Under the pieces are notes generated by a model. That model was given only the letters and a program-made list of their open reading frames with translations. It ran no database searches and was not told where the DNA came from. From Georgenia sp. M64 (GTDB taxonomy: Bacteria; Actinomycetota; Actinomycetes; Actinomycetales; Actinomycetaceae), in the NCBI RefSeq assembly GCF_038049925.1, contig NZ_CP145809.1, positions 4,064,599 to 4,128,598 on the forward strand: DNA of 64,000 nucleotides. Reading direction: 5' to 3'. The translations under genes were made by a program, and so were the position numbers. Shown one piece after another: positions 1 through 64,000 of this stretch. Numbering within the stretch: the first letter of the stretch is position 1; the number at the start of each line of letters is the position of its first letter.

Positions 1-101
1 ACGCGCTCGACCTGGCGTCCTGACGGCGCTGCGGTGGTGCGGCGGCGCCACGGCGGCGGCGGCGCCACGGCGGCGGCGGCGCACCAGTCGGACACCACCG
101 C

Positions 102-134
102 GAGCAGTCCCGGGCACCACGCCCGGGACTGCTC
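102..134 (+). terminator. Perfect 14-bp hairpin upstream of the patatin gene
   Basis: Arms GAGCAGTCCCGGGC and GCCCGGGACTGCTC enclose the loop ACCAC. This strong GC hairpin probably ends transcription of a gene lying left of the window. A possible tail of that gene is the in-frame run at 3-23 ending in TGA (residues ALDLAS). Bases 30-90 are GCGGCGCCAC-type simple repeats with no gene. The hairpin ends 15 bases before the next start codon, so that gene must have its own promoter in between. Confidence 0.7.
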
Positions 135-148
135 CTAGCCTGGTGTCC

Positions 149-1837
149 ATGCGACGGATCCTGCAGCTGCCCTGGCGCGCCCGGCCCGAGGTCGTCGGCC
201 TCGTCCTCAGCGGCGCCGGCGCCCGGTCGAGCTTCCAGATCGGGGCCCTGCGCTACCTCTACGACGAGGTCGGCATCACCCCGCAGGTCATCAGCGGCAC
301 CTCGGCGGGTGCGATTCTCGGCTCGGTGCTGGCCCAGTCCGGCGACCACGCCGGCCAACGGCGCGCCCTGGCCCACCTCGAGCGCCTGTGGCTGGGCATG
401 CAGGACGACTCGGACATGTTCACCGAGCTCGACTGGTACGCCAGGCTCCGCGTGCGGGGCCCGGGCCTGATGAACGCCTTCACCCGCCGCGAGCGCCGGC
501 AGGGCCCGCTCGGCCGGTCCTTCACCCGGGCGGCGTCCCTCACCTCGCAGCGCCTGGGCCTGGGCCGGGACGAGCCGGGCGTCGGTCCGGCAGACCCCGC
601 CACCAGCACGGTCGCGGGTGCCGCCTCGCCGGCCGCCGGTGCCGCCTCTCCCGCCACCGGCGCCACCTCGCCCGCCGCCGGCGCCACCTCTCCGGGCCGC
701 GCCCGCACAGCCGCACCCGTCGGCGGCGGCGCGCGTGCCGCGGTGGCCCCGGAGGAGCCCGCGGCGGGCAGCGACTGGAACCCGATCAGCGTCGTGGACG
801 TCATCTCCGCCATCCGCGAGGTGGGCCGCGCCCGGCCGGACCTGGAGATCATCGTCCGCGGTGCCGAGCACGCCCGGTCGATGTACCGGCCCGGACCGAT
901 CGTGGACCGGCTGCTCGACCCCGAGGTGTTCGACCCCGCCCGGGTGGCGACGTCGGGCGTCACCTTGCGCGTCGCCGTCGTCGGGCTCGAGTCCGGCGAG
1001 CTGCGCTACGTCACCGAGTCGGGCCGGCTCGTGGACCGGGAGAACGAGCCGGTGCCGGACGAGCCCGTCGTCGACCTCGCCGAGGCGATCCGCGCCTCGT
1101 GCGCGATCCCTGCGGTCTTCCCACCGGTCCGGCTGGGCTCGGAGCACTACGTCGACGGCGGGGTGCGCGAGACGCTGCCCACCGAGGTCGCCGTCGAGCA
1201 CCTCGGCGCCACGAAGGTCTACGCCGTCGTCGCCCCGCCGGCGGGCGTGCCCCGGCAGGAGAGCTACGCCCAGAAGGACATGCTCTCCATCGTGCTGCGC
1301 TCCACCGCGGGGATCATGTCCGACGAGGAGCTGCGTGACGAGGTCGAGTACGCCCGGGCGGTGGGCGCCGTCGTCATCACCCCCGACCTCGACGTCCACG
1401 ACGCCCTGACGATCGACCCCGGGCTCACCGCGATCGCGATGGCCTACGGGTGGTTGCGCGCCGCCGAGGTCGTCGAGGGGGCGTCGCCCGCGGAGGAGCA
1501 GCTGACGCGCGACATCATCCAGCTGCGCCGGGACGCGTGGGCGCTCGAGGACGCCCTGCTCGCCCCCCGCGAGGCGGACGACGACGTGGCCCGGCAGCGC
1601 GTCCCGTGGAGCCTGGGGACCGTGCGCCGGCCCGAGCCCGTCGCCGCCGAGCCCGACCTCACCGAGCTCGCCGGGCTCAAGCACCGGCTGCGGGCGATGG
1701 TCAGCCAGGCGTCACGCCGCCCGCCGGGCGCCGAGGAGTGGTGGCGCAGCTTTGAGGCGCACCCGTTCGAGATCACCCGGACGCCGGACTGGACCGGCGG
1801 AGCAGCTCGCGAAGGCTCGTCGCGGGTCGGCCGGTGA
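149..1837 (+). CDS. Patatin-like phospholipase family protein
   Basis: Predicted serine lipid acyl hydrolase with a Ser-Asp dyad. The Gly-rich oxyanion segment LSGAGARSSFQIGA is near residues 20-33, the nucleophile elbow GTSAG gives Ser52, and DGG at 336-338 supplies the Asp. A low-complexity Ala/Pro/Ser/Thr insert of imperfect 8-residue repeats (about 150-190) separates the N-terminal part of the fold from the rest, and a charged tail follows residue 450. The ATG at 149 is preferred over the in-frame GTG at 143. There is no Shine-Dalgarno site, but TAGCCT ends 7 bases before the ATG, so the message is probably leaderless. The 3' end overlaps the convergent NmrA-like gene by 65 bp. Substrate is unknown and no signal peptide is seen. 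Confidence 0.9.
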   Translation: MRRILQLPWRARPEVVGLVLSGAGARSSFQIGALRYLYDEVGITPQVISGTSAGAILGSVLAQSGDHAGQRRALAHLERLWLGMQDDSDMFTELDWYARLRVRGPGLMNAFTRRERRQGPLGRSFTRAASLTSQRLGLGRDEPGVGPADPATSTVAGAASPAAGAASPATGATSPAAGATSPGRARTAAPVGGGARAAVAPEEPAAGSDWNPISVVDVISAIREVGRARPDLEIIVRGAEHARSMYRPGPIVDRLLDPEVFDPARVATSGVTLRVAVVGLESGELRYVTESGRLVDRENEPVPDEPVVDLAEAIRASCAIPAVFPPVRLGSEHYVDGGVRETLPTEVAVEHLGATKVYAVVAPPAGVPRQESYAQKDMLSIVLRSTAGIMSDEELRDEVEYARAVGAVVITPDLDVHDALTIDPGLTAIAMAYGWLRAAEVVEGASPAEEQLTRDIIQLRRDAWALEDALLAPREADDDVARQRVPWSLGTVRRPEPVAAEPDLTELAGLKHRLRAMVSQASRRPPGAEEWWRSFEAHPFEITRTPDWTGGAAREGSSRVGR

Positions 1838-2669
1838 GCCGGGCGACGTCGTCGCTGACCCGCTCCATCTCCCCGGCCGCGATGGCCGTGTAGGTGCTGA
1901 CCCAGGCGTCCACCTCCCACCGCGGGGCGCCGAGGTGGGCCCGGGAGGCGTACGCCTCCTCGAGCGTCTCGTCGTGGTACCGCACGGGGCGGCCGGGGGC
2001 GGTGAGCTCGGCGGCGACCTCGCCCAGGGTGAGGGCCTCGGGACCCGTGAGCTCGTAGGTCGCGCCGTCGTGCCGGGCGGGGTCGCGGAGCACGGCGACG
2101 GCGGCGTCCGCCACGTCGTCCAGGGCGACGGCGGACACCCGGCCCTGACCGGCCGGGCCGCGGATCACCCCGTCGTCGCCGGCCAGGAGCGGCAGGAAGT
2201 CGGCGTAGAGGTTGTCACGCAGGATGACCGTCGCGACACCGCTCGCCCTCAGGTGCTGCTCCGTCGCGTTGTGGAGGCGCGCGTGGGCGAAGGTCGCGTC
2301 GGGCGCGGCGCCGAAGTACGACGTGTAGACCACCCGCCGGACGCCGGCCGCCACCGCCGCGTCGACGAAGGTCCGGTGCTCGGTCTCCCGGTCGGGGGAC
2401 TCCGACGCCGAGACCATGAAGAGGGTCTCGACGCCGTCGAGCGCGGCCCGGGCCGCCCCGTGGTCGCCGTAGGTGGCCGCACGGACCTCGGTACGGGGCA
2501 GCTCCGGGGCACGCGCGGGGTCGCGGACCACGAGCAGCTGCTCCACCCCGGCGTCGGCGAGCCGCCGGGCGACCCGCCCGCCGAGCTGGCCGGTCGAGCC
2601 GGTGACCGCGATCCGCCCGCCGGCGGCGCGGACGGCACCTGCGCCGTCGGCAGCCACGGGGCGACTCAC
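1773..2669 (-). CDS. NmrA-like / SDR-family NAD(P)-binding protein
   Basis: A 298-residue atypical short-chain dehydrogenase of the NmrA/QorB type. The Rossmann motif VTGSTGQLGG lies at about residues 22-31, followed by alternating beta-alpha units and a C-terminal substrate lobe. Such proteins either reduce quinone-like substrates or sense NAD(P) redox state; the sequence does not decide between these. The start GTG overlaps the stop of the upstream small gene in a GTGA arrangement, so the two are probably translationally coupled. The 3' end overlaps the patatin gene tail to tail by 65 bp. Confidence 0.85.
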   Translation of the reverse strand: MSRPVAADGAGAVRAAGGRIAVTGSTGQLGGRVARRLADAGVEQLLVVRDPARAPELPRTEVRAATYGDHGAARAALDGVETLFMVSASESPDRETEHRTFVDAAVAAGVRRVVYTSYFGAAPDATFAHARLHNATEQHLRASGVATVILRDNLYADFLPLLAGDDGVIRGPAGQGRVSAVALDDVADAAVAVLRDPARHDGATYELTGPEALTLGEVAAELTAPGRPVRYHDETLEEAYASRAHLGAPRWEVDAWVSTYTAIAAGEMERVSDDVARLTGRPATSLRELLRRSSPASG

Positions 2670-2902
2670 ACGCCCGGCGTCCGCGGCTCGTCGGTGGCAG
2701 CGTCAGCGGCACCGGGCGCACCGGTGCCACCGGCGGAGTCGGCGTCCTCGGGCTCCTCGGTGTCGGCGGGCACGCGCGGCGTCTCACCCTCGACGCCGAA
2801 ACCCGGTGCGGTCTCCGGGGCCCCGGTACCGGGGTCGGCCGCGGGGATGCCGTCCTCGTCCGCCGGGTGGAGGTTGGGCTGGAAGGGCTGCGCCATCGAC
2901 AT
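2666..2902 (-). CDS. Small acidic Pro/Ala-rich hypothetical protein
   Basis: A 78-residue protein rich in Pro, Glu, Asp, Gly and Ala, with no membrane segment or recognisable domain, probably intrinsically disordered. A purine-rich GCAGGGAC lies just before the ATG, and the stop codon overlaps the start of the NmrA-like gene by 4 bp. That coupling is the main argument that it is real. An alternative start is the second ATG two codons in. Function unknown. Confidence 0.6.
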   Translation of the reverse strand: MSMAQPFQPNLHPADEDGIPAADPGTGAPETAPGFGVEGETPRVPADTEEPEDADSAGGTGAPGAADAATDEPRTPGV

Positions 2903-2958
2903 GGTCCCTGCCTACCACCAGCCTACGACGCGCGCACGCCCACCGACGTGCGGGCGGG

Positions 2959-3948
2959 TCAGCCCTGACGGCCCGCGTCGGGCCCGACGAGACGGGCGTA
3001 GCGGTCGAGGTCGACGTTGCCGCCGGACACGACCACCCCGACCCTGGCACCGGGGAGGTCGGCGGCGATCTGGCGGAGACCGGCGAGGCCCAGGCCCGCC
3101 GTCGGTTCGACGACGATCTTCATCGTGGCCGCGAAGGTGCGCATCGCGTCCACCAGATGGTCGTCAGAGGCGGTGAGGACGTCCTCCACCTCGCGCCGGA
3201 CGATGGGGAAGGTGAGCTCGCCGAGGTGGGTCGTCTGGGCGCCGTCGGCGATGGTCACGGGCGTGTCGATGTGCACGACCCGGCCGCTGCGCAGCGACTG
3301 CCGGCCGTCGTCCCCGGCTGCGGGCTCGACGCCGAGGATCCGGGCCGCGGGGCTCAGGGCCCGCACGCTCAGGGCCGTGCCGGCGAGGAGCCCGCCGCCA
3401 CCGAGCGGCGTGAGGACGACGTCGAGCTCGCCCACCTCCTCGATGAGCTCCTTGGCGGCGGTGCCCTGGCCGGCGATGACGTCGGGGTGGTCGTAGGGCG
3501 GGACGAGTGTCAGGCCACCCTCGGCGGCCAGGGCCCGGCCGATCTCCTCCCGGTCCTCGGTGTACCGGTCGTAGGTGACCACCTCGGCGCCGTAGCCACG
3601 CGTGGCGGCGACCTTGCTCGCCGGAGCGTCGAGCGGCATGACGATGGTGGCCGGGACGTCGAGCAGCCGGGCCGCGAGCGCGACGGCCTGGGCGTGGTTC
3701 CCGGAGGAGTACGCGACGACGCCCGCCCGGCGCTGCACCGCGTCGAAGCGGGACAGGGCGTTGAAGGCGCCCCGGAACTTGAACGCCCCGACCCGCTGGA
3801 AGTTCTCGCACTTGAAGTACGCCCGCAGACCCAGCTCGGCGTCCACCCGGGAGGACGTCAGGACGGGGGTGCGGTGCGCGTGGCCGAGGATGCGTTGCGC
3901 GGCCGCGGCGACGTCGTCGAAGGTCGGCAGGTGGGCGGTGTGGTCCAT
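2959..3948 (-). CDS. Threonine/serine dehydratase-like PLP enzyme
   Basis: Fold-type II PLP enzyme of 329 residues, single domain without the C-terminal ACT regulatory part of biosynthetic IlvA, so closest to catabolic threonine ammonia-lyase, serine racemase or hydroxyaspartate dehydratase. The Schiff-base lysine is Lys57 in GAFKFRGA, the substrate loop is SSGNHAQ (about 84-90) and the phosphate-binding loop is GGGGLLAG (about 180). The ATG at 3948 follows GGGAAGGACCC, a better start than the ATG 12 codons upstream. Expected product is 2-oxobutyrate or pyruvate plus ammonia. It is transcribed alone, 56 bp upstream of the small acidic gene. Confidence 0.88.
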   Translation of the reverse strand: MDHTAHLPTFDDVAAAAQRILGHAHRTPVLTSSRVDAELGLRAYFKCENFQRVGAFKFRGAFNALSRFDAVQRRAGVVAYSSGNHAQAVALAARLLDVPATIVMPLDAPASKVAATRGYGAEVVTYDRYTEDREEIGRALAAEGGLTLVPPYDHPDVIAGQGTAAKELIEEVGELDVVLTPLGGGGLLAGTALSVRALSPAARILGVEPAAGDDGRQSLRSGRVVHIDTPVTIADGAQTTHLGELTFPIVRREVEDVLTASDDHLVDAMRTFAATMKIVVEPTAGLGLAGLRQIAADLPGARVGVVVSGGNVDLDRYARLVGPDAGRQG

Positions 3949-4037
3949 GGGTCCTTCCCGGGTTGCTTTCCCGCAGTCAACCACCCGGAGCGAATAATCC
4001 GTTGCGCGCCGGTCGCCGTCGGTGGTGCGATGTCTCC

Positions 4038-4166
4038 ATGTTCATCGACCGCCCCGCCACGGAGCGCCGGACCACCGGCGTGCCGCTCGTGCGTGAGGTC
4101 GGCGAGGCGTTCGCCCCGGGGGCCTTCCCCGCCGGCGTCGCAGAGCGCGGCACGGCCCGCGCCTGA
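4038..4166 (+). CDS. Possible 42-residue small protein
   Basis: A short ORF divergent from the dehydratase gene, without a clear ribosome-binding site. The product is basic and Arg/Ala/Gly-rich with no hydrophobic segment. It is listed because two further small ORFs with good Shine-Dalgarno sites follow on the same strand and share one terminator. It may simply be leader sequence of that transcript. Confidence 0.3.
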   Translation: MFIDRPATERRTTGVPLVREVGEAFAPGAFPAGVAERGTARA

Positions 4167-4274
4167 GACGGGGCGCCGCCGACGGCGACCCCGCACCTCC
4201 CCACTCCGTCCGCTCCCCGCGGCACGGCACCGGCGCGCCGCCGCGCCCCCCGACCGACCCGAAGGAGGCATCCC

Positions 4275-4421
4275 ATGGACCCCGTCCTGGACTCGTACAC
4301 CGCGCGGCACCTCCAGGGTGCCCTGGACCGGAGGCTCACCCGGCTCGGCGCGGTCCCGACCCGGCGCTCGACCGGCACCCCGGCCGTCCCGGCCTTCCCC
4401 GGTCACGGGAGGAGCCTGTGA
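4275..4421 (+). CDS. 48-residue small basic protein
   Basis: The ATG is preceded by GAAGGAGGCATCCC, one of the strongest Shine-Dalgarno sites in the window, which is the main support. The N-terminal half (about 1-25) could be an amphipathic helix; the C-terminal half is Pro/Thr/Arg-rich. There are no cysteines or membrane segments. It is second of three small ORFs on this strand. Function unknown. Confidence 0.5.
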   Translation: MDPVLDSYTARHLQGALDRRLTRLGAVPTRRSTGTPAVPAFPGHGRSL

Positions 4422-4515
4422 CGACACCGATGCCCCGCGCGCCCAGAAGCACCTCGGCGCCTGCCGCACCTACCTGCGAGCACCCCACCACGACCCCACG
4501 AGAGGAGGAGAGCTG

Positions 4516-4629
4516 ATGGACACCTGGCTCGAGCTGCACAGGCTCCGCTCGGCGGAGCTCATCAACGAGGCCCAAGCGGCACACGTCCGCCGCGAGCGGT
4601 CTCGAGGCGTGCGCGTCTGGAGCCGCTGA
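4516..4629 (+). CDS. 37-residue small helical protein
   Basis: The ATG follows AGAGGAGGAGAGCTG, a near-perfect Shine-Dalgarno. The product is almost entirely a charged amphipathic helix (DTWLELHRLRSAELINEA) ending in an Arg-rich tail. A strong hairpin terminator begins 22 bases after the stop, so this is the last gene of a small-protein transcript. Too short to be found by usual gene callers; function unknown. Confidence 0.55.
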   Translation: MDTWLELHRLRSAELINEAQAAHVRRERSRGVRVWSR

Positions 4630-4651
4630 GCTCTCCGCACGTCCACCTCGG

Positions 4652-4686
4652 CCCGGGCCGACCGGATCTCCTCCGGTCGGCCCGGG
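4652..4686 (+). terminator. 15-bp perfect stem terminator
   Basis: CCCGGGCCGACCGGA, loop TCTCC, then TCCGGTCGGCCCGGG: 15 perfect pairs. No long T-run follows, as is usual for actinobacterial terminators. It closes the small-ORF transcript at 4275-4629. Confidence 0.75.
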
Positions 4687-4699
4687 TCCTTCGCGTGTG

Positions 4700-4822
4700 T
4701 CTCACCCGCCGCAGACCTCCCACCCCTCACCCGGCGCCGCCCTTCCCCCACCTCACCCGGCGCAGCCCTTCCGTCGCCTCACCCACACCGCAGCCCTTCG
4801 CGGGCCTCACGCCCGGAGCCCT
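4700..4822. repeat. Degenerate CCTCAC repeat array at the left island junction
   Basis: Units start with CCTCAC at 4735, 4751, 4777 and 4805 (a TCTCAC variant at 4700). The last units follow CCTCACCCGGCGCAGCCCTT. When the island is removed at TTGGC, the next unit is the CCTCAC now at 26206, giving a spacing of 26, 28 and 26 bp over the last units. The array is therefore chromosomal and was interrupted by the insertion. No gene is seen between 4630 and 4806. Confidence 0.6.
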
Positions 4823-4923
4823 TTGGCCGCGCTGGCCTCTACGGCGGCGCGGACCTCACGGTGGGGTCGGCTGTAGAGCACGACCCGGTCGCCCTTGCTG
4901 GGCCGTCCGATGCGTCCACTCAT
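4807..4923 (-). pseudogene. N-terminal half of the split plasmid ParG/RHH-like gene
   Basis: The ATG at 4923 follows AAAGGTG and opens the reading MSGRIGRPSKGDRVVLYSR, the N-terminus of a small DNA-binding protein that follows ParA on actinobacterial plasmids. The plasmid-derived reading stops at the TTGGC junction (4823-4827); the last residues, up to the TGA at 4807, come from the chromosomal repeat array. The missing half is at 26068-26202 on the same strand. Rejoined, the two give an in-frame protein of about 76 residues passing ...EASAAKAGYDAVSDY... The family assignment is by recall and moderate; the split is seen directly. Confidence 0.7.
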
Positions 4924-5012
4924 GCTGGACACCTTTGCAGGCGTGCTTGCAGAAAGGCGGCACCGTCGTCGGTGTGTCGCGCGATGGCTGGGGCAGTGGT
5001 CATCGCGGGGCC

Positions 5013-6344
5013 TCAGAGCCCTCGGGCGACGGCTGCGGCGGCGTGGAGCCACGCGCGACGGGTGCGCTCGTTGAGCGCGCCCAGCCGCAGCAGTCCGTCG
5101 ACCATGGCGGTATCGAAGGGGACGGTGACGGCCTCGCGGGCGAGGGGTTCGAATCCGGTCGCGATGCGCTGGACCTGGGCTGGGGTGGCTTTGGGATCGG
5201 CCTGGCTGACGATGACCACTGCGCCGGCGGCCAGCTCGGCTCCGCGGTGGTCGCGTTCGGCCAGGGCTTCGAGCAAGAGGGCGCCGGCCTCGGCGTGGTC
5301 ATCGCGGGTGGTGGTGGCCACGACGATCTGGTCGGCGTGGTCGATCATGCGCAGCCACATGGGGTCGGACTCGTCGTTGCCCGAGTCGATGAAGATCAGG
5401 CGGTAGTACTTGGCCGCCACGGCGTGGATGGCGTCGACGTCGGCAGGCTCGACCCGCTGCTCGTGGGCAAGTGCCATGGGCTTGGAGCGCAGGACGTCGA
5501 AGCGGTCGCGGGTCTGGTGGTGGACGTAGTGGGCCAGGTCGGCGGACTGGGCCGCGGTGCCGAGCAGGCGATCGGCCTGAGGCAGCAGCTCCAGCAGGGT
5601 GGCCGCGTGGGGCCCTTGTTCGGTGCGCCAGCCGAGTGTGCCGCGGGTCTGGTTGTTGTCCCACGCCAGCACGCCCGCCCCGCCGTAGCGGGCGAAGATG
5701 GCGGACAGCAGGATGGTGGAGGGGGTCTTGTTCGCCCCGCCCTTGCCGTTGACGATGGCGATGGTGCGCGGTCCGGGCCAGTGTTGGCTGACGGCCTGCT
5801 CATCGGCTCGCTGGCTGCGCTCTTCCTCGCTGGGCCCTACCCGGATCCCGATCCGGGTGAGCATGCCGCGGACGCCTGTGGTGGCCGGCTCTTCGCCCTG
5901 GTCGTTGGTGAGGAAGGACGGACGCTGCTCGCGCCGCCTGGGGTGCGCAGCTGGTGGTGCCTCGCGCACCCACGGGGCTGGTGAGGCGGGCTCCGTGGTG
6001 GGTGGTGGCGCAGGAAGTGTGCTTTCGGGCGTGGCTGCTGGGTTTGGCTCGCCGGAGGTTGCCTGGCGGCGGCGTGAGCGACGTTGGGGTGGGGCCTCGG
6101 CGTCCTCGTCGGCCTCGACGGTGCCGTCTGGGTGGACGATCAGTGGCCAGGTGCCGTCCTGGTCGGCGGCGGTGGCGCGTACGGGCCGGTTGACCTTGGC
6201 GGCAGTTTCGGCGATGACCGCGACGATGGCGGCGCGGGCTTGCTCGGGCTGCGTGGTTTCGATGGGGCGAGAGGTGCCGTTGATGATGACCTCGCCGGTG
6301 CCGTCCTCGCGGATGACAGCCTCGATGCGGGGCCAGGTCGCCAC
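5013..6344 (-). CDS. ParA/MinD-like partition ATPase of the island
   Basis: A 443-residue deviant-Walker ATPase. The N-terminal 190 residues are a variable, Pro/Arg-rich region. The ATPase domain follows: KGGANKT at 201-207 (signature Lys201 and Lys206), a Walker B-like LIFIDSG and a later IVVATTT strand. Such proteins move plasmids by dynamic nucleoid binding, or are the ParA of integrative elements. The GTG start is preceded by CCAGGAC. Only 12 bp separate it from the IS copy at 6357, so its native promoter has been displaced. Downstream on the same strand is the split RHH-like gene, its presumed partner or regulator. Confidence 0.85.
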   Translation of the reverse strand: MATWPRIEAVIREDGTGEVIINGTSRPIETTQPEQARAAIVAVIAETAAKVNRPVRATAADQDGTWPLIVHPDGTVEADEDAEAPPQRRSRRRQATSGEPNPAATPESTLPAPPPTTEPASPAPWVREAPPAAHPRRREQRPSFLTNDQGEEPATTGVRGMLTRIGIRVGPSEEERSQRADEQAVSQHWPGPRTIAIVNGKGGANKTPSTILLSAIFARYGGAGVLAWDNNQTRGTLGWRTEQGPHAATLLELLPQADRLLGTAAQSADLAHYVHHQTRDRFDVLRSKPMALAHEQRVEPADVDAIHAVAAKYYRLIFIDSGNDESDPMWLRMIDHADQIVVATTTRDDHAEAGALLLEALAERDHRGAELAAGAVVIVSQADPKATPAQVQRIATGFEPLAREAVTVPFDTAMVDGLLRLGALNERTRRAWLHAAAAVARGL

Positions 6345-6410
6345 TGTCCTGGTGGTTGAACCGCCCTGGGTTCGGTGGAGACTCCTGAGCTTGGAAACGA
6401 GGATGGAGTC

Positions 6411-6752
6411 ATGGCATCTGGACAGAGCGCTGGGAGGCCGACGACGCGTCGGTACAGCGAGGAGGAGAAGGCCGCCGCGGTGCGGATGGTCCGTGCGCTG
6501 CGCGCCGAGCTGGGGACCTCGCAGGGGACGGTCAAGCGGGTGGCGGACCAGTTGGGCTACGGGCCGGAATCGGTGCGCATGTGGGTCAAGCAGGCCGACA
6601 TCGACGCCGGCGAGGTCGCTGGGGTGAGCACCGAGGAGTCCGAGCGCGTGAAGGCCCTGGAGCGCGAGGTACGCGAGCTACGCCGCGCGAACGAGATCTT
6701 GAAGCGGGCTGCGTCTTTCTTCGGGGCGGAGCTCGACCGCCAGTACAAGTGA
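6411..6752 (+). CDS. IS3-family transposase OrfA (copy 1)
   Basis: A 113-residue protein with an N-terminal helix-turn-helix (RRYSEEEKAAAVRMV through LGYGPESVRMWVKQAD) that binds the IS ends, then a leucine-zipper-like coiled coil (ESERVKALEREVRELRRANEIL) used for oligomerisation. The start ATG at 6411 follows GAGGATGGAGTC. Its TGA overlaps the GTG of orfB (GTGA), so OrfB may be made by termination-reinitiation as well as by a -1 shift. A classic A6G slippery run is absent. Confidence 0.92.
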   Translation: MASGQSAGRPTTRRYSEEEKAAAVRMVRALRAELGTSQGTVKRVADQLGYGPESVRMWVKQADIDAGEVAGVSTEESERVKALEREVRELRRANEILKRAASFFGAELDRQYK

Positions 6753-7696
6753 TCGTGGCCTTCATCGACGACAACCGTCAGGACGTCGTGGAGGGCCGCA
6801 AGCTCGGAGTCGAGCCGATCTGCACCGCCCTGCGCCAGGCAGGCGTGCAGATCGCTTCGAGCACCTACTACGCCGCCAAGTCCCGCCAGCCCTCGGCCAG
6901 GGCGGTGCGTGATGCCGAGCTGACGCCCCGGCTGCGCCAGCTGTGGGAGGCCAACTATCGCGTCTACGGCGCCCGGAAGCTGTGGAAGGCCGCCCGCCGC
7001 GAGGGACTGGACGTCGGCCGTGACCAGGTGGCGCGCTTGATGCGCGCCGAGGGAATCGCCGGGGTGGTGCGCACTGCGCGGCTGCGCACCACGCGTCCAG
7101 AGCCGGCAGCGGCCCGCCACCCTGACCTCGTGGACCGGGACTTCACCGCCTCGGAGCCGAACCAGCTGTGGGTCACCGACCTGACCTACGTGCCCACCTG
7201 GGCAGGGATCGCCTACGTCTGCTTCATCATCGACGCGTTCTCCCGGGCGATCGTGGGCTGGCGCGTGGCGTCCAACATGCGCACCCAGACCGTGCTGGAC
7301 GCCATCGAGATGGCCCGCTGGTCCCGCGGCGCGAAGCTGCCTGGGCTGCGCTGCCACAGCGACGCAGGATCGCAGTTCACCTCGCTGCGCTACGGCGAAC
7401 GCCTGGCCGAGATCGGCGCCGTCCCCTCCATCGGGACGGTGGGTGACTCGTATGACAACGCACTGGCCGAGACCGTCAACGGCTACTACAAGGCCGAACT
7501 CATCCGTGGCCCCGTGCGCACCGAGCGCGGGCCGTGGAAGAACGTGGAGGACGTCGAGCTCGCCACCCTCGGCTGGGTGCACTGGCACAACACCCAGCGC
7601 CTGCACGGCTACCTCGATGACCTCCCGCCCATCGAGTACGAGCAGGCGTACTACGCTGCCAACCGGAGCGACCAAACCCTGGTCGCAATCCAATAG
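6749..7696 (+). CDS. IS3-family transposase OrfB (copy 1)
   Basis: A 315-residue DDE integrase-core protein. HTH_21-type residues lie near 65-105 (NYRVYGARKLWKAARREG), followed by the rve catalytic core with Asp144 (WVTDLTYV), Asp205 (HSDAGSQF) and Glu241 (SYDNALAETVNG). The second Asp and the Glu are 35 residues apart, as in the IS3 family. It is in the -1 frame relative to OrfA. The complete catalytic triad suggests it can be active. Confidence 0.93.
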   Translation: MIVAFIDDNRQDVVEGRKLGVEPICTALRQAGVQIASSTYYAAKSRQPSARAVRDAELTPRLRQLWEANYRVYGARKLWKAARREGLDVGRDQVARLMRAEGIAGVVRTARLRTTRPEPAAARHPDLVDRDFTASEPNQLWVTDLTYVPTWAGIAYVCFIIDAFSRAIVGWRVASNMRTQTVLDAIEMARWSRGAKLPGLRCHSDAGSQFTSLRYGERLAEIGAVPSIGTVGDSYDNALAETVNGYYKAELIRGPVRTERGPWKNVEDVELATLGWVHWHNTQRLHGYLDDLPPIEYEQAYYAANRSDQTLVAIQ

Positions 7697-7727
7697 TCCG
7701 AGTCTCCATCAGACCCAGGGCGATTCA

Positions 7728-7947
7728 CCTCGAGGTAGCACGCCAACGCGGACTGGCCGACATAAACGCTGCGCCAGATCCCATGGGGATCGTCCCAGCG
7801 TCCGGAGAAGCGTCCTGCTTCGGCGTACTGCCAGGGCGTCCACGTCCAGGGGTCTGGCGCGTATCCCACTCGCCAGACCGGGCATCCAGCGGCGTCCTCA
7901 CACACCAGGACACCGCTGGCGGTGACGGCGTTCGCGCGCCCCCTCAC
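7728..7947 (-). pseudogene. RES-domain toxin, 3' part cut off by the IS
   Basis: The ATG overlaps the stop of the Xre-type antitoxin gene by 4 bp (ATGA), the usual order of RES-Xre modules. The surviving 73 residues carry the RES-like features VWRVGYA, GRFSGRWDDP and VYVGQSALACYLEV. RES toxins (MbcT, ParT, Res) degrade NAD+ or ADP-ribosylate targets. At 7727 the reading enters the IS end within a Val codon and continues as unrelated residues, so the C-terminal half of the fold is missing and the protein should be inactive. No remnant of the 3' half was found across the IS. Confidence 0.8.
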
Positions 7948-8330
7948 CCGACGGCAGCGAACTGGCGTGCGGCGGCCAGTACAGCGGGACCGACGTCGTC
8001 AACATCGCCCTCGCGCAGCACCCGGGCGGGGGAGCGGTCCTCCAGTGCGGGATTGAGCCCCTGGAACCAGGCTTGGACCACAGCTGGCGTGTCACGTTCG
8101 GCCAGCAACCGGGCCGCCTGGTAGGCCAGACGCAGCCGGCGTAGATCCCCGGCCGAGACCCGGCGAGTCCCCTCCGCCCATTGACGCACCGCTCGCGTCT
8201 CCTTTACCCCACCCAGATACGCCACGAGCCTGGCGCCCAACAGGTCCCGTAGTTCGGCGACGAGCTGTGCCGGCTGGATGCGCACCGCGTTGACGTAGGC
8301 AAGGTCAGGCCGAGCTGGCGTGACTGACAT
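7944..8330 (-). CDS. Xre/MbcA-ParS-type antitoxin (now orphan)
   Basis: A 128-residue antitoxin of the RES-partner type. The N-terminal part contains a helix-turn-helix-like stretch (LGARLVAYLGGVKETRAVRQWAEG), and the C-terminal part carries the small toxin-covering domain (ARLLAERDTPAVVQAWFQGLNPALEDRSPARVL). The ATG at 8330 follows GAGGTGATC and is preferred over the ATG three codons upstream. Such proteins bind their own promoter and block the RES active site. With the toxin broken it may remain as a repressor only. Confidence 0.8.
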   Translation of the reverse strand: MSVTPARPDLAYVNAVRIQPAQLVAELRDLLGARLVAYLGGVKETRAVRQWAEGTRRVSAGDLRRLRLAYQAARLLAERDTPAVVQAWFQGLNPALEDRSPARVLREGDVDDVGPAVLAAARQFAAVG

Positions 8331-8635
8331 GGCGATCACCTCATACTCGTCATCTCAGAACCCACGCGATATCACAACCTTGATCACATCCAACACTACG
8401 TGCTCAGAATCAGCCCTCTGGTAGTCAGGCGGTGTGCGGGTGCGTTCTCGGGAGTGGAGCTCGCGGTTCGTACTGCGGGAGGGGCTCCTGATCGATGGCA
8501 AGTAGCCGCATCAGACGAAAGCCAGGGCAACCTGCGTGACGCTTTGCCCTCCGGGTGCTCGTGGGGAACGACGCCGTTATGGTGACGCGCAGCACTAGCG
8601 ATCGACAGTTGACGCCGAATTGAGGCATTTGTCCT
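8331..8635. other. Intergenic region without a gene
   Basis: About 305 bp between the divergent antitoxin and Mo-enzyme genes. It must contain both promoters. The segment near 8340-8400 is noticeably AT-richer than its surroundings. TTGACGCCGAATTGA at 8609-8623 resembles half of the Fnr-like sites described further on but lies only 12 bases before the next start. No coding remnant was recognised. Confidence 0.5.
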
Positions 8636-10159
8636 ATGGATCCCGATTTTCCTGCCTGGCTCCGCACTACCCACCTGTTGAACTTCGTCCTTATCGGCAT
8701 GCTGTTGCGCAGTGGGTGGGAGATTCTGGCGTCGTTGCCGCGGTTGTGGTGGAGCAATGACAGCGCCCCGGGTAAGGAGTGGTTGAAGTTCACCCGGCGT
8801 GAGTTGCCCAGGGAGGAGGGCGTCTACACCTCGCTCATGGACGAGCGGTCCGCTCATCCGGTCTTCACGCTGCCGGGGAAGAAGAACATCGGTCTGGGGC
8901 GGCACTGGCACGGGCTCAGCGCCACGCTGTGGCTGCTCAACGGTCTGGTGTACAGCGTGCTGCTCTTCGCGACTGGACTTTGGCAGCGGATCATCCCCAC
9001 GTCGTGGGACGTCTTTCCCGAGGCGTGGGAGTCGCTGCGGGTGTACTTCAGCTTCGAGGCCCCCGGGATCGAGCACTTCCAGCCCTATGACGCGCTGCAG
9101 ATGCTTGCCTACACCTTCGTCATCTTCATCCTCACGCCGTTCCTCGTCCTGACCGGCATCGCGATGGCGCCGGCCGTGCGCTCCCGTTTCCCCTGGTACG
9201 TGAAGTTCTGGGGCGGTCACCAGGGGGCGCGGTCGCTGCACTTCATCGCCATGGTGCTGATGACGCTGTTCATCATCATGCACGTGGGCCTGGTCTTCCT
9301 GGTTCACCCCGAGTACAACTTGCCGCACATGGTCTTCGGCGTGACCGACACCTCCCGTTACGCCCAGGCCTTCGCCGTCTCGATCCTCACGATCGTGGCC
9401 GTGTTCGCGTTCTGGATCGCGCTGAGCTACCTCACGCTGGCCGACCGCCCGCGCTCCCACCGCTTCCTCGTGGGAGTCACCGAGCCGATCCGTAAGCTCG
9501 CGTTCGGCTGGATGAAGCCGCGGATGAGCCGGCAGAACACCTACACCGAGAAGGACATCTCCGAGTTCCACTGGACCAACGGTCTGCCGCCCACCCAGGA
9601 CGAGTCGCCCGAGTGGTTGGAGTACCGGGACAACGACGACTGGGAGGGTTGGCGCCTGGAGGTGCGCGACAATCTCAATGACCGGTCGGTCGAACTCAGC
9701 CTGGACGACCTGCGCCGGCTGCCCAAGGCGGAGTACATCGCCATCCACACCTGCATGCAGGGCTGGTCGGCCACCTCCAAGTGGGCCGGCGTGCGGCTGA
9801 AGGACCTGCTGGAGCACGCCCTGGGCCCGCGCCCGGAGGGCGCCAACTACGTCATGGTCACCTCCCACGGACTGGCGCAGGAGATGGTCGACCACCGTCC
9901 CCGCGAGCCGTTCTACGCCGTCCTGGACATGCAGATGGTCCAGGAGGAGGACACGGTCTTGGCCTACGAGCGCAACGGGAAGCCGCTGGAGATCCATCTC
10001 GGAGCGCCGGCCCGGCTGCGCGTGGAGTCCAACCACGGGTACAAGATGGTCAAGTGGGTGAAGTCGATCGAGTGGATCGACGACTACGCCAAGTACGGCG
10101 ACGGCCGTGGCGGCACCCGCGAGGACGGCGCCATGCAGGCCTTCAACGGCCGGATCTAG
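8636..10159 (+). CDS. Membrane cytochrome b fused to a sulfite-oxidase-fold molybdopterin domain
   Basis: A 507-residue fusion. Residues 1-290 are a multi-helix membrane cytochrome b (b561/formate-dehydrogenase-gamma style) with candidate haem ligands His13, His92, His202 and His216. Residues 335-490 are an SUOX/YedY-type molybdopterin fold in which Cys373 (IHTCMQGWS) is the expected Mo ligand. MsrP-type systems split these roles between two proteins; here one chain could pass electrons between the quinone pool and the Mo site. There is no Tat signal. The substrate (sulfite, sulfoxide, N-oxide or other) cannot be told. The ATG at 8636 has GAGG 11 bases upstream. It is first gene of a three-gene operon with an HMA-like protein and an FNT channel. 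Confidence 0.85.
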   Translation: MDPDFPAWLRTTHLLNFVLIGMLLRSGWEILASLPRLWWSNDSAPGKEWLKFTRRELPREEGVYTSLMDERSAHPVFTLPGKKNIGLGRHWHGLSATLWLLNGLVYSVLLFATGLWQRIIPTSWDVFPEAWESLRVYFSFEAPGIEHFQPYDALQMLAYTFVIFILTPFLVLTGIAMAPAVRSRFPWYVKFWGGHQGARSLHFIAMVLMTLFIIMHVGLVFLVHPEYNLPHMVFGVTDTSRYAQAFAVSILTIVAVFAFWIALSYLTLADRPRSHRFLVGVTEPIRKLAFGWMKPRMSRQNTYTEKDISEFHWTNGLPPTQDESPEWLEYRDNDDWEGWRLEVRDNLNDRSVELSLDDLRRLPKAEYIAIHTCMQGWSATSKWAGVRLKDLLEHALGPRPEGANYVMVTSHGLAQEMVDHRPREPFYAVLDMQMVQEEDTVLAYERNGKPLEIHLGAPARLRVESNHGYKMVKWVKSIEWIDDYAKYGDGRGGTREDGAMQAFNGRI

Positions 10160-10170
10160 GGGAGCCCCGG

Positions 10171-10401
10171 ATGCAGGAGATCGAGAACACCACCTTCGTC
10201 ATCATCGGCATGGACACCGCCGAGGACGCCCGGATCGTCAAGGACCGGCTCTACCACATGGGCGGCCTGGGGGGCGTGGCCACCGAGATCATCCCCGGTG
10301 GCCAGTCGCGAATCCACATCAAGCACAAGGCCGAGATCACCCTCGACCGGGCGCTCATCGAGGAAGTGCTGCGGGTCGCCGGCGATTACCGCCTCGCCTG
10401 A
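10171..10401 (+). CDS. 76-residue HMA/ferredoxin-fold-like protein without CxxC
   Basis: Starts 11 bp after the Mo-enzyme stop, with GGGGAGCC before the ATG. The beta-alpha-beta-like pattern (TTFVIIGMDTAEDARIVKDRL ... IHIKHKAEITLDRALIEEVL) resembles the heavy-metal-associated fold, but no cysteine is present, so ordinary metal-chaperone chemistry is unlikely. Its place between the oxidoreductase and the channel suggests a regulatory or scaffold role for either; this is inference. Confidence 0.65.
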   Translation: MQEIENTTFVIIGMDTAEDARIVKDRLYHMGGLGGVATEIIPGGQSRIHIKHKAEITLDRALIEEVLRVAGDYRLA

Positions 10402-10436
10402 CGGGCCGTGTCCCACCACCGCACGACAGGAGTCTC

Positions 10437-11336
10437 ATGCCGGACGCGCAAGGAATCCTCACCCCCGCCCAGGTGGCCGAGGCCGCCGAGGACGCCGCCT
10501 ACGCCAAGGCCACCGGCCGGCCACTGAAGTCCTTCCTGCTCGGCCTCACCGCCGGTGGGTACATCGCCCTGGGCTTCGTCTTCTTCGTCACCAGCCAGGT
10601 CGGCGCCGCGGACCTGCCGTGGGGGATCGCGCGAGTCATCGGCGGCGTCGTGTTCGCCACCGGGCTGGCGCTCGTCGTGCTCACCGGCGCGGAACTGTTC
10701 ACCTCCTCCACCCTCACCCTCACCGCCCGGGCGAGCGGCCGTATCACCTGGGGCCAGTTGCTGAAGAACTGGGGCGTCGTCTACGTCGCCAACTTTATCG
10801 GCGCGCTGACCATCGTGGCCCTCGTCTTCCTCGGCGGCACCTGGCGCGGTGCCGACGGCGGATGGGGCGCCGTCGTCCTGTCCACGTCGCTGGGCAAGGT
10901 GAACCACCCGTTCCTCGAGGCGTTCGTCCTGGGGATCCTGTGCAACCTCATGGTCTGCCTGGCGATCTGGGCCGCCTACTCCGGGCGCACGACGACGGAC
11001 AAGATCCTCGCGGTCACGATGCCGATCGCGCTGTTCGTCGCCGCCGGCTTCGAGCACTCGGTGGCCAACATGTTCATGATCCCGCTCGGGCTGCTCATCA
11101 AGTACACCGCCGGTGCGGACTTCTGGGCCGAGGCCGGCCTGGTCCAGGGCGACTTCGCCGGGCTCACCTGGGACGCGTTCCTCGTGGACAACCTGCTGCC
11201 CGTCACGCTGGGCAACATCGTCGGCGGCGGGGTGATGATTGGGATCCTGTACTGGACGATCTTCCACCACCTCGACGGGCCACGGCCGCAGCCGGAGCAG
11301 GGCGGCAAGGGCACCGCGTCGGCTGCGGGAGCCTAA
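10437..11336 (+). CDS. Formate/nitrite transporter (FNT) family channel
   Basis: A 299-residue member of the FocA/NirC/HSC family: about six membrane segments, the TGAELFTSS motif (residues 83-91), and GFEHSVANMFMIPLG with the central pore His207. The ATG follows GACAGGAGTCTC. FNT pentamers carry small monovalent acids such as formate, nitrite or hydrosulfide. Linkage to a Mo oxidoreductase makes an anion substrate or product of that enzyme the likely cargo (nitrite, formate, bisulfite or hydrosulfide). Last gene of the operon; 70 bp follow before a convergent gene. Confidence 0.9.
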   Translation: MPDAQGILTPAQVAEAAEDAAYAKATGRPLKSFLLGLTAGGYIALGFVFFVTSQVGAADLPWGIARVIGGVVFATGLALVVLTGAELFTSSTLTLTARASGRITWGQLLKNWGVVYVANFIGALTIVALVFLGGTWRGADGGWGAVVLSTSLGKVNHPFLEAFVLGILCNLMVCLAIWAAYSGRTTTDKILAVTMPIALFVAAGFEHSVANMFMIPLGLLIKYTAGADFWAEAGLVQGDFAGLTWDAFLVDNLLPVTLGNIVGGGVMIGILYWTIFHHLDGPRPQPEQGGKGTASAAGA

Positions 11337-11406
11337 AGGGCGGCGGTTGACCGCAGAGGCCGGCCACGGGCGACACCCGGTGCGCGTAGTCAGGAAGGAA
11401 GGCCGG

Positions 11407-12249
11407 TCACAGATCAAGGCCGCTGCGCTGTCGCTGTGGCCCCCGTGTTCGAGTCTTACGAGCCTCCGCTGTCCTGGTTGCGGCCCGGACTGCCTCGGTG
11501 GCCGGCCTGCCCTGACTGACGTCTGCCCGGATCTGGGTGGCGACGACCTTCTGGTCGATGCCTTTGGCTTCGAGGTCGTGGGCCGTGGCCCGCCTTCTCT
11601 CTGCGCTGTCGTACATAGCACGGCCATCTGCGCGCAGATGGTCGGCGGCGGCTTCCCGACGCTCGGCCTCGGCCGTTGCTCGTAGCCGTTCATCCGGGTC
11701 GGGTTCGTGGTGAGCGCCGGCGCGGGCTTCTTCCGCGCGGCGCTCTTCGTGGTTCGCGTCTCTCAGCAGGCGGTGAGCCTCGGCGCGATCGGCCTGGTCG
11801 TGGGAGCGCTCGACGTCTGCTTGGGCACGTTGGTGCTCGGCGCGCTGGAGCGCGGCCTGCACTGCGGAGGGTGAGGCGCCGGTGTTGTCGGCGTCGATGC
11901 CGTAGCGGGTGCGCAGCTCGTCTCGGAAGCGCTGTTCTGCCCTCACGGCCTCGGGGTCCTCGTGAGCCCACGCTCGGGCCACCTGCCAGGCGTGGCCGAC
12001 CTGCTCCGGGGTGGCCCTGTCCCACCAGTCGGGGCGGTACACGCTGGCGAGCTCGACGCGCGCGGCGCGGCGCTCGGCCTCGAGCCGGGACTGCATCTCT
12101 CGCGCCTGTTGCTCGCTGTGCGCCTGGGCGCGCCGCAGCGCCTGCTCACGGGCTCGAGCTAGTCGCTCTGCGACCTGGCCAGCGGCGGTGACGAGGATGC
12201 GGACCTGGCCCTCGAAGGCCTCCTCGATCCCGTCGGTCTCCTCAGCCAT
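11407..12249 (-). CDS. Coiled-coil mobilisation-type protein of the island
   Basis: A 280-residue, very Ala/Arg/Glu-rich protein dominated by coiled coil (about 25-70 and 135-230), with a short globular region around YRPDWWDRATPEQVGHAWQVA (75-105). It lies directly downstream of the relaxase remnant, whose stop overlaps an earlier in-frame ATG. The start at 12249 is chosen because AAGGGGGGAG stands just before it. Similar proteins accompany MobP relaxases in actinobacterial conjugative elements; an exact role is not known. Confidence 0.65.
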   Translation of the reverse strand: MAEETDGIEEAFEGQVRILVTAAGQVAERLARAREQALRRAQAHSEQQAREMQSRLEAERRAARVELASVYRPDWWDRATPEQVGHAWQVARAWAHEDPEAVRAEQRFRDELRTRYGIDADNTGASPSAVQAALQRAEHQRAQADVERSHDQADRAEAHRLLRDANHEERRAEEARAGAHHEPDPDERLRATAEAERREAAADHLRADGRAMYDSAERRRATAHDLEAKGIDQKVVATQIRADVSQGRPATEAVRAATRTAEARKTRTRGPQRQRSGLDL

Positions 12250-12266
12250 GATGACTCCCCCCTTGT

Positions 12267-13310
12267 TCATCGTTCCGGGCCGCGCTCTGCGCCCGGTTTG
12301 GTCGTGGTGCGGCGCTCGGTCGGTTCGAGCTTGGCGGGTAGTGGTGAGGCGGCCTTGGTCGCGTCGTGCGCGTTGCCTGCGCTCAGCCGGTCAAGCATCG
12401 CCTGGGCTTGCGGATCAAGCGTCCGTGTCCGCTGCGCTGTCGCTGTCCCCGTGGACGCCACGGGCTGCGGTAACGCGTCGCGCAACCGCACCAGGCGGAC
12501 ACGGGTGTCCTCGGCCAGGAGCCGGGCCTGGCGCACCTGGCCGGCGGCCACGGAGGCGTCGTGCACGGCCTGGGTCAGCCGGAGGAGCTGGCGGATCATC
12601 GCGGCTTGGGCGACGGCGCCCCTGCCACCCCGGGTGGCACTGGCGAGCAGCATCGCAGCACCCGAGATGGCCACCGTGCCGGCCCTGGTGGGTGGCACGG
12701 TACGGCGGTAGGTCTGTGCCGAGCGCGACAGCGCTTCGGCGGCCGCGGCGAGGTCACCGGGCGTCTCTTCGGTCGCGTTGGACCAGGCGGCCAGCGCCCC
12801 GGCGGTCTGCCGGGCGACGGTGGCCCAGGTGTCGCGGTCCTCCACGTCCACCGAGCGCAGCCGGTCGACCAACGCGCGCAGCTCGGCGCTGCGCTGCTCC
12901 CACAGCTGAGGGTCCGGCTCGCGGGCCTCACGGCCAGGCGAGACAACGCGCTTACCCCGCTTTGCGGCGTTCCACTCCGCGACCGCCTCACTCGCGCCGG
13001 TGGGCGTGTCGGGCCAACCGTCACGCAAGCGCGGCAGGCTGAGGTCGCGGGCCAGGTTGCCGCCGCCGTACCAGATCGGCCGTTCGCCGGCCTCGGGTCG
13101 CTGGGCGACCGTGTATCCGGTGACGACGTCGGTGCGGCCGGAGGCGTAGCGCGGTCGCACCAGGAGGCCGGAGCGGCGCATCCGGCGGACGAACTCGGCT
13201 TCGGACTCACTGGCGGTCGCCGCCGCGCGCACATTGAGTGACAGGAAGTAGCGCGGCTGGTCGCTGCGTAGTTCGGCGCCGATGCGCGCCTGGCGGTCCG
13301 GTCCGCTCAA
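12267..13310 (-). pseudogene. MobP-type relaxase, N-terminal nuclease domain lost
   Basis: The reading matches the C-terminal part of actinobacterial relaxases: VRAAATASESEAEFVRRMR, LLVRPRYASGRTDVVTGY, and PIWYGGGNLARDLSLPRLR, followed by a long helical tail. The nicking domain with its Tyr and HxH metal triad should precede this but is absent. Instead the frame runs into the divergent YfbU-like gene near 13290-13312. The open frame extends to 13397 without homology. It cannot nick DNA as it stands, so the island has lost self-mobilisation by this route. Confidence 0.7.
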
Positions 13311-13311
13311 C

Positions 13312-14049
13312 GTGGGTCTGTCGCTGTCCGACCTTGTGCGCACCACACTCGAGAACCTCTTGCTGCGCCGCGACGACGCATCGCCCGGCAGGACCACCGA
13401 GGTCGCTCCCCGGAGCCTGAGCCCTTACGAGCGCCAGATGCTTGCGTTGCAGCACCGAATCCTGGCTCACGTGATGCCCGCCGACCACGCTGATGCGCCG
13501 ACGGAGGACTGTGCCCGAGTCGAAGGCGACCCTGCTTACCAACGGGAGCGTGCTCAGATCCTTGAGGGCGGATACGTGAGCGAGTACCGGGATGTCTTTA
13601 TCAGCACTGAGCCAGAGCTTCCCGCGAGCGAGTCCAACTTTGTCATGGACCTGCTCGACATGTTCCGCGTGATCACCTTCAGCATTCAGCGACTCCGGGG
13701 TGCCGGGACCGAGGTTGACGAGGAGCTGGAGCGCCGCCTGCAGTTCCACGGCTTCGACATCCAAAAGCCCGACGAAGCCCGGCTTCTGGACTACGTGCGT
13801 CACCTCGTTGACGAAGATCGCTGGCCGGAAATCCTTCCGCTACTCGGCCGCGAGCACGATTACGGAAACTCTCACCATCCCACCAGGGCCACTTACGACC
13901 GCCTCCTGACCGAGTACAACACCATCCGAGACGAGCGAGGGTTCTCGACCCGGATCGATAGTTGCCTGCTCAGCTTCGAGGAGCTACAGCGACTCGGGGT
14001 GGCGTACGTCCACCCCTCCAACCGGACCCGTGAGACTGACAAGGACTAG
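13312..14049 (+). CDS. YfbU-family protein with N-terminal RHH-like segment
   Basis: About 245 residues. The N-terminal GLSLSDLVRTTLENLL looks like a ribbon-helix-helix segment. The remainder matches the YfbU domain (LSPYERQMLALQHRIL; NFVMDLLDMFRVITFSI; RWPEILPLLG; HPTRATYDRLLTEYN), a family of unknown biochemical role. The GTG at 13312 is one possible start, the ATG at 13282 another; neither has a convincing Shine-Dalgarno. The 5' end abuts the cut relaxase on the other strand, so the promoter region may have been rearranged. Base composition is more AT-rich than the chromosome. Confidence 0.75.
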   Translation: MGLSLSDLVRTTLENLLLRRDDASPGRTTEVAPRSLSPYERQMLALQHRILAHVMPADHADAPTEDCARVEGDPAYQRERAQILEGGYVSEYRDVFISTEPELPASESNFVMDLLDMFRVITFSIQRLRGAGTEVDEELERRLQFHGFDIQKPDEARLLDYVRHLVDEDRWPEILPLLGREHDYGNSHHPTRATYDRLLTEYNTIRDERGFSTRIDSCLLSFEELQRLGVAYVHPSNRTRETDKD

Positions 14050-14236
14050 AGCATCCTGGGGCCACAGCGCCTGCACCGCCGCTCCCGCCCGTAGACCTCG
14101 CGAGCAGATGGCGAGAACGGGCCTGGCTGGCAGGTCAGCGGGGGCGGAAGGTATCGACCTCGTTGAGGCCCCGTGGGTGTTACGCGCGCCACCGCGTAGG
14201 GGGCGGTCTGGTTAGGGCGCGTTCTTGTGCCCTCGG

Positions 14237-14806
14237 CTAATCAGCCGCAAGGTAGCGGTAGACCGTTGCCCGCGACACTCCAAGAGCCTTGGCAATCCGT
14301 GTTGGGCTCTCGCCATTGGCACGGCGGGCGCGGGCGACGGCGAGCTTGTCGGAGTCCATCACCCTGGGCCGACCCCCGACGCGCCCCTGCGCCCGAGCGG
14401 CCGCCAGGCCGGCCATAGTGCGTTCTCGGATGAGGTCGCGTTCGAGCTCGGCGAAGGCGGCCATCATCGTGAAGAAGAACTTCCCCTCTCCCGTCGGGCT
14501 GTAGCTGCCGGCGAGCGTCCCTGTGAGGACGCGTAGACCGATACCTCGGTCACTGAGGTCGTCGGCGACCGTGAGGATGTCCTTGGTCGAGCGGCCGAGC
14601 CGGTCGAGCTTCCACACGACCAGGGTGTCCATGCCATCGCGCATGTAGTCCAACGCGGCGGCTAGCCCTGGGCGGTGGCTGGATCGGCTGCTGATCTTCT
14701 CCTCGAAGATCTTGATGCAGCCGGCCGCTTGGAGGGCGTCGCGCTGCAGCTGGGCGTCCTGGGCGTTGGTGGACACGCGGGCGAGCCCGACGAGGTTGTA
14801 CGTCAT
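14237..14806 (-). CDS. Small serine recombinase (Tn3-type resolvase/invertase)
   Basis: A 189-residue resolvase. The catalytic serine is Ser12 in GLARVSTNAQ, followed by the SSRSSHRPGL region, DTLVVWKLDRLGRST, the E-helix FAELERDLIRERTMAGLAAAR, and a C-terminal helix-turn-helix (ESPTRIAKALGVSRATVYRYL). It probably resolves plasmid multimers or cointegrates. The 188 bp upstream may hold its res site, but I could not define subsites with certainty. It lacks the long C-terminal domain of large serine integrases. Confidence 0.93.
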   Translation of the reverse strand: MTYNLVGLARVSTNAQDAQLQRDALQAAGCIKIFEEKISSRSSHRPGLAAALDYMRDGMDTLVVWKLDRLGRSTKDILTVADDLSDRGIGLRVLTGTLAGSYSPTGEGKFFFTMMAAFAELERDLIRERTMAGLAAARAQGRVGGRPRVMDSDKLAVARARRANGESPTRIAKALGVSRATVYRYLAAD

Positions 14807-14994
14807 CCCGCAAGCGTCTCAGAAACGGTCGCAGAACAAGGGCGCAACACGGCCGATTGTGGCTTGCGTCGTTATATGGCGGGGTTCTATCGGAGTTGTG
14901 TGGCGGCCGGGTCAGCTGACGCCGATGGCGAGGGTGCTCGCGGTGCTACCGGGCCCGGCCCAGGTGCTTCACATACGCAACCGGTCAACCCGCG

Positions 14995-15909
14995 TCAGGC
15001 GTTGTGAGGCTGGATGACGATCTTGCCGGTGGCGTGGCCGCTCTCGACCGCAGCAATGGCTTCGCCCGCGTCCTCCAGCGGGTAGAGGGCCGAGACGTTG
15101 GGGTCGACGAGGTTGTATTCGATGACGCCGGTGATCTTCTCCAGTGCCTCGGTGGTGCGCTTCAGGGGACTGCCGCCGAGCTCGGTGACGGTGTCGGGGT
15201 CGGCGGCGGAGATGATCCTGGCCGGGTCGGTGACGAGTCCGGCGACCTGACGCAGGGCATCGCCACCGACGAGGTCCAGGATCAGGTCTACCCCCTCGGG
15301 GGCGATCTGGCGCACCTGGTCGGCGACATTTGCACCGGAGGGGATGAACGTTGCTCCGGTGGCTTGAACGATCTCGCGCTTGGCCTGCGAGGCGATGCCG
15401 ATGACGGTGAACTGGTGGACCTTGCCGATCTGGGCGGCCATGAGTCCGACACCGCCGCCGGCCCCGAGGATGAGGAGCTGCTGGCCGGGCTCGAGCTCGA
15501 TCTGGTGGGTGGCGTCGTATGCGGTGGCCCCGGCGACGGGGATGGTGGCCGCGTCGGCGAAGGCGATCTCGTCCGGCTTGGCCACGGCATCGGTAGCGCG
15601 CACGAGGGTGTCCTCGGCGAAGGCGCCGTAGTCCGGGACCACAGGGCCGAGGATCTCGTCGCCCACGGCGAAGCTTTCGACTCCCTCACCGAGGGCGGTG
15701 ACGACACCGGAGACCTCCTGACCCATGGGGGCCGGCAACGGCTGGTCCCGACGGTAGCGGCCGGCGCGGGTCTTGTAGTCGACGGGGTTGACACCGGCGG
15801 CGCGGACCCGGACGGCGAGCTCACCGGGGCCGGGCTGCGGCGCTGGACGGTCGATGAGTGCCTGGGTCTCGGGGCCGCCGAAGTCGGTGAATACGTACAC
15901 CTTGGACAT
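14995..15909 (-). CDS. Zinc-type alcohol dehydrogenase-like NADP oxidoreductase (quinone reductase type)
   Basis: A 304-residue MDR-superfamily enzyme: N-terminal GroES-like domain (GELAVRVRAAGVNPVDYKTRAG), then the Rossmann motif LILGAGGGVGLMAAQ and an NADP-pocket-like GIASQAKR. No structural-zinc cysteines are present, so it is of the QOR subgroup that reduces quinones or enones. The ATG at 15909 follows GAAGGAGAAG, which excludes the upstream ATG. A cupin gene lies upstream on the same strand; both may respond to electrophile or redox stress together with the metal genes beyond. Confidence 0.88.
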   Translation of the reverse strand: MSKVYVFTDFGGPETQALIDRPAPQPGPGELAVRVRAAGVNPVDYKTRAGRYRRDQPLPAPMGQEVSGVVTALGEGVESFAVGDEILGPVVPDYGAFAEDTLVRATDAVAKPDEIAFADAATIPVAGATAYDATHQIELEPGQQLLILGAGGGVGLMAAQIGKVHQFTVIGIASQAKREIVQATGATFIPSGANVADQVRQIAPEGVDLILDLVGGDALRQVAGLVTDPARIISAADPDTVTELGGSPLKRTTEALEKITGVIEYNLVDPNVSALYPLEDAGEAIAAVESGHATGKIVIQPHNA

Positions 15910-15996
15910 GGGGTTCTTCTCCTTCTGCTGTGTGTTCGAAGCGGGTGAGACAGGTGCGGCCAACAGCCGCTGAGTTCGCTGCGCGGGGATGGCCGG

Positions 15997-16428
15997 TCAG
16001 GCGGCGGTGGGAGGTTCGTCCTGGCCAGCGGCCTCGGCGGCGTCGGCTTCTTCCTTGGTGGGGTAGGCGCCGTCGGCCGCGTGCTCGGGCGGGGAGTAGA
16101 TGGTGTAGAGCACGAGCGGCTCGTCACCGGTGTTGCGGAAGTTGTGCCGGGCGCCGGCGGGGACGGCGCACTGGTCACCGGCCTCGATCGGGTGGGTATG
16201 GCCGTTGAGGTCGGCCTGACCGGCCCCGCTGACGAAGGTCAGGATCTGGTCGGTGTGCTCGTGGACCTCCTCACCGATCTCGCCACCGGCGGGGATCGTC
16301 ATGATGACGATCTGGGCGTGCTGGCCGGTCCACAGCACCCGGCGGAAGTCGGGATTGTCCTGGGCGACCCGCGCGATGGTGAAGTGCTCGACGTTGCCCT
16401 CGATGGTGAAGTGTTCTTCGTTACTCAT
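15997..16428 (-). CDS. Single-domain cupin protein
   Basis: A 143-residue cupin. Motif 1 is seen as EIGEEVHEHTDQILTFVSGAGQ with His/His/Glu ligands, motif 2 as AGDQCAVPAGARHNFRNTG. The ATG follows CAGGAGGAATC. The acidic Ala/Glu-rich tail (from about 112) is extra. Such proteins bind one metal and may act as sensors, isomerases or dioxygenases; the role here is unknown. It sits between the P1B ATPase and the quinone reductase-like gene. Confidence 0.88.
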   Translation of the reverse strand: MSNEEHFTIEGNVEHFTIARVAQDNPDFRRVLWTGQHAQIVIMTIPAGGEIGEEVHEHTDQILTFVSGAGQADLNGHTHPIEAGDQCAVPAGARHNFRNTGDEPLVLYTIYSPPEHAADGAYPTKEEADAAEAAGQDEPPTAA

Positions 16429-16524
16429 GATTCCTCCTGTTGTGGTTGTGCCGGGCTTACCCGGCGGTGATACATCCGCGCCTGGCCGGGACGGTGGATG
16501 AGGCGTCCCGGCCGGGGTAGAGGG

Positions 16525-18462
16525 TCAGGACCGGACCGCAGCTGGGATCGGTGCGGCGGTAACTGGCGCGGAAGGTGTCGCCGTGGTGCTGGTGGTGTCC
16601 TGGTGGCGGCGCAGCAAGCGCATGGCGTTGACGATCACGACCAGGACCGAGGCTTCGTGGACGAGCATCCCGATGGACATGGTCACTCCGCCGAGCAGCA
16701 CTCCGGCCAACAGCACGGCCACGGTGATCAGGGCGATGGTGATGTTCTGGCGCATGTTGTTCACGGTGCGCCGGGCCAGGCCGATCGCTTCGGGGAGCTT
16801 GAGCAGGTTGTCGCCCATGAGGGCGATGTCGGCGGTCTCTACGGCCACGGCCGAGCCGGCCGCACCCATGGCTACGCCGATATCGGCGGTGGCCAGGGCC
16901 GGGGCGTCGTTGACGCCGTCACCGACCATGGCCACGACGTGACCCTGACGCTGCAGGTCGGCCACCGCGTCGAGCTTGTCCTCGGGCAGCAGACCCGCCC
17001 GGATCTCATCGACCCCGATCGCCCGGCCGACGGCGTCGGCCACGAGCGGGGCATCGCCGGTGAGCATGACCACCTTCTTCACCCCGGCTTCGTGCAGGCG
17101 GGCGACCATCTCCGCGGCGTCGGCGCGCACCTCATCGGCGACGGCGACCACACCGGCCACCGTCTCGTCGAGCGCCACGATCATCGCGGTGCGCCCGGCG
17201 GCCGCGAGCTCATCAGCCACCTGCCCGGCGCCGACGGTGTCGGCGATGCCGTACTGCTCGAGCAGGGCCAGGTTGCCGATCAGGACCCGGTGTCCGCCGG
17301 TGGTGGCGGTGATGCCCTTGCCCGGCACGGGCTCGGTGACCTCGGGCAGGCCCGGGGTGGCCACCCCCTCTGCGGCTGCGGCGTCCAGGATGGGACGGGC
17401 GAGGGGGTGTTCGGAGCCGGCCTCGGCCCGGGCGGCCCAGGTCAGCACCTGACTGCGGTCCATGGTCGGGTCCAGGACGACGACGTCGGTCAAGTGGGGG
17501 CGGCCTTTGGTCAGGGTGCCGGTCTTGTCGACTGCGACGGCGGTGATCTTGCCGGAGGTTTCCAGGTACTCCCCGCCCTTGATCAGGATGCCATCCTTGG
17601 CGGCCCGGCCGATGCCGGCGACGATGGAGACGGGGATGGAGATGACCAGCGCGCCGGGGCAGCCGATAACCAGCAGGGTCAGCCCGAGGACGACGTCACC
17701 GGTGAGCAGGCCCACCACGAGGGCCAGGACCATGATGGCCGGGGTGTACCAGGCGGAGAACCGGTCCATGAACTGGGCGGTCTTGGCCTTGGCATCCTGG
17801 GCGTCCTCCACGCGGTGGATGATGCGGGCCAGGGTGGTGTCGGCGCCGATCCCGGTGGCCAGCACCTGGAGAAACCCGCCCTTGGCGACGGTGCCGGCGA
17901 AGACGCGGTCGCCCTTGGACTTCTCCACGGGGATGGACTCCCCGGTGATGGAGGCCTCGTCCAGGGCGCCGGTGCCGGCGACGACCTCGCCGTCGACGGG
18001 GACCTTGGCGCCGTTCTTGACCAGGACGATCTCGCCCATGGCCACCGAGGCGGCAGGGACTTCGACCTGCTCACCGTCACGCATGACCACGGCGACGTCG
18101 GGGGCGACGGCGACCAGCTCGGCTAGCGCCGAGCGGGTCTTGTTGAGTGTGGCTGACTCAAGGGCGTGGCCGATGGCGAAGAGGAAGGTCACCGCGGCGG
18201 CCTCCCAGTACTCCCCGATGATGACCGCACCGATCGCGGCGACGGAGACCAGCAGGTCGATGCCGATGACCCGGGCCATCAGCGCGCGGGCGGCCTTGGT
18301 CACGATCGGGGTACCTGCGACCACGGCGGCGGCCACCATGAAGGAGTTGCTCCAGGCATCGGACCCCAGGACGCGGGCCACAAAGAAGGAGATGAGGATC
18401 AACGTGCCCGAGAGGACCGGGATCGTCCACCTGCCGTACCACCACTGCTGCAGCTTGTTCAT
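16525..18462 (-). CDS. P1B-type heavy-metal ATPase with CPG motif, no HMA domain
   Basis: A 645-residue P-type pump with all catalytic parts: TGES (173-176) in the actuator, Asp312 in DKTGT, SEHPLA, TGDAP and GDGVND. The membrane metal motif is CPG (268-270) instead of CPC or CPH, and the last helices carry HEASVLVVIVNAMRLL. There is no N-terminal metal-binding domain; two free-standing HMA proteins are encoded about 1-1.4 kb upstream on the same strand. Likely substrates are Zn/Cd/Co-type ions, but the CPG motif leaves this open. The ATG follows AGGAAGGTC, and transcription is probably from the Fnr-like promoter at 18514-18557. Confidence 0.9.
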   Translation of the reverse strand: MNKLQQWWYGRWTIPVLSGTLILISFFVARVLGSDAWSNSFMVAAAVVAGTPIVTKAARALMARVIGIDLLVSVAAIGAVIIGEYWEAAAVTFLFAIGHALESATLNKTRSALAELVAVAPDVAVVMRDGEQVEVPAASVAMGEIVLVKNGAKVPVDGEVVAGTGALDEASITGESIPVEKSKGDRVFAGTVAKGGFLQVLATGIGADTTLARIIHRVEDAQDAKAKTAQFMDRFSAWYTPAIMVLALVVGLLTGDVVLGLTLLVIGCPGALVISIPVSIVAGIGRAAKDGILIKGGEYLETSGKITAVAVDKTGTLTKGRPHLTDVVVLDPTMDRSQVLTWAARAEAGSEHPLARPILDAAAAEGVATPGLPEVTEPVPGKGITATTGGHRVLIGNLALLEQYGIADTVGAGQVADELAAAGRTAMIVALDETVAGVVAVADEVRADAAEMVARLHEAGVKKVVMLTGDAPLVADAVGRAIGVDEIRAGLLPEDKLDAVADLQRQGHVVAMVGDGVNDAPALATADIGVAMGAAGSAVAVETADIALMGDNLLKLPEAIGLARRTVNNMRQNITIALITVAVLLAGVLLGGVTMSIGMLVHEASVLVVIVNAMRLLRRHQDTTSTTATPSAPVTAAPIPAAVRS

Positions 18463-18513
18463 CGCTGTTCGACCTTCCTATAACTGTCCAACCCCAGTTC
18501 GAGGTGCTGACAA

Positions 18514-18557
18514 CGACGTTACGAAGATCGGCACCGGGCAACCATGACCGGCGTCAA
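18514..18557 (-). promoter_or_regulatory. Class-II Crp/Fnr-like promoter of the P1B ATPase gene
   Basis: Read on the minus strand: the near-palindrome TTGACGCCGGTCA (18545-18557), 22 bases, then GTAACGTCG (18514-18522) containing a TAACGT -10. The distance from palindrome centre to -10 fits an activator at about -41.5. The same layout with the same spacing occurs at 19926-19969. Homology between the two copies extends to GGTGCTG on one side and CAATCAACCGCA on the other. Confidence 0.65.
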
Positions 18558-18743
18558 TCAACCGCAGACCCGTCCGTGTACCGCCGCCGGGACTGCTCCA
18601 GCGTGCTGGCGCGACGCTCAGCTGGTCTGGCTCAGAATGCGGCCGGACGAGCCACGTAGCCTTGGCCCGCGGGCGCCCATGACCACACCCCACTCCACGG
18701 GACCCGTGGGGCCGGGTGTCATACGCATGGCGGGACGGCTCCG

Positions 18744-19163
18744 TCAGGTTCGCCTGGTTGCCAGTTCCTCCACCATCAGGCCCAGACCGCTACCGAGCAT
18801 GAAGACGTCCCGAGCAATCCCCATGCCAGCCGGCGCTGGACGGATTCCGTCATCACGGGTGAAGCCTGGCGTCTTGAGGTACACGGCCATCAATGCGGCC
18901 GAGAAACCACTCAGGCCGGCCGCGGCCACCCGGGTGGGTACCACCGGGGCTAGCAGCGCCGTGCCCAGAGCGATCTCGAAGGTCGACAACGCCTTCCCGA
19001 AGCGGACCGGGTCCATCTTCTTCAAGAACGGGAACGCGTTGGCGGCTTGGTCCCGCAACCCCGTTGCCCCTTCGAGGTCCAATGACCGCTTCGTGATTCC
19101 GGTGTTCAAGATGAAGGCCCCGCTCGCCAGGCGCGGCGGGACATGGTGAAGCTTGACGATCAT
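18744..19163 (-). CDS. DoxX-like small membrane protein
   Basis: 139 residues, with hydrophobic segments around LASGAFILNTG, FEIALGTALLAPVVPTRVAAAGL, GFSAALMAVYL and VFMLGSGLGLMVEEL, giving about four helices as in DoxX/DoxD relatives. The ATG at 19163 follows ACTCAGGAGGTCGCT, a perfect Shine-Dalgarno that overrides upstream in-frame ATGs. It lies between the HMA genes and the P1B ATPase, all on the same strand. DoxX-type proteins have been linked to thiol/oxidative stress complexes. Confidence 0.75.
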   Translation of the reverse strand: MIVKLHHVPPRLASGAFILNTGITKRSLDLEGATGLRDQAANAFPFLKKMDPVRFGKALSTFEIALGTALLAPVVPTRVAAAGLSGFSAALMAVYLKTPGFTRDDGIRPAPAGMGIARDVFMLGSGLGLMVEELATRRT

Positions 19164-19364
19164 AGCGACCTCCTGAGTTTCGGACGGGGGAATACCAGCG
19201 GCTCGAACTCCACAAAGCAGCGGGCAGGCCTCCGCCTGATTCATTGATGGAGCCCGTGACCGGTTCGGGCACCGATTGGCGGCGGGGGCCGTCCGGCCAG
19301 TTTGGGCTCTCGCTTGCGGTCTGGGCACGGGTCGACGTCCCCGCTTGTCCCAGTGGAGGCGGTT

Positions 19365-19598
19365 CTACCTGTCCTCCGAGACAACGCTTGCGGTAACGTC
19401 GGCACCGCCGACGGTCACCAGGATGTCCTCGACGTCCAAGCGTTGAGGGTCGTAGTCGACGTCGACCCGGCGGGAGCCGAGATCGACGTGCACGGCTTGC
19501 ACACCCGCAAGACGCTTCAGGTGCCGGTTGATGTCGGTGGCGCACGAGGGGCAGAACAACTCCCCCAGGCGCAACTGCAGGTGCGCCGCCTGCGCCAT
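19365..19598 (-). CDS. Free-standing HMA-domain protein 1
   Basis: 77 residues: the metal-binding motif FCPSCATDI near 15-23, then a beta-alpha-beta-beta-alpha-beta ferredoxin-like pattern (VQAVHVDLGSRRVDVDYDPQRL). The ATG at 19598 or the GTG codons just before it can serve as start, with AAGGAGAAGG upstream. It probably delivers metal to, or senses metal for, the P1B ATPase that lacks its own HMA domain. Second gene after HMA protein 2, 35 bp apart. Confidence 0.85.
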   Translation of the reverse strand: MAQAAHLQLRLGELFCPSCATDINRHLKRLAGVQAVHVDLGSRRVDVDYDPQRLDVEDILVTVGGADVTASVVSEDR

Positions 19599-19633
19599 CA
19601 CGCTCACTGTCCTTCTCCTTGGCGCGGCGGGCG

Positions 19634-19873
19634 TCAGAATGCGGCGGGCTTGGCGACGTACCCGGCCTTGGCAACGGCGGCGATCAGGTCCTCGACGCTG
19701 GCCTTCGCCGGGTCGTGGTCGACCTCGATGCGCGCGGAGGCGAACTGGACCTTCACGGCGCTGACGCCGTCCAGGCGCCCGACACGCTTCTCGATCTTCG
19801 CCACGCAGGAGGGGCAGGAGAAGCCCTCGGCGCGCAGGATGGTGTGGGTGGTGGTGGGAGCGGTGGTGCTCAT
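19634..19873 (-). CDS. Free-standing HMA-domain protein 2
   Basis: 79 residues with FSCPSCVAKIEKRVGRLDGV, the classic CxxC loop and helix of copper-chaperone-like HMA domains, and the strand AVKVQFASARIEVDHDP. The ATG at 19873 follows GGAAGGGACACACT. It is first gene of the HMA pair, directly downstream of the second Fnr-like promoter (19926-19969). Together with HMA protein 1 it looks like the detached N-terminus of a two-HMA P1B ATPase. Confidence 0.87.
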   Translation of the reverse strand: MSTTAPTTTHTILRAEGFSCPSCVAKIEKRVGRLDGVSAVKVQFASARIEVDHDPAKASVEDLIAAVAKAGYVAKPAAF

Positions 19874-19925
19874 AGTGTGTCCCTTCCATTTCTGACGAGG
19901 TCTCACCCTTCTTGGGTGCTGGCTA

Positions 19926-19969
19926 CGACGTTACGGGCGGGGCAGGAACCGAACCATGATCTACGTCAA
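19926..19969 (-). promoter_or_regulatory. Class-II Crp/Fnr-like promoter of the HMA genes
   Basis: On the minus strand: TTGACGTAGATCA (19957-19969), 22 bases, then GTAACGTCG (19926-19934). The architecture is identical to 18514-18557, so one regulator should control the HMA pair and the ATPase together. The truncated Crp/Fnr gene that starts upstream of this promoter is the obvious former regulator. Confidence 0.65.
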
Positions 19970-20003
19970 TCAACCGCAACAGACATCAGCAAATCCTCGG
20001 CCC

Positions 20004-20363
20004 TCAGGCACTGGCCGCCACGGTGGCGAGCAGACGGCCGCGGTCCAGGATGGCGGTCCATCTGCGTCCGGAGTCGATGATGCCGTCCTTGCGGAGCTGG
20101 CTCATCACCCGGGAGACGGACTCCGGTGTCGAACCGGCCATGCCGGCCAGGTCGGTGCGAGACAGCGGCAGCTGGATCAAGGTGCCACCACAGGCACTGT
20201 CCTGCCCGAACTTCCCGGCCAGGCGCAACAACGTGGTCGCTACCCGCTGGGCGACGGTGGCGGTGGACTGCGCGGTTACGTCCGCACGCGCTTGCGCTAG
20301 CAGCGCGGTGACGTCGTCTAGCACTGTCCGCGCCACACTAAGCCGCCCACCTATCCCGGGCAT
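20004..20363 (-). pseudogene. Crp/Fnr-family regulator, DNA-binding half only
   Basis: 119 residues remain: the end of the dimerisation helix (LDDVTALLAQARADVTAQSTATVAQRVATTLLRL) and a complete winged helix with the recognition helix STPESVSRVMSQLRKDGII. The sensor (cyclic-nucleotide-binding-like) domain of about 110 residues is missing, and no Shine-Dalgarno precedes the ATG at 20363. A detached domain might still bind the twin sites nearby, but loss of the sensor suggests a decayed gene. The 5' boundary is near 20345-20365. Confidence 0.7.
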
Positions 20364-20930
20364 CTACGGGCTACGTCGATGCCAGTCCGCTGCCATCGGA
20401 TCCCCGTGCCGGCCTTCCACGGTCAGCTGCGGCGGGAGCCCTGGATGGAGTCCCGCATCACGTTGACAGTGCGGCTCTGATTGCCGCATTCCATTCTTGG
20501 CAGCCACGGCGCACCACTGGCAGTCTGCTGTACGCAAACGAACGTCTCCGAGACGCAGTTCGGACTCTTCGCTCAATCTGCGAGTGGGAAATACCGACGG
20601 TTCCCAATACGGCCGACCACCAGGTGCGAGGCCCGAGCTGAAACCAGTAGGTGTTTCTGTCCCCGGCCACACGGCCTGAGACCCCCACCTCCGGAAAGGG
20701 ACGAACCGGTGTCCGCTGCGAGGATCGGGGGCGTGAGGTACCGGCGGTGTGAACGTCCTCCCGCGGCCGTGGGGTGCCCATGGAAGGACGTGCACGGCGA
20801 TTCCCCTCGTCGCCCGGCCTGAGTACATTTCTGCCGAGCGCCGACTGGCCACCGTGGCACTAAGTCCAACGGTCACCGACGACGATGACCGGGCCAAGGT
20901 CGACGATGACGATACGGTTAGGAGAAGTCT
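20364..20930. other. 567 bp without a recognisable gene
   Basis: Lies between the truncated regulator and the secreted hydrolase. Open frames exist on both strands but show no family motif, no good ribosome-binding site and atypical composition. The promoter of the hydrolase gene must be near its right end. The missing sensor domain of the Crp/Fnr gene was not found here. Confidence 0.5.
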
Positions 20931-22520
20931 GTGGCCACACACACTCCAACGGGGCGCCGATTCCGGCGTGCTGTAATTGCGACGGCGGGAGCGGTCGCAC
21001 TGGCCGCGACAGCGACGCCTGCATTGGCAAGCAGCAGTGCGGTGATGAAAGCAACAACTGACGTGCCAGTCGCGGCGCTCAACGGGCCAGGGCCGAAGGA
21101 GATCGTCGGACCCCTGCCCGTCACTGACACGGCATATCCGTTCGGGGCGGCGAACCACCAGGCAGTGCCCGAGGACCTGAGCGATGTCGGTTACGTGGAG
21201 GAGGAGTTCCTCGTCAGCGGCGACGCCAACGTCTACACCTGGCCGGCACCAGGACCGGCGGTCGTCCGCACCCCCGATGCGCCGTACACGACACGCGTTC
21301 TCGTCCGACGCCCGGCGAAGGATCAGCATTTCAGCGGCAACGTCGTCGTCGAGATGCTCAACCCGTCCAACCTCTTCGACCTCAACATCGGCTGGGCCAT
21401 GGCGCACGAGCAGATGACCGCCAACGGTGACGCCTGGGTCGGCATCACCGCGAAACCCGTCGCGGTGGACGCGCTCAAGAACTTCGATCCGGAACGGTAT
21501 GCGGCGCTCGCCTGGGACAATCCGTTGTCCCTCGACGACCCGGCGAACTGCCAGAACGTCGCGGCGGACAGCTCCCGGACCACCGAGAACGGGCTCGTCT
21601 GGGACATCTACACCCAGGTCGGCCAGTGGCTCAGGAGCGACGACGGCAGCAACCCGCTGACGTACGGCGACGCCACCTCCCACGTCGAGCACGCCTACGG
21701 GTGGGGGTACTCCCAAACCGGGGGATACCTGGTCAACTACATCAACGGCATCCACCCGCGGGTCGTCGAGGAGTTCGGGAAGCCGGTCTACGACGCCTAC
21801 ACCGTCGCGGTGGCCGGAGGTGCGTTCGCGGGCGCCTACCCGATGAACCAGTGCGAGAGCGCACCACCGGTCGGGGACCCGCGCCGGGACCTCCACGACG
21901 TCGGCGTGCCCGTCATGCGCATCATGTCGCAGTCCGACTACCTGCGAGGCATCGGCTCGCGCCGCCCCGACAGTGACGAGCCGGGCGACCGGTACCGCCA
22001 CTACGAGATGGCCGGGGCCGGCCACGCAACACCCGACGAGCTCTACTACTCGGCCGCACCGAAGGACATTCTCCGCGCCGGCCGGAACGTTCCTCCGCAG
22101 CAGTGCGACCAGGGCCCGCGGAGCCGGTTCCCCAGCGACATCTTCTTCAACGCCGCCCTGCAGAATCTCGACCTGTGGGTCCGAGAAGGGATCGCACCCC
22201 CGCACGCCGACCCCATCCTCGTCGCGGACGGCAAGCCGGTGCTCGACGAGTTCGGCAACGTGCAAGGCGGTCTGCGATCACCATTCCTTGAGGTTCCCAC
22301 GAGCACCTGGCACGGGACCGCGACCGGGGCCTCGTTCTGCTTCATCGCCGGGTGGGAGGAGCCGTTCGACGAGGCCGAGCTCGACGCGCTCTACAAGAAC
22401 CACGGCCAATACGTCCGCGCGGTAGGACAGAGCGTCCGTGAGCTGGAGGACCAGCGCTTCTTGACCTCCTACGACGCTCAGCAGCTCCGCCGCGCCGCTG
22501 CCCAGCAAGACATTCCCTGA
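20931..22520 (+). CDS. Secreted alpha/beta-hydrolase domain protein
   Basis: 529 residues with an N-terminal signal peptide (RRFRRAVIATAGAVALAATATPALASS, cleavage near residue 32). The mature part matches the alpha/beta-hydrolase domain family seen in secreted actinobacterial esterase-like proteins; the probable nucleophile is Ser in YGWGYSQTGGYLVNYI, and GAGHATPDE may supply the His. The GTG start follows TTAGGAGAAGTCT. Substrate unknown. It stands alone and is the only obviously exported enzyme inside the island. Confidence 0.83.
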   Translation: MATHTPTGRRFRRAVIATAGAVALAATATPALASSSAVMKATTDVPVAALNGPGPKEIVGPLPVTDTAYPFGAANHQAVPEDLSDVGYVEEEFLVSGDANVYTWPAPGPAVVRTPDAPYTTRVLVRRPAKDQHFSGNVVVEMLNPSNLFDLNIGWAMAHEQMTANGDAWVGITAKPVAVDALKNFDPERYAALAWDNPLSLDDPANCQNVAADSSRTTENGLVWDIYTQVGQWLRSDDGSNPLTYGDATSHVEHAYGWGYSQTGGYLVNYINGIHPRVVEEFGKPVYDAYTVAVAGGAFAGAYPMNQCESAPPVGDPRRDLHDVGVPVMRIMSQSDYLRGIGSRRPDSDEPGDRYRHYEMAGAGHATPDELYYSAAPKDILRAGRNVPPQQCDQGPRSRFPSDIFFNAALQNLDLWVREGIAPPHADPILVADGKPVLDEFGNVQGGLRSPFLEVPTSTWHGTATGASFCFIAGWEEPFDEAELDALYKNHGQYVRAVGQSVRELEDQRFLTSYDAQQLRRAAAQQDIP

Positions 22521-22593
22521 CCGGCATGGTGGGGCCACCGGTGGCTCTGGCTACCGGTGGCCCCCTGCCACCGCTGACCTGCACCGAGTTCAT

Positions 22594-22680
22594 TCAGCAC
22601 ATGCCCGACGTCGCCTGGACATGCGTCTCATTGAGGTCGACCTCATACTCGGCGCAGTCGGCGGCGAACCGCACGTGACA
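22594..22680 (-). pseudogene. Fragment of an lsr2-like gene
   Basis: The minus-strand reading VRFAADCAEYEVDLNETHVQA closely parallels the N-terminal beta-hairpin and helix of the intact Lsr2 at 23503-23844 (YEIDLNEAHAEALRET). It is cut before residue 10 of the expected protein and stops after about 28 codons. It marks a second, degraded Lsr2 gene and another deletion boundary in this part of the island. Confidence 0.6.
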
Positions 22681-22790
22681 GGTCGACTTCAGTAATAACC
22701 AACGTTTTTGGCCGTCGATCGATTCTTGGCTAACCACCGTCTCCCGCTTGTCGTCGTATCGGACTTGGTCCGTTCATCCCGGCCCGTACG

Positions 22791-22832
22791 ATGCCCCGGT
22801 GCCCCGGTGCCCCGGTGCCCCGGTGCCCCGGT
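22791..22832 (+). repeat. 8-bp tandem repeat GTGCCCCG
   Basis: About five near-perfect copies of GTGCCCCG stand immediately before the GTG proposed as start of the next gene. Reading through the repeat adds a Pro/Gly/Ala-type N-terminus (CPGAPVPR repeats). Copy-number change would shift the upstream frame, since the unit is not a multiple of three. Confidence 0.75.
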
Positions 22833-23235
22833 GCGCCGGAGAACCATCGCCGTGATATCGGTTCTGTCAGCAGGGCTCGCCGCGGCGGCTGTCCTCTTTG
22901 TCCCGGTGCTTTGGTTACAGCTTGATGAGACGGCAGTGCCTCCCGTATCCGACCTTCCGGCCCTGCCTGCTGGCGTCACGATCGCCAGCGACGAAGTGAT
23001 GTGCGGGTCAGGTGGTTGCTGGCACCAACTGACATTGAGTGGACCGGAGAACCAGTCGGCAGAGGAACTCGTAGCAGGCGTCGGCGACGCTCTAGGCCTC
23101 CCGGTAAGCACATCTGGCCAGCCACAGGAGGCTTGCCACGCCCGGGGCCTTCTGGATCGTCGTCGCGTCTGCACCGGGGCGGGCGTCATGAGGAATGAGG
23201 TCTCTGTCTACTTGCTGTACGAACGGTTCGTCTGA
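22831..23235 (+). CDS. Single-pass membrane-anchored hypothetical protein
   Basis: 134 residues if started at the GTG after the tandem repeat (175 if started at 22708). One N-terminal membrane segment (TIAVISVLSAGLAAAAVLFVPVLWL) is followed by an extracytoplasmic domain with four cysteines (VMCGSGGCWHQL; QEACHARG; RVCTGAG), probably disulfide-bonded. No family recognised. A GNAT fragment follows directly in the same frame after the stop. Confidence 0.5.
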   Translation: MRRRTIAVISVLSAGLAAAAVLFVPVLWLQLDETAVPPVSDLPALPAGVTIASDEVMCGSGGCWHQLTLSGPENQSAEELVAGVGDALGLPVSTSGQPQEACHARGLLDRRRVCTGAGVMRNEVSVYLLYERFV

Positions 23236-23361
23236 CGAGACTCAACCTGGCTCGTCGAGCCATCCAACGCAGGGGTTGTGCCCTTCTACGAACGGATTGG
23301 TTACACCCCCGACGAGCTGATCTTCATGGAGAAGCACCTCACCGTTTGTGCCGATTGCTGA
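23236..23361 (+). pseudogene. C-terminal remnant of a GNAT acetyltransferase
   Basis: The reading after the TGA at 23233-23235 is STWLVEPSNAGVVPFYERIGYTPDELIFMEKHL. The AxxFYExxGY block and the D-E-L-I-F-M-E-K end are the last motif of GNAT N-acetyltransferases. The acetyl-CoA-binding motif A is missing. The fragment probably arrived by deletion and shows that this corner of the island is eroding. Confidence 0.65.
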
Positions 23362-23371
23362 TCCCTCTCCG

Positions 23372-23964
23372 GGACCTAAGCGGGCGTTGCGCTGCCTGGG
23401 CCAGGAACATCCCGCAACCGAAATGAATATGCGCAGAGGCCGAAGTGATGAACCGGCGGCTACTTCCGCGGGCAAGCTGCAGGGGGCGTTCTTCGAGTCA
23501 GTTCAGTGGGCCAGCTCGTAGGCCTCGCGGACACTCGCCGGGATGCGCCCGCGCTCCGAGACTGTGTAGCCGTTCTGGCGTGCCCATTCCCGGATCTTGG
23601 CGGTGTCGCCTCCCGAGGATGCGGTGGCCGCTGATGCGGCACGTCGGCCCGTGGAAGGCCTCTTCCGGCCCCCCACCTTGCGAGCGGGACCGATCCATTC
23701 GGCGAAAGTCTCGCGCAGCGCTTCGGCGTGCGCCTCGTTCAGGTCGATCTCGTAATCGACGCCGTCAAGGCCCAAGTGCACTGTCTCCGACGCCGGCGAA
23801 CCGTCTAAATCGTCGATGAGCACCACGTGCTTCTTCTGCGCCACGACGGGCTCTCCTTAGGGCAGACATCTTCGGGGTCCCCAGGGTAGGGGACGCGGAG
23901 CAATCCAAGTTCTTGGCGCGCACACCAGTTGCTTAGGTCCAATAGAACTTTTGGACCTAAGCGG
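23372..23964. repeat. 12-bp repeats flanking lsr2, with an inverted copy
   Basis: GGACCTAAGCGG occurs at 23372-23383 and 23953-23964, in direct orientation, on either side of the lsr2 gene. An inverted copy at 23931-23942 (GCTTAGGTCCAA) pairs with TTGGACCTAAGC at 23951-23962 to form a 12-bp perfect hairpin with an 8-base loop. It may be an element end, a terminator or an operator of lsr2. Confidence 0.5.
23503..23844 (-). CDS. lsr2: Lsr2 nucleoid-associated protein
   Basis: 113 residues. The N-terminal dimerisation domain (HVVLIDDLDGSPASETVHLGLDGVDYEIDLNEAH) is followed by a Lys/Arg/Ala/Ser linker and the C-terminal DNA-binding domain (KIREWARQNGYTVSERGRIPASV), whose RGR loop enters the minor groove of AT-rich DNA. 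Lsr2 is an H-NS-like xenogeneic silencer; an island copy could silence the AT-richer cargo or interfere with the host's own Lsr2. It is transcribed towards the GNAT remnant. Confidence 0.93.
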   Translation of the reverse strand: MAQKKHVVLIDDLDGSPASETVHLGLDGVDYEIDLNEAHAEALRETFAEWIGPARKVGGRKRPSTGRRAASAATASSGGDTAKIREWARQNGYTVSERGRIPASVREAYELAH

Positions 23965-24029
23965 TCTGCCAAGACGAATTGCCTCGCTAACCCGGATCTG
24001 AATCGCCCTGGGTCTGATGGAGACTCGGA

Positions 24030-24977
24030 CTATTGGATTGCGACCAGGGTTTGGTCGCTCCGGTTGGCAGCGTAGTACGCCTGCTCGTACTCGATGGGCG
24101 GGAGGTCATCGAGGTAGCCGTGCAGGCGCTGGGTGTTGTGCCAGTGCACCCAGCCGAGGGTGGCGAGCTCGACGTCCTCCACGTTCTTCCACGGCCCGCG
24201 CTCGGTGCGCACGGGGCCACGGATGAGTTCGGCCTTGTAGTAGCCGTTGACGGTCTCGGCCAGTGCGTTGTCATACGAGTCACCCACCGTCCCGATGGAG
24301 GGGACGGCGCCGATCTCGGCCAGGCGTTCGCCGTAGCGCAGCGAGGTGAACTGCGATCCTGCGTCGCTGTGGCAGCGCAGCCCAGGCAGCTTCGCGCCGC
24401 GGGACCAGCGGGCCATCTCGATGGCGTCCAGCACGGTCTGGGTGCGCATGTTGGACGCCACGCGCCAGCCCACGATCGCCCGGGAGAACGCGTCGATGAT
24501 GAAGCAGACGTAGGCGATCCCTGCCCAGGTGGGCACGTAGGTCAGGTCGGTGACCCACAGCTGGTTCGGCTCCGAGGCGGTGAAGTCCCGGTCCACGAGG
24601 TCAGGGTGGCGGGCCGCTGCCGGCTCTGGACGCGTGGTGCGCAGCCGCGCAGTGCGCACCACCCCGGCGATTCCCTCGGCGCGCATCAAGCGCGCCACCT
24701 GGTCACGGCCGACGTCCAGTCCCTCGCGGCGGGCGGCCTTCCACAGCTTCCGGGCGCCGTAGACGCGATAGTTGGCCTCCCACAGCTGGCGCAGCCGGGG
24801 CGTCAGCTCGGCATCACGCACCGCCCTGGCCGAGGGCTGGCGGGACTTGGCGGCGTAGTAGGTGCTCGAAGCGATCTGCACGCCTGCCTGGCGCAGGGCG
24901 GTGCAGATCGGCTCGACTCCGAGCTTGCGGCCCTCCACGACGTCCTGACGGTTGTCGTCGATGAAGGCCACGATCAC
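24030..24977 (-). CDS. IS3-family transposase OrfB (copy 2)
   Basis: Residue-identical to the OrfB of copy 1, with the complete DDE triad (Asp144, Asp205, Glu241 in the same numbering). Its GTG overlaps the OrfA stop. Identity of the two copies implies recent duplication or gene conversion and gives 1.4 kb of homology for inversion of the segment between them. Confidence 0.93.
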   Translation of the reverse strand: MIVAFIDDNRQDVVEGRKLGVEPICTALRQAGVQIASSTYYAAKSRQPSARAVRDAELTPRLRQLWEANYRVYGARKLWKAARREGLDVGRDQVARLMRAEGIAGVVRTARLRTTRPEPAAARHPDLVDRDFTASEPNQLWVTDLTYVPTWAGIAYVCFIIDAFSRAIVGWRVASNMRTQTVLDAIEMARWSRGAKLPGLRCHSDAGSQFTSLRYGERLAEIGAVPSIGTVGDSYDNALAETVNGYYKAELIRGPVRTERGPWKNVEDVELATLGWVHWHNTQRLHGYLDDLPPIEYEQAYYAANRSDQTLVAIQ

Positions 24978-25315
24978 TTGTACTGGCGGTCGAGCTCCGC
25001 CCCGAAGAAAGACGCAGCCCGCTTCAAGATCTCGTTCGCGCGGCGTAGCTCGCGTACCTCGCGCTCCAGGGCCTTCACGCGCTCGGACTCCTCGGTGCTC
25101 ACCCCAGCGACCTCGCCGGCGTCGATGTCGGCCTGCTTGACCCACATGCGCACCGATTCCGGCCCGTAGCCCAACTGGTCCGCCACCCGCTTGACCGTCC
25201 CCTGCGAGGTCCCCAGCTCGGCGCGCAGCGCACGGACCATCCGCACCGCGGCGGCCTTCTCCTCCTCGCTGTACCGACGCGTCGTCGGCCTCCCAGCGCT
25301 CTGTCCAGATGCCAT
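24974..25315 (-). CDS. IS3-family transposase OrfA (copy 2)
   Basis: Identical to OrfA of copy 1 from the ATG at 25315 onward: helix-turn-helix, then leucine-zipper coiled coil. The upstream in-frame codons differ by one residue (Pro for Leu), caused by the single base difference before the Shine-Dalgarno region. It is expected to bind both IS copies equally. Confidence 0.92.
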   Translation of the reverse strand: MASGQSAGRPTTRRYSEEEKAAAVRMVRALRAELGTSQGTVKRVADQLGYGPESVRMWVKQADIDAGEVAGVSTEESERVKALEREVRELRRANEILKRAASFFGAELDRQYK

Positions 25316-25366
25316 GACTCCATCCTCGTTTCCAGGCTCAGGAGTCTCCACCGAACCCAGGGCGGT

Positions 25367-25903
25367 TCAGGGGAGTACGTCAGCCTCTTTCAGGGGAGGG
25401 GTCTCAATACTGTCCACAGCCTGCAAGGGCCGGATGACCGACAGGACGTACACAGCCCGTTCGTTGATCCCGCCGTCGCCCTTCGGGGCGTAGGTGGCGG
25501 TCCGTCCGCTGGCCACGACACCCAGGAGCTTCCAGTCCCGCAGGCGACGCAGGTAGCGGGCGATGGTGGCTCGCGAGCTAGCGGCGCCCGGGTCGATTTC
25601 GAGGACCGCGGCCGCGAGGCTGGCCCAGGAGAAGGTGGTGGTCTTGGACTTGGCGTCGATGGCGTTGGCGACAGCGAGTACGACTGCACGGTAGGTGCGG
25701 CAGGACCGCGCGGTCATCGTGGCCGTGCCCGGATGGGCCGGGGCTTGGTCGATCCAGTCGCTGACCCGGCGAGGGATGGTGTGCCCTTCGGGTAGGGCCA
25801 TCCGCACCGTCAGGGGTGCGCGTTCCCGCGCCCTGCTGGGCCTGCGGGTGCGCCGCCGGCCCTTGTTCCAGGGTTGGGTGGTTTGCGGCGTGTCGCCGCT
25901 CAT
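25367..25903 (-). pseudogene. Plasmid Rep-like winged-helix protein, 3' end cut by the IS
   Basis: 178 residues remain. A basic N-terminus (WNKGRRRTRRPSRARERAP) precedes helical segments and a winged-helix region (SWASLAAAVLEIDPGAASSRATIARYLRRLRDWKLLGVV). Replication or accessory proteins of this sort lie next to parA on actinobacterial plasmids; the match is by recall and moderate. The frame ends at the IS junction, where the terminal TGA of the IS serves as stop codon. The lost 3' part and any downstream origin explain why the element could persist only as an integrated copy. Confidence 0.6.
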
Positions 25904-25953
25904 GGGTAGCGAATGCGTCGCTGCAGTAGCTATGGTGGGCTCCGAGCGTAAGG

Positions 25954-26067
25954 CGCACGAAGGTGCGTCGATCTGGGCCCTTCACCTAGGCCGCCAAGCA
26001 CTAGGGGTGAAGGACTTGGACTATTGGGGCCGGCCCTTCGGGGCCGGCCCCCACTCATATGTGGGGG
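25954..26067 (-). promoter_or_regulatory. Structured leader with four hairpins upstream of the rep-like gene
   Basis: Between the split RHH gene (stop 26068) and rep (start 25903) lie four consecutive inverted repeats: CCCCCAC/GTGGGGG (26048-26067), GGGGCCGGCCC/GGGCCGGCCCC (26026-26051), CCTTCACC/GGTGAAGG (25979-26013) and CGCAC/GTGCG (25954-25967). The first two share CCCC at 26048-26051 and so are mutually exclusive, like an attenuator. A role in rep copy-number control is inferred. Confidence 0.5.
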
Positions 26068-26226
26068 TTATGCGCTCGTGGCGAGAGGCAACTCCTTCTG
26101 TTCTGGGTGTCGAGTGGGCACAGGGGCGAGCTCGGCCAGGCCTTCATGCTTGGCGAGCACTGCGGCGACGTAGTCGCTGACGGCGTCATAGCCGGCCTTG
26201 GCACGCCTCACCCGCCGGAGCGTCAT
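26068..26226 (-). pseudogene. C-terminal half of the split plasmid ParG/RHH-like gene
   Basis: From the junction at 26198-26202 the minus strand reads AKAGYDAVSDYVAAVLAKH, then a Pro-rich end KELPLATSA: the second half of the protein whose start is at 4923. The upstream ATG at 26226 and the residues TLRRVRR come from the chromosomal side, so a chimeric 52-residue product is possible but lacks the basic N-terminus. The palindromic promoter region at 26231-26273 lies just upstream. Confidence 0.7.
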
Positions 26227-26230
26227 GAAC

Positions 26231-26273
26231 GTCAAAGCGGGTTGACAGACCAATTTCGTCAATGCATATTGAC
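26231..26273 (+). promoter_or_regulatory. Strong promoter with two GTCAA/TTGAC palindromes
   Basis: A consensus -35 TTGACA (26242-26247), 17-bp spacer and CATATT -10 (26265-26270) drive the HTH gene at 26313. Two inverted repeats overlap it: GTCAA-6-TTGAC (26231-26246) covers the -35 and GTCAAT-4-ATTGAC (26258-26273) covers the -10. A dimeric repressor binding here would block the promoter; the HTH protein downstream may be that repressor. Confidence 0.65.
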
Positions 26274-26312
26274 ACCAGGGTCGGGCAGGGGGAGAGAGGT
26301 CGGGAGCACGAG

Positions 26313-26543
26313 ATGGGAGCAGCGGAGATGCGTGCACTGCTGGGTCAGGCCGAGGGCGAGGACCCCCTGGAAGGACTCAGTGCGGTCCGACGGATGCGCC
26401 GGGAGACGGAGATGCTCGAGGAGGTGCTCGTCCACCGGGCACGCGTGTCGGGCGCCTCGTGGGCGGCCATCGCCACCGTCCTGGGGGTCAGCCGGCAGGC
26501 CGTCCACAAGAAGTACGGCGGGTCACGGTTCTCGCGGCGCTGA
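26313..26543 (+). CDS. Small helix-turn-helix protein
   Basis: 76 residues. A helix (LEGLSAVRRMRRETEMLEEVLVHRARV) leads into a C-terminal helix-turn-helix (ASWAAIATVLGVSRQAVHKKYG), a common small actinobacterial DNA-binding architecture. The ATG at 26313 has GGGAG eight bases upstream and fits the promoter at 26242. It is the first chromosomal gene right of the island; control of its own palindromic promoter is plausible. Confidence 0.75.
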   Translation: MGAAEMRALLGQAEGEDPLEGLSAVRRMRRETEMLEEVLVHRARVSGASWAAIATVLGVSRQAVHKKYGGSRFSRR

Positions 26544-26577
26544 TGCCGGGGTCCGGCAGCAGGGGCCTGGCACCTGC

Positions 26578-27147
26578 TCACACGTCGATGGCGTAGCGCT
26601 CCTCGCCGCGACCGGGGTCGGAGGGCAGCGGCTGTCGCTCGCCCGTGGAGGTGAAGCCCAGGCGCTCGTAGAACCTCGCCGCCGCCTCGTTGCCGTCGGC
26701 GACGAAGAGCGTCGCCCGTCGCACGCCCTGTGCATGCACGGCTCGGAGGGCCGCCAGCACCAGGGTGCGACCGACGCCGGAGCGGCGCACGGCCGGGTCC
26801 ACCCACATGGAGACGATCTGTCGCTCGTCCGGCCTGCCCTCCTCCTCGATGGTCGTGACGAGACCGACCGGCGCTCCTCGCAACCGCGCCAGGAGTGTCC
26901 GGCCGGACCCCGCCCGCTCGCGCCACACTCGGTCGTCGAAGGTGCGCTCACGCTGGAGGTTCGAGCCGAAGGCAGCGGGTGAGTCGGCGAGCGCCCGCAG
27001 ACGGACGTCCCGGTACTCCTGCCAGTCGGCCTCGGTCGCCGCCACGACCACGAGGGCGCCGCCGCTCCGGTCGGCACGATGGTCAGCGAGCGGGGTTGCC
27101 GGTCCGAGATCTCGAGCTTCGACGGCGTTCCTGCGCGGGTCGGGCAT
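26578..27147 (-). CDS. GNAT family N-acetyltransferase
   Basis: 189 residues from the ATG at 27147 (an upstream in-frame ATG at 27183 is less likely). GNAT fold: the strand QIVSMWVDPAVRRSGVGRTLVLAALRAV holds the R-x-x-G-x-G acetyl-CoA loop, and AARFYERLGFTSTGERQPL is the closing motif. Resembles ribosomal-protein or small-molecule acetyltransferases; substrate unknown. Divergent from the haem-degrading gene with 55 bp between the starts. Confidence 0.88.
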   Translation of the reverse strand: MPDPRRNAVEARDLGPATPLADHRADRSGGALVVVAATEADWQEYRDVRLRALADSPAAFGSNLQRERTFDDRVWRERAGSGRTLLARLRGAPVGLVTTIEEEGRPDERQIVSMWVDPAVRRSGVGRTLVLAALRAVHAQGVRRATLFVADGNEAAARFYERLGFTSTGERQPLPSDPGRGEERYAIDV

Positions 27148-27202
27148 GCGCCACGGTACCGACGGCAGGTCGAGCCGGGCCACCGCGGGTCATGATGGCG
27201 TC

Positions 27203-27574
27203 ATGAGCATCGTGAAGATCAACGCCATCACCGTCCCGCCGGACAGCGGCGACGAGCTCGCGGCCCGGTTCGCCGCCCGCGCAGGCGCGGTCGAGGGCGT
27301 CGACGGTTTCCTGGGGTTCGAGCTGCTCCGGCCGACGGACGGCCGGCACACCTGGCTCGTCGTCACCCGCTGGCGGGACGAGGCCACGTACGAGGCGTGG
27401 CTCGGCTCCGACTCCTTCGCGGCAGGCCACGGGCACGGCCACACCGGCGGTCACGGACCCGGTGGACACGGAGCCGGTGGACCTGGGAACGGTGAGGCGC
27501 CTGGGGCTCGACCGGTCGGCATCAGCTCGGAGCAGTGGAGCTTCGACATCGCCGGGGGCTCCGGGATCGAGTAG
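27203..27574 (+). CDS. mhuD: MhuD-like haem-degrading monooxygenase with a His/Gly-rich insert
   Basis: A 123-residue ABM-fold protein. The start VKINAITVPPDSGDELAARF and the GFLGFELLRPTDGRHTWLVVTRW core parallel mycobacterial MhuD, with Asn7 and Trp66 at the same positions as the MhuD catalytic residues. The haem-ligand histidine (His75 in MhuD) falls in a much longer run: GHGHGHTGGHGPGGHGAGG (75-93). MhuD oxidises haem and releases iron; the insert could bind extra metal or haem. No Shine-Dalgarno: CATGAT ends six bases before the ATG, suggesting a leaderless message. Confidence 0.85.
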   Translation: MSIVKINAITVPPDSGDELAARFAARAGAVEGVDGFLGFELLRPTDGRHTWLVVTRWRDEATYEAWLGSDSFAAGHGHGHTGGHGPGGHGAGGPGNGEAPGARPVGISSEQWSFDIAGGSGIE

Positions 27575-27586
27575 GTCGAGCAACGC

Positions 27587-28216
27587 TCAGGCGCGCTCGT
27601 TCGTCCCGAAGTCCGTGAGCCAGCGGGGCCCCCGGGTACGCAGCTCCTCCTCGTACTGCTCGGCCCAACCCGAGTAGGGCCGGCGGGAGAGTGACTCGTT
27701 GGCGAACCGAGGGTCGTCCGTGAGCTCGGACTCGCAGAAGTCCGGGATGACGAGGTCGGTGACCGGACCGCCGCGCTCGCACTCGGCCACGATGAGCGGG
27801 CCGTTGGCGCCGAGGAACTCGTCGATCACCCAGCCGTCGCCACCGAGCCACACCGAGTGCCGGTACTTCACGACCTTCGAGCCACCCAGGCGCACCATCT
27901 CGCGTCCGACGGCGACGTCGAGGTCCCGCTCGGCCTCGTAGCGCGTCCCACCGACGGCGGGGCCCTTGGCGGTGATCGCGCAGAACGTGAACCGGTCGGC
28001 GTTCTGGGCGAGCACGGTGAGATCGTCGACGACGCCGCGCTCGAGGGGCACCTGCGCCGGGCCCTGCAGCCTGATCCGCAGGGCGTACCCCTCCGCGGCG
28101 AGGAAGTAGCTCTGGACGATGAAGTCGGGGACGTCGCCGCGCAGGACGTCCACCGGGAGGTCGCGGACGAAGAACTTCCGTTCGAACTCGAAGTCGCCGT
28201 AACCGGTGTCACTCAT
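27587..28216 (-). CDS. CYTH-domain protein (triphosphatase-like)
   Basis: 209 residues. The CYTH tunnel signature ExExK appears as FEFERKFFV near the N-terminus, followed by alternating charged strands (YALRIRLQG; AITAKGP; YEAERDLD; VVKYRHSVWLGGDGWVIDEF; LIVAECE). The family hydrolyses inorganic or thiamine triphosphate or, rarely, makes cAMP. The start ATG follows GAGGAGCG. It stands alone, convergent with the MhuD-like gene. Which triphosphate it uses is unknown. Confidence 0.87.
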   Translation of the reverse strand: MSDTGYGDFEFERKFFVRDLPVDVLRGDVPDFIVQSYFLAAEGYALRIRLQGPAQVPLERGVVDDLTVLAQNADRFTFCAITAKGPAVGGTRYEAERDLDVAVGREMVRLGGSKVVKYRHSVWLGGDGWVIDEFLGANGPLIVAECERGGPVTDLVIPDFCESELTDDPRFANESLSRRPYSGWAEQYEEELRTRGPRWLTDFGTNERA

Positions 28217-28418
28217 GCTCGCTCCTCATGCCGTCGCAGGCCACGCTGCTCCCGAGACTACGGGCGACCCGCATCCACCCGCACGAGACAGGCCATGCCC
28301 AGGGCCCCACCCGCCCACCGACCGGCGCCTGCGCCTCCTGCCGTCGCGCGTGCGGCACACCTCCGCGGACCGGCGCGGCCGGGGGCGGCACCGTCGCCAC
28401 CTCGATAGGGTCGGGCAC

Positions 28419-29015
28419 GTGAGGACCCTCCGCCACGCCTTCGCCCGTCTCGTGTGGACCGTGACCGGATATCGGCACGTCTCCCAGCCGCTGGCGCCCG
28501 ACGGCGCCGGCCTGCTCATCGGGGCACCCCACACGTCCAACTGGGACTTCATCCTCATGCTCGGCATCACGTGGGAGCTCGATCTCGAGACACGCTGGCT
28601 CGGCAAGCACCAGCTGTTCCTCCGTCCGTTCGGCCCGCTCATGCGCGCCCTGGGCGGCATCCCCGTGGACCGGCGCAGCCCGCACGGCCTGGTCTCCGAC
28701 ATCGTCGGCCGCATCCGGTCGGGCGAGCGGTTCTACCTCGTGGTGACGCCGGAGGGGACCCGCGGACGCTCGGAGTACTGGAAGTCCGGCTTCTACCGCA
28801 TCGCCATGGAGGCGGGTCTGCCCGTCACGCTGGGGTACGTCGACTCCGAGCGGAGGACGACCGGCCTGGGACCCACGCTGCGGCTGACGGGTGACGTGGC
28901 CGCCGACATGGACAAGGTCCGCGAGTTCTACGCCGGCAAGCTCGGGTACCGGCCCGACCTCACCACCGAACCGCGACTGCGCGACGAGACGGGCACGCCG
29001 AGCGCCTCCGCCTGA
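28419..29015 (+). CDS. PlsC-like 1-acyl-glycerol-3-phosphate acyltransferase
   Basis: 198 residues of the LPLAT family. The catalytic HX4D is HTSNWD (near 43), the acceptor region is GGIPVDRRS, and the third block is VVTPEGTRGRSEYWKSGFYRIA. The GTG at 28419 is chosen because TAGGGT lies exactly seven bases upstream (leaderless). The protein's last codons and stop fall inside the first unit of a 58-bp tandem repeat, so unit number could alter the C-terminus. Confidence 0.87.
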   Translation: MRTLRHAFARLVWTVTGYRHVSQPLAPDGAGLLIGAPHTSNWDFILMLGITWELDLETRWLGKHQLFLRPFGPLMRALGGIPVDRRSPHGLVSDIVGRIRSGERFYLVVTPEGTRGRSEYWKSGFYRIAMEAGLPVTLGYVDSERRTTGLGPTLRLTGDVAADMDKVREFYAGKLGYRPDLTTEPRLRDETGTPSASA

Positions 29016-29134
29016 GCCGCTCCGGCATCAGCGCCGCCGCCCGAGCCACCTTTGCCTCAGCGCCTCCGCCTGAGCCGCTCCGGCATCAGCGCCGCCGCCC
29101 GAGCCACCTTTGCCTCAGCGCCTCCGCCTGAGCC
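29001..29134 (+). repeat. 58-bp tandem repeat over the acyltransferase stop codon
   Basis: Units begin AGCGCCTCCGCCTGAG at 29001, 29059 and 29117; two are complete and nearly identical and the third is partial. The TGA of the acyltransferase gene lies in the first unit and recurs in the next ones. The region up to 29169 otherwise holds no gene; similar CC-rich sequence continues to the DUF429 stop. Confidence 0.8.
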
Positions 29135-29169
29135 ACCTCGCCCTGGGCCGCTCCGGCCCGCTGCGCCTC

Positions 29170-29988
29170 TCACGCCCAGATGGCGGCGGCGATCCCGTCG
29201 AGGACCTCGGGCGGGTCGGGGAAGGAGACGGCCGCGCCCCGGTGGTACCGGCGGGCCGACCAGGCGGCGACGGCGGCGTCCAGGACGTCGTCGACGGGGA
29301 CGACCGCGGCGGGCCCCAGGTCGGCCGGCAGGTGCACGCCCGCCCCCGTGAGCAGGTCCAGGCGCGCCCTGGCGCCGGCCCAGCTCTTCTTCGGCCACGG
29401 CAGCGGCGACCCGGCGAGGACGGCGAAGCTCACCTCGGGGTGGACCTCCACGACGGCGACCGCCGTCGTGCGCACCCACTCCTCCACCTCGAGCAGCGCG
29501 GGCCCGAGGGCGTGCGCCTGGCGGCTCAGCCCCACCCCGGTGAGGTCACGGCTGGCCAGGACCGCAGCCGCGTAGTCCGCGGCCTCGAGGGCGGCCCGCA
29601 CGGGCGTCGGGAAGACGGAGCTGCGTCGCGGGCCCACGACCCGGCGAGCGAGCACGTCGGCCTGCCGCGGTCCGTGTTCCGGCACCCCGATGGGGATGTC
29701 GACAGCGACGACGTCGATCTGCCCCTCGCGCTGCGCGGCCAGCACCACGTCGGTGATGGTCGGTCCGACGACCCCGGTGACTGCCGTGGTGGGGTCGCCA
29801 AAACCGGTCGCCCCGACCGTGCCGGCCCCCGCGGTGCCGGGCGTACCCACCGTGCCGGCAAGGTCGCGGCCAGCGCCCCGTCCGTCCTCCAGGACCACAC
29901 CGACCCACGCGCCCTTCCAGCGGTCCACCCCGAGCACCCTCGCCCTGCCGCCGCCACGCTCCGGCTCGCCCGGCCGACCGCCGCTCAC
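29170..29988 (-). CDS. DUF429 family protein
   Basis: 272 residues with the DUF429 pattern: VLGVDRWKGAWVGVVLEDG at the N-terminus (RNase H-like first strand), VVAVDIPIGVPEHGPRQAD, and SVFPTPVRAAL ... HPEVSFAVLAGSPLPWPKKS in the middle. The family is predicted nuclease-like but not biochemically defined. The GTG start overlaps the stop of the upstream small gene (GTGA). A Gly/Thr-rich stretch (about 40-65) is an insert. Confidence 0.82.
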   Translation of the reverse strand: MSGGRPGEPERGGGRARVLGVDRWKGAWVGVVLEDGRGAGRDLAGTVGTPGTAGAGTVGATGFGDPTTAVTGVVGPTITDVVLAAQREGQIDVVAVDIPIGVPEHGPRQADVLARRVVGPRRSSVFPTPVRAALEAADYAAAVLASRDLTGVGLSRQAHALGPALLEVEEWVRTTAVAVVEVHPEVSFAVLAGSPLPWPKKSWAGARARLDLLTGAGVHLPADLGPAAVVPVDDVLDAAVAAWSARRYHRGAAVSFPDPPEVLDGIAAAIWA

Positions 29989-30236
29989 GGGCTCACCGCC
30001 CCGAGGACGGCCAGCGCTCCGCCGGCTGGCGCCGTCCACACCCCGACGATCCCCGACACCACCGCGACCCACCGGCCGGTCGACGACCGCGGCGGCGCCG
30101 TCGTCGTGAGGGGACGGACCCACGTGACGGCCTCGCCCTGGCGGCGGCGCGACAGAGCGGGCCCGCCGTCCCGCCTCCCGTGCACGAGGACCACGTTGAC
30201 GTCCGGCCCGGCCTTCACGCCCCCAGGATGTCCCAC
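29985..30236 (-). CDS. Small hypothetical protein coupled to the DUF429 gene
   Basis: 83 residues if started at the GTG at 30236. The open frame continues upstream to a GTG at 30338, but that codon lies inside the cspA terminator. It contains a short strand-like VNVVLVHGRRDGG and a C-terminal hydrophobic segment (WVAVVSGIVGVWTAPAGGALAVLGAV), so it may be membrane-associated. The GTGA overlap with the DUF429 gene is the main support. No family recognised. Confidence 0.45.
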   Translation of the reverse strand: MGHPGGVKAGPDVNVVLVHGRRDGGPALSRRRQGEAVTWVRPLTTTAPPRSSTGRWVAVVSGIVGVWTAPAGGALAVLGAVSP

Positions 30237-30327
30237 ACCGCTGACACGGGCGATCCAGCCGGCGAGCGCTCGGGCGTCGTCGTGAGGAGCCCCGGCGCAC
30301 CACCCGAGCGAACGGTCCCAACGAGAG

Positions 30328-30355
30328 AACCCCGGCACCGTTCGGTGCCGGGGTT
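30328..30355 (-). terminator. cspA terminator
   Basis: Perfect 12-bp stem AACCCCGGCACC / GGTGCCGGGGTT with the loop GTTC, starting 25 bases after the cspA stop codon. The stem-loop is symmetric enough to work in both directions. Confidence 0.75.
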
Positions 30356-30380
30356 CCGGTTGCTGGACGCTCAGCGAGCG

Positions 30381-30584
30381 TCAGAGCGGACGGACGTTCT
30401 CCGCCTGCGGGCCCTTGTTGCCCTGCGTGACGTCGAACTCGACCTTCTGGTTCTCCTCGAGGGAGCGGTACCCCGAGGTCGAGATCGCCGAGTAGTGGAC
30501 GAAGACGTCCGCGGTGTTGTCGTCGGGGGCGATGAAGCCGTACCCCTTCTCAGCGTTGAACCACTTGACGGTTCCGGTGGCCAT
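30381..30584 (-). CDS. cspA: Cold-shock protein
   Basis: 67 residues, a single cold-shock domain: [17 protein letters not shown] contains RNP1 (KGYGFI), and DVFVHYSAI is RNP2. It binds single-stranded RNA/DNA and melts RNA structure. The ATG follows CTACAAGGAGTAGCC. The 284-bp region upstream (30585-30868) has no gene and probably holds the long leader typical of csp genes. It is transcribed alone, with its own terminator. Confidence 0.96.
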
Positions 30585-30868
30585 GGCTACTCCTTGTAGA
30601 GCTTGTCAAACGGCCCCGCCTTTCGAGACCGCTTGTCACGGTGTTCTCTGTCTGGCTCCACGAAGGAAAAGCAACCCGGCCGGGACCGGGGACGCGCAAG
30701 ACTTCGATCCACTGCAACTGGACAGGAGCGTAGGGGAAACCTCCCGCCGGTGTCACGGGGATCAACAGGGAGCTCACGCACCGGTCGGCGCCGGTTCACG
30801 GGCCCTCCGGAGCCCCCGGCCGGACGTGCGACCTCGGCACCAGGTCCCCACCTGGCGCGGGACCCCAC

Positions 30869-31867
30869 TCAGGACGCGTCGTGGCCGGCCCTCTCCTCAC
30901 GCAGACCGGGCAGGAACTCTTCGGGGAGCTCCTCGACGGGGACGATCACGGCGTCCTGCACCTTCCAGTCGAGGTTGCACAGCAGCTCTCGCGCCCGCGA
31001 CAGCTCGGTCAGGTCCGGCGCGCCGTCCACCGGGACGACGAACGCCTCGACGTGGAAGACGTGACCCTCGTCCCGCACCCGCGAGCGCGCCTTGTCCACC
31101 CACGGCAGCGTGCCGAGCGCCGCGTCGATCCGCCGCACGAGCGGGTGCGGGCCCTCGCCGTCGTAGGTCTCAGCCCGGGCGTCCATGATGGCGCTGACGG
31201 CGACGCGCATGTTGCTCACGCCGTCGCGAAGGATGCTCCCGGAGATGAACAGGGCGGCGACCGCGTCCGCCCACCACAGACCCAGGCCGATACCGACGAC
31301 CCCGGCGATGCCGCCGACGGCGGTCATCCAGTCGGCCTTGTTCATGTCGGCGTCGGCATAGAGGACCCGGTCGTGGAGCTTCTCGGCGAGCGGCATCTTC
31401 GCCCGGCCGAGGAGCACCGGTGGCACGGCCGTGTAGGCCATGACGCCGATCATGAGCCAGCCGGACCACACCGGCTGGCCGGCGACCTCCATGAGCCCGA
31501 CCGGCGGGTGCTCGGCCTTGATCAGTCCCGAGGCCGAGTCCCACACCATGAACGCGCCCATCGCGACCAGCGCGGTCGCCGCCACGAGGTGACCGACGGC
31601 GACGGCCCGGTGGTAGCCGTACGGGTGGCGGGCACTGGGCCGACGGCGCGTGACGCGGACGGCGACGAGGAACGAGATCGGCGGGATGAAGGAGAGCATG
31701 TCCTCCATCCACGCCGCCTTCATCGCCTGCGAGCTGCCCATGACGAGGTACACCCCGGTCACGGCGGTGACGAGGAAGGCGATCGTCAGCCACGCCAGCC
31801 GGACCGCGCGGCGCAGCGCCCGCTCCTGCTCGTCGGGGAGCTCGGTGTGGCCGAACCGCGCGGTCAT
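30869..31867 (-). CDS. Cation diffusion facilitator family transporter
   Basis: 332 residues: a cytoplasmic N-terminus, about five to six membrane helices (AWLTIAFLVTAVTGVYLVMG; MLSFIPPISFLVAV; VGHLVAATALVAMGAFMVW; WLMIGVMAYTAVPPVLLG) and a C-terminal ferredoxin-like cytoplasmic domain. The metal-site regions are HPYGYHRA and YADADMNKADW, a variant of the usual HxxxD pair. Fe/Mn/Zn efflux is the family role. It overlaps the upstream lipoprotein gene by 4 bp, so the two form an operon. Confidence 0.82.
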   Translation of the reverse strand: MTARFGHTELPDEQERALRRAVRLAWLTIAFLVTAVTGVYLVMGSSQAMKAAWMEDMLSFIPPISFLVAVRVTRRRPSARHPYGYHRAVAVGHLVAATALVAMGAFMVWDSASGLIKAEHPPVGLMEVAGQPVWSGWLMIGVMAYTAVPPVLLGRAKMPLAEKLHDRVLYADADMNKADWMTAVGGIAGVVGIGLGLWWADAVAALFISGSILRDGVSNMRVAVSAIMDARAETYDGEGPHPLVRRIDAALGTLPWVDKARSRVRDEGHVFHVEAFVVPVDGAPDLTELSRARELLCNLDWKVQDAVIVPVEELPEEFLPGLREERAGHDAS

Positions 31868-32370
31868 GGCTGGACCTCCGTGGTGAGCAGGAAGCGCTCG
31901 AGCTCGACGAGGAACGCGTTCTCCCCCATCGGAGCGGCCATCACCCGCAGCTCCTTCTGCCCGTCGGCAGCCACGGTCTCGAGGTAGCGGTAGGTCAGGG
32001 CGACGTGGGAGGACCACGGCGACCTGGCGGTGAGCCCACCGACGACCAGGTCGAGCTCGCGATCCTCGAGCTGGCCCATGAGGTCCTCCTCGCCGCCGGC
32101 CGTCCACTCGACGTCGGCGTCGATCGTCTCGGCGAAGTCCCGCACGAGGTCCGGTTCGATGCCCTCGGGCTCCGCACCGGTACCGTCCGGCAGGTCGGTC
32201 CAGGGCGGATTGGGTGACACGCCGACCCGAAGGGTCCCGCCCGTCACCCGGTCGAGGGTGCCCTCGGGGTCGGTGGGCATGGTCGCGGAGCAACCGCTCA
32301 GCACCGCCACGCTCAGCAGTGATGCGACAAGCGTCCTGGTCACAGTCCCAGTGAACCGCTCCGGACGCAT
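31864..32370 (-). CDS. Lipoprotein related to solute-binding proteins
   Basis: 168 residues, with a lipoprotein signal (LVASLLSVAVLSGC, lipobox LSGC) and a region resembling the first lobe of family-3 solute-binding proteins (GGTLRVGVSPNPPWTD; GIEPDLVRDFAETIDADVEW; LDLVVGGLTARSPW). It is shorter than the usual 230-270 residues and lacks the second-lobe hinge, so it is either a truncated binding protein or a sensor lipoprotein for the CDF transporter it overlaps by 4 bp. The start at 32370 is approximate. Confidence 0.65.
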   Translation of the reverse strand: MRPERFTGTVTRTLVASLLSVAVLSGCSATMPTDPEGTLDRVTGGTLRVGVSPNPPWTDLPDGTGAEPEGIEPDLVRDFAETIDADVEWTAGGEEDLMGQLEDRELDLVVGGLTARSPWSSHVALTYRYLETVAADGQKELRVMAAPMGENAFLVELERFLLTTEVQP

Positions 32371-32501
32371 TCCGCACGTCGGAGCCGGCGGAACAGGTAC
32401 GGTGCCGCCAACCGCGTGCGCGGACCGGCACCCGTCACCCACCACAGTCCCGCCGGTGCAGACCCCTGTGCCACGGCTGCGCACCCGAGCGGAGGTGCGC
32501 C

Positions 32502-32921
32502 GTGGGCTACGAGGTCGAGGTCCGGAACGTCGACGGGCAGGTCACGGCACTGGGGTGGGCGGGTCCGTACACGCTCGTCGTGGACCGCCCACGGGAGCAG
32601 GGCGGCGGGGGCCGCGGCCTCAGCGGCGGGCAGCTCCTCCACCTCGCGGTCGCCGGATGCGTATCCAACGACCTCTTCCGCGAGGCGGCCGCCCGCGGGA
32701 TCACCCTCAGGCGGGTGGTGGTCACCGCGGACGGCGGCTTCGCCGGGGACCCGGCCGTCTCGACCGGCATCGTCTACGACGTGGAGGTCGAGGGGGACGC
32801 CGACGACGAGACCCTTTCCGCACTGGTCAGGCACGTCGACGCGATCGCCGAGATCCCCGGCTCCCTCCGCGCCGGCACCGCCGTGGCACTCGGTGGGGCC
32901 CGGGTCCGCGGCACGGGCTGA
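32502..32921 (+). CDS. OsmC/Ohr-family peroxiredoxin-like protein
   Basis: 139 residues. The OsmC fold is suggested by GGQLLHLAVAGCVSNDLFREAAARG (first redox-site region) and an alternating strand/helix C-terminal half, but the second cysteine found in true Ohr/OsmC proteins (VCP-type motif) is not seen; only one Cys is present. Peroxidase activity is therefore uncertain. The GTG start has a purine-rich GCGGAGGTGC before it. Divergent from the lipoprotein gene. Confidence 0.75.
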   Translation: MGYEVEVRNVDGQVTALGWAGPYTLVVDRPREQGGGGRGLSGGQLLHLAVAGCVSNDLFREAAARGITLRRVVVTADGGFAGDPAVSTGIVYDVEVEGDADDETLSALVRHVDAIAEIPGSLRAGTAVALGGARVRGTG

Positions 32922-32978
32922 GGTGCCACGCCCACGGGACGACTCGTCCAGCGGACGGCCGGCGTCACCGTGCTCGGC

Positions 32979-33092
32979 CGGGGGACCATTCGCCCGGCAG
33001 GTGGGACCGTTCGCCGGGTCGCCGCGACCGTGCGCCGGGTCGGTGGGACCGTTCGCCGGGTCGCCGCGACCGTTCGCCCGGCCGGTGGGACC
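32979..33092 (+). repeat. 21-bp periodic array upstream of the CzcD-like gene
   Basis: Five consecutive 21-bp units, each carrying a variant of GACCGTTCGCCGGG, begin at 32979, 33000, 33021, 33042 and 33063; a sixth is partial. The repeat length equals two helical turns, so any bound factor would sit on one DNA face. It lies in the 209 bp between the OsmC-like and CDF genes, which otherwise contain nothing recognised. Confidence 0.8.
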
Positions 33093-33130
33093 ACACTGCT
33101 CCGACCGGCCGTCGAGGGGAGGATGTACCC

Positions 33131-34048
33131 ATGGCATCCCAGAGCCACGAGCACGCGCACGCCGGGGCGAGCCGGCGGCGGCTGGCCATCGCGTTCGCCA
33201 CGACGACGGCGGTGCTGGTGGCGGAGGTCGTCGGCGCGATCGTCACCGGGAGCCTCGCGCTCCTCGTGGACGCCGCCCACATGCTCACCGACTCGGTCGG
33301 GCTCCTCATGGCACTCACCGCAGCCACGCTCACCCTCCGCCCGCCCACCACGCGGCGGACGTGGGGACTCCACCGCGCCGAGGTCCTCGCGGCGGCGGCC
33401 CAGGCGGCCCTCCTCCTCGCCGTCGGGGTGTACGCGGTCATCGAGGCGGTCCGCCGGTTCATGGAGCCGCCCGAGATCCCCTCCACGAGCCTGCTCGTCT
33501 TCGGTGTCGTCGGGCTCGCGGCCAACCTCGTGGCCATGGCGGTGCTGGCCGGCGGGCGCCGCGGCAACCTCAACGTCCGGGCCGCGTTCCTCGAGGTGGT
33601 CAACGACGCTCTCGGCTCGGTGGCCGTCATCGTCGCCGCGCTCGTCATCGCCACCACCGGCTGGACCCGCGCCGACGCCGTCGCAGCCGTCCTCATCAGC
33701 GCCCTCATCGTGCCGCGGACCGTCATGCTGCTCCGCGAGGCCACCGACGTGCTGCTGGAGTCGACCCCCAGCGGTCTCGACCTCGACCAGGTGCGGGAGC
33801 ACATCCTCGGCGTGCCTCACGTCAAGGACGTCCACGACCTCCACGCGTCGCAGATCTCCTCCGGTCTGCCGGTCCTGTCGGCGCACGTCGTCGTCGAGGA
33901 CGAGTGCTTCGTCGACGGCGACCTGCCGGCCCTGCTCGGCAGGCTCCAGGCGTGCGTCGCCGAGCACTTCCCGGTGAGCGTCGCGCACTCGACCTTCCAG
34001 CTCGAACCTGTCGCGCACCGCGCGAACGAGGCGCACGTCCACGACTAG
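33131..34048 (+). CDS. CzcD-type zinc/cation efflux protein (CDF family)
   Basis: 305 residues. Six membrane helices with the metal site LLVDAAHMLTDS (Asp47, His50, Asp54 region) and its partner RAAFLEVVNDALGS, then a cytoplasmic C-terminal domain (HVKDVHDLHASQISSGLPVLSAHVVVED). The His-rich N-terminus (SHEHAHAG) and the C-terminal HVHD fit zinc binding. The ATG follows GGGGAGGATGTACCC. It exports Zn2+ or related ions in exchange for protons. The 21-bp array directly upstream may regulate it. Confidence 0.92.
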   Translation: MASQSHEHAHAGASRRRLAIAFATTTAVLVAEVVGAIVTGSLALLVDAAHMLTDSVGLLMALTAATLTLRPPTTRRTWGLHRAEVLAAAAQAALLLAVGVYAVIEAVRRFMEPPEIPSTSLLVFGVVGLAANLVAMAVLAGGRRGNLNVRAAFLEVVNDALGSVAVIVAALVIATTGWTRADAVAAVLISALIVPRTVMLLREATDVLLESTPSGLDLDQVREHILGVPHVKDVHDLHASQISSGLPVLSAHVVVEDECFVDGDLPALLGRLQACVAEHFPVSVAHSTFQLEPVAHRANEAHVHD

Positions 34049-34265
34049 TCACCGCGGCGGGCCGGGCTCTCCCCGAGGCCGGTGCGGACGCGCGGGCTCA
34101 GCGTCTGCGGGACGTCCGGGCGCAGCCCTGTCGATCTCGGGGACAAGGGCGGACGGATGCGCGAGGCTCAGCACCGGCGGGCGCGTGGCGTCCTGTGCCT
34201 GCTGACGCGGGACTCAGCTCAGCGGCCGCGGGCGCGCCGGGGGCCGGTGCCTGCTGACGCGATCC

Positions 34266-34586
34266 TCAGCGCCGGCGCGACCGTGCGGGTACCGCGGCGC
34301 CGCCGCCGCGACCGAGCGTCCAGAAGATGGTCGACACGCCGGCCATGAAGCCGACGTCGTACCAGCCGCCGTTGTTCACGACCTCGTAGATGCCGACGTC
34401 CTCGTTGAAGAGCGAGACGATGATCGTCACCGGGCTGATGAGGCCGTGCCACAGCCCCTGCCAGAAGCCGGCCTCAGCGCTCGGCTCGGCGACGTCGTTG
34501 AGGCCGGCCGCGCACGCTCCCAGAAGCAGTGCGGCGGCAACGACGACGAGGACCACCCGGAGCAGCCTGGCGTGGTTCCGCTCCAT
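34266..34586 (-). CDS. Small conserved lipoprotein
   Basis: 106 residues. A signal peptide with lipobox LLGAC (about 20-25) is followed by GFWQGLWHGLISPVTIIVSLFNEDVGIYEVVNNGGWYDVGFMAG, a pattern I associate with small conserved bacterial membrane proteins of unknown role. The hydrophobic middle could be a re-entrant or membrane segment. The ATG follows GAGGCGGAGGTGTTGGC. Not coupled to its neighbours. 34049-34265 holds no gene. Confidence 0.72.
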   Translation of the reverse strand: MERNHARLLRVVLVVVAAALLLGACAAGLNDVAEPSAEAGFWQGLWHGLISPVTIIVSLFNEDVGIYEVVNNGGWYDVGFMAGVSTIFWTLGRGGGAAVPARSRRR

Positions 34587-34638
34587 GCCAACACCTCCGC
34601 CTCAAGGGAATGCCACCGACGCGGGCCGCGACAGTGCC

Positions 34639-35691
34639 CTAGGTCCCCGCGGGCCTGTCCGCCCGCTGCGACTCGACGACCTCGGCCACCGCTCGACCCG
34701 ACGGCCCGCCGCACCGGCCCACCGGACCGGGACCATGCATGGCCGCCGAGCCGGAGCCCGAACCCGTACCCGAACCCGTACCCGAACCGGAGCCCGAACC
34801 TGAACCGGAGCCGGAGCTGTCCTTGGCGGCACCGGGCAGAGCGGCCCGCGCGCCGGGAATCTCCGGGGGCGCGACTGCCGTTCCGTGCTCGACGAGCTCA
34901 GCCAGCTCCGCGAGCCGGTGGGCGCGGGCCGACTCGGCCGGCGTGAACGGCTCCCCGGGCCGGGTGAAGACGAGCGCGCCGTACCAGCGGGAGTGGACCT
35001 TGAGGCGGGTCGCGTCTCCGGAGAGGTGAGAGGTGGGCTCACCAGGGCTGCCCGCCGCCAGCTCGGCACCGAGGAGGTCGGCCACGGCGCCCGGCAGCTC
35101 GCTCGGGTCCCCCGCGACGCGAAGGGCCTGACCGAGCGCCTTGGTCTGACCGTCGACCAGCGCGAGGGCGGTGGTGGGCCACACCCGCGGGTCCCCGCCG
35201 CCACCGTCGGTGACCGCCTCGAGGATGTCGCGCGCCTGGACACCGTCCGGGGCGGCGACGACGAACTCGTCGACCGCCTCGCGGTCGGCGGGATGGACGT
35301 GCACGCCGAGGATGTTCGCGTCGAGGAGCGCGAGCTGGTGCGTGATGGCACCGAGGGCACCCGGGGTGTCGGCGACGACGGTGCGGATCCGCCACAACGA
35401 GCCCGCGTCGGTCAGGCGCGAGCGCTCACGGAGGGCGGGGCTGTGCAGCCAGCGCCGGAAGATGCGCATGACCGACGGCTCGGCCACCCAGATCACCAGG
35501 ACCGTCGCGGTGAACGTCAGCACCGCCACCTTGAGCACGTAGGAGAGGTCGCTGCCCACGACGAGGGCGTGGACCGCGAGCTCGATCGGCAGCATCGCGG
35601 CCAGGTTCGCCACGGTGAGCCGGGCCTTGCGCGGCTCGGGCAGACGGCCGCAGACCTCGCAGGCAAGGTCGGAGACAGCGCTCGCGCTCAT
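34639..35691 (-). CDS. Membrane protein with ACT domain and Gly/Ser tail
   Basis: 350 residues. A short CEVCGRLPEP segment near the N-terminus is followed by two membrane helices (ANLAAMLPIELAVHALVVG; VLKVAVLTFTATVLVIWV), then an ACT-like domain (WRIRTVVADTPGALGAITHQLALLDANILGVHVHPADREAVDEFVV) and a second globular region. The last 60 residues include a (GS)n/(GT)n tract encoded by a repetitive stretch at about 34750-34810. ACT domains bind amino acids; a membrane-bound sensor is a reasonable guess, not shown. Confidence 0.72.
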   Translation of the reverse strand: MSASAVSDLACEVCGRLPEPRKARLTVANLAAMLPIELAVHALVVGSDLSYVLKVAVLTFTATVLVIWVAEPSVMRIFRRWLHSPALRERSRLTDAGSLWRIRTVVADTPGALGAITHQLALLDANILGVHVHPADREAVDEFVVAAPDGVQARDILEAVTDGGGGDPRVWPTTALALVDGQTKALGQALRVAGDPSELPGAVADLLGAELAAGSPGEPTSHLSGDATRLKVHSRWYGALVFTRPGEPFTPAESARAHRLAELAELVEHGTAVAPPEIPGARAALPGAAKDSSGSGSGSGSGSGTGSGTGSGSGSAAMHGPGPVGRCGGPSGRAVAEVVESQRADRPAGT

Positions 35692-35752
35692 GCTTCAACG
35701 GTGCCCGACCTGTGTTTCACCGTGGTTGCGGCGGCGTGACGACTCGACGACG

Positions 35753-35784
35753 GAGCCCGGCACCCCGTCAGGGGTGCCGGGCTC
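35753..35784 (-). terminator. nrdJ terminator
   Basis: Perfect 14-bp stem GAGCCCGGCACCCC / GGGGTGCCGGGCTC with the loop GTCA, 15 bases after the nrdJ stop codon. Confidence 0.8.
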
Positions 35785-35798
35785 ACCGGGCGATCCGA

Positions 35799-38615
35799 TC
35801 AGCTGCAGCCGGAGGTGGAGCCGCAGCTCTCGCACACGTAGCAGGTGCCCGAGGGGCGCATCTTCGTCCCGCACGAGAAGCAGAGCGGGGCGTCGGCCGC
35901 CTGCCCCTGCTGCAGCTCGAGCAGCTCGGCCGAGGAGTGCACCGTATCCGTCCGGCGGGACGGATACGGAGCGGCTGCCGCGGGCGCCGGCGACTCGGTC
36001 TCCGGAGCCTCGAGGTCGACGTCCTCAGGAGCCTCGTACGAGCCGGTCTCCAGATTCCTGGTCCGCTCCGCCGTCGTGTAGATCCCCATCGAGGAACGGG
36101 CCTCGAACGACAGGTGGTCCAGCGCCAGGCGCCGGAAGATGTAGTCCATGATCGACTGCGCCATCCGGATGTCGGGGTCGTCGGTCAGCCCCGCCGGCTC
36201 GAAGCGCAGGTTGGTGAACTTCCGGACGTAGGTCTCGAGGGGAACGCCGTGCTGGAGGCCGACGGAGACCGCGATGGAGAAGGCGTCCATGACGCCCGAG
36301 AGCGTCGAGCCCTGCTTGCCGAGCTTGAGGAACACCTCGCCGAGTCCGTCGTCGGGGTAGGACCCGGCGGTCATGTACCCCTCGGCCCCACCCACGGTGA
36401 ACGACGTCGTGATCGACGGACGCTGCTTGGGCAGGCGCTTCCGGACGGCCTTCTGGGGCGCGTCGGGCACCGGTGCAGGTGCCGGCGCGACCTTCTTCTC
36501 CGTGCGCCCGTCGGAGAGCGGCTGGCCCACCTTGCAGTTGTCGCGGTACACGGCCAGCGCCTTGAGACCGAGCTTCCACCCGTCGAAGTAGACCTTCTCG
36601 ATGTCGTCGACCGTGGCGGTCTCGGGGAGGTTCACGGTCTTGGAGATCGCGCCGGACAGGAACGGCTGGACCGCGGCCATCATCTTGACGTGCCCCATCG
36701 GGGCGATGGCACGCCGTCCCATCGCGGTGTCGAAGACCTCGTAGTGCTCGCGGCTGAGCCCGGGGGCGTCCACAACGTTCCCGTGCTCGGCGATGTGCTC
36801 GACGACCGCCTCGACGGCGTCCTCGGCGTACCCGAGCCGGCGCAGCGCCCGCGGGACCGTCTGGTTGACGATCTGCATCGAGCCGCCACCGACGAGCTTC
36901 TTGAACTTGACCAGCGAGAAGTCGGGCTCGATGCCGGTGGTGTCGCAGTCCATCATGAAGCCGATGGTGCCGGTGGGCGCCAGCAGCGACGACTGCGCGT
37001 TGCGCCAGCCGGACTTCTCACCGATCCTCAGGCCGGCCCGCCACTCCTCGGTGGCCGCGGCATGGATGGCGGCGTCCACCTCGTCGACGGTGCGCAGGTC
37101 GTCGTTCGCGACGGCGTGCTTGCGCATGACCCGCTGGTGGCCGACCGCGTTGCGGGCGTACCCCTCGTACGGGCCGAGGGCCGCGGCCAGCTCGGCGGAC
37201 CGCCGGTAGGCCGCACCGGTCATGAGCGACGTGATGGCGGCGGCCAGGGAGCGGCCGCCGTCGGAGTCGTAGCCGTGCCCGGTGGCCATGAGCAGCGCAC
37301 CGAGGTTGGCGTAACCGATGCCGAGCTGCCGGTAGGCCCGGGTGGTCTCCCCGATGGCCTCGGTGGGGAAGTCGGCGAAGGAGATGGAGATGTCCATCGC
37401 GGTGATGATCAGCTCGACCGCAGCGGTGAACCGTGCGACGTCGAAGGTGTCGTCGTCCCGGAGGAACTTGAGCAGGTTGACCGAGGAGAGGTTGCACGAG
37501 GAGTTGTCCAGGTGCATGTACTCCGAGCACGGGTTCGAGGCCGTGATCCGCCCCGACTCGGGGGACGTGTGCCAGGCGTTGATCGTGTCGTCGTACTGGA
37601 GGCCGGGGTCGGCGCACTCCCACGCCGCCTTGGCGATCTTGCGGAACAGGGTCTTGGCGTCGACCTCCTCGACGACCCTGCCGTCCTGCCGGGCCCTGAG
37701 GCCGAAGGACCTGCCCTCCTCGACGGCGTTCATGAACTCGTCGGTGACGCGCACGGAGTTGTTGGCGTTCTGGTACTGGACCGAGACGATGTCCCGACCG
37801 CCGAGGTCCATGTCGAACCCGGCCTCGCGGAGGGCGCGGATCTTGTCCTCCTCGCGCGCCTTGGTCTCGACGAACTCCTCGATGTCGGGGTGGTCGACAT
37901 CGAGGACCACCATCTTCGCGGCGCGGCGCGTGGCGCCGCCGGACTTGATGGTGCCTGCGGAGGCGTCGGCGCCGCGCATGAAGGAGATCGGCCCGGACGC
38001 CGCACCGCCCGAGGACAGCAGCTCCTTGGAGGAGCGGATGCGGGAGAGGTTGAGGCCGGCGCCGGAGCCGCCCTTGAAGATCAGCCCCTCCTCCCGGTAC
38101 CAGTTGAGGATCGACTCCATCGTGTCGTCGACGGAGAGGATGAAGCAGGCACTGACCTGCTGCGGCGACGACGTACCGACGTTGAACCACACGGGTGAGT
38201 TGAAGGCGAAGTACTGGTGGAGGAGGAGCCAGGTGAGCTCGTCGGCGAAGATGGTCGCGTCCTCCGCGGTGGCGAAGTATCCGTGCTCGGTCCCCGCCGC
38301 GGTGTACGTCCGCACGACCCGGTCGATGAGCTGACGAAGGCTCGACTCGCGGGCCTCGGTCCCGACCGCCCCACGGAAGTACTTGGTGGTGACGATCGTC
38401 GAGGCGTTCATCGACCAGGTGGACGGGAACTCCACGCCCCGTTGCTCGAAGATCGTCTCGCCGGACTTCCAGTTGGTCTGGACGACGTCGCGCCGCTCCC
38501 AGGTCACCTCGTCGTACGGGTGGACACCCGCCGTGGAGAAGACGCGCGGGACAGGAAGGCCCTGCCGCCGTCGCGCCGAGCCGGACTTCCTGCTCGCTTC
38601 CGGGGTCACGGACAT
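35799..38615 (-). CDS. nrdJ: Adenosylcobalamin-dependent (class II) ribonucleoside-diphosphate reductase
   Basis: 938 residues, full length for the actinobacterial NrdJ type. Reduces ribonucleotides to deoxyribonucleotides with a B12-derived thiyl radical. Landmarks: SPVWFNVG near the N-terminal third, VSACFILSVDD (redox Cys), the glycine-rich FKGGSGAGLNLS, the catalytic-loop NPCSEYMHLDNSSCNLSSVNL, and APTGTIGFMMDCDTTGIEP. The C-terminus ends in a zinc-ribbon-like CFSCGTKMRPSGTCYVCESCGSTSGCS used in thiol shuttling. The ATG at 38615 follows AGAGGAGCAACTC. The promoter carries a pair of NrdR-type boxes. Its cofactor is served by the riboswitch, ECF and PduO genes at 40.9-46.1 kb. Confidence 0.97.
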   Translation of the reverse strand: MSVTPEASRKSGSARRRQGLPVPRVFSTAGVHPYDEVTWERRDVVQTNWKSGETIFEQRGVEFPSTWSMNASTIVTTKYFRGAVGTEARESSLRQLIDRVVRTYTAAGTEHGYFATAEDATIFADELTWLLLHQYFAFNSPVWFNVGTSSPQQVSACFILSVDDTMESILNWYREEGLIFKGGSGAGLNLSRIRSSKELLSSGGAASGPISFMRGADASAGTIKSGGATRRAAKMVVLDVDHPDIEEFVETKAREEDKIRALREAGFDMDLGGRDIVSVQYQNANNSVRVTDEFMNAVEEGRSFGLRARQDGRVVEEVDAKTLFRKIAKAAWECADPGLQYDDTINAWHTSPESGRITASNPCSEYMHLDNSSCNLSSVNLLKFLRDDDTFDVARFTAAVELIITAMDISISFADFPTEAIGETTRAYRQLGIGYANLGALLMATGHGYDSDGGRSLAAAITSLMTGAAYRRSAELAAALGPYEGYARNAVGHQRVMRKHAVANDDLRTVDEVDAAIHAAATEEWRAGLRIGEKSGWRNAQSSLLAPTGTIGFMMDCDTTGIEPDFSLVKFKKLVGGGSMQIVNQTVPRALRRLGYAEDAVEAVVEHIAEHGNVVDAPGLSREHYEVFDTAMGRRAIAPMGHVKMMAAVQPFLSGAISKTVNLPETATVDDIEKVYFDGWKLGLKALAVYRDNCKVGQPLSDGRTEKKVAPAPAPVPDAPQKAVRKRLPKQRPSITTSFTVGGAEGYMTAGSYPDDGLGEVFLKLGKQGSTLSGVMDAFSIAVSVGLQHGVPLETYVRKFTNLRFEPAGLTDDPDIRMAQSIMDYIFRRLALDHLSFEARSSMGIYTTAERTRNLETGSYEAPEDVDLEAPETESPAPAAAAPYPSRRTDTVHSSAELLELQQGQAADAPLCFSCGTKMRPSGTCYVCESCGSTSGCS

Positions 38616-38695
38616 GAGTTGCTCCTCTAGAGGGTTCCGCAGGGTGCAGACCGGGACCTTGGTCCCCATTGTCCACCCGATCTGACTGGTTGTCA

Positions 38696-38743
38696 CCACA
38701 ACATGTGGGGTACTTACACAAGTGTAAGCCCTAGATGTTGTGG
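38696..38743 (-). promoter_or_regulatory. Paired NrdR-type boxes with a central palindrome
   Basis: Box 1 CCACAACATGTGGGGT (38696-38711) and box 2 GCCCTAGATGTTGTGG (38728-38743) are related in inverted form, with centres 32 bp apart (three helical turns), as NrdR pairs usually are. Exactly between them is CTTACAC-AA-GTGTAAG (38713-38728), a 7-bp-arm palindrome. NrdR represses ribonucleotide reductase genes when dATP is high. Confidence 0.7.
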
Positions 38744-38760
38744 TGCGAAGGATCTTCGGC

Positions 38761-40674
38761 TCAGAACGGCGGGTCGGGGTCATGCCGAGCGACGTGGTCG
38801 TCCCAGGACGCCGGGAGGGTCGGCTGGCCGGCGCGGGACGCGCGCCTTCCACCTGCTCGTGCGCCGTCGTCGCGGGTCCGGGGGTCGCCTCGGCGGGTTC
38901 CGTCCCTGCGACGGGGGTGACCCGGCGACGGCCGCGACGACGTCGGTGACGACGCCTTCCCGCCGGCGCGGGCGTCCTGCCCACCGGAGCGACGCAGAGC
39001 TGCGGTCACGGCGGTTCCGCGCCGGTCGGCGGGCTCACGTCCGGGCAGGGCCCCGGGCGGCCCCCCGGGCGGAGGATCCGGCGACCGCATGGGCGAACGG
39101 GGCTCCGGGTGGGCGGCCGCGTCGTCCTGGGGCCGCGGCGGCCACGACGCGAGGAGCGCTGCAGCGCCCGGGGGCGGTGTGGGTGTCGAGAACGCGCCGG
39201 CTTCGAATCCATCGAGGACCGGCTCACCCCGGCTCGACCTCGTGCGCCGGGAGACCGGCCGTCGGTGGGTCGAGCCGATCACGCGACCGTCGCGGTGGTG
39301 GAAGGCGAAACCGTCGGACAGCACCTCGATGCGGATGTGGGAGTCGTGGACGCGGTGGTGGTGGAACGTGCACATGGTGATGCCGTTGTCGACCGACGTC
39401 GGACCTCCACGGGAGTACCACCGGATGTGGTGGACCTCGCACCAGGCTGCCTTGATCGAGCATCCCGGCCACTGACAGGTCCGGTCCCGCGTGACCACGG
39501 CCCGGCGGACCTCCTTGGTGTAGGTTCGAACCGTCTGCCCCACGTCCATCGGGACCGACCCGGCACCCATGACGACCCGTGTCATCTCGCAGTCGCACAG
39601 CAGCCGCGCGAGCTCGCCGAGCGGCACCAGCGTGCCGTCCTCGAGCTCTGCGGGCGCGACGTCGGGCAGGGGTGACGGTGCCGGGAGCGCGACACCAGAG
39701 GTCGGCGTCGCCTCGTCCGCGCCCGGCGCGCCGGCGGGCCTCGCCCCGGCCATGGCAGTACCCACGGCGCCTGCGATCACCGCCGCGTCCGCGGCCTCGG
39801 CGCCGGCAAGGTGCTGCTGCACGGCGGACCACGTCCCTGCGTCGACCACGACGGCGATGTGCGGGCGCACCTGCGCACCGGTGAGGTCCGCGCCCACCTG
39901 GAGGACGCGCGATGCCATGGTGACGAGCGCATCGGCGCGGCGCTGGTCCCTGGTCCGCAGGTCGCTCTTGGCGGGGACACCGCACACCGCGTCGAGCGCC
40001 GTCTCCACGATGGCGCCCGACACCTCGTCGAGGACCCACTCCCCCACCCGCGCACCGCCCGAGCGCCTCGTGTGGACGGCGCGGCGCCGCCACACGGCGT
40101 CGAACGCCTCCTGAGCAGCACGGGCGTCGATCTCCGCCGCCACCTTCTTGGCCTCGCGCGCCAGCTCCGGGGCCGAGAGCCCCTTCGTCCGGGCCAGCAG
40201 CTCCCCTGCGGCACCGTTGACCAGTGCGTCCTTCACCGCCGGCGAGGCGCCGGAACGCAAGCGGCCGAGAGCGCGCGCGTGCTCGAGACCGGCACTGCCC
40301 TCGCTCACGGCCTCCGCCAGCTCAGGGATCTCCTCGAGAACCTCGGCGACCTCGAGCTCACCCCTGGCCCGACCACGCCCGGCTCCACTGGTCCGCGCCC
40401 GCCAGTCCGTGAAGTCACGGTCCTGACCGTTGGCCCAACGGCCGTCCTGCCGATGGGCAAGGAGGACCTTGCCGCTGTAGACGGTGAGGTCCTTCACCAC
40501 CGCGTCGAGCGCGGCAATGACCTGCTCACGCTCGGTGTGATCCCACTCGACGGCGGTGCCCGCCGGGAGCTCGCGCATCGTGGAGGCGACGGCCTCGGCC
40601 ATCGCGCCAATCTTCCGCAACGGCCCCGCGGCAGACCCGGGCGTGGCGTCAAGCCCCTCGACCCCGACCGCCAT
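38761..40674 (-). CDS. DUF222 / HNH endonuclease domain protein (13E12-type)
   Basis: 637 residues. The N-terminal DUF222 helical domain (about 50-330) is followed by the HNH motif CQWPGCSIKAAWCEVHHIRWYSRGG and NGITMCTFHHHRVHD (about 425-470). A long disordered Pro/Arg-rich C-terminus follows. The family is abundant and repeated in actinobacterial genomes, and its role is unsettled (a mobile-like HNH nuclease). It is transcribed towards the nrdJ promoter region, leaving 145 bp between its stop and the nrdJ start. Confidence 0.9.
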   Translation of the reverse strand: MAVGVEGLDATPGSAAGPLRKIGAMAEAVASTMRELPAGTAVEWDHTEREQVIAALDAVVKDLTVYSGKVLLAHRQDGRWANGQDRDFTDWRARTSGAGRGRARGELEVAEVLEEIPELAEAVSEGSAGLEHARALGRLRSGASPAVKDALVNGAAGELLARTKGLSAPELAREAKKVAAEIDARAAQEAFDAVWRRRAVHTRRSGGARVGEWVLDEVSGAIVETALDAVCGVPAKSDLRTRDQRRADALVTMASRVLQVGADLTGAQVRPHIAVVVDAGTWSAVQQHLAGAEAADAAVIAGAVGTAMAGARPAGAPGADEATPTSGVALPAPSPLPDVAPAELEDGTLVPLGELARLLCDCEMTRVVMGAGSVPMDVGQTVRTYTKEVRRAVVTRDRTCQWPGCSIKAAWCEVHHIRWYSRGGPTSVDNGITMCTFHHHRVHDSHIRIEVLSDGFAFHHRDGRVIGSTHRRPVSRRTRSSRGEPVLDGFEAGAFSTPTPPPGAAALLASWPPRPQDDAAAHPEPRSPMRSPDPPPGGPPGALPGREPADRRGTAVTAALRRSGGQDARAGGKASSPTSSRPSPGHPRRRDGTRRGDPRTRDDGARAGGRRASRAGQPTLPASWDDHVARHDPDPPF

Positions 40675-40830
40675 CTCGACCTCCCTCGCGGTGCCGGCGA
40701 ACCCTTGTTCGACTGCTCGGAACGCTATGCCCGGGTACCGACATCCGACGAGAAGGAGGCGAAGACGCAGGTCAGACCTGTGGAAAGGCGGCGGTACCCC
40801 TTGAGCGCGGATCCACCGAGACGTGCGCGA

Positions 40831-40890
40831 TCAGGGCCGGTCAGGGCCGGTCAGGGCCGGTCAGGGCCGGTCAGGGCCGGTCATGGCCGG
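40831..40890. repeat. 10-bp tandem repeat TCAGGGCCGG
   Basis: Five perfect units and one TCATGGCCGG variant abut the stop codon of the ECF S-component gene. The stop TCA (TGA on the minus strand) is itself the start of a seventh, partial unit, so the array probably grew from the gene's end. Each unit contains one TGA on the minus strand. 40675-40830 contains nothing recognised. Confidence 0.85.
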
Positions 40891-41718
40891 TCAGGCGAGA
40901 GGCTTGCCGCTGGTCCGCGCGTCCGCCTCGAACAGGACCGCGGGCTCCCCGAAGTGGGCTCGCGCCGACGCCCGTCGGAGCGTCGCCAGCACCGGGCGCC
41001 CGAGCAGGAGGACACCTGCTGCCGTGGTGACGGCCCGCCCGACGTCCCACCCGAGCGACGTCGCGACGCTGTAGGTGAGGAACCGGCCGAGGTTCTCGCC
41101 CAGCGCCTCGCCCGCCACGAACGAGAGCTCGGTGCCGAGCCCGAGCTGGAAGGGCCAGAAGGACAGGTTCATGGCCAGCCCGTAGAGCAGGGCGGCCACC
41201 ACGGCGTAGGCGGCCAGCATCGCCAGCTCGGCCCCACCGCGCGTCCGCCTCGGCAGGAGGCCTGCCCCCAGTCCGATCCACGAGGCCCCGAGCATCTGGA
41301 AGGGGAGCCAGGGCCCGACGCCGCCAGTGAGCAGGGCTGAGGCGAAGAGGGTCGTCGACCCCAGGACGAACCCGAACCCCGGCCCGAACACCCGCCCGCC
41401 GAGGATGAGGAGGAAGAAGACCGTCTCGATCCCCGCCGTCCCGGCGGCGAGCGGCCGGAGCACCGCGCCGAGGGCGGACAGCAGACCGAGAACGGCGATC
41501 GCCTTGACGTCCAGCCCGCCGTCGGACAGGCCGACGAGCACCACGGCGAGCACCCCCGCCAGGACGACGCCGAGCACCAGCGGCGCGGTGGTCGCGTCCG
41601 AGAGCACCGCGCCCGCATCGACGAGGAGGGGCCAGGTGAAGGCCAGCAGGCCGACCGCGGAGGCGAGGACCAGCGTCACGGCGGTCCGCCCCCCGACCGG
41701 CACCGCCGGCCCGCTCAC
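40891..41718 (-). CDS. ECF transporter S component (probably cobalamin)
   Basis: 275 residues, about six to seven hydrophobic helices: AVTLVLASAVGLLAFTWPLLVD, TAPLVLGVVLAGVLAVVLVG, AIAVLGLLSALGAVLRPL, and FGPGFGFVLGSTTLFASALLTGGVGPWLPFQMLGASWIGLGAGL, a pattern typical of ECF substrate-capture proteins. It is last of the operon and overlaps the ATPase gene by 4 bp. Substrate choice rests on the B12 riboswitch at the head of the operon. Confidence 0.85.
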   Translation of the reverse strand: MSGPAVPVGGRTAVTLVLASAVGLLAFTWPLLVDAGAVLSDATTAPLVLGVVLAGVLAVVLVGLSDGGLDVKAIAVLGLLSALGAVLRPLAAGTAGIETVFFLLILGGRVFGPGFGFVLGSTTLFASALLTGGVGPWLPFQMLGASWIGLGAGLLPRRTRGGAELAMLAAYAVVAALLYGLAMNLSFWPFQLGLGTELSFVAGEALGENLGRFLTYSVATSLGWDVGRAVTTAAGVLLLGRPVLATLRRASARAHFGEPAVLFEADARTSGKPLA

Positions 41719-43352
41719 GTCGCCCTCCCGACGGCGAGGAGCTCACGCACGTCGTCGACGGTGAGGACGTCGAGCGGCCGGAGGATCTTCGACACCTGGG
41801 GGGCGAAGGTGGGCGACCCGCGCAGGACGTCGCCGACCGGGCCGTCGGCGACGACCTCACCGTCGGCGAGCACGAGCACCCGGTCGGCGAAGCCGGCGAC
41901 GAACTCGACGTCGTGGCTGGACAGGAGCACCGCGGTGCCCGCCGCCGAGAGGTCCGCGAGGTCGCGGGTGAGCCGGTCCTTCGCGGCGTAGTCGAGGCCG
42001 CGCGTCGGCTCGTCCAGGAGGACGACCGCCGGTCGGGCGGCCAGCTGCACCGCCAGCGCGAGGCCCAGGCGCTGGCCCTCGGAGAGGTCGCGGGGATGGG
42101 CGTCCGCGGGGACGCCGGGCACGAGCCGGTCCAGGGTCGCGCTGACGGTCCCGGGCTCGGCACCGGCCTGCTCGTCGCCGGCGGCGCACTCGGCACCCAC
42201 GGTGTCGAGGTAGAGAAGGTCCGAGGGCGACTGCGGCACCAGGGCGATCCGGCGGCGCGCCTGCCCGGGAGGCAGCCCGGCAGGGTCGGAACCGGGGGTT
42301 CCCACCCGCACCGAGCCGCCCGAGCGGGGGCCCTGCCCCTGGAGCGCCCAGAGCAGCGAGGACTTGCCGGAACCGTTGCGGCCCATGACGGCGACGAGCT
42401 CACCCGGCCGCAGGTCGAGGTCCACCCCCCGCAGGGCGTGCACCGCTCCGTGACGGACCTCGACCCCGCGGGCGGTGAGCAGGGGTCCGGCCACCGGCGG
42501 CGTCGCCGGTCCTCCGGCGGCGCCGGACGACCCGCCCAGCTCCACCAGCCGGTCGTGCAGGGGCCGGGCGACCCTCCGTGCGTCGCGCACCGACATCGGC
42601 AGCGGGTCCCACCCGGCCACCCTGCCAAGCTCCACGACCGGCGGGGCGACGGCGGAGCGCGCCAGCACCTCGGCCGGCGGGCCGGTGACGGCGCGTCCGG
42701 TGACGTCGAGGGAGATCACCCGGTCCGCGAACTGGACCACCCGCTCGAGCCGGTGCTCGGCGAGGAGCACGGTCACGCCGAGGTCGTGCACGACGCGGGC
42801 CAGCGCGGCCAGAACCTCCTCCGCGGCGGTAGGGTCCAGCGCCGAGGTGGGCTCGTCGAGCACGAGGACCCGCGGCTGGGCCGTCATCACGGCGCCGATG
42901 GCGACCCGCTGCTGCTCGCCACCGGAGAGGTCGGCGAGGGGCCGCGAGCGCAGCGGTGCCAGCGACAGCAGGTCGAGGACCTCCTCCACCCGCTTGCGCA
43001 TGATCCCCGGTGTCACGCCGAGCTGCTCGAGCGAGAAGGCGAGCTCCTCCTCGACCGTGTCCGTGACGAACCCGGCCACGGGGTCCTGCCCCACGACACC
43101 GACGACGTCGGCGAGGTCGCGCGGCCGGTGGTCGCGGGTGTCGCGGCCCTCGACGACGACGTGCCCGGCGAGGAGACCGCCGGTGAGGTGCGGGACGCGA
43201 CCGCTCGCCGCCCCGAGCAGCGTCGACTTCCCCGAGCCGGTGGGCCCCACGACCAGGCAGAGCTCGCCCTCCTCCACGTGGGCGCTCACCCCACGCAGGG
43301 CCGCCCCCGCGGCGCCGGCATAGGTGACCGTGACGTCCTCGAACCGGATCAT
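41715..43352 (-). CDS. Fused double ECF ATPase (EcfA-EcfA')
   Basis: 545 residues with two ABC ATPase domains in one chain. Domain 1 has Walker A GPTGSGKST, Q-loop VGVVGQDP, signature LSGGEQQRV and Walker B VLVLDEPTSALD. Domain 2 has Walker A GRNGSGKSS, Q-loop LVPQSP, a variant signature DLSEGQRLG, Walker B VVLLDEPTRGLD and a switch His in SSHD. It energises uptake with the T and S components. The ATG overlaps the EcfT stop by 4 bp. Confidence 0.93.
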   Translation of the reverse strand: MIRFEDVTVTYAGAAGAALRGVSAHVEEGELCLVVGPTGSGKSTLLGAASGRVPHLTGGLLAGHVVVEGRDTRDHRPRDLADVVGVVGQDPVAGFVTDTVEEELAFSLEQLGVTPGIMRKRVEEVLDLLSLAPLRSRPLADLSGGEQQRVAIGAVMTAQPRVLVLDEPTSALDPTAAEEVLAALARVVHDLGVTVLLAEHRLERVVQFADRVISLDVTGRAVTGPPAEVLARSAVAPPVVELGRVAGWDPLPMSVRDARRVARPLHDRLVELGGSSGAAGGPATPPVAGPLLTARGVEVRHGAVHALRGVDLDLRPGELVAVMGRNGSGKSSLLWALQGQGPRSGGSVRVGTPGSDPAGLPPGQARRRIALVPQSPSDLLYLDTVGAECAAGDEQAGAEPGTVSATLDRLVPGVPADAHPRDLSEGQRLGLALAVQLAARPAVVLLDEPTRGLDYAAKDRLTRDLADLSAAGTAVLLSSHDVEFVAGFADRVLVLADGEVVADGPVGDVLRGSPTFAPQVSKILRPLDVLTVDDVRELLAVGRAT

Positions 43353-44509
43353 CGCGACCCCCGTGCGGGCCGCGGGACCAGATGCCCGACGGCCATCGGC
43401 ACCAGCGCCGCGGCGACCGCCACCAGCCCGAGCGCCGGCACGGACCAGGCGAGCGACCCTGCCGGCGGGGTGAGGTCGGCTCCTGCGGCCGCCAGGACCA
43501 CCGCGCCCGCCGCGACGGCGCCCGCCCCGGTCACGAGGGTCTCGGTGCGGCGCCAGGGGTCCGGCCGGTAGCGGCTCCGGCGCACCTGGCGCCCCGCCAC
43601 CCGGGAGGCCTGGACGGCGACGACGGCGCCCACGGCCAGCACCGGCAGGCCCAGCCAGCGCGGCGCGGTGGTGTCGAGCAGGGCGTAGGTGCCGACGACC
43701 GCGGCGGCGAGGGCGACGACGAGCGCCCACCCGACCCGTCGGTCGCCTCCCGGCGTCGCGGCCCGGGCGTAGCCGCGTGAGTCCATCGACGCGGCGAGGG
43801 CGAGGGCGTGGTCGAGGGCGTCCTGGAGGACGGGCATGAGGCGGGCGGCGGCAGCCCGGGGGCCACGGCCGCCCGCTCCTCGCAGCCGCTGCGCGCGTCG
43901 CACCCGCAGCACGGAGGAGACGAGCTGCGGGGTCACGGTCACGGCGATGACGACGGCCGTGCCGAGCGGGTGGAGCGAGGCGGGCAGCGCCCGCAGCGCC
44001 CGCTTGGGGTCGGCGAGCGCGTTCGCGGCGCCGAAGCAGACGACGAGCGCGGCCAGCCGCAGGCCCTCGGTGACGGCCGCGAGAAGTGAGGTGAGGTGGA
44101 ACGGGCCGAGCACCTCCACCCCGCGCACCCACGCGGGCAGGGTGACGACCGGCAGGTCGAGGACCACCGGCCCGGACCCGCCGAGCCCGAACACGAGGGT
44201 GAAGACCACGCGGAGCACGACGATCGCGGCCCCGAGCACGAGGTAGGCGGGGAAGGCCCGCGCCCACGGCGAGTCGTCGCGCCGGGCGAGGACGACCGCG
44301 ACGACGGCGCCGAGCAGGAGGGTGACCAGGACGGGGTGGGTGGTCGCCGAGAGGGCGACGGCGACGCCGAGGGCCCAGGCCCACCACGCCAGCGGGTGCA
44401 CCCGAGCGGCCGGGCGCGCGCTCCGAGAGGCGCCCGGACGCGCCGGCCGACCGGCCGGCACCGTCCGACGGTCGGACGGACCCGTCGCGTCGACCCTCGT
44501 CGCGGCCAC
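43349..44509 (-). CDS. ECF transporter transmembrane component (EcfT)
   Basis: 386 residues. Hydrophobic helices (HPLAWWAWALGVAVALSATTHPVLVTLLLGAVVAVVLARR and others) and the two coupling Ala-Arg-Gly-type motifs, here as VRRAQRLRGAGGRG and ASMDSRGYARA, which dock onto the ATPase domains. A long Arg/Pro-rich N-terminus precedes the first helix. The GTG start follows AGGCGG and lies 9 bp after the DUF4430-like gene, continuing the riboswitch-controlled operon. Confidence 0.88.
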   Translation of the reverse strand: MAATRVDATGPSDRRTVPAGRPARPGASRSARPAARVHPLAWWAWALGVAVALSATTHPVLVTLLLGAVVAVVLARRDDSPWARAFPAYLVLGAAIVVLRVVFTLVFGLGGSGPVVLDLPVVTLPAWVRGVEVLGPFHLTSLLAAVTEGLRLAALVVCFGAANALADPKRALRALPASLHPLGTAVVIAVTVTPQLVSSVLRVRRAQRLRGAGGRGPRAAAARLMPVLQDALDHALALAASMDSRGYARAATPGGDRRVGWALVVALAAAVVGTYALLDTTAPRWLGLPVLAVGAVVAVQASRVAGRQVRRSRYRPDPWRRTETLVTGAGAVAAGAVVLAAAGADLTPPAGSLAWSVPALGLVAVAAALVPMAVGHLVPRPARGSR

Positions 44510-44518
44510 GCCGTCCGC

Positions 44519-45220
44519 CTAGCTCCGGCGCCGGACGAGGACGACGGCCACCAGCGCGACGAGCGCGCCCACCGCGAGCGCGGCACCGACCGGGAAGCCG
44601 CCGTCCGCGTCCGGTCCGTCACCGCCCACCTCGTCCGTCGCCGCCTCGCCGGAGGCGTCGGCGGAGTCCGGGGCCGAGGCGCTCGCGTCCTCCGTGGCGG
44701 CGTCGCTCGCTGCCGTGCCGGCGAGCGCGGCCGGGGCGACACCCGGCCCGGTGGAGCCGTCGTTGTAGCGCCAGCCCTCGAAGGTCCCCGGTACCGGGTC
44801 GGTGGTGTCCGCGCCCTCGGTCTGCGCGACCCAGTCGCCCGCCGGCTCGGCGGTCCAGTACGACCAGTAGCTGCCGTCGAACTCCTCGGGGCACGGGTCG
44901 GGCAGACCCTCGACGGCGCAGATGAACCCGGGCGAGGAGTCGGTGGGGACGAAGCCGGCGGACTCGAGCGCCTCACGGCCGGTCGCCGGGTCGCCGTCCG
45001 CGCAGCCGACCTCGACGGCGCCACCGAGGTCGGTGAGGTCGACCACGACCGTGACGCCGTCGGGGCCCGTGCACGCATCGCCGGTCGCGACGGAGGCTGC
45101 CACCACCGGAGCGGCCGGCGCCGGGGACGCCGGGACAGGAAGGGTCGCGGCCGCAGCCGTGGCGGGGGCGGCGAGGGCGAGGACCGCCACCGCGGTCAGG
45201 GCCGCCGGTCGTAACGTCAT
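44519..45220 (-). CDS. Secreted, membrane-anchored DUF4430-like protein (putative cobalamin binder)
   Basis: 233 residues: a signal peptide (MTLRPAALTAVAVLALAAPATAAA), a domain with DGVTVVVDLTDLGGAVEVGCADGDPATGREALESAGF and DGSYWSYWTAEPAGDWVAQTEG like the DUF4430/transcobalamin C-terminal fold, an Ala/Ser/Asp-rich stalk, and a C-terminal helix (VGAALAVGALVALVAVVLV) with RRRS, giving a type I anchored extracellular protein. Two disulfides are possible. First gene after the B12 riboswitch and before ecfT, so surface capture of B12 for the ECF system is the likely role. Confidence 0.75.
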   Translation of the reverse strand: MTLRPAALTAVAVLALAAPATAAAATLPVPASPAPAAPVVAASVATGDACTGPDGVTVVVDLTDLGGAVEVGCADGDPATGREALESAGFVPTDSSPGFICAVEGLPDPCPEEFDGSYWSYWTAEPAGDWVAQTEGADTTDPVPGTFEGWRYNDGSTGPGVAPAALAGTAASDAATEDASASAPDSADASGEAATDEVGGDGPDADGGFPVGAALAVGALVALVAVVLVRRRS

Positions 45221-45552
45221 GGGGTGCCTCTCGGTGCAGCGGCCTGCGCACGCAACCCGCGCGGCCCGTCCGGGCGCCCGTGGGGCGCGGCCGGACACGG
45301 CCGTCTCGGGCTCCGTCCGCAGACCTCGACGGGTAGAGCCTTGCACCCGTCGTCAGGCATCCCGGCTCGCCGCCGGCACGAGACCGACGGCCCACGGTTG
45401 CGGGTCAGCGCCGGACTTGGACCGGCTTCCCCCGATGATGGGCTGCTCGCAGTGTAGGCGGTGGCGCCCCGCGCGAGGTGGCCCAAGGACCTAGGTCCCT
45501 CCAGGATCGGTGTGCGTGCCGTGCGGGAGCCGCTCGGTGGGATGCTGGGCCC
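45221..45552 (-). promoter_or_regulatory. Cobalamin riboswitch and expression platform
   Basis: The minus strand contains GGGGAAGCCGGTCCAAGTCC, then GGCGCTGACCCGCAACCGTG, the core of the cobalamin aptamer. Further down is a B12-box-like AGCCGGGATGCCTGACGACG (about 45348-45368). The aptamer spans about 45348-45458. Just after it, CGACGGGT/ACCCGTCG (45327-45352) can form a hairpin that overlaps the box end, a plausible switch. It should turn off the downstream uptake operon when adenosylcobalamin is plentiful. The rest of this 332-bp gap has no gene. Confidence 0.88.
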
Positions 45553-46104
45553 GTGGCACGCATCTACACCGGCACCGGTGACGACGGCACGACCGGCCTG
45601 TTCCTCGGTGGCCGGGTGTCCAAGGCGGACGTCCTCGTGGAGGCGTACGGCGACGTCGACGAGCTCGTCGCGGTCCTCGGGGTGGCCCGGGCGGCCTGCC
45701 CGGACGAGCGCCTCGCCGCCGTGGTCCTGGAGCTCCAGCGCGAGCTGTTCGTCGTCGGCGCGGACCTCGCCACCCACCCCGACCGGCGTCACCACCTCCA
45801 GGACGGCGTCTCCCGCGTCACCGAGGAGATGGTCGCCGGCCTGGAGGAGCTCATCGACGCCGAGGTCGCCGCGCGTCCGCTGCGCCCGGTGTTCGTCGTG
45901 CCGGGCGCGACCGTGCCGTCCGCGGCGATCGACCAGGCCCGCGCCGTCGCGCGTCGCGCCGAGCGGCACGTGCTCGCCGCCGCCGGGGCGGGGCACGACG
46001 TCAGCGAGCACGTCCGGCTCTACCTCAACCGGCTCTCCGACCTGCTGTTCGTCCTGGCCCGCGCCGCCGCCGGGGACGCCGAGGAGCCCGCCAGCCACGA
46101 CTGA
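45553..46104 (+). CDS. pduO: PduO-type cob(I)yrinic acid a,c-diamide adenosyltransferase
   Basis: 183 residues. The ATP-binding N-terminus is RIYTGTGDDGTTGLFLGG, then YGDVDELVAVLGVAR, and the C-terminal signature is RLYLNRLSDLLFVLARAA. Converts cob(I)alamin to adenosylcobalamin, the cofactor of NrdJ encoded 7 kb away. The GTG at 45553 is chosen over upstream codons because GATGCT ends six bases before it and the protein then starts at the usual MARIYT. Divergent from the B12 uptake operon, so intake and activation sit side by side. Confidence 0.95.
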   Translation: MARIYTGTGDDGTTGLFLGGRVSKADVLVEAYGDVDELVAVLGVARAACPDERLAAVVLELQRELFVVGADLATHPDRRHHLQDGVSRVTEEMVAGLEELIDAEVAARPLRPVFVVPGATVPSAAIDQARAVARRAERHVLAAAGAGHDVSEHVRLYLNRLSDLLFVLARAAAGDAEEPASHD

Positions 46105-46202
46105 CGGGGCCGGCGGAGCCGTTCGCGAACGACCCGCCGCAGCGGCCGCGCGGGGAGCTCGACCGCGGCGCCTCGGCCGGGCCGGTCCCGCGAGCTCCGC
46201 CC

Positions 46203-47702
46203 TCAGACCAGGGCCGAGGTCCCCGTGACGAGGTCGGAGCAGGTGCGCCCGGGCCCGGCGGGGTCCGCCGGGTCGGTGAGCGTCACGGTGGCGCGCGCCG
46301 CGGCCAGGTCCGCCTCGAGGACGGCGCGGTGGTCGCCGTCGGACCACGTCATCGTCACGACCGGACCGTCGCCGCCCGTGACGCACGCGCCCTGGAACGC
46401 GGGGTGGGTGTTGCGCACCCGGACGAGGTTCAGCAGGGCGCGCACGACCGGCCGTTCGAGACCGGCGGTGATCTCCTCGGGCGTGTAGTGGTGCCGGTTG
46501 ATGTCCCGCCCGACGCCCGTCCGGGCGAGGAGGTCCATGTCGTTCGTGCCGGCGAGCAGGCCGACGTAGTAGATCTGCGGGATGCCGGGGGTGAAGAGCT
46601 GGACGGCGCGCGCCAGGAGGTAGGCGGCGTCGTCGCGGCCGAGCGCGTCGTAGTAGGTGCAGTTGACCTGGTAGACGTCGACGTTGGAGGCCGCCCAGCC
46701 GGTGGCCTGGCGCGACCGCCCCTCGGAGCGCTCGTGGATGCCCTCGACGAGGGCGTCGACCTCGTCGGGCGTGAGCAGGCCCGGACGGCCGGGCTCGATC
46801 TGGTCCGGGCCGACGTCGACGACGCCGATGCCGTCGTGGGTGTCGAGCACCGTGACGGCGTTGGTGGGTCGCACGTCGAGCCAGCGTCGCAGGGCCGCGC
46901 CGTCGCCGGTGTAGAGCGCGTGCAGCAGCAGCGGTGGCAGGGCGAAGTCGTAGACACGGTCCACCCGGGCCGCGATGGCCACCTGCCGCTCGAAGTGGCT
47001 GTGGATCTCCACGAGGACCTCCGCGCCGAGCGCCCGGGCCCGGGCGGTGAGGTCGTCGATGAAGGCGAAGGTGTGCTCGGTCATGAACGACGACGTCCCG
47101 GCGGTCTTGACCGCGTAGCCGACGGCGTCGAGCCGGACCATGGTCACCCCGCCGGCCGTGAGCGCGCCGAGGACGCGGTCGAGGTAGGCCTGGCCGGCCG
47201 GGTGGGACAGGTCGAGGTCGATCTGCTGAGAGGTGAAGGTCGTCCAGACGAGGCGACGGCGTCCCCCGAGCGTCATGGGGGTGAAGGGCAGGCCGGGGCG
47301 TGGGCGGTAGATCCCGGCGAGCTCGTCCTCGTCCGCGCCGTCGGGGTAGACGGCCGACATCGTGAGGAACATCCCGGCGTGCGGGGAGTCGTCGCCCCGG
47401 GCGAGCACGTCCTGGAACTCCGCGGAGCCGGCCGAGACGTGGTTGACGATGAGGTCGGCCATGAGGGTGTAGCGCGCGGCGAAGGCGCGCACGTCGTCCC
47501 AGCCGCCCATGCGCGGGTCCACCGCCGTGTGGTCGACGGGGTCGAACCCGGCGTCGGCGCCGTCGTAGGGGGTGAAGAACGGTAGGAGGTGCACCCCCTC
47601 GAAGACGTCCGCGAGCGGGCCGTCGAGCAGGTCGAGCAGGCCTGCGACCGAGCCGCCGAAGCGGTCGGCGTAGGCGATGAGCTGGACACCGGGCTTCCCC
47701 AT
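46203..47702 (-). CDS. Sucrose phosphorylase (GH13 subfamily 18)
   Basis: 499 residues. The GH13 barrel residues fall at the positions known for Bifidobacterium sucrose phosphorylase: nucleophile Asp192 (MVRLDAVGYA), acid/base Glu232 (VLVEIHSHF) and Asp290 (LDTHDGIGV). HLLPFFTPYDGADAGFDPVDH near the N-terminus is also typical. It splits sucrose (or a related glucoside) with phosphate to glucose-1-phosphate and fructose. Glucosylglycerate or sucrose-6-phosphate phosphorylase are alternatives within the subfamily. The ATG follows AGAGGAGACGCAGCC. No transporter or regulator is adjacent. Confidence 0.92.
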   Translation of the reverse strand: MGKPGVQLIAYADRFGGSVAGLLDLLDGPLADVFEGVHLLPFFTPYDGADAGFDPVDHTAVDPRMGGWDDVRAFAARYTLMADLIVNHVSAGSAEFQDVLARGDDSPHAGMFLTMSAVYPDGADEDELAGIYRPRPGLPFTPMTLGGRRRLVWTTFTSQQIDLDLSHPAGQAYLDRVLGALTAGGVTMVRLDAVGYAVKTAGTSSFMTEHTFAFIDDLTARARALGAEVLVEIHSHFERQVAIAARVDRVYDFALPPLLLHALYTGDGAALRRWLDVRPTNAVTVLDTHDGIGVVDVGPDQIEPGRPGLLTPDEVDALVEGIHERSEGRSRQATGWAASNVDVYQVNCTYYDALGRDDAAYLLARAVQLFTPGIPQIYYVGLLAGTNDMDLLARTGVGRDINRHHYTPEEITAGLERPVVRALLNLVRVRNTHPAFQGACVTGGDGPVVTMTWSDGDHRAVLEADLAAARATVTLTDPADPAGPGRTCSDLVTGTSALV

Positions 47703-47846
47703 GGCTGCGTCTCCTCTGACGACGGGCTCGACCTGCTGTGCCCGCGGTGGGCGGGGCACGGGACGGGTGCTTGCCGCACCAGTCTTGCGCGAACCGGCCG
47801 CGGCGTCCCGGGGACCACGCGCCAGGGACGGCCCGGGGTGGCCGGA

Positions 47847-47862
47847 TCGTGCCATGGCACGA
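47847..47862. promoter_or_regulatory. Perfect 16-bp palindrome TCGTGCCATGGCACGA
   Basis: Lies in the 277-bp space between the divergent sucrose phosphorylase and subtilase genes, 145 bp from the first and 118 bp from the second start. Length and perfect symmetry with a central CATG suggest a dimeric repressor site. Which gene it controls is open; 47703-47979 has no other recognised element. Confidence 0.5.
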
Positions 47863-47979
47863 AGAGGTCAAGCGGGAACCGCATGCGGCTACAGACAAAC
47901 GGACATCCGGGCGCATTGAATACCGGAACCTGTCGTCCCCGACAACCTGTGCCGTCTCTTGACCGTAGGAGATCCATCG

Positions 47980-50900
47980 ATGTCAGCCTCTTCCAGGTCG
48001 CGCCGGCGCGCAGCAGCCGCCGCGGCCACCCTCGGAGTCGTCCTCGCGGCGCTCCCCACCGCCGCGAGCGCCGGCTACCTGCCGGCCGTCGCGGCCCCTG
48101 CCGGGCTCACCCTCACCGGCACCGCCGACACCGGGCTCACCGAGCTCGCCGAGGACTCCGCGTTCGAGGACGGCGCCTACGTCGTCGTCATGGACGACGC
48201 CCCCGTCGCCGCCTACACCGGCGGCGTCGCGGGCTACGCGGCGACCAGGCCGGCCGCCGGGGAGAAGTTCGACCCCACGACCGCCGCCGCGAACCGCTAC
48301 CGCGGCCTGCTGCAGAAGGAGCAGGAGCGCGTCATCGCGGCCACGGGCGTGGAGGCGCGTCAGCGGTTCACCGACACGGTCAGCGGCTTCTCGGCCACCC
48401 TGACCGCCGCGCAGGCCGAGGCGCTCGCCAAGCAGCCCGGGGTTCTCGGGGTCACCCCCGACGACCTCATGCAGCCCGACACGGCGGTCTCGCCCGACGT
48501 CCTGGGTCTCTCCGGCGAGGACGGCGTGTGGGAGCGGCTCGGCGGCGTGGAGAACCTCCGTGGCGGCGCGGGCTCCGGCGTCGTCGTCGGGATCATCGAC
48601 TCCGGCATCCGGCCCGAGCACCCCTCCTTCGCCGACCTCGGCCTGCGCGCCGCCCCCGCCACGGGCTGGCGGGGCGCGTGCGAGACCGGGGAGGAGGAGG
48701 ACTTCTCCTGCTCGGACAAGCTCGTCGGCGCCCGGTTCTACGCCGAGACCTTCGCGGCGAACAACGACCTCGCCGAGTACGAGAGCCTGTCCCCGCTCGA
48801 CGTGGACGGTCACGGCACCCACACCGCCAGCACCGCGGCCGGCAACGCCGGCGTCGAGGCGGTCATCGACGGCGTGAGCTACGGCGAGATCTCCGGCATG
48901 GCCCCGGCCGCCCAGGTGGCGGCCTACAAGGTCTGCTGGGACTCCACGACCGGGGGCGGCTGCTACGGCAGCGACTCCGTCGCCGCCATCGAGGACGCGG
49001 TCGCCGACGGCGTCGACGTCCTCAACTTCTCCATCAGCGGCACCCTGACCAACGTCCTCGACCCCGTCGAGCTGGCCTTCCTCGGCGCCGCCGAGGCCGG
49101 CGTCTTCGTCGCCGCCTCCGCGGGCAACAGCGGCCCCGGCGTCTCGACCGTGGCGCACCCGTCGCCGTGGATCACCACCGTGGCCGCCTCGACCCACAAC
49201 GTCATGGAGGCCACCCTCGTCACCGGCGACGGGCAGCGCTACATCGGCGCCTCCGTCCAGGGCGAGATCACCACCGACACCCAGATGGTCGTCTCCGAGG
49301 ACATCCCCGCGGACGGCGCGAGCGTCGCGGACGCCGGGCTGTGCGTGCCCGGCTCGCTCGACCCGACCGGCGCAGCAGGGAAGATCGTGGTCTGCGACCG
49401 TGGCGTCATCGCCCGCGTCGACAAGAGCGCGGCGGTCGAGCAGGCCGGCGGCGTCGGCATGGTCCAGCTCAACGTCACCGAGAGCTCGCTCGACGCCGAC
49501 ATCCACGCCGTCCCCTCCGTGCACCTGTCCCACACGTACCGCGACGCCGTCCGGGCCTACGTCCGCACGGCCGAGAACCCGGTGGGCCGGATCCTCGACA
49601 CGAACGAGGGCACCACCACCGAGGTGCCCGAGGTAGCGGGCTTCTCCTCCCGCGGGCCCTCGCTCGCGGCGGGCGGCGACCTGCTCAAGCCCGACGTCTC
49701 CGCGCCCGGTGTGAGCGTCCTCGCCGGGTACAGCCCCGAGCTGGGCGGCATGGACTTCAACTTCGTCTCCGGCACGTCGATGTCCTCCCCCCACATCGCG
49801 GGCCTGGCCGCCCTGGTGATCCAGGAGCACCCGAGGTGGTCGCCCATGGCGGTCAAGTCGGCGATGATGACGACGGCGGACCCGCACGCGAGCGCCACCT
49901 CGTCCGACCCGTTCGCCTCCGGCGCCGGGTTCGTCGACCCGAGGGAGTTCCTCGACCCGGGCCTCGTCTACGAGACCAGCTCCCAGGACTGGTGGGACTT
50001 CCTCGCCGGCCAGGGCGTCGTCTGGGGCGACGGGACGCCCGTCTCGGACAACCCCGTCGACGCCTCCGACCTCAACCTGCCGTCGATCGCGATCGGGCAG
50101 CTCGTCGGCTCGCAGACGGTGACGCGCACCATCACCAACGTCACCGGGAGGACCGCGACGTTCACCGCCGAGATCACCGGGCTCGACGGGCTGGATGTGA
50201 CCGTCTCGCCCGAGACCGTCACCCTCAAGAAGGGCGCCTCCGCCGAGGTCACGATCACCGTCGCCGGCACGGACGCGACGCGGATGGGCGCCTACGCCAA
50301 GGGTGAGCTCGTGTGGACCGGCTCCGACGGCTCGTCCGTGGGCAGCCCCGTCGTCGTCCGGCCGGTCCCGGCCTCCGCGCCGGCGATCGTCACCGCCCCG
50401 GCGGGCGCAGGTTCCGTCGACATCGAGATCCTGCCCGGCTTCAGCGGCACCATCGGGACCGACGTCGACGGTCTCGCCGCCGGCGAGGTCACCGCGGCCA
50501 CCGCGCCGGACACCGCCGGCGCGGACGGCGGCGCGGCGATCACCGCGGGGCAGGTCTACTCCCAGGACTTCACCATCGGCACGGACAGCCCGCTGGTCCG
50601 CATCGAGCTGAGGTCGACCGACCCCGACGGCGACGACCTCGACCTCTTCCTCACCAGGAAGGACAGCACTGAGATCGTCGCCGCAGCGGCGACCGGGGCG
50701 GCCGACGAGGCCCTCACCATCGACAACTTCCCGTCCGGGGAGTGGACGCTCCACGTCCAGGCGTGGGCGGTCGGGGACGGCTCGGCCGAGGCCGAGTTCG
50801 ACGTCCGGTTCTTCGAGGTGCCGGACGCCGACACCGGGAACCTCACCCTGGACCCGAGCGAGCTCGTCGTGGCCCGCGGCGAGCCGGCGACGGTGACCGC

Positions 50901-50997
50901 GGCCCTGCCGGGCGACGCGACGGTGCCGTACTTCGGCCGGGTGAACTTCACCTCGGGCGGGTCCACCGTCGCCTCGACCCTGGTCTCGGTGGGCTGA
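47980..50997 (+). CDS. Large secreted subtilase (S8) with PA and pre-peptidase domains
   Basis: 1005 residues. Order: signal peptide (1-31), inhibitor I9-like prodomain (about 65-165), S8 catalytic domain with Asp207 (GIIDSGI), His278 (DGHGTHTAS) and Ser600 (SGTSMSSPH), a PA insertion between His and Ser (about 440-550), an Fn3-like subtilase tail (about 690-790), and a bacterial pre-peptidase C-terminal beta domain (about 850-945). This plan resembles plant-type subtilases. No anchor or LPxTG, so it should be released. The ATG follows GTAGGAGATCCATCG. Confidence 0.94.
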   Translation: MSASSRSRRRAAAAAATLGVVLAALPTAASAGYLPAVAAPAGLTLTGTADTGLTELAEDSAFEDGAYVVVMDDAPVAAYTGGVAGYAATRPAAGEKFDPTTAAANRYRGLLQKEQERVIAATGVEARQRFTDTVSGFSATLTAAQAEALAKQPGVLGVTPDDLMQPDTAVSPDVLGLSGEDGVWERLGGVENLRGGAGSGVVVGIIDSGIRPEHPSFADLGLRAAPATGWRGACETGEEEDFSCSDKLVGARFYAETFAANNDLAEYESLSPLDVDGHGTHTASTAAGNAGVEAVIDGVSYGEISGMAPAAQVAAYKVCWDSTTGGGCYGSDSVAAIEDAVADGVDVLNFSISGTLTNVLDPVELAFLGAAEAGVFVAASAGNSGPGVSTVAHPSPWITTVAASTHNVMEATLVTGDGQRYIGASVQGEITTDTQMVVSEDIPADGASVADAGLCVPGSLDPTGAAGKIVVCDRGVIARVDKSAAVEQAGGVGMVQLNVTESSLDADIHAVPSVHLSHTYRDAVRAYVRTAENPVGRILDTNEGTTTEVPEVAGFSSRGPSLAAGGDLLKPDVSAPGVSVLAGYSPELGGMDFNFVSGTSMSSPHIAGLAALVIQEHPRWSPMAVKSAMMTTADPHASATSSDPFASGAGFVDPREFLDPGLVYETSSQDWWDFLAGQGVVWGDGTPVSDNPVDASDLNLPSIAIGQLVGSQTVTRTITNVTGRTATFTAEITGLDGLDVTVSPETVTLKKGASAEVTITVAGTDATRMGAYAKGELVWTGSDGSSVGSPVVVRPVPASAPAIVTAPAGAGSVDIEILPGFSGTIGTDVDGLAAGEVTAATAPDTAGADGGAAITAGQVYSQDFTIGTDSPLVRIELRSTDPDGDDLDLFLTRKDSTEIVAAAATGAADEALTIDNFPSGEWTLHVQAWAVGDGSAEAEFDVRFFEVPDADTGNLTLDPSELVVARGEPATVTAALPGDATVPYFGRVNFTSGGSTVASTLVSVG

Positions 50998-51035
50998 GGC
51001 GGCACCACCGCACCAGCCGGCACCACCGCACCACC

Positions 51036-51072
51036 CCGCTGCCCCGTCGAGCCCGGCTCGGCGGGGCAGCGG
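51036..51072 (+). terminator. Subtilase gene terminator
   Basis: Arms CCGCTGCCCCG and CGGGGCAGCGG (11 bp) enclose a 15-base loop, 38 bases after the subtilase stop. GGCACCACCGCACC-type repeats stand just before it. Confidence 0.7.
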
Positions 51073-51214
51073 CGCGCTCGGGTCGTGGTCCGCGCGGCGG
51101 AGATCCTTCCGGCGAGCGGAATGCGCCGGTGTGCCCCAGTGTTGACCCTGGAGCCGACGACGTCGGCGCCCTGCTCGCGCGCGTGCGCGGGCGGCACACG
51201 ACCGTAGGACACCC

Positions 51215-51928
51215 GTGAGCGTCAGCACCGAGACCACCCGCCCGAGCGTGCCGGGCCTGCCGCCCTGGCGGCGGGCCCTGGTCGTCGTCGCGCACCCCGA
51301 CGACGAGTCCTTCGGCCTCGGCGCGGTCATCGACCGGCTCGTCAGCGCCGGGACGGCCGTCGAGGTCCTGTGCCTCACCCACGGCGAGGCCTCCACCCTC
51401 CACGGGGTCGAGGGCGACCTCGCCGTCCTGCGCGCCACCGAGCTCGACCGCGCGGCCGAGGCCCTCGGCATCAGCCGCACCGTCCTGCGCTCCTACCCCG
51501 ACGGTGGCCTCGCCGGTGTCGGCACGGAGCTGCTCACCGAGGAGGTGGTCGCGGCGCTCGGCGACGGCGACCTCCCCGACGCCCTCATCGCGTTCGACCC
51601 CAGCGGCATCACGGGCCACAGCGACCACCGGGCCGCGACGGACGCCGCCCTCGCCGCGGCCGCGCGCCTGGACCTGCCGGTCCTCGGCTGGACGCTGCCG
51701 GCCGACGTCGCCCGTGACCTCGCCGAGGAGTTCGGCGCCCCGTTCACCGGCCACGGCCCCGACGACGTCGACCTCGTCCTGCCGGTGACGCGTCGCCGTC
51801 AGCGGGTGGCCGCCGCGGCGCACGCCAGCCAGGTGCTGCCCGAGTCGGTGCTGTGGCGCCGCCTCGAGCTGCTCGGCGACGTCGAGCACCTGCGGTGGCT
51901 GCGACCCCCGGTAACGTCTCGGGCGTGA
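51215..51928 (+). CDS. PIG-L family deacetylase
   Basis: 237 residues. The zinc-site motif AHPDDES (26-32) and the distal HSDHR (in GITGHSDHRAATDAAL) are those of MshB/Mca/BshB-type N-acetylglucosaminyl deacetylases. MshB/Mca act in mycothiol metabolism, but this shorter protein could also act on a glycan or antibiotic precursor. It overlaps the next gene by 4 bp (GTGA). Confidence 0.88.
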   Translation: MSVSTETTRPSVPGLPPWRRALVVVAHPDDESFGLGAVIDRLVSAGTAVEVLCLTHGEASTLHGVEGDLAVLRATELDRAAEALGISRTVLRSYPDGGLAGVGTELLTEEVVAALGDGDLPDALIAFDPSGITGHSDHRAATDAALAAAARLDLPVLGWTLPADVARDLAEEFGAPFTGHGPDDVDLVLPVTRRRQRVAAAAHASQVLPESVLWRRLELLGDVEHLRWLRPPVTSRA

Positions 51929-52965
51929 CCCCCTTCCCCGACTCCTGCAGCGGGCTCAGCCTCGCCGCGGGCGAGGCCCTGGCGGGTACGGCGTCCACAG
52001 CCGCCGGCTACCTGCTGCTCGAGCACGGCGGCCCCTGGGGCGCGAAGGTCATGCGCGACGCCGTCTTCCCCGGCCCCGGCGGCGACGGGCTCGGAGGCCG
52101 CCTGCAGGAGCTCCTCACCCCGCTGGGCGTGACCCCCCTGCTGGTCCGGCGGTGCGGGGCCCGCCACGGCGTGCCGTCCCCTGCCACCGTCATGCTCGTC
52201 GCCCTCGGCGCGGCCGGTGGTCACGGCGCCCGCCGGCAGGTCACCCACCTCGGCGAGGTCGCCGGCTGGGACCTCGCCGCGGCGCTGGTGACGCTGCGCG
52301 CGGGGGACGTGCCGGACGGCTGGGAGCCGCTCGGCACCCAGTACCTCGTCTGCACCCACGCCAGGCGCGACCCGTGCTGCGGGCGCCTGGGACGGCCGCT
52401 GGCCGCCGCCCTCACCGCCTCGGTCCCGGACCGCACCTGGGAGGCGAGCCACCTCGGCGGGCACCGCCTCGCGGCCAACACCCTCGTGCTGCCGGAAGGG
52501 GTGGTGTACGGCCGCCTGACCCCGGCCGACGTCCCCTCCCTCATCGAGGCCCACGACGGCGGCCGGCTCCTCGTCGGTGCGCTCCGCGGACGGGCGGCGC
52601 TGCCACCGCCGCTCCAGGCCGCCGAGATCGGCCTGCGCCTCGCCACCGGGACCGACGCCGCGGGCGCGCTGACTCTGCTCGGCACGGCACCGACAACCGT
52701 TGCGCCGTCGGCCGGCGGCCCCGCGCCGGAGCCGGCCGCCCCCGCCGTGCACGACCCGGTCGCACCGGCCGCCTCGGGCCCGGCCCGGCCCCCGGTCGCT
52801 CCCTCCACCACCTGGGTGAGCCGGTGGGCCGCCGGGACACAGGTGTGGCGGGTGAGCGTGGACGTGCTGCCCGGCACCGGCGGACCCCGCCCGGCAAGCT
52901 GCGGGGACGAGCCCGTCGCGCCGGCTGTGCGCCACGAGGTCACCTCCGTCACCGCGGAGCCCTGA
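51925..52965 (+). CDS. Sucrase/ferredoxin-like family protein
   Basis: 346 residues of the Suc_Fer-like (thioredoxin-like ferredoxin) family. The motif CTHARRDPCCGRLGRPLAAAL, with C-x8-C-C pattern, and the later HLGGHRLAANTLVLPEGVVYGRL are characteristic and may bind a [2Fe-2S] cluster. An Ala/Pro-rich linker (about 255-300) precedes a C-terminal strand region. The GTG start lies in the GTGA overlap with PIG-L, yet TAACGT ends seven bases upstream, so it may also have its own leaderless promoter inside the deacetylase gene. Confidence 0.83.
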   Translation: MTPFPDSCSGLSLAAGEALAGTASTAAGYLLLEHGGPWGAKVMRDAVFPGPGGDGLGGRLQELLTPLGVTPLLVRRCGARHGVPSPATVMLVALGAAGGHGARRQVTHLGEVAGWDLAAALVTLRAGDVPDGWEPLGTQYLVCTHARRDPCCGRLGRPLAAALTASVPDRTWEASHLGGHRLAANTLVLPEGVVYGRLTPADVPSLIEAHDGGRLLVGALRGRAALPPPLQAAEIGLRLATGTDAAGALTLLGTAPTTVAPSAGGPAPEPAAPAVHDPVAPAASGPARPPVAPSTTWVSRWAAGTQVWRVSVDVLPGTGGPRPASCGDEPVAPAVRHEVTSVTAEP

Positions 52966-53008
52966 CCACGGCGGACGTCACCCCCGGGCCCCGCCGAGGC
53001 GTGGTCAC

Positions 53009-54208
53009 TCAGCGGCGGGGCGGCACCCGGCCCGCCCCGGCGGGGACCGGGAGCGGGGCGACGATCCGCAGCCGTTCGGCGACCGGCTCGACGAACCGCG
53101 CGAGCAGCGGGCCGACGACCGCGAGGACGAGGACGTACGCCGCGGCCACGGGGCCGATGGCGGGGGCGAGCGGCACGGCGAGCCCGGCGATGACCACGGA
53201 GAACTCCCCGCGGGGCACGAGGGCGGCGCCCGCGCGCAGCCGGCCCCGGCGGCGGACGCCGTCCCGCGCCGCGGCGAACCAGCCGGTGCCCATCTTCGTC
53301 CCGGTGGTCACCGCCGCGAGCGCGAGTGCCGCGGGGAGCACCGGCCACAGCGCGGCGGGATCGGTGGACAGGCCGAACGCGACGAAGAAGATGGAGGCGA
53401 AGAGGTCCCGGAGGGGGCTGAGGAGCCGGCGGGCCCGGTCCGCGAAGCTCGTCGGCACCGCCAGGCCGACGAGGAACGCCCCGACTCCGGCGCTGGCGCC
53501 CAGGCCCTGGGCGAAGCCGGCCACCAGCAACGTCAGGCCCATGAGCCGCAGCAGCACCAGCTCGTCGTCGTCGTGCGCGAGGAGCCGGCCCACCCGGTGC
53601 CCGCCACGGTGGGCCGCCAGGAGCACGAGGAGCACAGCGCCCAGGGCGAGCAGCACCCCGACCAGCGCCTGGAGCGGGCCGCCGCCGGCCAGGATCACCA
53701 CGAGCACCGGGAGGAACAGCGCCATCGCGATGTCCTCGATGACCAGGACCGAGAGGACGGCGGGTGTCTCGCGGTTGCCGAGCCGGTCGAGGTCGGTGAG
53801 GAGGCGGGCGACGATCCCGGAGGAGGAGATCCACGTGACGCCGCCGAGCGCGACCGCGGCCGGCCAGGGAAGGCCCAGGAGCAGCCCCGCGACGAGTCCC
53901 GGAGGGAAGTTCAGGAGCAGGTCGGTCAGGCCGGACGAGCTGTGCCGCCGCAGCGAGCCGATGAGCTCGGGCGCGGAGAACTCCAGACCGAGGGTGAGCA
54001 GGAGGAGGACGACGCCGATCTCGGCGCCGACGTCGACGAACGGCTCCGCCGCGTGCAGGGGCACCAGACCGCCGTCGCCGAACACGAGGCCGGCGAGGAG
54101 GTAGAAGGGGATGGGCGAGAGGCCCGCGGTGCGGGCGACGAGGCCGAGGACGGACAGACCGGCGAAGAGCGCACCGAGCTCGACGAGCAGCCTCGCGAGC
54201 TCGTCCAC
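53009..54208 (-). CDS. CPA2-family cation:proton antiporter (KefB/KhtU-like)
   Basis: 399 residues, about 12 hydrophobic helices and no C-terminal RCK domain. The membrane core contains GAEIGVVLLLLTLGLEFSAPEL, the ISSSGIVARLL helix and GASAGVGAFLVGLAVP, as in K+(Na+)/H+ antiporters. The GTG start follows AGGAAGCAGGG. Its regulatory RCK_C (TrkA_C) part is supplied by the separate gene just upstream (9 bp apart), the same division as KhtT/KhtU in Bacillus. Confidence 0.9.
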   Translation of the reverse strand: MDELARLLVELGALFAGLSVLGLVARTAGLSPIPFYLLAGLVFGDGGLVPLHAAEPFVDVGAEIGVVLLLLTLGLEFSAPELIGSLRRHSSSGLTDLLLNFPPGLVAGLLLGLPWPAAVALGGVTWISSSGIVARLLTDLDRLGNRETPAVLSVLVIEDIAMALFLPVLVVILAGGGPLQALVGVLLALGAVLLVLLAAHRGGHRVGRLLAHDDDELVLLRLMGLTLLVAGFAQGLGASAGVGAFLVGLAVPTSFADRARRLLSPLRDLFASIFFVAFGLSTDPAALWPVLPAALALAAVTTGTKMGTGWFAAARDGVRRRGRLRAGAALVPRGEFSVVIAGLAVPLAPAIGPVAAAYVLVLAVVGPLLARFVEPVAERLRIVAPLPVPAGAGRVPPRR

Positions 54209-54217
54209 CCCTGCTTC

Positions 54218-54703
54218 CTAGGCCGGCTCGTCGAGGAGCGCGCCGAGCTCGTGCAGGCCGGTCTCGCCGCCGATGGCGACGAGGACGTCGCCCCCGCGCA
54301 GCGACGCGTCGGGTCCGGGGGCGGTCACGACGTCGTCGCGCCGCACGATGGCGACGACCGAGCACCCCGTGCGCGTCCGGGCCTGGGTGTCGCCCAGCAC
54401 GGCCCCGTCGTAACGGCTGCCCGGCTCGACGGTCAGGCGCGCCGAGACCAGTCCCGGGACCTCCCGGGAGAGGTCGGCGAAGCGCTGGGTGACCCGCGGT
54501 GCGCCCATGAGCTCGGCGAGAGCGGTCGCCTCCTCCGCCTGGAGGTGGACCGTGTCGGTGGCCTCGTCCGGGTCGTCCTCGGCGTAGGAGAAGAGGTCCA
54601 CCTCGCCCTCGCGGTGGACGACGAGCCCGATGCTGCGGCCCTCGCGGGTGGACAGCTCGTAGCGGATGCCCACGCCGGGCAGAAGGGTCTCGACGATCTC
54701 CAC
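54218..54703 (-). CDS. KhtT-like TrkA_C regulatory subunit
   Basis: 161 residues. The N-terminal half (VEIVETLLPGVGIRYELSTREGRSIGLVVHREGEVDLFSY) is typical of KhtT-type proteins; the C-terminal half is an RCK_C/TrkA_C domain (LVSARLTVEPGSRYDGAVLGDTQARTRTGCSVVAIVRRDDVVTAPGPDASLRGGDVLVAIG). Probably gates the antiporter encoded downstream in response to a nucleotide or pH. The GTG start is supported by AGGATGAG. Confidence 0.88.
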   Translation of the reverse strand: MEIVETLLPGVGIRYELSTREGRSIGLVVHREGEVDLFSYAEDDPDEATDTVHLQAEEATALAELMGAPRVTQRFADLSREVPGLVSARLTVEPGSRYDGAVLGDTQARTRTGCSVVAIVRRDDVVTAPGPDASLRGGDVLVAIGGETGLHELGALLDEPA

Positions 54704-54840
54704 GGGCTCATCCTGCCAGGGACGCCCGACCACGGACGGGCCCCTCACGTCACAGGTGCGTGCCATCATGATGACGCCGGCCCGAGGCCCGTCCGCACGC
54801 CGGTCCCGCCCCCCGGCGGCCGCCGAGAGCCGAGGTCCTG

Positions 54841-56178
54841 ATGACAGCTCCGACCGCAGAACCGCCGACGCCGGTCCGGGCCGTCCCCGTCAGCGTCGTG
54901 CTCGTCGTCGTCGCCGCGTCGGTGACGGTCGCGGTGGTGGGACTCAACGCCGTCCAGGGGATCTTCGCGCCCACCTTCTTCGCCCTCACCCTGGTCATCG
55001 CCGGACGCCCGTTCCAGAAGTGGCTCGTGCGGGTGGGCTGGCCGCCGTGGCTCGCGGGGACGGCGGTGCTCCTGGGCCTGTACGGGCTCCTCCTCGTCCT
55101 CGTCGCCGGGACGGGCATCGCCGTCGCCCAGCTCTCCACTGCGCTGCCCCGCTACGCGGGCCGGTTCACCGGGATGTGGGACGAGGTCCTGCTCTGGCTC
55201 GAGGGCCTCGGCGTGGCGACCGGGCAGATCGACGACGCCCTCGACAGCTTCAGCGTGGACAGCCTGGTGGGCCTGGCCGGGAGCCTGCTCGACAGCCTCG
55301 GGGCGGCGTCGTCGCAGGTCCTGCTCCTGGTCATGATGATGTTCTTCATCAGCCTCGACGTCACGGCGGGCGCCCACCGCTGGGACCTGCTGCGCCGCGC
55401 GCGGCCCCTGCTGGCGGGGGCTCTGGCCGACTTCGCCCTGCGCGTGCGCCGGTACTGGGTGGTCAGCACGGCGTTCGGGCTGCTCGTGGCCGCCCTGGAC
55501 GTCGTGGCCCTGCTCGTCCTGGGCGTCCCGATGGCCCTGACCTGGGGGGTGTTCGCCTTCGTCACGAACTACATCCCCAACATCGGCTTCGTCATCGGCC
55601 TCATCCCGCCGGCGCTGCTCGCCCTCCTCGACGGCGACGTCGCCACGATGGTGTGGGTGATCGTCGTGTACTCGGTCGTCAACTTCACGATGCAGAGCGT
55701 CGTCCAGCCGAAGTTCGTCGGCGACGCCGTGGGCCTCAACCCGACCGTGACGTTCCTGTCCCTGGTGTTCTGGGCCCTCGTCGTCGGTCCGCTCGGGGCG
55801 ATCCTGGCCGTCCCGCTCACGCTCTTCTTCCAGGCGGTGCTCATCACCGCCGACCCCCGGGCGCACTGGCTCAACGCCTTCCTCGAGTCGGGCCGGGTGG
55901 CCGACGCCGAGACCGCCGCCGCCGCACCCCCGGCAGCCGACCTCACCGGCGCCACGCCCCCTGGGACGGCAGCCGACACCGGCGCACGTCCGGGTCACGT
56001 CGCCCCCGTGGCCGCACCCCGCGACGACCCCGCGCTACCCGGCGGTCCCGACGGCCCCGCGCCGTCCGCGAGCCGGACGGCGCCCCCGCCGGGCGCTGCG
56101 CCGGGTCCGGTGGTGGGTGTCACCGCCGCCGACGCCGGCCCGGCCGGCGCGCCCCCCGACCACGCCGGCACACCGTGA
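54841..56178 (+). CDS. AI-2E family transporter (TqsA/PerM-like)
   Basis: 445 residues. Eight-helix membrane domain of the UPF0118 family: VVLVVVAASVTVAVVGLNAVQGIFAPTFFALTL at the N-terminus and the conserved late block FVTNYIPNIGFVIGLIPPALLALL and QPKFVGDAVGLNPTVTFLSLVFWALVVGPLGAILAVPLTL. The last 95 residues are Ala/Pro-rich and disordered. Some members are Na+/H+ antiporters rather than autoinducer exporters, so the substrate is open. Its stop overlaps the RNase Z start (GTGA). Confidence 0.9.
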   Translation: MTAPTAEPPTPVRAVPVSVVLVVVAASVTVAVVGLNAVQGIFAPTFFALTLVIAGRPFQKWLVRVGWPPWLAGTAVLLGLYGLLLVLVAGTGIAVAQLSTALPRYAGRFTGMWDEVLLWLEGLGVATGQIDDALDSFSVDSLVGLAGSLLDSLGAASSQVLLLVMMMFFISLDVTAGAHRWDLLRRARPLLAGALADFALRVRRYWVVSTAFGLLVAALDVVALLVLGVPMALTWGVFAFVTNYIPNIGFVIGLIPPALLALLDGDVATMVWVIVVYSVVNFTMQSVVQPKFVGDAVGLNPTVTFLSLVFWALVVGPLGAILAVPLTLFFQAVLITADPRAHWLNAFLESGRVADAETAAAAPPAADLTGATPPGTAADTGARPGHVAPVAAPRDDPALPGGPDGPAPSASRTAPPPGAAPGPVVGVTAADAGPAGAPPDHAGTP

Positions 56179-57062
56179 CACGCGAGCTCGTCGTCCTCGG
56201 AACCGCCTCCCAGGTCCCCACCCGGACCCGCAACCACAACGGCTACCTCCTGCGCTGGGACGGGACGGGCTACCTCTTCGACCCCGGCGAGGGGACGCAG
56301 CGGCAGATGACCCACGCGGGTGTGGCGTCGTCGTCGGTCCACCACATCTGCCTCACCCACGTCCACGGCGACCACTGCTACGGGCTGCCCGGGGTCCTCT
56401 CACGCATGGCGCTGGACGGTGTCGAGCACCCCGTCCACCTGCACTACCCGGCGCAGGGCGAGGAGGTCGTGCGGGCGCTGGTGGCGGTCGCCACCCGCCC
56501 GCCGGACCTGCGGCTGCACCCGCACGGCTCGGCGGGTGAGGTCGCCGAGGGGCTGTCCGTGGCACCCCTGCGCCACCGGGTGGCCACCTTCGGCTACCGG
56601 CTGGCCGAGCCTCCCGGGCGGAGCCTCGTGCCCGAGCGGCTGGCCTCGGCGGGGATCGCGGGGCCCGACGTCGGCCGGCTGCTGCGCGAGGGGACCCTCC
56701 GCGGGACCGACCTGGCAGACGTCAGCGTCCCGCGGCCGGGACAGAGCTTCGCCCTGGTGATGGACACCGCACCGTGCGCAGGGGCCGAGGAGCTGGCCGA
56801 CCGGGTGACCGTGCTGCTCTGCGAGTCGACCTTCGCCGACGACGACGCCACGCTCGCGCACACCTACCTCCACCTCACGGCGGGCCAGGCGGGCGTGCTC
56901 GCGGCGACGGCCGGCGTCGCCCGGCTCGTCCTCACCCACTTCTCGTCGCGGTACCCCGACGTCGAGCTCCTCGTCCGGCAGGCCCGCGCCCGTGCCGGCG
57001 CGACCCCCGTGGTGGCCGCCACCGACCTCGACCGGTACGTCCTCCCGCCCCGCCGGGGCTGA
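56175..57062 (+). CDS. rnz: Ribonuclease Z-like MBL-fold nuclease
   Basis: 295 residues. Metallo-beta-lactamase motif THVHGDHCYGLPG (HxHxDH), with an aspartate in VMDTAPC and a final histidine in LTHFSSRY. The length fits tRNA 3'-processing endonuclease (RNase Z). The flexible-arm region is short, so it may be a RNase Z paralogue. The GTG start overlaps the upstream transporter stop, suggesting translational coupling to an unrelated gene. Confidence 0.9.
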   Translation: MTRELVVLGTASQVPTRTRNHNGYLLRWDGTGYLFDPGEGTQRQMTHAGVASSSVHHICLTHVHGDHCYGLPGVLSRMALDGVEHPVHLHYPAQGEEVVRALVAVATRPPDLRLHPHGSAGEVAEGLSVAPLRHRVATFGYRLAEPPGRSLVPERLASAGIAGPDVGRLLREGTLRGTDLADVSVPRPGQSFALVMDTAPCAGAEELADRVTVLLCESTFADDDATLAHTYLHLTAGQAGVLAATAGVARLVLTHFSSRYPDVELLVRQARARAGATPVVAATDLDRYVLPPRRG

Positions 57063-57086
57063 GCGCCGGCGGCTCTGAGCGCCGGC

Positions 57087-58190
57087 TCAGGCCCGGACGG
57101 TGCCCCATCGCTCCTCGATGCGGCCGAACCGCCACACCGCGACGCTGACGAGCCAGACCAGGACGAACGTGGCCACCAGGCCGTACCCGACGTAGGTCAT
57201 GTCCAGGGCGGCGACGGCACCGAGTGGTCCGCCGTCGACGTCGAAGGTCTCCGCGGCGAGCTGGCCCAGCACGACCGTGCCGATGCCCAGCGCCGCGACG
57301 ACCGAGATCACGGTGACCGTGAGGTTGTAGTAGACCTTGCGGACCGGACGCAGGAACGCCCAGCGGTAGGCGCGGGCCATGAAGATCCCGTCGGCGGCGT
57401 CGAAGAGGCTCATCCCGGCGGCGAAGAGGACCGGCAGGACGAGGATCGCGTACCAGGGCAGGGTGAACGCGGCGGTGCCGCCCGCCAGGACGAGCAGGGC
57501 CACCTGGGTGGCGGTGTCGAAGCCGAGGCCCATGAGCAGGCCCACGGGGTAGAGGTGCCAGGCCTTGGTCACCCGGCGCATGACGCGCGAGAGCAGCCGG
57601 GCGAGCAGCCCGCGGTTGTTGAGCAGGCGCTCCAGCTCGGCCTCGTCGAGCGGTGCCCCGCGCATCTCACGGAAGACCCTGACGATCCCCGAGACCGACC
57701 CGAGGTTCATGAGGCCGATGACGATGAGGAACGTCCCCGCGACGACCGTGCCGATGAGCCCGAGCGTCTGCTGGAGCTGGGAGCTCTCGTCCTGAACGGG
57801 GCCGGCCAGGACCCGCACGCCCAGGGCCAGCAGCAGCGAGAGCGCGAACACGACGCTGGAGTGGCCGAGCGAGAACCAGAACCCGGCACTGAGGGCCGGC
57901 CGCCCCTCGCCGACCAGCTTGCGGGTGGTGTTGTCGATCGCGGCGATGTGGTCCGCGTCGACGGCGTGCCGCACGCCCAGGAGGAAGGCGGTCACCCCGA
58001 GGCCGACCCCGAATACCCCGGTGGAGCCGACCGCGATCTGCTGCGGGGCGACGGCGAGGACGAGCACGCCCCAGCCGACGACGTTGAGGAGGACGACCAC
58101 CGCGGCCATGCCCGCGACGGAACGTCGCTCCGCGCCGGACCAGGAGCGCCGGGTGGTCGGCGTGCGGGGGCGGGTCAGCGTGTCGGGCAT
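57087..58190 (-). CDS. NiCoT-family nickel/cobalt permease
   Basis: 367 residues. The signature in helix 2, GVRHAVDADHIAAIDN, binds Ni2+/Co2+; the second conserved blocks are LGHSSVVF and GLGFDTATQ. About eight helices with a long cytoplasmic loop. The ATG follows CGGAAGGATCGCC. Cobalt uptake could support B12 and nickel uptake a hydrogenase or urease; neither pathway is in the window, though NrdJ and PduO use cobalamin. Monocistronic. Confidence 0.93.
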   Translation of the reverse strand: MPDTLTRPRTPTTRRSWSGAERRSVAGMAAVVVLLNVVGWGVLVLAVAPQQIAVGSTGVFGVGLGVTAFLLGVRHAVDADHIAAIDNTTRKLVGEGRPALSAGFWFSLGHSSVVFALSLLLALGVRVLAGPVQDESSQLQQTLGLIGTVVAGTFLIVIGLMNLGSVSGIVRVFREMRGAPLDEAELERLLNNRGLLARLLSRVMRRVTKAWHLYPVGLLMGLGFDTATQVALLVLAGGTAAFTLPWYAILVLPVLFAAGMSLFDAADGIFMARAYRWAFLRPVRKVYYNLTVTVISVVAALGIGTVVLGQLAAETFDVDGGPLGAVAALDMTYVGYGLVATFVLVWLVSVAVWRFGRIEERWGTVRA

Positions 58191-58270
58191 GGCGATCCTT
58201 CCGGCAGCGGGCGGGGGCGGCACGGGTGGGACGAGTGGGACGGAGTGTGGCAGGTGGGTGGGGCGGACCG

Positions 58271-59089
58271 TCAGACGAGCCGGGGGACGGACTGTGCGGC
58301 CATGGCCACGGCCACGAGGACGAGCAGCACCGTGAAGGCCAGGCTGAGCCGCTCCGGACGCACCCGGGTGACCACCCGGCTGCCCAGGAGGCTGCCGGCG
58401 ACCGCGGCCGCGGTGAACAGGCCGAGGACCGCCCAGTCCAGGCTCACCTCCTGCCCCAGGCGCGCGGCCAGGGAGGTGACGCTGTTGACGCTGATGACGA
58501 CGAGGGAGGTGCCCACGGCCACCGGCATCGGCAGGCGCAGCGCCAGCACGAGCGCCGGGACCGCCGCGAAGCCTCCGCCGACCCCGAAGAAACCTGTGAG
58601 GAGGCCGACCCCGGCGGCGGTGAGGACCAGGACGGCGGCCCGGCCGCAGTCGCAGCGCAGCGGCCGCAGGCTGAGGATCGGGCTCGTGCGCGCCTCGACG
58701 ACGGGCCCGCCGGCCCGGGCGGACCGGGCGGCGCTGCGCCTGCGGTGGGTCATCAGACCGGCGACCACCAGGAGCAGCCCGGCGAACGCAGCCAGGAGCA
58801 CCTGGGGGTCGACCCGCACGGACAGCAGCGACGCCGGGTACGCCCCGGCGACGCCGAGGAGCCCGAAGACCAGCCCCTGACCCAGCCGCACCCGGCCTGC
58901 CCGCAGGTGCGGGATCATCCCGATCGCGGTGGTGATCCCGACGATGATGAGCGAGCCGGTGGTGGCCGACCGCACGTCCTGGCCGAGGAGGTACACCAGT
59001 GCCGGGACGGTGAGGATCGAACCGCCGCCGCCGAGCGCCCCGAGGGTGATGCCGACGAGCAGGCCGAGCGGGATGGTCAGGGCGAGCAC
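58271..59089 (-). CDS. TauE/SafE family sulfite exporter-like permease
   Basis: 272 residues, two halves of about four helices, each starting with a Gly-rich turn (ITLGALGGGGSILTVPALVYLLG; LLTGFFGVGGGFAAVPALVLALRL), the TauE hallmark. The GTG at 59089 lies 2 bp after the stop of the dioxygenase-rhodanese gene. Expected role is export of sulfite or related sulfur anions produced by the upstream enzymes. An Arg/Cys loop (RPLRCDCGRAA) connects the halves. Confidence 0.9.
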   Translation of the reverse strand: MLALTIPLGLLVGITLGALGGGGSILTVPALVYLLGQDVRSATTGSLIIVGITTAIGMIPHLRAGRVRLGQGLVFGLLGVAGAYPASLLSVRVDPQVLLAAFAGLLLVVAGLMTHRRRSAARSARAGGPVVEARTSPILSLRPLRCDCGRAAVLVLTAAGVGLLTGFFGVGGGFAAVPALVLALRLPMPVAVGTSLVVISVNSVTSLAARLGQEVSLDWAVLGLFTAAAVAGSLLGSRVVTRVRPERLSLAFTVLLVLVAVAMAAQSVPRLV

Positions 59090-59091
59090 CG

Positions 59092-60462
59092 TCAGACCGC
59101 CGCGGTCTCCTCGAGCACCGGCAGGCCGGCGGCGCGGGCGGACTGGTCGAAGGAGTCGTCGATGACGACGACCCGGTGACCCCTGGCCATGAGGAACGAG
59201 GCGGCCATGGTGGCGCGGTAGCCGGCGGCGCAGTGCACCCACACCTCACCGGCGGGCACCTCGTCGATCCGGCCCAGGAGGTCGTGCAGCGGGATGTGCA
59301 CGGAGCCCTCGATGTGCCCGTCGCGCCACTCCGAGACCCGGCGGACGTCGACCACGGAGACCTCGCGGTGGTGGCGGACCTGCGCGAGGTCGGCGAAGGT
59401 CGCGCGGTCGATCGTGGCCAGCGGCTCGTCGGTCCAGTCCTCCGGTCCGCCGGTCGCGGCCGCGGCGGGCCGGTCGATGCCGATGCGGACCAGCTCGCGC
59501 TGGGCCTCGGCGACCTGCTCGCGGGCCTCGCCGAGCAGGGTGACCGGGGTGCCCCACGGGATGAGCCAGCCGAGGTAGGTGGAGAACTGCCCGTCCAGCC
59601 CGAACGCGAACGAGCCGGGGACGTGCCCGGCCGCGAAGGCGGTCCGGGTGCGCAGGTCCACGAGCCACTCCCCCGCCTCGAGACGACGGCGCAGCTCGGC
59701 CTTGTCGGCCTGCTCGGGGAAGGACAGGTCCGGTGCCGCGGGGCCGCCCGCGTTGGCCGGGCCCATGTGGACGTAGTACGCGGGGTAGACGTCGAGCCCG
59801 GCGACGACCTCGGCGACGTAGTCCGCCTCGTCCTGGGAGAGGACCGGGTTGATGAGCCGCTCCTGGGCGATGGTCGACGCCGTGGTGTCGCCGCCGGCCG
59901 AGGTGGCCGAGCAGAAGCTGCCGAACCCGTGGGTCGGCATGACCTTCGTCGAGCCCGGGAGCTCCTCGGCGAGGCGGCGCGCCGAGCGGAACTGGTGGTG
60001 GGCCAGGTCGTGGGTGTGCTCGGCGCCGAGGAGGTCGGGCCGGCCGGTGGAGCCGAAGAGCAGCGAGCCGCCGGAGAAGACGGCAGGCGAGTCGCCCCCG
60101 AGGGCGTAGGACATGTGGGTGAAGGTGTGGCCGGGCGTGTGCATGGCCCGGACCCTGAGCTCGGCGCTGACCTCGACGACGTCGCCGTCGCGGATGGGCT
60201 CGCGCTCGAAGGAGACGTCGTCGTCGGCGTTGACGTAGTAGCGCGCGCCCACCTGCTGCGCGAGGGCGTACCCGCCGGTGACGTAGTCGTTGTGGATGTG
60301 GGTCTCGAAGACGTGGGTGATCCGGACGCCGGCCTTCTCGGCCGCGTCGAGCATGCGGTCGATGTCGCGCTGGGGGTCGACGACGAAGGCGACCTCGCCG
60401 TCGTGGACCAGGTAGCTGCGGTCGCCGAGGGAGGGGGTCTCGATGGAGATGATCGTGGCCAT
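59092..60462 (-). CDS. Persulfide dioxygenase-like MBL protein with two rhodanese domains
   Basis: 456 residues. N-terminal ETHE1-like MBL domain: THIHNDYVTGG, HTPGHTFTH, FGSTGRPDL and PTHGFGSFC bind a single Fe. Then rhodanese domain 1 (about 255-340), which lacks a catalytic Cys, and domain 2 (about 365-450) with the active loop VHCAAGYRATMA. CstB-type enzymes with this plan oxidise persulfide to sulfite or thiosulfate. The ATG follows AAAGGACCTGACCTG. Middle gene of the operon under the CsoR-like operator. Confidence 0.93.
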   Translation of the reverse strand: MATIISIETPSLGDRSYLVHDGEVAFVVDPQRDIDRMLDAAEKAGVRITHVFETHIHNDYVTGGYALAQQVGARYYVNADDDVSFEREPIRDGDVVEVSAELRVRAMHTPGHTFTHMSYALGGDSPAVFSGGSLLFGSTGRPDLLGAEHTHDLAHHQFRSARRLAEELPGSTKVMPTHGFGSFCSATSAGGDTTASTIAQERLINPVLSQDEADYVAEVVAGLDVYPAYYVHMGPANAGGPAAPDLSFPEQADKAELRRRLEAGEWLVDLRTRTAFAAGHVPGSFAFGLDGQFSTYLGWLIPWGTPVTLLGEAREQVAEAQRELVRIGIDRPAAAATGGPEDWTDEPLATIDRATFADLAQVRHHREVSVVDVRRVSEWRDGHIEGSVHIPLHDLLGRIDEVPAGEVWVHCAAGYRATMAASFLMARGHRVVVIDDSFDQSARAAGLPVLEETAAV

Positions 60463-60507
60463 CAGGTCAGGTCCTTTGCGGTGTCGGGTTGCTGGGCGGT
60501 GTCGCGC

Positions 60508-60831
60508 TCAGGCGCGGTCGCGGTTCGGTCCGGTGACGACGGGGTGGCCCTGGGAGATCCACGCCATGGTGCCGCCGTCGACGGAGTAGGCGTCGTGGCC
60601 GGCCCGGACGAGGTAGTCCATGACGGTCCGGCTGCGGTTGCCGCTGCGGCAGATGACGTACACCGGCTCGCCCTTGGGCAGGTCGGTGTGACGGACGGGC
60701 ACCTGGCCCATGGGCAGCAGCTCCGCGCCGGGGACGTGGCCCTCGACGTACTCGGAGGGCTCGCGCACGTCCAGGACGTAGGCGCCGGTGGCGCGAGCGG
60801 CGGCGAGCTGGTCGATGGTGACGACGGGCAT
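60508..60831 (-). CDS. Single-domain rhodanese
   Basis: 107 residues. Rhodanese fold with the active loop CRSGNRSR and the start VVTIDQLAAARATGAYVLDVREPSEYVEGHVPGA. It transfers sulfane sulfur between low-molecular thiols and proteins. The ATG follows AACAGGAGTGACCATCC. First gene of the sulfur operon, directly downstream of the operator at 60871-60890. Confidence 0.95.
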   Translation of the reverse strand: MPVVTIDQLAAARATGAYVLDVREPSEYVEGHVPGAELLPMGQVPVRHTDLPKGEPVYVICRSGNRSRTVMDYLVRAGHDAYSVDGGTMAWISQGHPVVTGPNRDRA

Positions 60832-61137
60832 GGATGGTCACTCCTGTTCTGTGTGGGGCGGGACCGGACGCTATACCCCAGGGGGTATAGGCGCAAACAG
60901 GGAGGGTCCCGGAGATATTCCACGCCCCTGTTCCTCCGTCACACCAGGGCCGCAGGGCCCGGCTCGGGAGGCGGGCCCTGGACCCGGCCCGCTCCCGGCC
61001 CGCCGCTGTCCGTGACGGGTCCTCGGCGGCGCCGCTTCACGAAGGCTTCACACGGGCGACGCCGAGGCCCTCACGCGCGGGCGGTGGACTTGTTCTCAAG
61101 ACCGAGGGGGCATCGAGCCCCGGGAGAGGTGAGCACG
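60832..61137. promoter_or_regulatory. Intergenic region with a CsoR/CstR-type operator
   Basis: CTATACCCC-AG-GGGGTATAG (60871-60890) is a perfect palindrome with the G-tract pattern of CsoR-family operators. Read on the minus strand it lies between TTTGCG (-35-like) and TATAGC (-10-like), 16 bp apart, so binding would block the sulfur operon promoter. A persulfide sensor (CstR) is the likely ligand-bound regulator given the genes; it is not in this window. 60900-61100 has no other recognised feature. Confidence 0.8.
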
Positions 61138-61818
61138 ATGAGGATCATGAGGACGGGTGCTGTGGCACTGGCCGTCGTCGCCGTCGCCGTGGGGACGGCG
61201 GGCGTCGCGACGGCACGACCGGCGGGCCCCGGTGACGGCTGGTCCGGCGGCCCCAACCGCAGCGGCGACCCGGTCGCGGCGGTGACGGTGGACCTCACCG
61301 ACGAGGAGGTGGCCGGCCTGGTCTTCACCCGCGAGGAGGAGGCGATGGCACGCGACCTCTACCAGGCGTTCGCCGAGCTGTACCCGGAGACGGAGATCTT
61401 CACCCGCATCGCGACGAGCGAGCAGCGTCACTTCGACGCGATCGGCAACGTCCTCGAGCGGTACGGGATCGACGACCCCAGCACGGGTGAGCCGGGCGTG
61501 TACGTCGACGACGCGATCCAGGACCTCTACGACGGCTGGCTGGCCGACGGCTCGGAGTCGGTGCAGGCCGCGTACGAGGTCGGCGTCGAGCTCGAGAGGG
61601 TCGACGTCGAGGACCTCCAGGGCCTCATCGACGCCACCGACAACGCGATGCTGGACCGGGTGTACTCGAACCTGCTGGCGGGTTCGGAGAACCACCTCGC
61701 CGCGTTCGAGGCGGCGGCTGCCGGCGAGACACCCGCCCTGTGCACGCAGGACGGCACGGGCATGCAGGACCGGCAGATGATGGGCCGGGGCGGTCGCGGC
61801 CCGGGTCACCGGAGCTGA
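61138..61818 (+). CDS. Secreted DUF2202 (ferritin-like fold) protein
   Basis: 226 residues: signal peptide (RTGAVALAVVAVAVGTAGVATA), then the DUF2202 helical domain starting VAGLVFTREEEAMARDLYQAFAELY and TSEQRHFDAIGNVLERYG, with paired Glu/His residues like the iron sites of ferritin-like proteins, and a Gly/Arg-rich tail. The ATG follows GGGAGAGGTGAGCACG. Possibly an extracytoplasmic metal-binding or oxidoreductase protein; function undefined. Confidence 0.85.
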   Translation: MRIMRTGAVALAVVAVAVGTAGVATARPAGPGDGWSGGPNRSGDPVAAVTVDLTDEEVAGLVFTREEEAMARDLYQAFAELYPETEIFTRIATSEQRHFDAIGNVLERYGIDDPSTGEPGVYVDDAIQDLYDGWLADGSESVQAAYEVGVELERVDVEDLQGLIDATDNAMLDRVYSNLLAGSENHLAAFEAAAAGETPALCTQDGTGMQDRQMMGRGGRGPGHRS

Positions 61819-62264
61819 TGAACCGGTAGTCACACGCCAGGCACGGCACGGCAGGTATCCACACCGCCGGGCACGGCACACCAGGCTCGGCACGCCGGGC
61901 ACGGCACGCCGGGCACGGCACGGCACGGGACGGCACGGGACGGCACGGGACGGGCGGCACCCTCAGGGGTGCCGCCCGTTCGCGCGCACAGAACCTCTCG
62001 CGAGCCGGCATCCGCCGCTCCAACGGGGAGGAAGTGACGGATCGGGTCACATCCGGCGGCTCATCCCCGGCGACGTCTCCCCGACGAGCGCCACAGACAT
62101 GGCGCCGGCTCTGCCTGGCCTCACTGCCCTGCCCGGCCGTGGCTGAGCTTGCCTGGCCTTGGCCCTGCCTGGCCGTGGCGAGAACCCGGCGCGGCGCGAC
62201 CCGGTGCAGCCGGGCGCAGCGCGGCCGGGCCACCGCGCCTCGCGCCTCGCGGCCGGACGGCGGG
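61819..62264 (+). terminator. 446-bp gap with GGCACGG repeats and a terminator
   Basis: GGCACGG-type simple repeats fill 61840-61950, including three 10-bp GGCACGGGAC units. They end in a hairpin CGGGCGGCACC / GGTGCCGCCCG (61951-61961, 61968-61978) followed by TT, which should terminate the DUF2202 transcript. 61985-62264 has TGCCTGGCC-type degenerate repeats and no gene. Confidence 0.65.
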
Positions 62265-62714
62265 TCAGATCCCGGCCTTCTCCTTCACCTGGCGCTTGAT
62301 GCGCCCGAGCATCCCCGCCATGCCCCGCAGGCGCAGCGGGCTGACGACCTCGGCGAGGCCGAGCCGGCCGGTGAAGTCGGCGGGCACGTCGAGGATCTCC
62401 TGCGCCGTCCGGCCGTCGAGGCCCTCGTGGAGGATGCCCGCGAAGCCGCGGGTGGTGGGCGCCTCGCGCGGGGCGGAGAAGTACAGCCGGACCACGGCGT
62501 CCCCGCCCGCGCCCTCGACCTCGGTGAGCAGGAAGATCGGCGACTGGCACTCCGGGACCGGCTCGAGGAGCTCGGGGTGCTCCGCGTAGCGCTCCGGCAG
62601 GTCGGGCAGCCCCTGGCTGAACTCCAGCAGCAGCTGGAGCCGCTCGGGGACGGGCATCGCGGTGAAGTCCTCCGCGATCCCGGCCAGGCCCTCGGGCAGG
62701 TCGGTGGTCGTCAC
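62265..62714 (-). CDS. sufE: SufE-family Fe-S assembly sulfur acceptor
   Basis: 149 residues with the SufE active-site motif [13 protein letters not shown] (Cys56), which takes persulfide sulfur from SufS and activates it. [13 protein letters not shown] and [22 protein letters not shown] are the other conserved blocks. The ATG overlaps the stop of the sulfurtransferase gene by 4 bp, so the two form an operon; this sseA-sufE pairing is common in Actinobacteria. Confidence 0.95.
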
Positions 62715-63607
62715 CGCGTCACCTCACCCGGCTCCTCGCCGCGGGCGATGGGCACCCGCACGGCGTTGCCCCACTCGGTCCACGAGCCGTCGTAGTTGCG
62801 CACGTCCGGGAAGCCGAGGAGCTGCTGCAGGACGAACCACGTGTGGCTCGACCGCTCCCCGATGCGGCAGTAGGTGATGACCGGCTCGGCTGCGTCGAGG
62901 CCCTTCTCGTCGACGTAGATCGAGGCGAGCTCGTCGCGCGAGCGGAACGTCCCGTCCTCGTTCGCGGCCCGCGCCCACGGCACGGACTGCGCGCCGGGGA
63001 TGTGGCCGCCGCGCAGCGCCCCCTCCTCGGGGTAGTCCGGCATGTGGGTGCGCTCGCCGGTGTACTCCGGCAGCGAGCGCACGTCCACGAGCTGACCGCC
63101 GAGGAAGGCCACGACGTCGTCCTTGAACGCCCGCACGGGTGCGTCCTCGCGCTCGACGACCGGGTAGTCCGCCGCTGCCGGCGACGGCCTCGCGGTGGTC
63201 ATCTCCCGGCCCTCCGCCTCCCACTTGGCGCGGCCGCCGTCGAGCAGGCGCACGTCCGGGTGGCCGAACAGCGTGAAGACCCACAGCGCGTACGCGGCCC
63301 ACCAGTTGTTCTTGTCGCCGTAGATGACGACCGTGGTGTCGCGACCGATCCCCTTGGCGGACATGAGCCGGGCGAACCCGGCGCCGTCGACGTAGTCCCG
63401 GGTGACGGGGTCGTTGAGGTCGAGGTGCCAGTCGACCTTGACCGCACCGGGGATGTGCCCGGTCTCGTAGAGCAGGACGTCCTCGTCGCTCTCGACGACG
63501 ACGAGGCCCGGCTCGCCGAGGTGCTCGGCGAGCCACGTGGTGCTCACGAGCCGCTCCGGGTGGGCGTAGTCGGCGAACTTCGGGTCGTCGTCACGGGGCA
63601 GGGTCAT
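62711..63607 (-). CDS. sseA: Two-domain sulfurtransferase (thiosulfate/3-mercaptopyruvate type)
   Basis: 298 residues, two rhodanese domains. The N-terminal one is inactive ([35 protein letters not shown]), the C-terminal one carries the catalytic Cys in [18 protein letters not shown]. The loop CRIGERSS resembles thiosulfate sulfurtransferases of Actinobacteria (SseA/CysA type). The ATG at 63607 has GAGAGG upstream; an earlier in-frame start is unlikely. Supplies sulfane sulfur for the SufE encoded directly downstream. Confidence 0.93.
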
Positions 63608-63672
63608 GGCGTCTGGCCTCTCGTCGGGGGGTGCGGCTGCTCCCATCCTCTCACCGAGGCACACTGGTCGGT

Positions 63673-64000
63673 ATGTGCGGTCGCTACGCCAACGCCCGTC
63701 GGGACGCCGACCTCGTGGGTGCCTTCGGGATCGAGGACGTCGTCGGGGACGAGCCGGCGCCGTCGTGGAACGTCGCACCGACCGACGACGTCCGGGTGGT
63801 GCTCGAGCGGGCACCGCGCGAGGAGCCCGAGGAACGTCCCGCTCGTCAGCTGCGCACCGTCCGCTGGGGGCTGGTCCCCTCGTGGGCGAAGGACGCCTCG
63901 ATCGGCTCCCGGCTCATCAACGCCCGCTCGGAGTCGGTGACCGAGAAGCCGGCCTTCAAGGCCGCGGCCGCCCGACGCCGCTGCCTGGTCCCCGCGGACG
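63673..64000 (+). CDS. SOS response-associated peptidase-like protein (SRAP/YedK), cut by the window end
   Basis: The first 109 codons are seen. The protein starts [10 protein letters not shown], where Cys2 becomes N-terminal after Met removal and crosslinks to abasic sites in single-stranded [26 protein letters not shown] and [18 protein letters not shown] are the family blocks. The catalytic Glu and His lie beyond the window. CACACT ends seven bases before the ATG and no Shine-Dalgarno is present, suggesting a leaderless message. Confidence 0.95.

Follow-up and report, generated by a model that had tools for sequence, protein, structure and literature searches.

A predicted CstR-type operator at a rhodanese, persulfide-dioxygenase-like, and TauE operon in Georgenia sp. 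M64, with a candidate remote repressor

Results

The window analyzed here is a stretch of 64,000 nucleotides from Georgenia sp. M64 (positions 4,064,599 to 4,128,598 of a genome assembled as one contig of 4,183,773 bases). It contains a set of sulfur genes on the minus strand and, upstream of them, a palindrome whose half-sites are separated by a six-base spacer (n6).

57087 to 58190, minus strand: NicT nickel/cobalt transporter, possible fourth gene (NCBIfam NicT, above cutoff)
58271 to 59089, minus strand: TauE/SafE-family putative sulfite exporter (Pfam PF01925, E 1e-42)
59092 to 60462, minus strand: type III persulfide-dioxygenase-like protein (PDO), 456 amino acids, with an MBL domain and two rhodanese stretches (Pfam; PDB relatives 3tp9, 3r2u, and 4ysb)
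60508 to 60831, minus strand: single-domain rhodanese, 107 amino acids, first gene of the operon (Pfam PF00581, E 2.6e-17)
60871 to 60890, no strand: predicted n6 operator, CTATACCCC-AG-GGGGTATAG, containing ATACC-n6-GGTAT and kept upstream of homologous PDO operons

The Pfam matches bear out the gene set of the original prediction (rhodanese, MBL-rhodanese, and TauE). The GTG start of TauE lies 2 bp past the PDO stop codon, and the NicT gene lies 80 bp downstream of TauE. In the best 80 of 345 PDO loci, homologues of the rhodanese were found in 47, of TauE in 56, and of NicT in 5, all five of these among the closest relatives. The DUF2202 gene divergent from the operon (61138 to 61818) was rejected as a regulon partner, as only 2 of the 80 related loci carry a homologue, and the adjoining SufE and two-domain rhodanese genes (62265 to 63610) have no n6 site.

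The PDO had been described as a persulfide dioxygenase-rhodanese. The fusion of an MBL domain to rhodanese, as in 3tp9 and 3r2u, fits a type III enzyme and was recovered by Pfam, but the canonical Asp iron ligand is missing: within the 2-His-1-Asp triad, H55 and H112 are kept and Asp is replaced by Gly132. At this position the PDB relatives 3tp9, 3r2u, and 4ysb and BpPRF all show GD, where the window PDO reads SGGSLL; 3r2u, which we take to be CstB, has an Asp ligand and the window enzyme a Gly. The Gly is present in 81 of 81 sequences (window plus best 80 of 345 loci) and in 30 of 30 loci of a class-wide sample extending to 36% identity, a count that includes the window's own locus and covers the stronger matches of that sample, for which loci were fetched. 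A comparison of active-site columns showed that H55, H57, D59, H112, and H178 are kept. Tyr60 replaces the third His of THxHxDH (Tyr in 80 and Phe in 1 of 81), in keeping with the rule that type III PDOs have Phe or Tyr here (PMC6060420; published work is cited throughout from partial texts).

Loss of the Asp raises the alternative that the MBL-rhodanese proteins of this clade are not true iron persulfide dioxygenases (being, e.g., persulfide sulfurtransferases or hydrolases), in which case the proposed oxidation and sulfite export would be wrong and the regulation right. Its occurrence in all close and wider homologues favors this reading, as do findings on the A. caldus PDO, whose iron ligands are H57, H113, and D130: the D130A, D130E, and D130H variants keep 0.5 to 2% of activity, and iron is low in D130A and D130H (PMC6060420). 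We nevertheless consider it unlikely. The other first- and second-sphere positions checked are all kept, TauE lies near PDO in the 56 of 80 loci noted above, and a Streptomyces-type circuit encodes the Gly form. This circuit, in genome L288, has the order rhodanese, CsoR, TauE, PDO, with Cys37 and Cys66 in the CsoR and with n6 sites, in agreement with the report on S. coelicolor (PMC7533328), where ScPDO consumed O2 with GSSH (Vmax, 1.19 umol O2/min/mg). Because L288 shares the S. coelicolor gene order and residues and the S. coelicolor PDO is active, the Gly form probably works, if perhaps slowly; by the same analogy, we infer that ScPDO is itself a Gly form. Moreover, Asp-type, CstB-like enzymes in two family genomes (L215 and L222) lie beside n6 sites and the same small protein that accompanies n6 sites here (see below), which suggests that Gly-type and Asp-type enzymes do the same job. 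A search of the literature, within the texts covered, yielded no description that we recognized as a Gly-form PDO.

Positions 60871 to 60890 read CTATACCCCAGGGGGTATAG, a perfect 20-bp inverted repeat with 9-bp arms and a 2-bp center. The sequence has a single match within the window and none in 100 dinucleotide shuffles, and it lies upstream of the rhodanese gene, 39 bp from its start (ATG 60831 to 60829, minus strand). Conservation was assessed in the best 80 loci, out of 345 confirmed relatives of the window MBL protein (988,232 bases; actinobacterial by record title, except for one record labeled Acidobacteria). The 18-mer TATACCCCNNGGGGTATA, required to match at no fewer than 13 of 16 positions, gave 119 matches in these loci, 109 of them in the interval that runs from 2,500 bp upstream of the PDO start to 20 bp downstream of it; with the pattern reversed there were none. 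When the 700 bp upstream of PDO were searched for ATACC-C..G-GGTAT, the n6 form was found in 65 of 77 testable loci (the 80 minus three with under 300 bp upstream) and was absent from the other 12, while n7 was found in 0 and n5 in 3. In 33 aligned upstream sequences, the palindrome was the sole conserved element. The arms confirm that the palindrome is perfect, and its assignment to the CsoR/CstR type is supported. Its proposed placement between -35 and -10 elements found no support: a sigma-70-type consensus scan recognized no promoter around it, and nothing else was conserved across the 33 upstream sequences. Nor does each of the three genes have such a site; a single palindrome precedes the whole operon. 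An Rfam scan of 56900 to 62300 returned no match.

The regulator gene had been predicted to lie away from the operon, and this proved correct. The genome has five PF02583 (CsoR-family) genes, all over the cutoff, and none is within the window. At the copper-ligand positions, three read C-H-C, one reads C-Y-A, and one reads C-S-C; a copper paralog lies at 3,995,587. The C-S-C gene (439,711 to 439,974; PF02583 E 6.7e-25) is the only C-x-C gene of the five without His; its fingerprint, C35-S60-C64, has the two sensing Cys residues and no copper-ligand His. Of the 41 CsoR-family genes found inside the 80 PDO loci, 40 read C-G-C or C-N-C, and the remaining one reads C-H-C. A 101-row tree split C-H-C from non-His groups at 100/100, with the C-Y-A gene inside the C-H-C group, and placed the C-S-C protein at 99/97 in a group of 10 rows made up of repressors from Cellulomonas, Georgenia, and Knoellia PDO-locus records and from family genomes. 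The gene comes after thioredoxin and DUF302 genes, and rhodanese and CoA-disulfide-reductase-rhodanese genes run divergently from it. Further downstream are SQR-like, DsrC, and DsrE genes, and n6 sites occur in this sulfur neighborhood. Since it is C-S-C rather than C-H-C, clusters with PDO-linked repressors, and has sulfur neighbors with similar sites, we assign the candidate to the CstR type, and it is most likely the missing regulator. On a circular chromosome, ~0.5 Mb would separate it from the operon. PDO and a CstR-like gene are also far apart in a genome of the same genus (G052), and in another genome (G107) one PDO lies ~3 kb from a CstR-like gene.

Comparison of upstream regions indicated that spacing separates CstR-type regulons (n6) from copper CsoR regulons (n7). 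The 250 bp upstream of each gene were searched: for 33 C-H-C genes, n7 was present at 19, n6 at 0, and neither at 14, whereas for 72 non-His genes n6 (ATACC-n6-GGTAT) was present at 24, n7 at 0, and neither at 48. Part of the non-His set was drawn from loci selected by way of the small protein, 29 additional C-H-C genes were taken as the best-scoring loci, the host's C-Y-A gene was left out, and the sequences are related, so that p values overstate their independence. The published sites agree with the rule: ScCsoR of S. coelicolor binds ATACCn6GGTAT (PMC7533328), and the copper CsoR sites of S. lividans are TAC-X9-GTA, i.e., n7 (PMC3902906). We found no statement of such a rule in the literature covered, which is cited in part, and do not claim it as unpublished.

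These counts bear on the possibility that a C-H-C copper CsoR of the host binds the window site, which would make the operon copper regulated or doubly controlled. Sites bound by CsoR-family proteins share the form of a G-tract palindrome (PMC3902906), and the copper sites differ from the window site by a single spacer base. The n7 form has 8 sites in the genome, among them one upstream of the host's own csoR (ATACC-n7-GGTAC) and one upstream of a gene whose P-type ATPase-like product is rich in His at its N terminus. The window site, however, is n6 and not the n7 site (TAC-X9-GTA) that goes with a C-H-C regulator under copper control, and neither the C-H-C genes counted above nor the S. lividans sites provide an instance of n6. 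Across 121 family genomes, the operator also tracks CstR-like genes far better than copper-like genes: exact ATACCCCNNGGGGTAT occurs in 50, of which 49 carry a CstR-like gene (odds ratio, 183) and 27 a copper-like PF02583 gene, these classes being set by PF02583 bit score and not by residue (copper-like, >95; CstR-like, <=90, which also takes in the host's C-Y-A gene at 71 bits and a partial 41-bit match). Finally, the CsoR of S. aureus does not respond to sulfide (PMC5480029). We regard copper control of the operon as improbable and favor control by the CstR-type repressor.

A search of the genome for ATACCCNNNNGGGTAT with at most one mismatch gave 14 sites, against 0 for the reversed pattern; the n6 sites below are among them, and of the other six, those whose neighbors were inspected lie by genes with no obvious tie to sulfur.

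438517: n6 site upstream of a rhodanese gene
438732: n6 site upstream of a thioredoxin gene
439663: n6 site upstream of the candidate repressor gene itself
443181: n6 site upstream of an SQR-like gene
1470946: n6 site upstream of a rhodanese lipoprotein gene
1837909 and 1837958: two n6 sites upstream of a small-protein gene
4125471: n6 site upstream of the window operon

Sites of the n6 form were also seen near an MgtE-like gene and a SHOCT-type protein, neither with a clear sulfur link. Judged by site position, the putative targets include rhodanese, PDO, TauE, and SQR genes, and G-tract palindromes are present at these putative CstR-type target promoters. The same repressor probably governs a dispersed regulon over several loci. 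That the window palindrome arose by chance or serves an unrelated factor (a transcription terminator or another dimeric regulator) is a reading to which the failed promoter scan lends some weight, but it is highly improbable given 0 occurrences in 100 shuffles, reversed-pattern controls of 0 against both the 119 matches in the 80 loci and the 14 in the genome, and the absence of a terminator-like T-run at the site. Taken together, the sequence comparisons support the palindrome as a genuine, beyond-chance switch for reactive-sulfur detoxification genes.

The gene behind the paired sites is a 38-codon open reading frame at 1,838,013, and both of its n6 sites are perfect. The Cys-rich product has homologues at 89 places in the family, spread over 73 of 121 genomes, and at the level of the phylum in 28 of 246 genomes. 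A CstR-like gene lies no more than 2.5 kb away at 42 of the 89 places, and a copper-like gene no more than 5 kb away at none; a CstR-like gene is found in 59 of the 73 genomes with the small protein versus 5 of the 48 without it. This linkage extends to genomes that lack the dioxygenase: a PDO-like gene (E <= 1e-40) is present in only 12 of 121 family genomes, and 48 of the 52 CstR-like genomes without one still encode the small protein. In two genomes (L200 and L225), genes for a CoA-disulfide-reductase-rhodanese, a CstR-type regulator, and the small protein lie in that order on one strand. The small protein is also encoded in 38 of the best 80 of 345 PDO loci, where 14 of 39 copies lie less than 200 bp downstream of PDO on the same strand.

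Several features are consistent among the copies. Over 243 pairs, pN/pS was 0.50. In an alignment of 37 copies (39 were found, and the partial copies from L026 and L030 were left out), GGAG precedes the start in 35 of 37, as judged by eye, and M1, C7, C10, G17, C18, G19, H21, and C35 are invariant. C7, C10, C18, and H21 likely form a Cys3His zinc site, with C2 and C35 in addition. The AlphaFold2 model is a hairpin plus a helix (pLDDT, 83; pTM, 0.41). The protein had no match in Pfam or NCBIfam; a Foldseek search of the model against PDB gave 7 uninformative matches (best E, 3.9), and 2 PDB sequence matches, both with E above 0.6, were rejected. A literature search that included motif words yielded no description that we recognized in the partial texts covered. 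Plasmid matches mostly lacked an annotated gene, but the feature listing has gaps (2 features for the whole of one record), so we do not take this as proof that the small protein is unannotated.

Discussion

The window operon appears to be an ordinary cst-type module and a further example of a circuit already described, set apart by its dispersed regulon and remote regulator. It matches the ScCsoR-ScPDO-TauE-rhodanese circuit of S. coelicolor (SCO0618 to SCO0621; PMC7533328), which has the same four functions. The S. coelicolor ATACCn6GGTAT fits window positions 60873 to 60888 exactly, and the two regulator Cys residues are 29 residues apart in both (Cys37 and Cys66 in S. coelicolor and Cys35 and Cys64 here). 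In S. coelicolor the regulator gene is adjacent (PMC7533328), whereas here it lies in another sulfur cluster, with sites at several loci, and the 38-residue protein present here was not found described for the S. coelicolor circuit in the available part of that report. CstR of S. aureus is likewise a persulfide-sensing CsoR-family repressor of CstA/CstB/SQR-type genes (PMC5480029). The copper CsoR/RicR proteins of actinobacteria, such as S. lividans CsoR, share the fold family and a similar palindrome but have C-H-C and n7 (TAC-X9-GTA) (PMC3902906) where we find C-S-C and n6. T. thermophilus TTHA1953 is another sulfur regulator of the CsoR family whose targets are encoded at a distance from it; unlike the candidate described here, it controls sulfur-oxidation (sox) genes through a consensus, TACNNTACNNNNGTANNGTA, without a G-tract (PMC10318464).

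Thus, the cst-type logic of the original prediction is supported as to site type and gene set, and for the mechanism we rely on ScCsoR (PMC7533328). We think it very likely that a persulfide-responsive, remote CstR-type repressor controls the window operon. From the sequence and this precedent, we infer the binding, inducer, enzyme activity, and export as follows. The repressor encoded at 439,711 to 439,974 would bind the n6 palindrome and repress the rhodanese-PDO-TauE operon. Persulfide formed on its first Cys (Cys35), with help from Cys64, would release it from DNA; after derepression, persulfide sulfur would be transferred, oxidized to sulfite, and exported. The same repressor would also control the rhodanese, CoA-disulfide-reductase-rhodanese, and thioredoxin genes and its own gene, together with SQR-DsrC-DsrE, the rhodanese lipoprotein, and the Cys-rich small protein of ~38 residues.

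A broader proposal, to which we give a little less than an even chance, is that actinobacteria have unrecognized persulfide-response parts of two kinds. One would be the small protein, which would share the control of the CstR-type repressor gene, be linked to it across genomes even in the absence of a dioxygenase, and act as a dedicated persulfide carrier, a buffer, or a zinc-thiolate partner of the repressor. The other would be the PDO clade, working with a two-His (carboxylate-free) or three-His iron site.

The one-base difference between n6 and n7 offers a usable discriminator of persulfide and copper regulons in actinobacteria. The sulfur regulon here appears to be dispersed, where S. aureus CstR, by the available account, probably governs a single operon directly (PMC5480029). 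What could surprise specialists here is the small protein, along with the Gly-type enzyme. Gly-form enzymes are likely to be named dioxygenases despite failing a defining active-site feature, and the Gly-for-Asp clade calls into question what catalysis requires of persulfide dioxygenases; the small protein would give persulfide homeostasis a new component that is specific and open to testing.

Active site of the dioxygenase-like enzyme and genes flanking the operon

The persulfide dioxygenase-like protein of the window operon (59092-60462) has Gly at residue 132, the position of the iron-ligand Asp in persulfide dioxygenases, and Gly occupies this position in 81 of 81 close homologues. The operon is flanked by the following features of the window.

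57087-58190, nickel transporter (NicT), on the far side of TauE in the downstream direction
61138-61818, DUF2202 protein, its gene and the operon pointing away from each other
62265-63610, SufE together with a rhodanese that contains two rhodanese stretches, just past the upstream side of the operon

Among the best 80 of 345 related loci, NicT was present in 5, all of them close relatives, and the DUF2202 protein was found in 2. No n6 site (ATACC-n6-GGTAT, the predicted CstR-type operator) was present in the SufE-rhodanese stretch. Short direct repeats of the cggcacggcac type can be read at about 61840-61960, between the DUF2202 gene and SufE.

CsoR-family paralog and other n6 sites in the genome

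Elsewhere in the Georgenia sp. M64 genome (contig G000:C1; excised loci L011 and L015), the following features were located.

L011:12713-13000, - strand, CsoR-family protein with C-Y-A replacing C-H-C
L015:5430-5900, - strand, membrane protein, divergent from the Cys-rich ORF
G000:C1:1838013-1838126 (L015:6014-6127), + strand, Cys-rich ORF of 38 codons, downstream of two perfect n6 sites

The C-Y-A protein has lost the sensing residues; the neighbourhood of its gene includes copper ATPase genes as well as ORFs of the recombinase/integrase type. Two further n6 sites adjoin a putative MgtE-like gene (G000:C1:1437798) and a putative small membrane protein of the SHOCT type (G000:C1:1661230), neither of which is known to be linked to sulfur.

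The L015 membrane protein, which has no match in Pfam, and the Cys-rich protein are encoded by divergent genes that have the two n6 sites in common. In loci from two other family genomes (L215 and L222), two copies of the small protein, together with n6 sites, adjoin a CstB-like enzyme of the Asp type. Across the family, homologues of the small Cys-rich protein occur in 73 of the 121 genomes and are associated with CstR-type genes.
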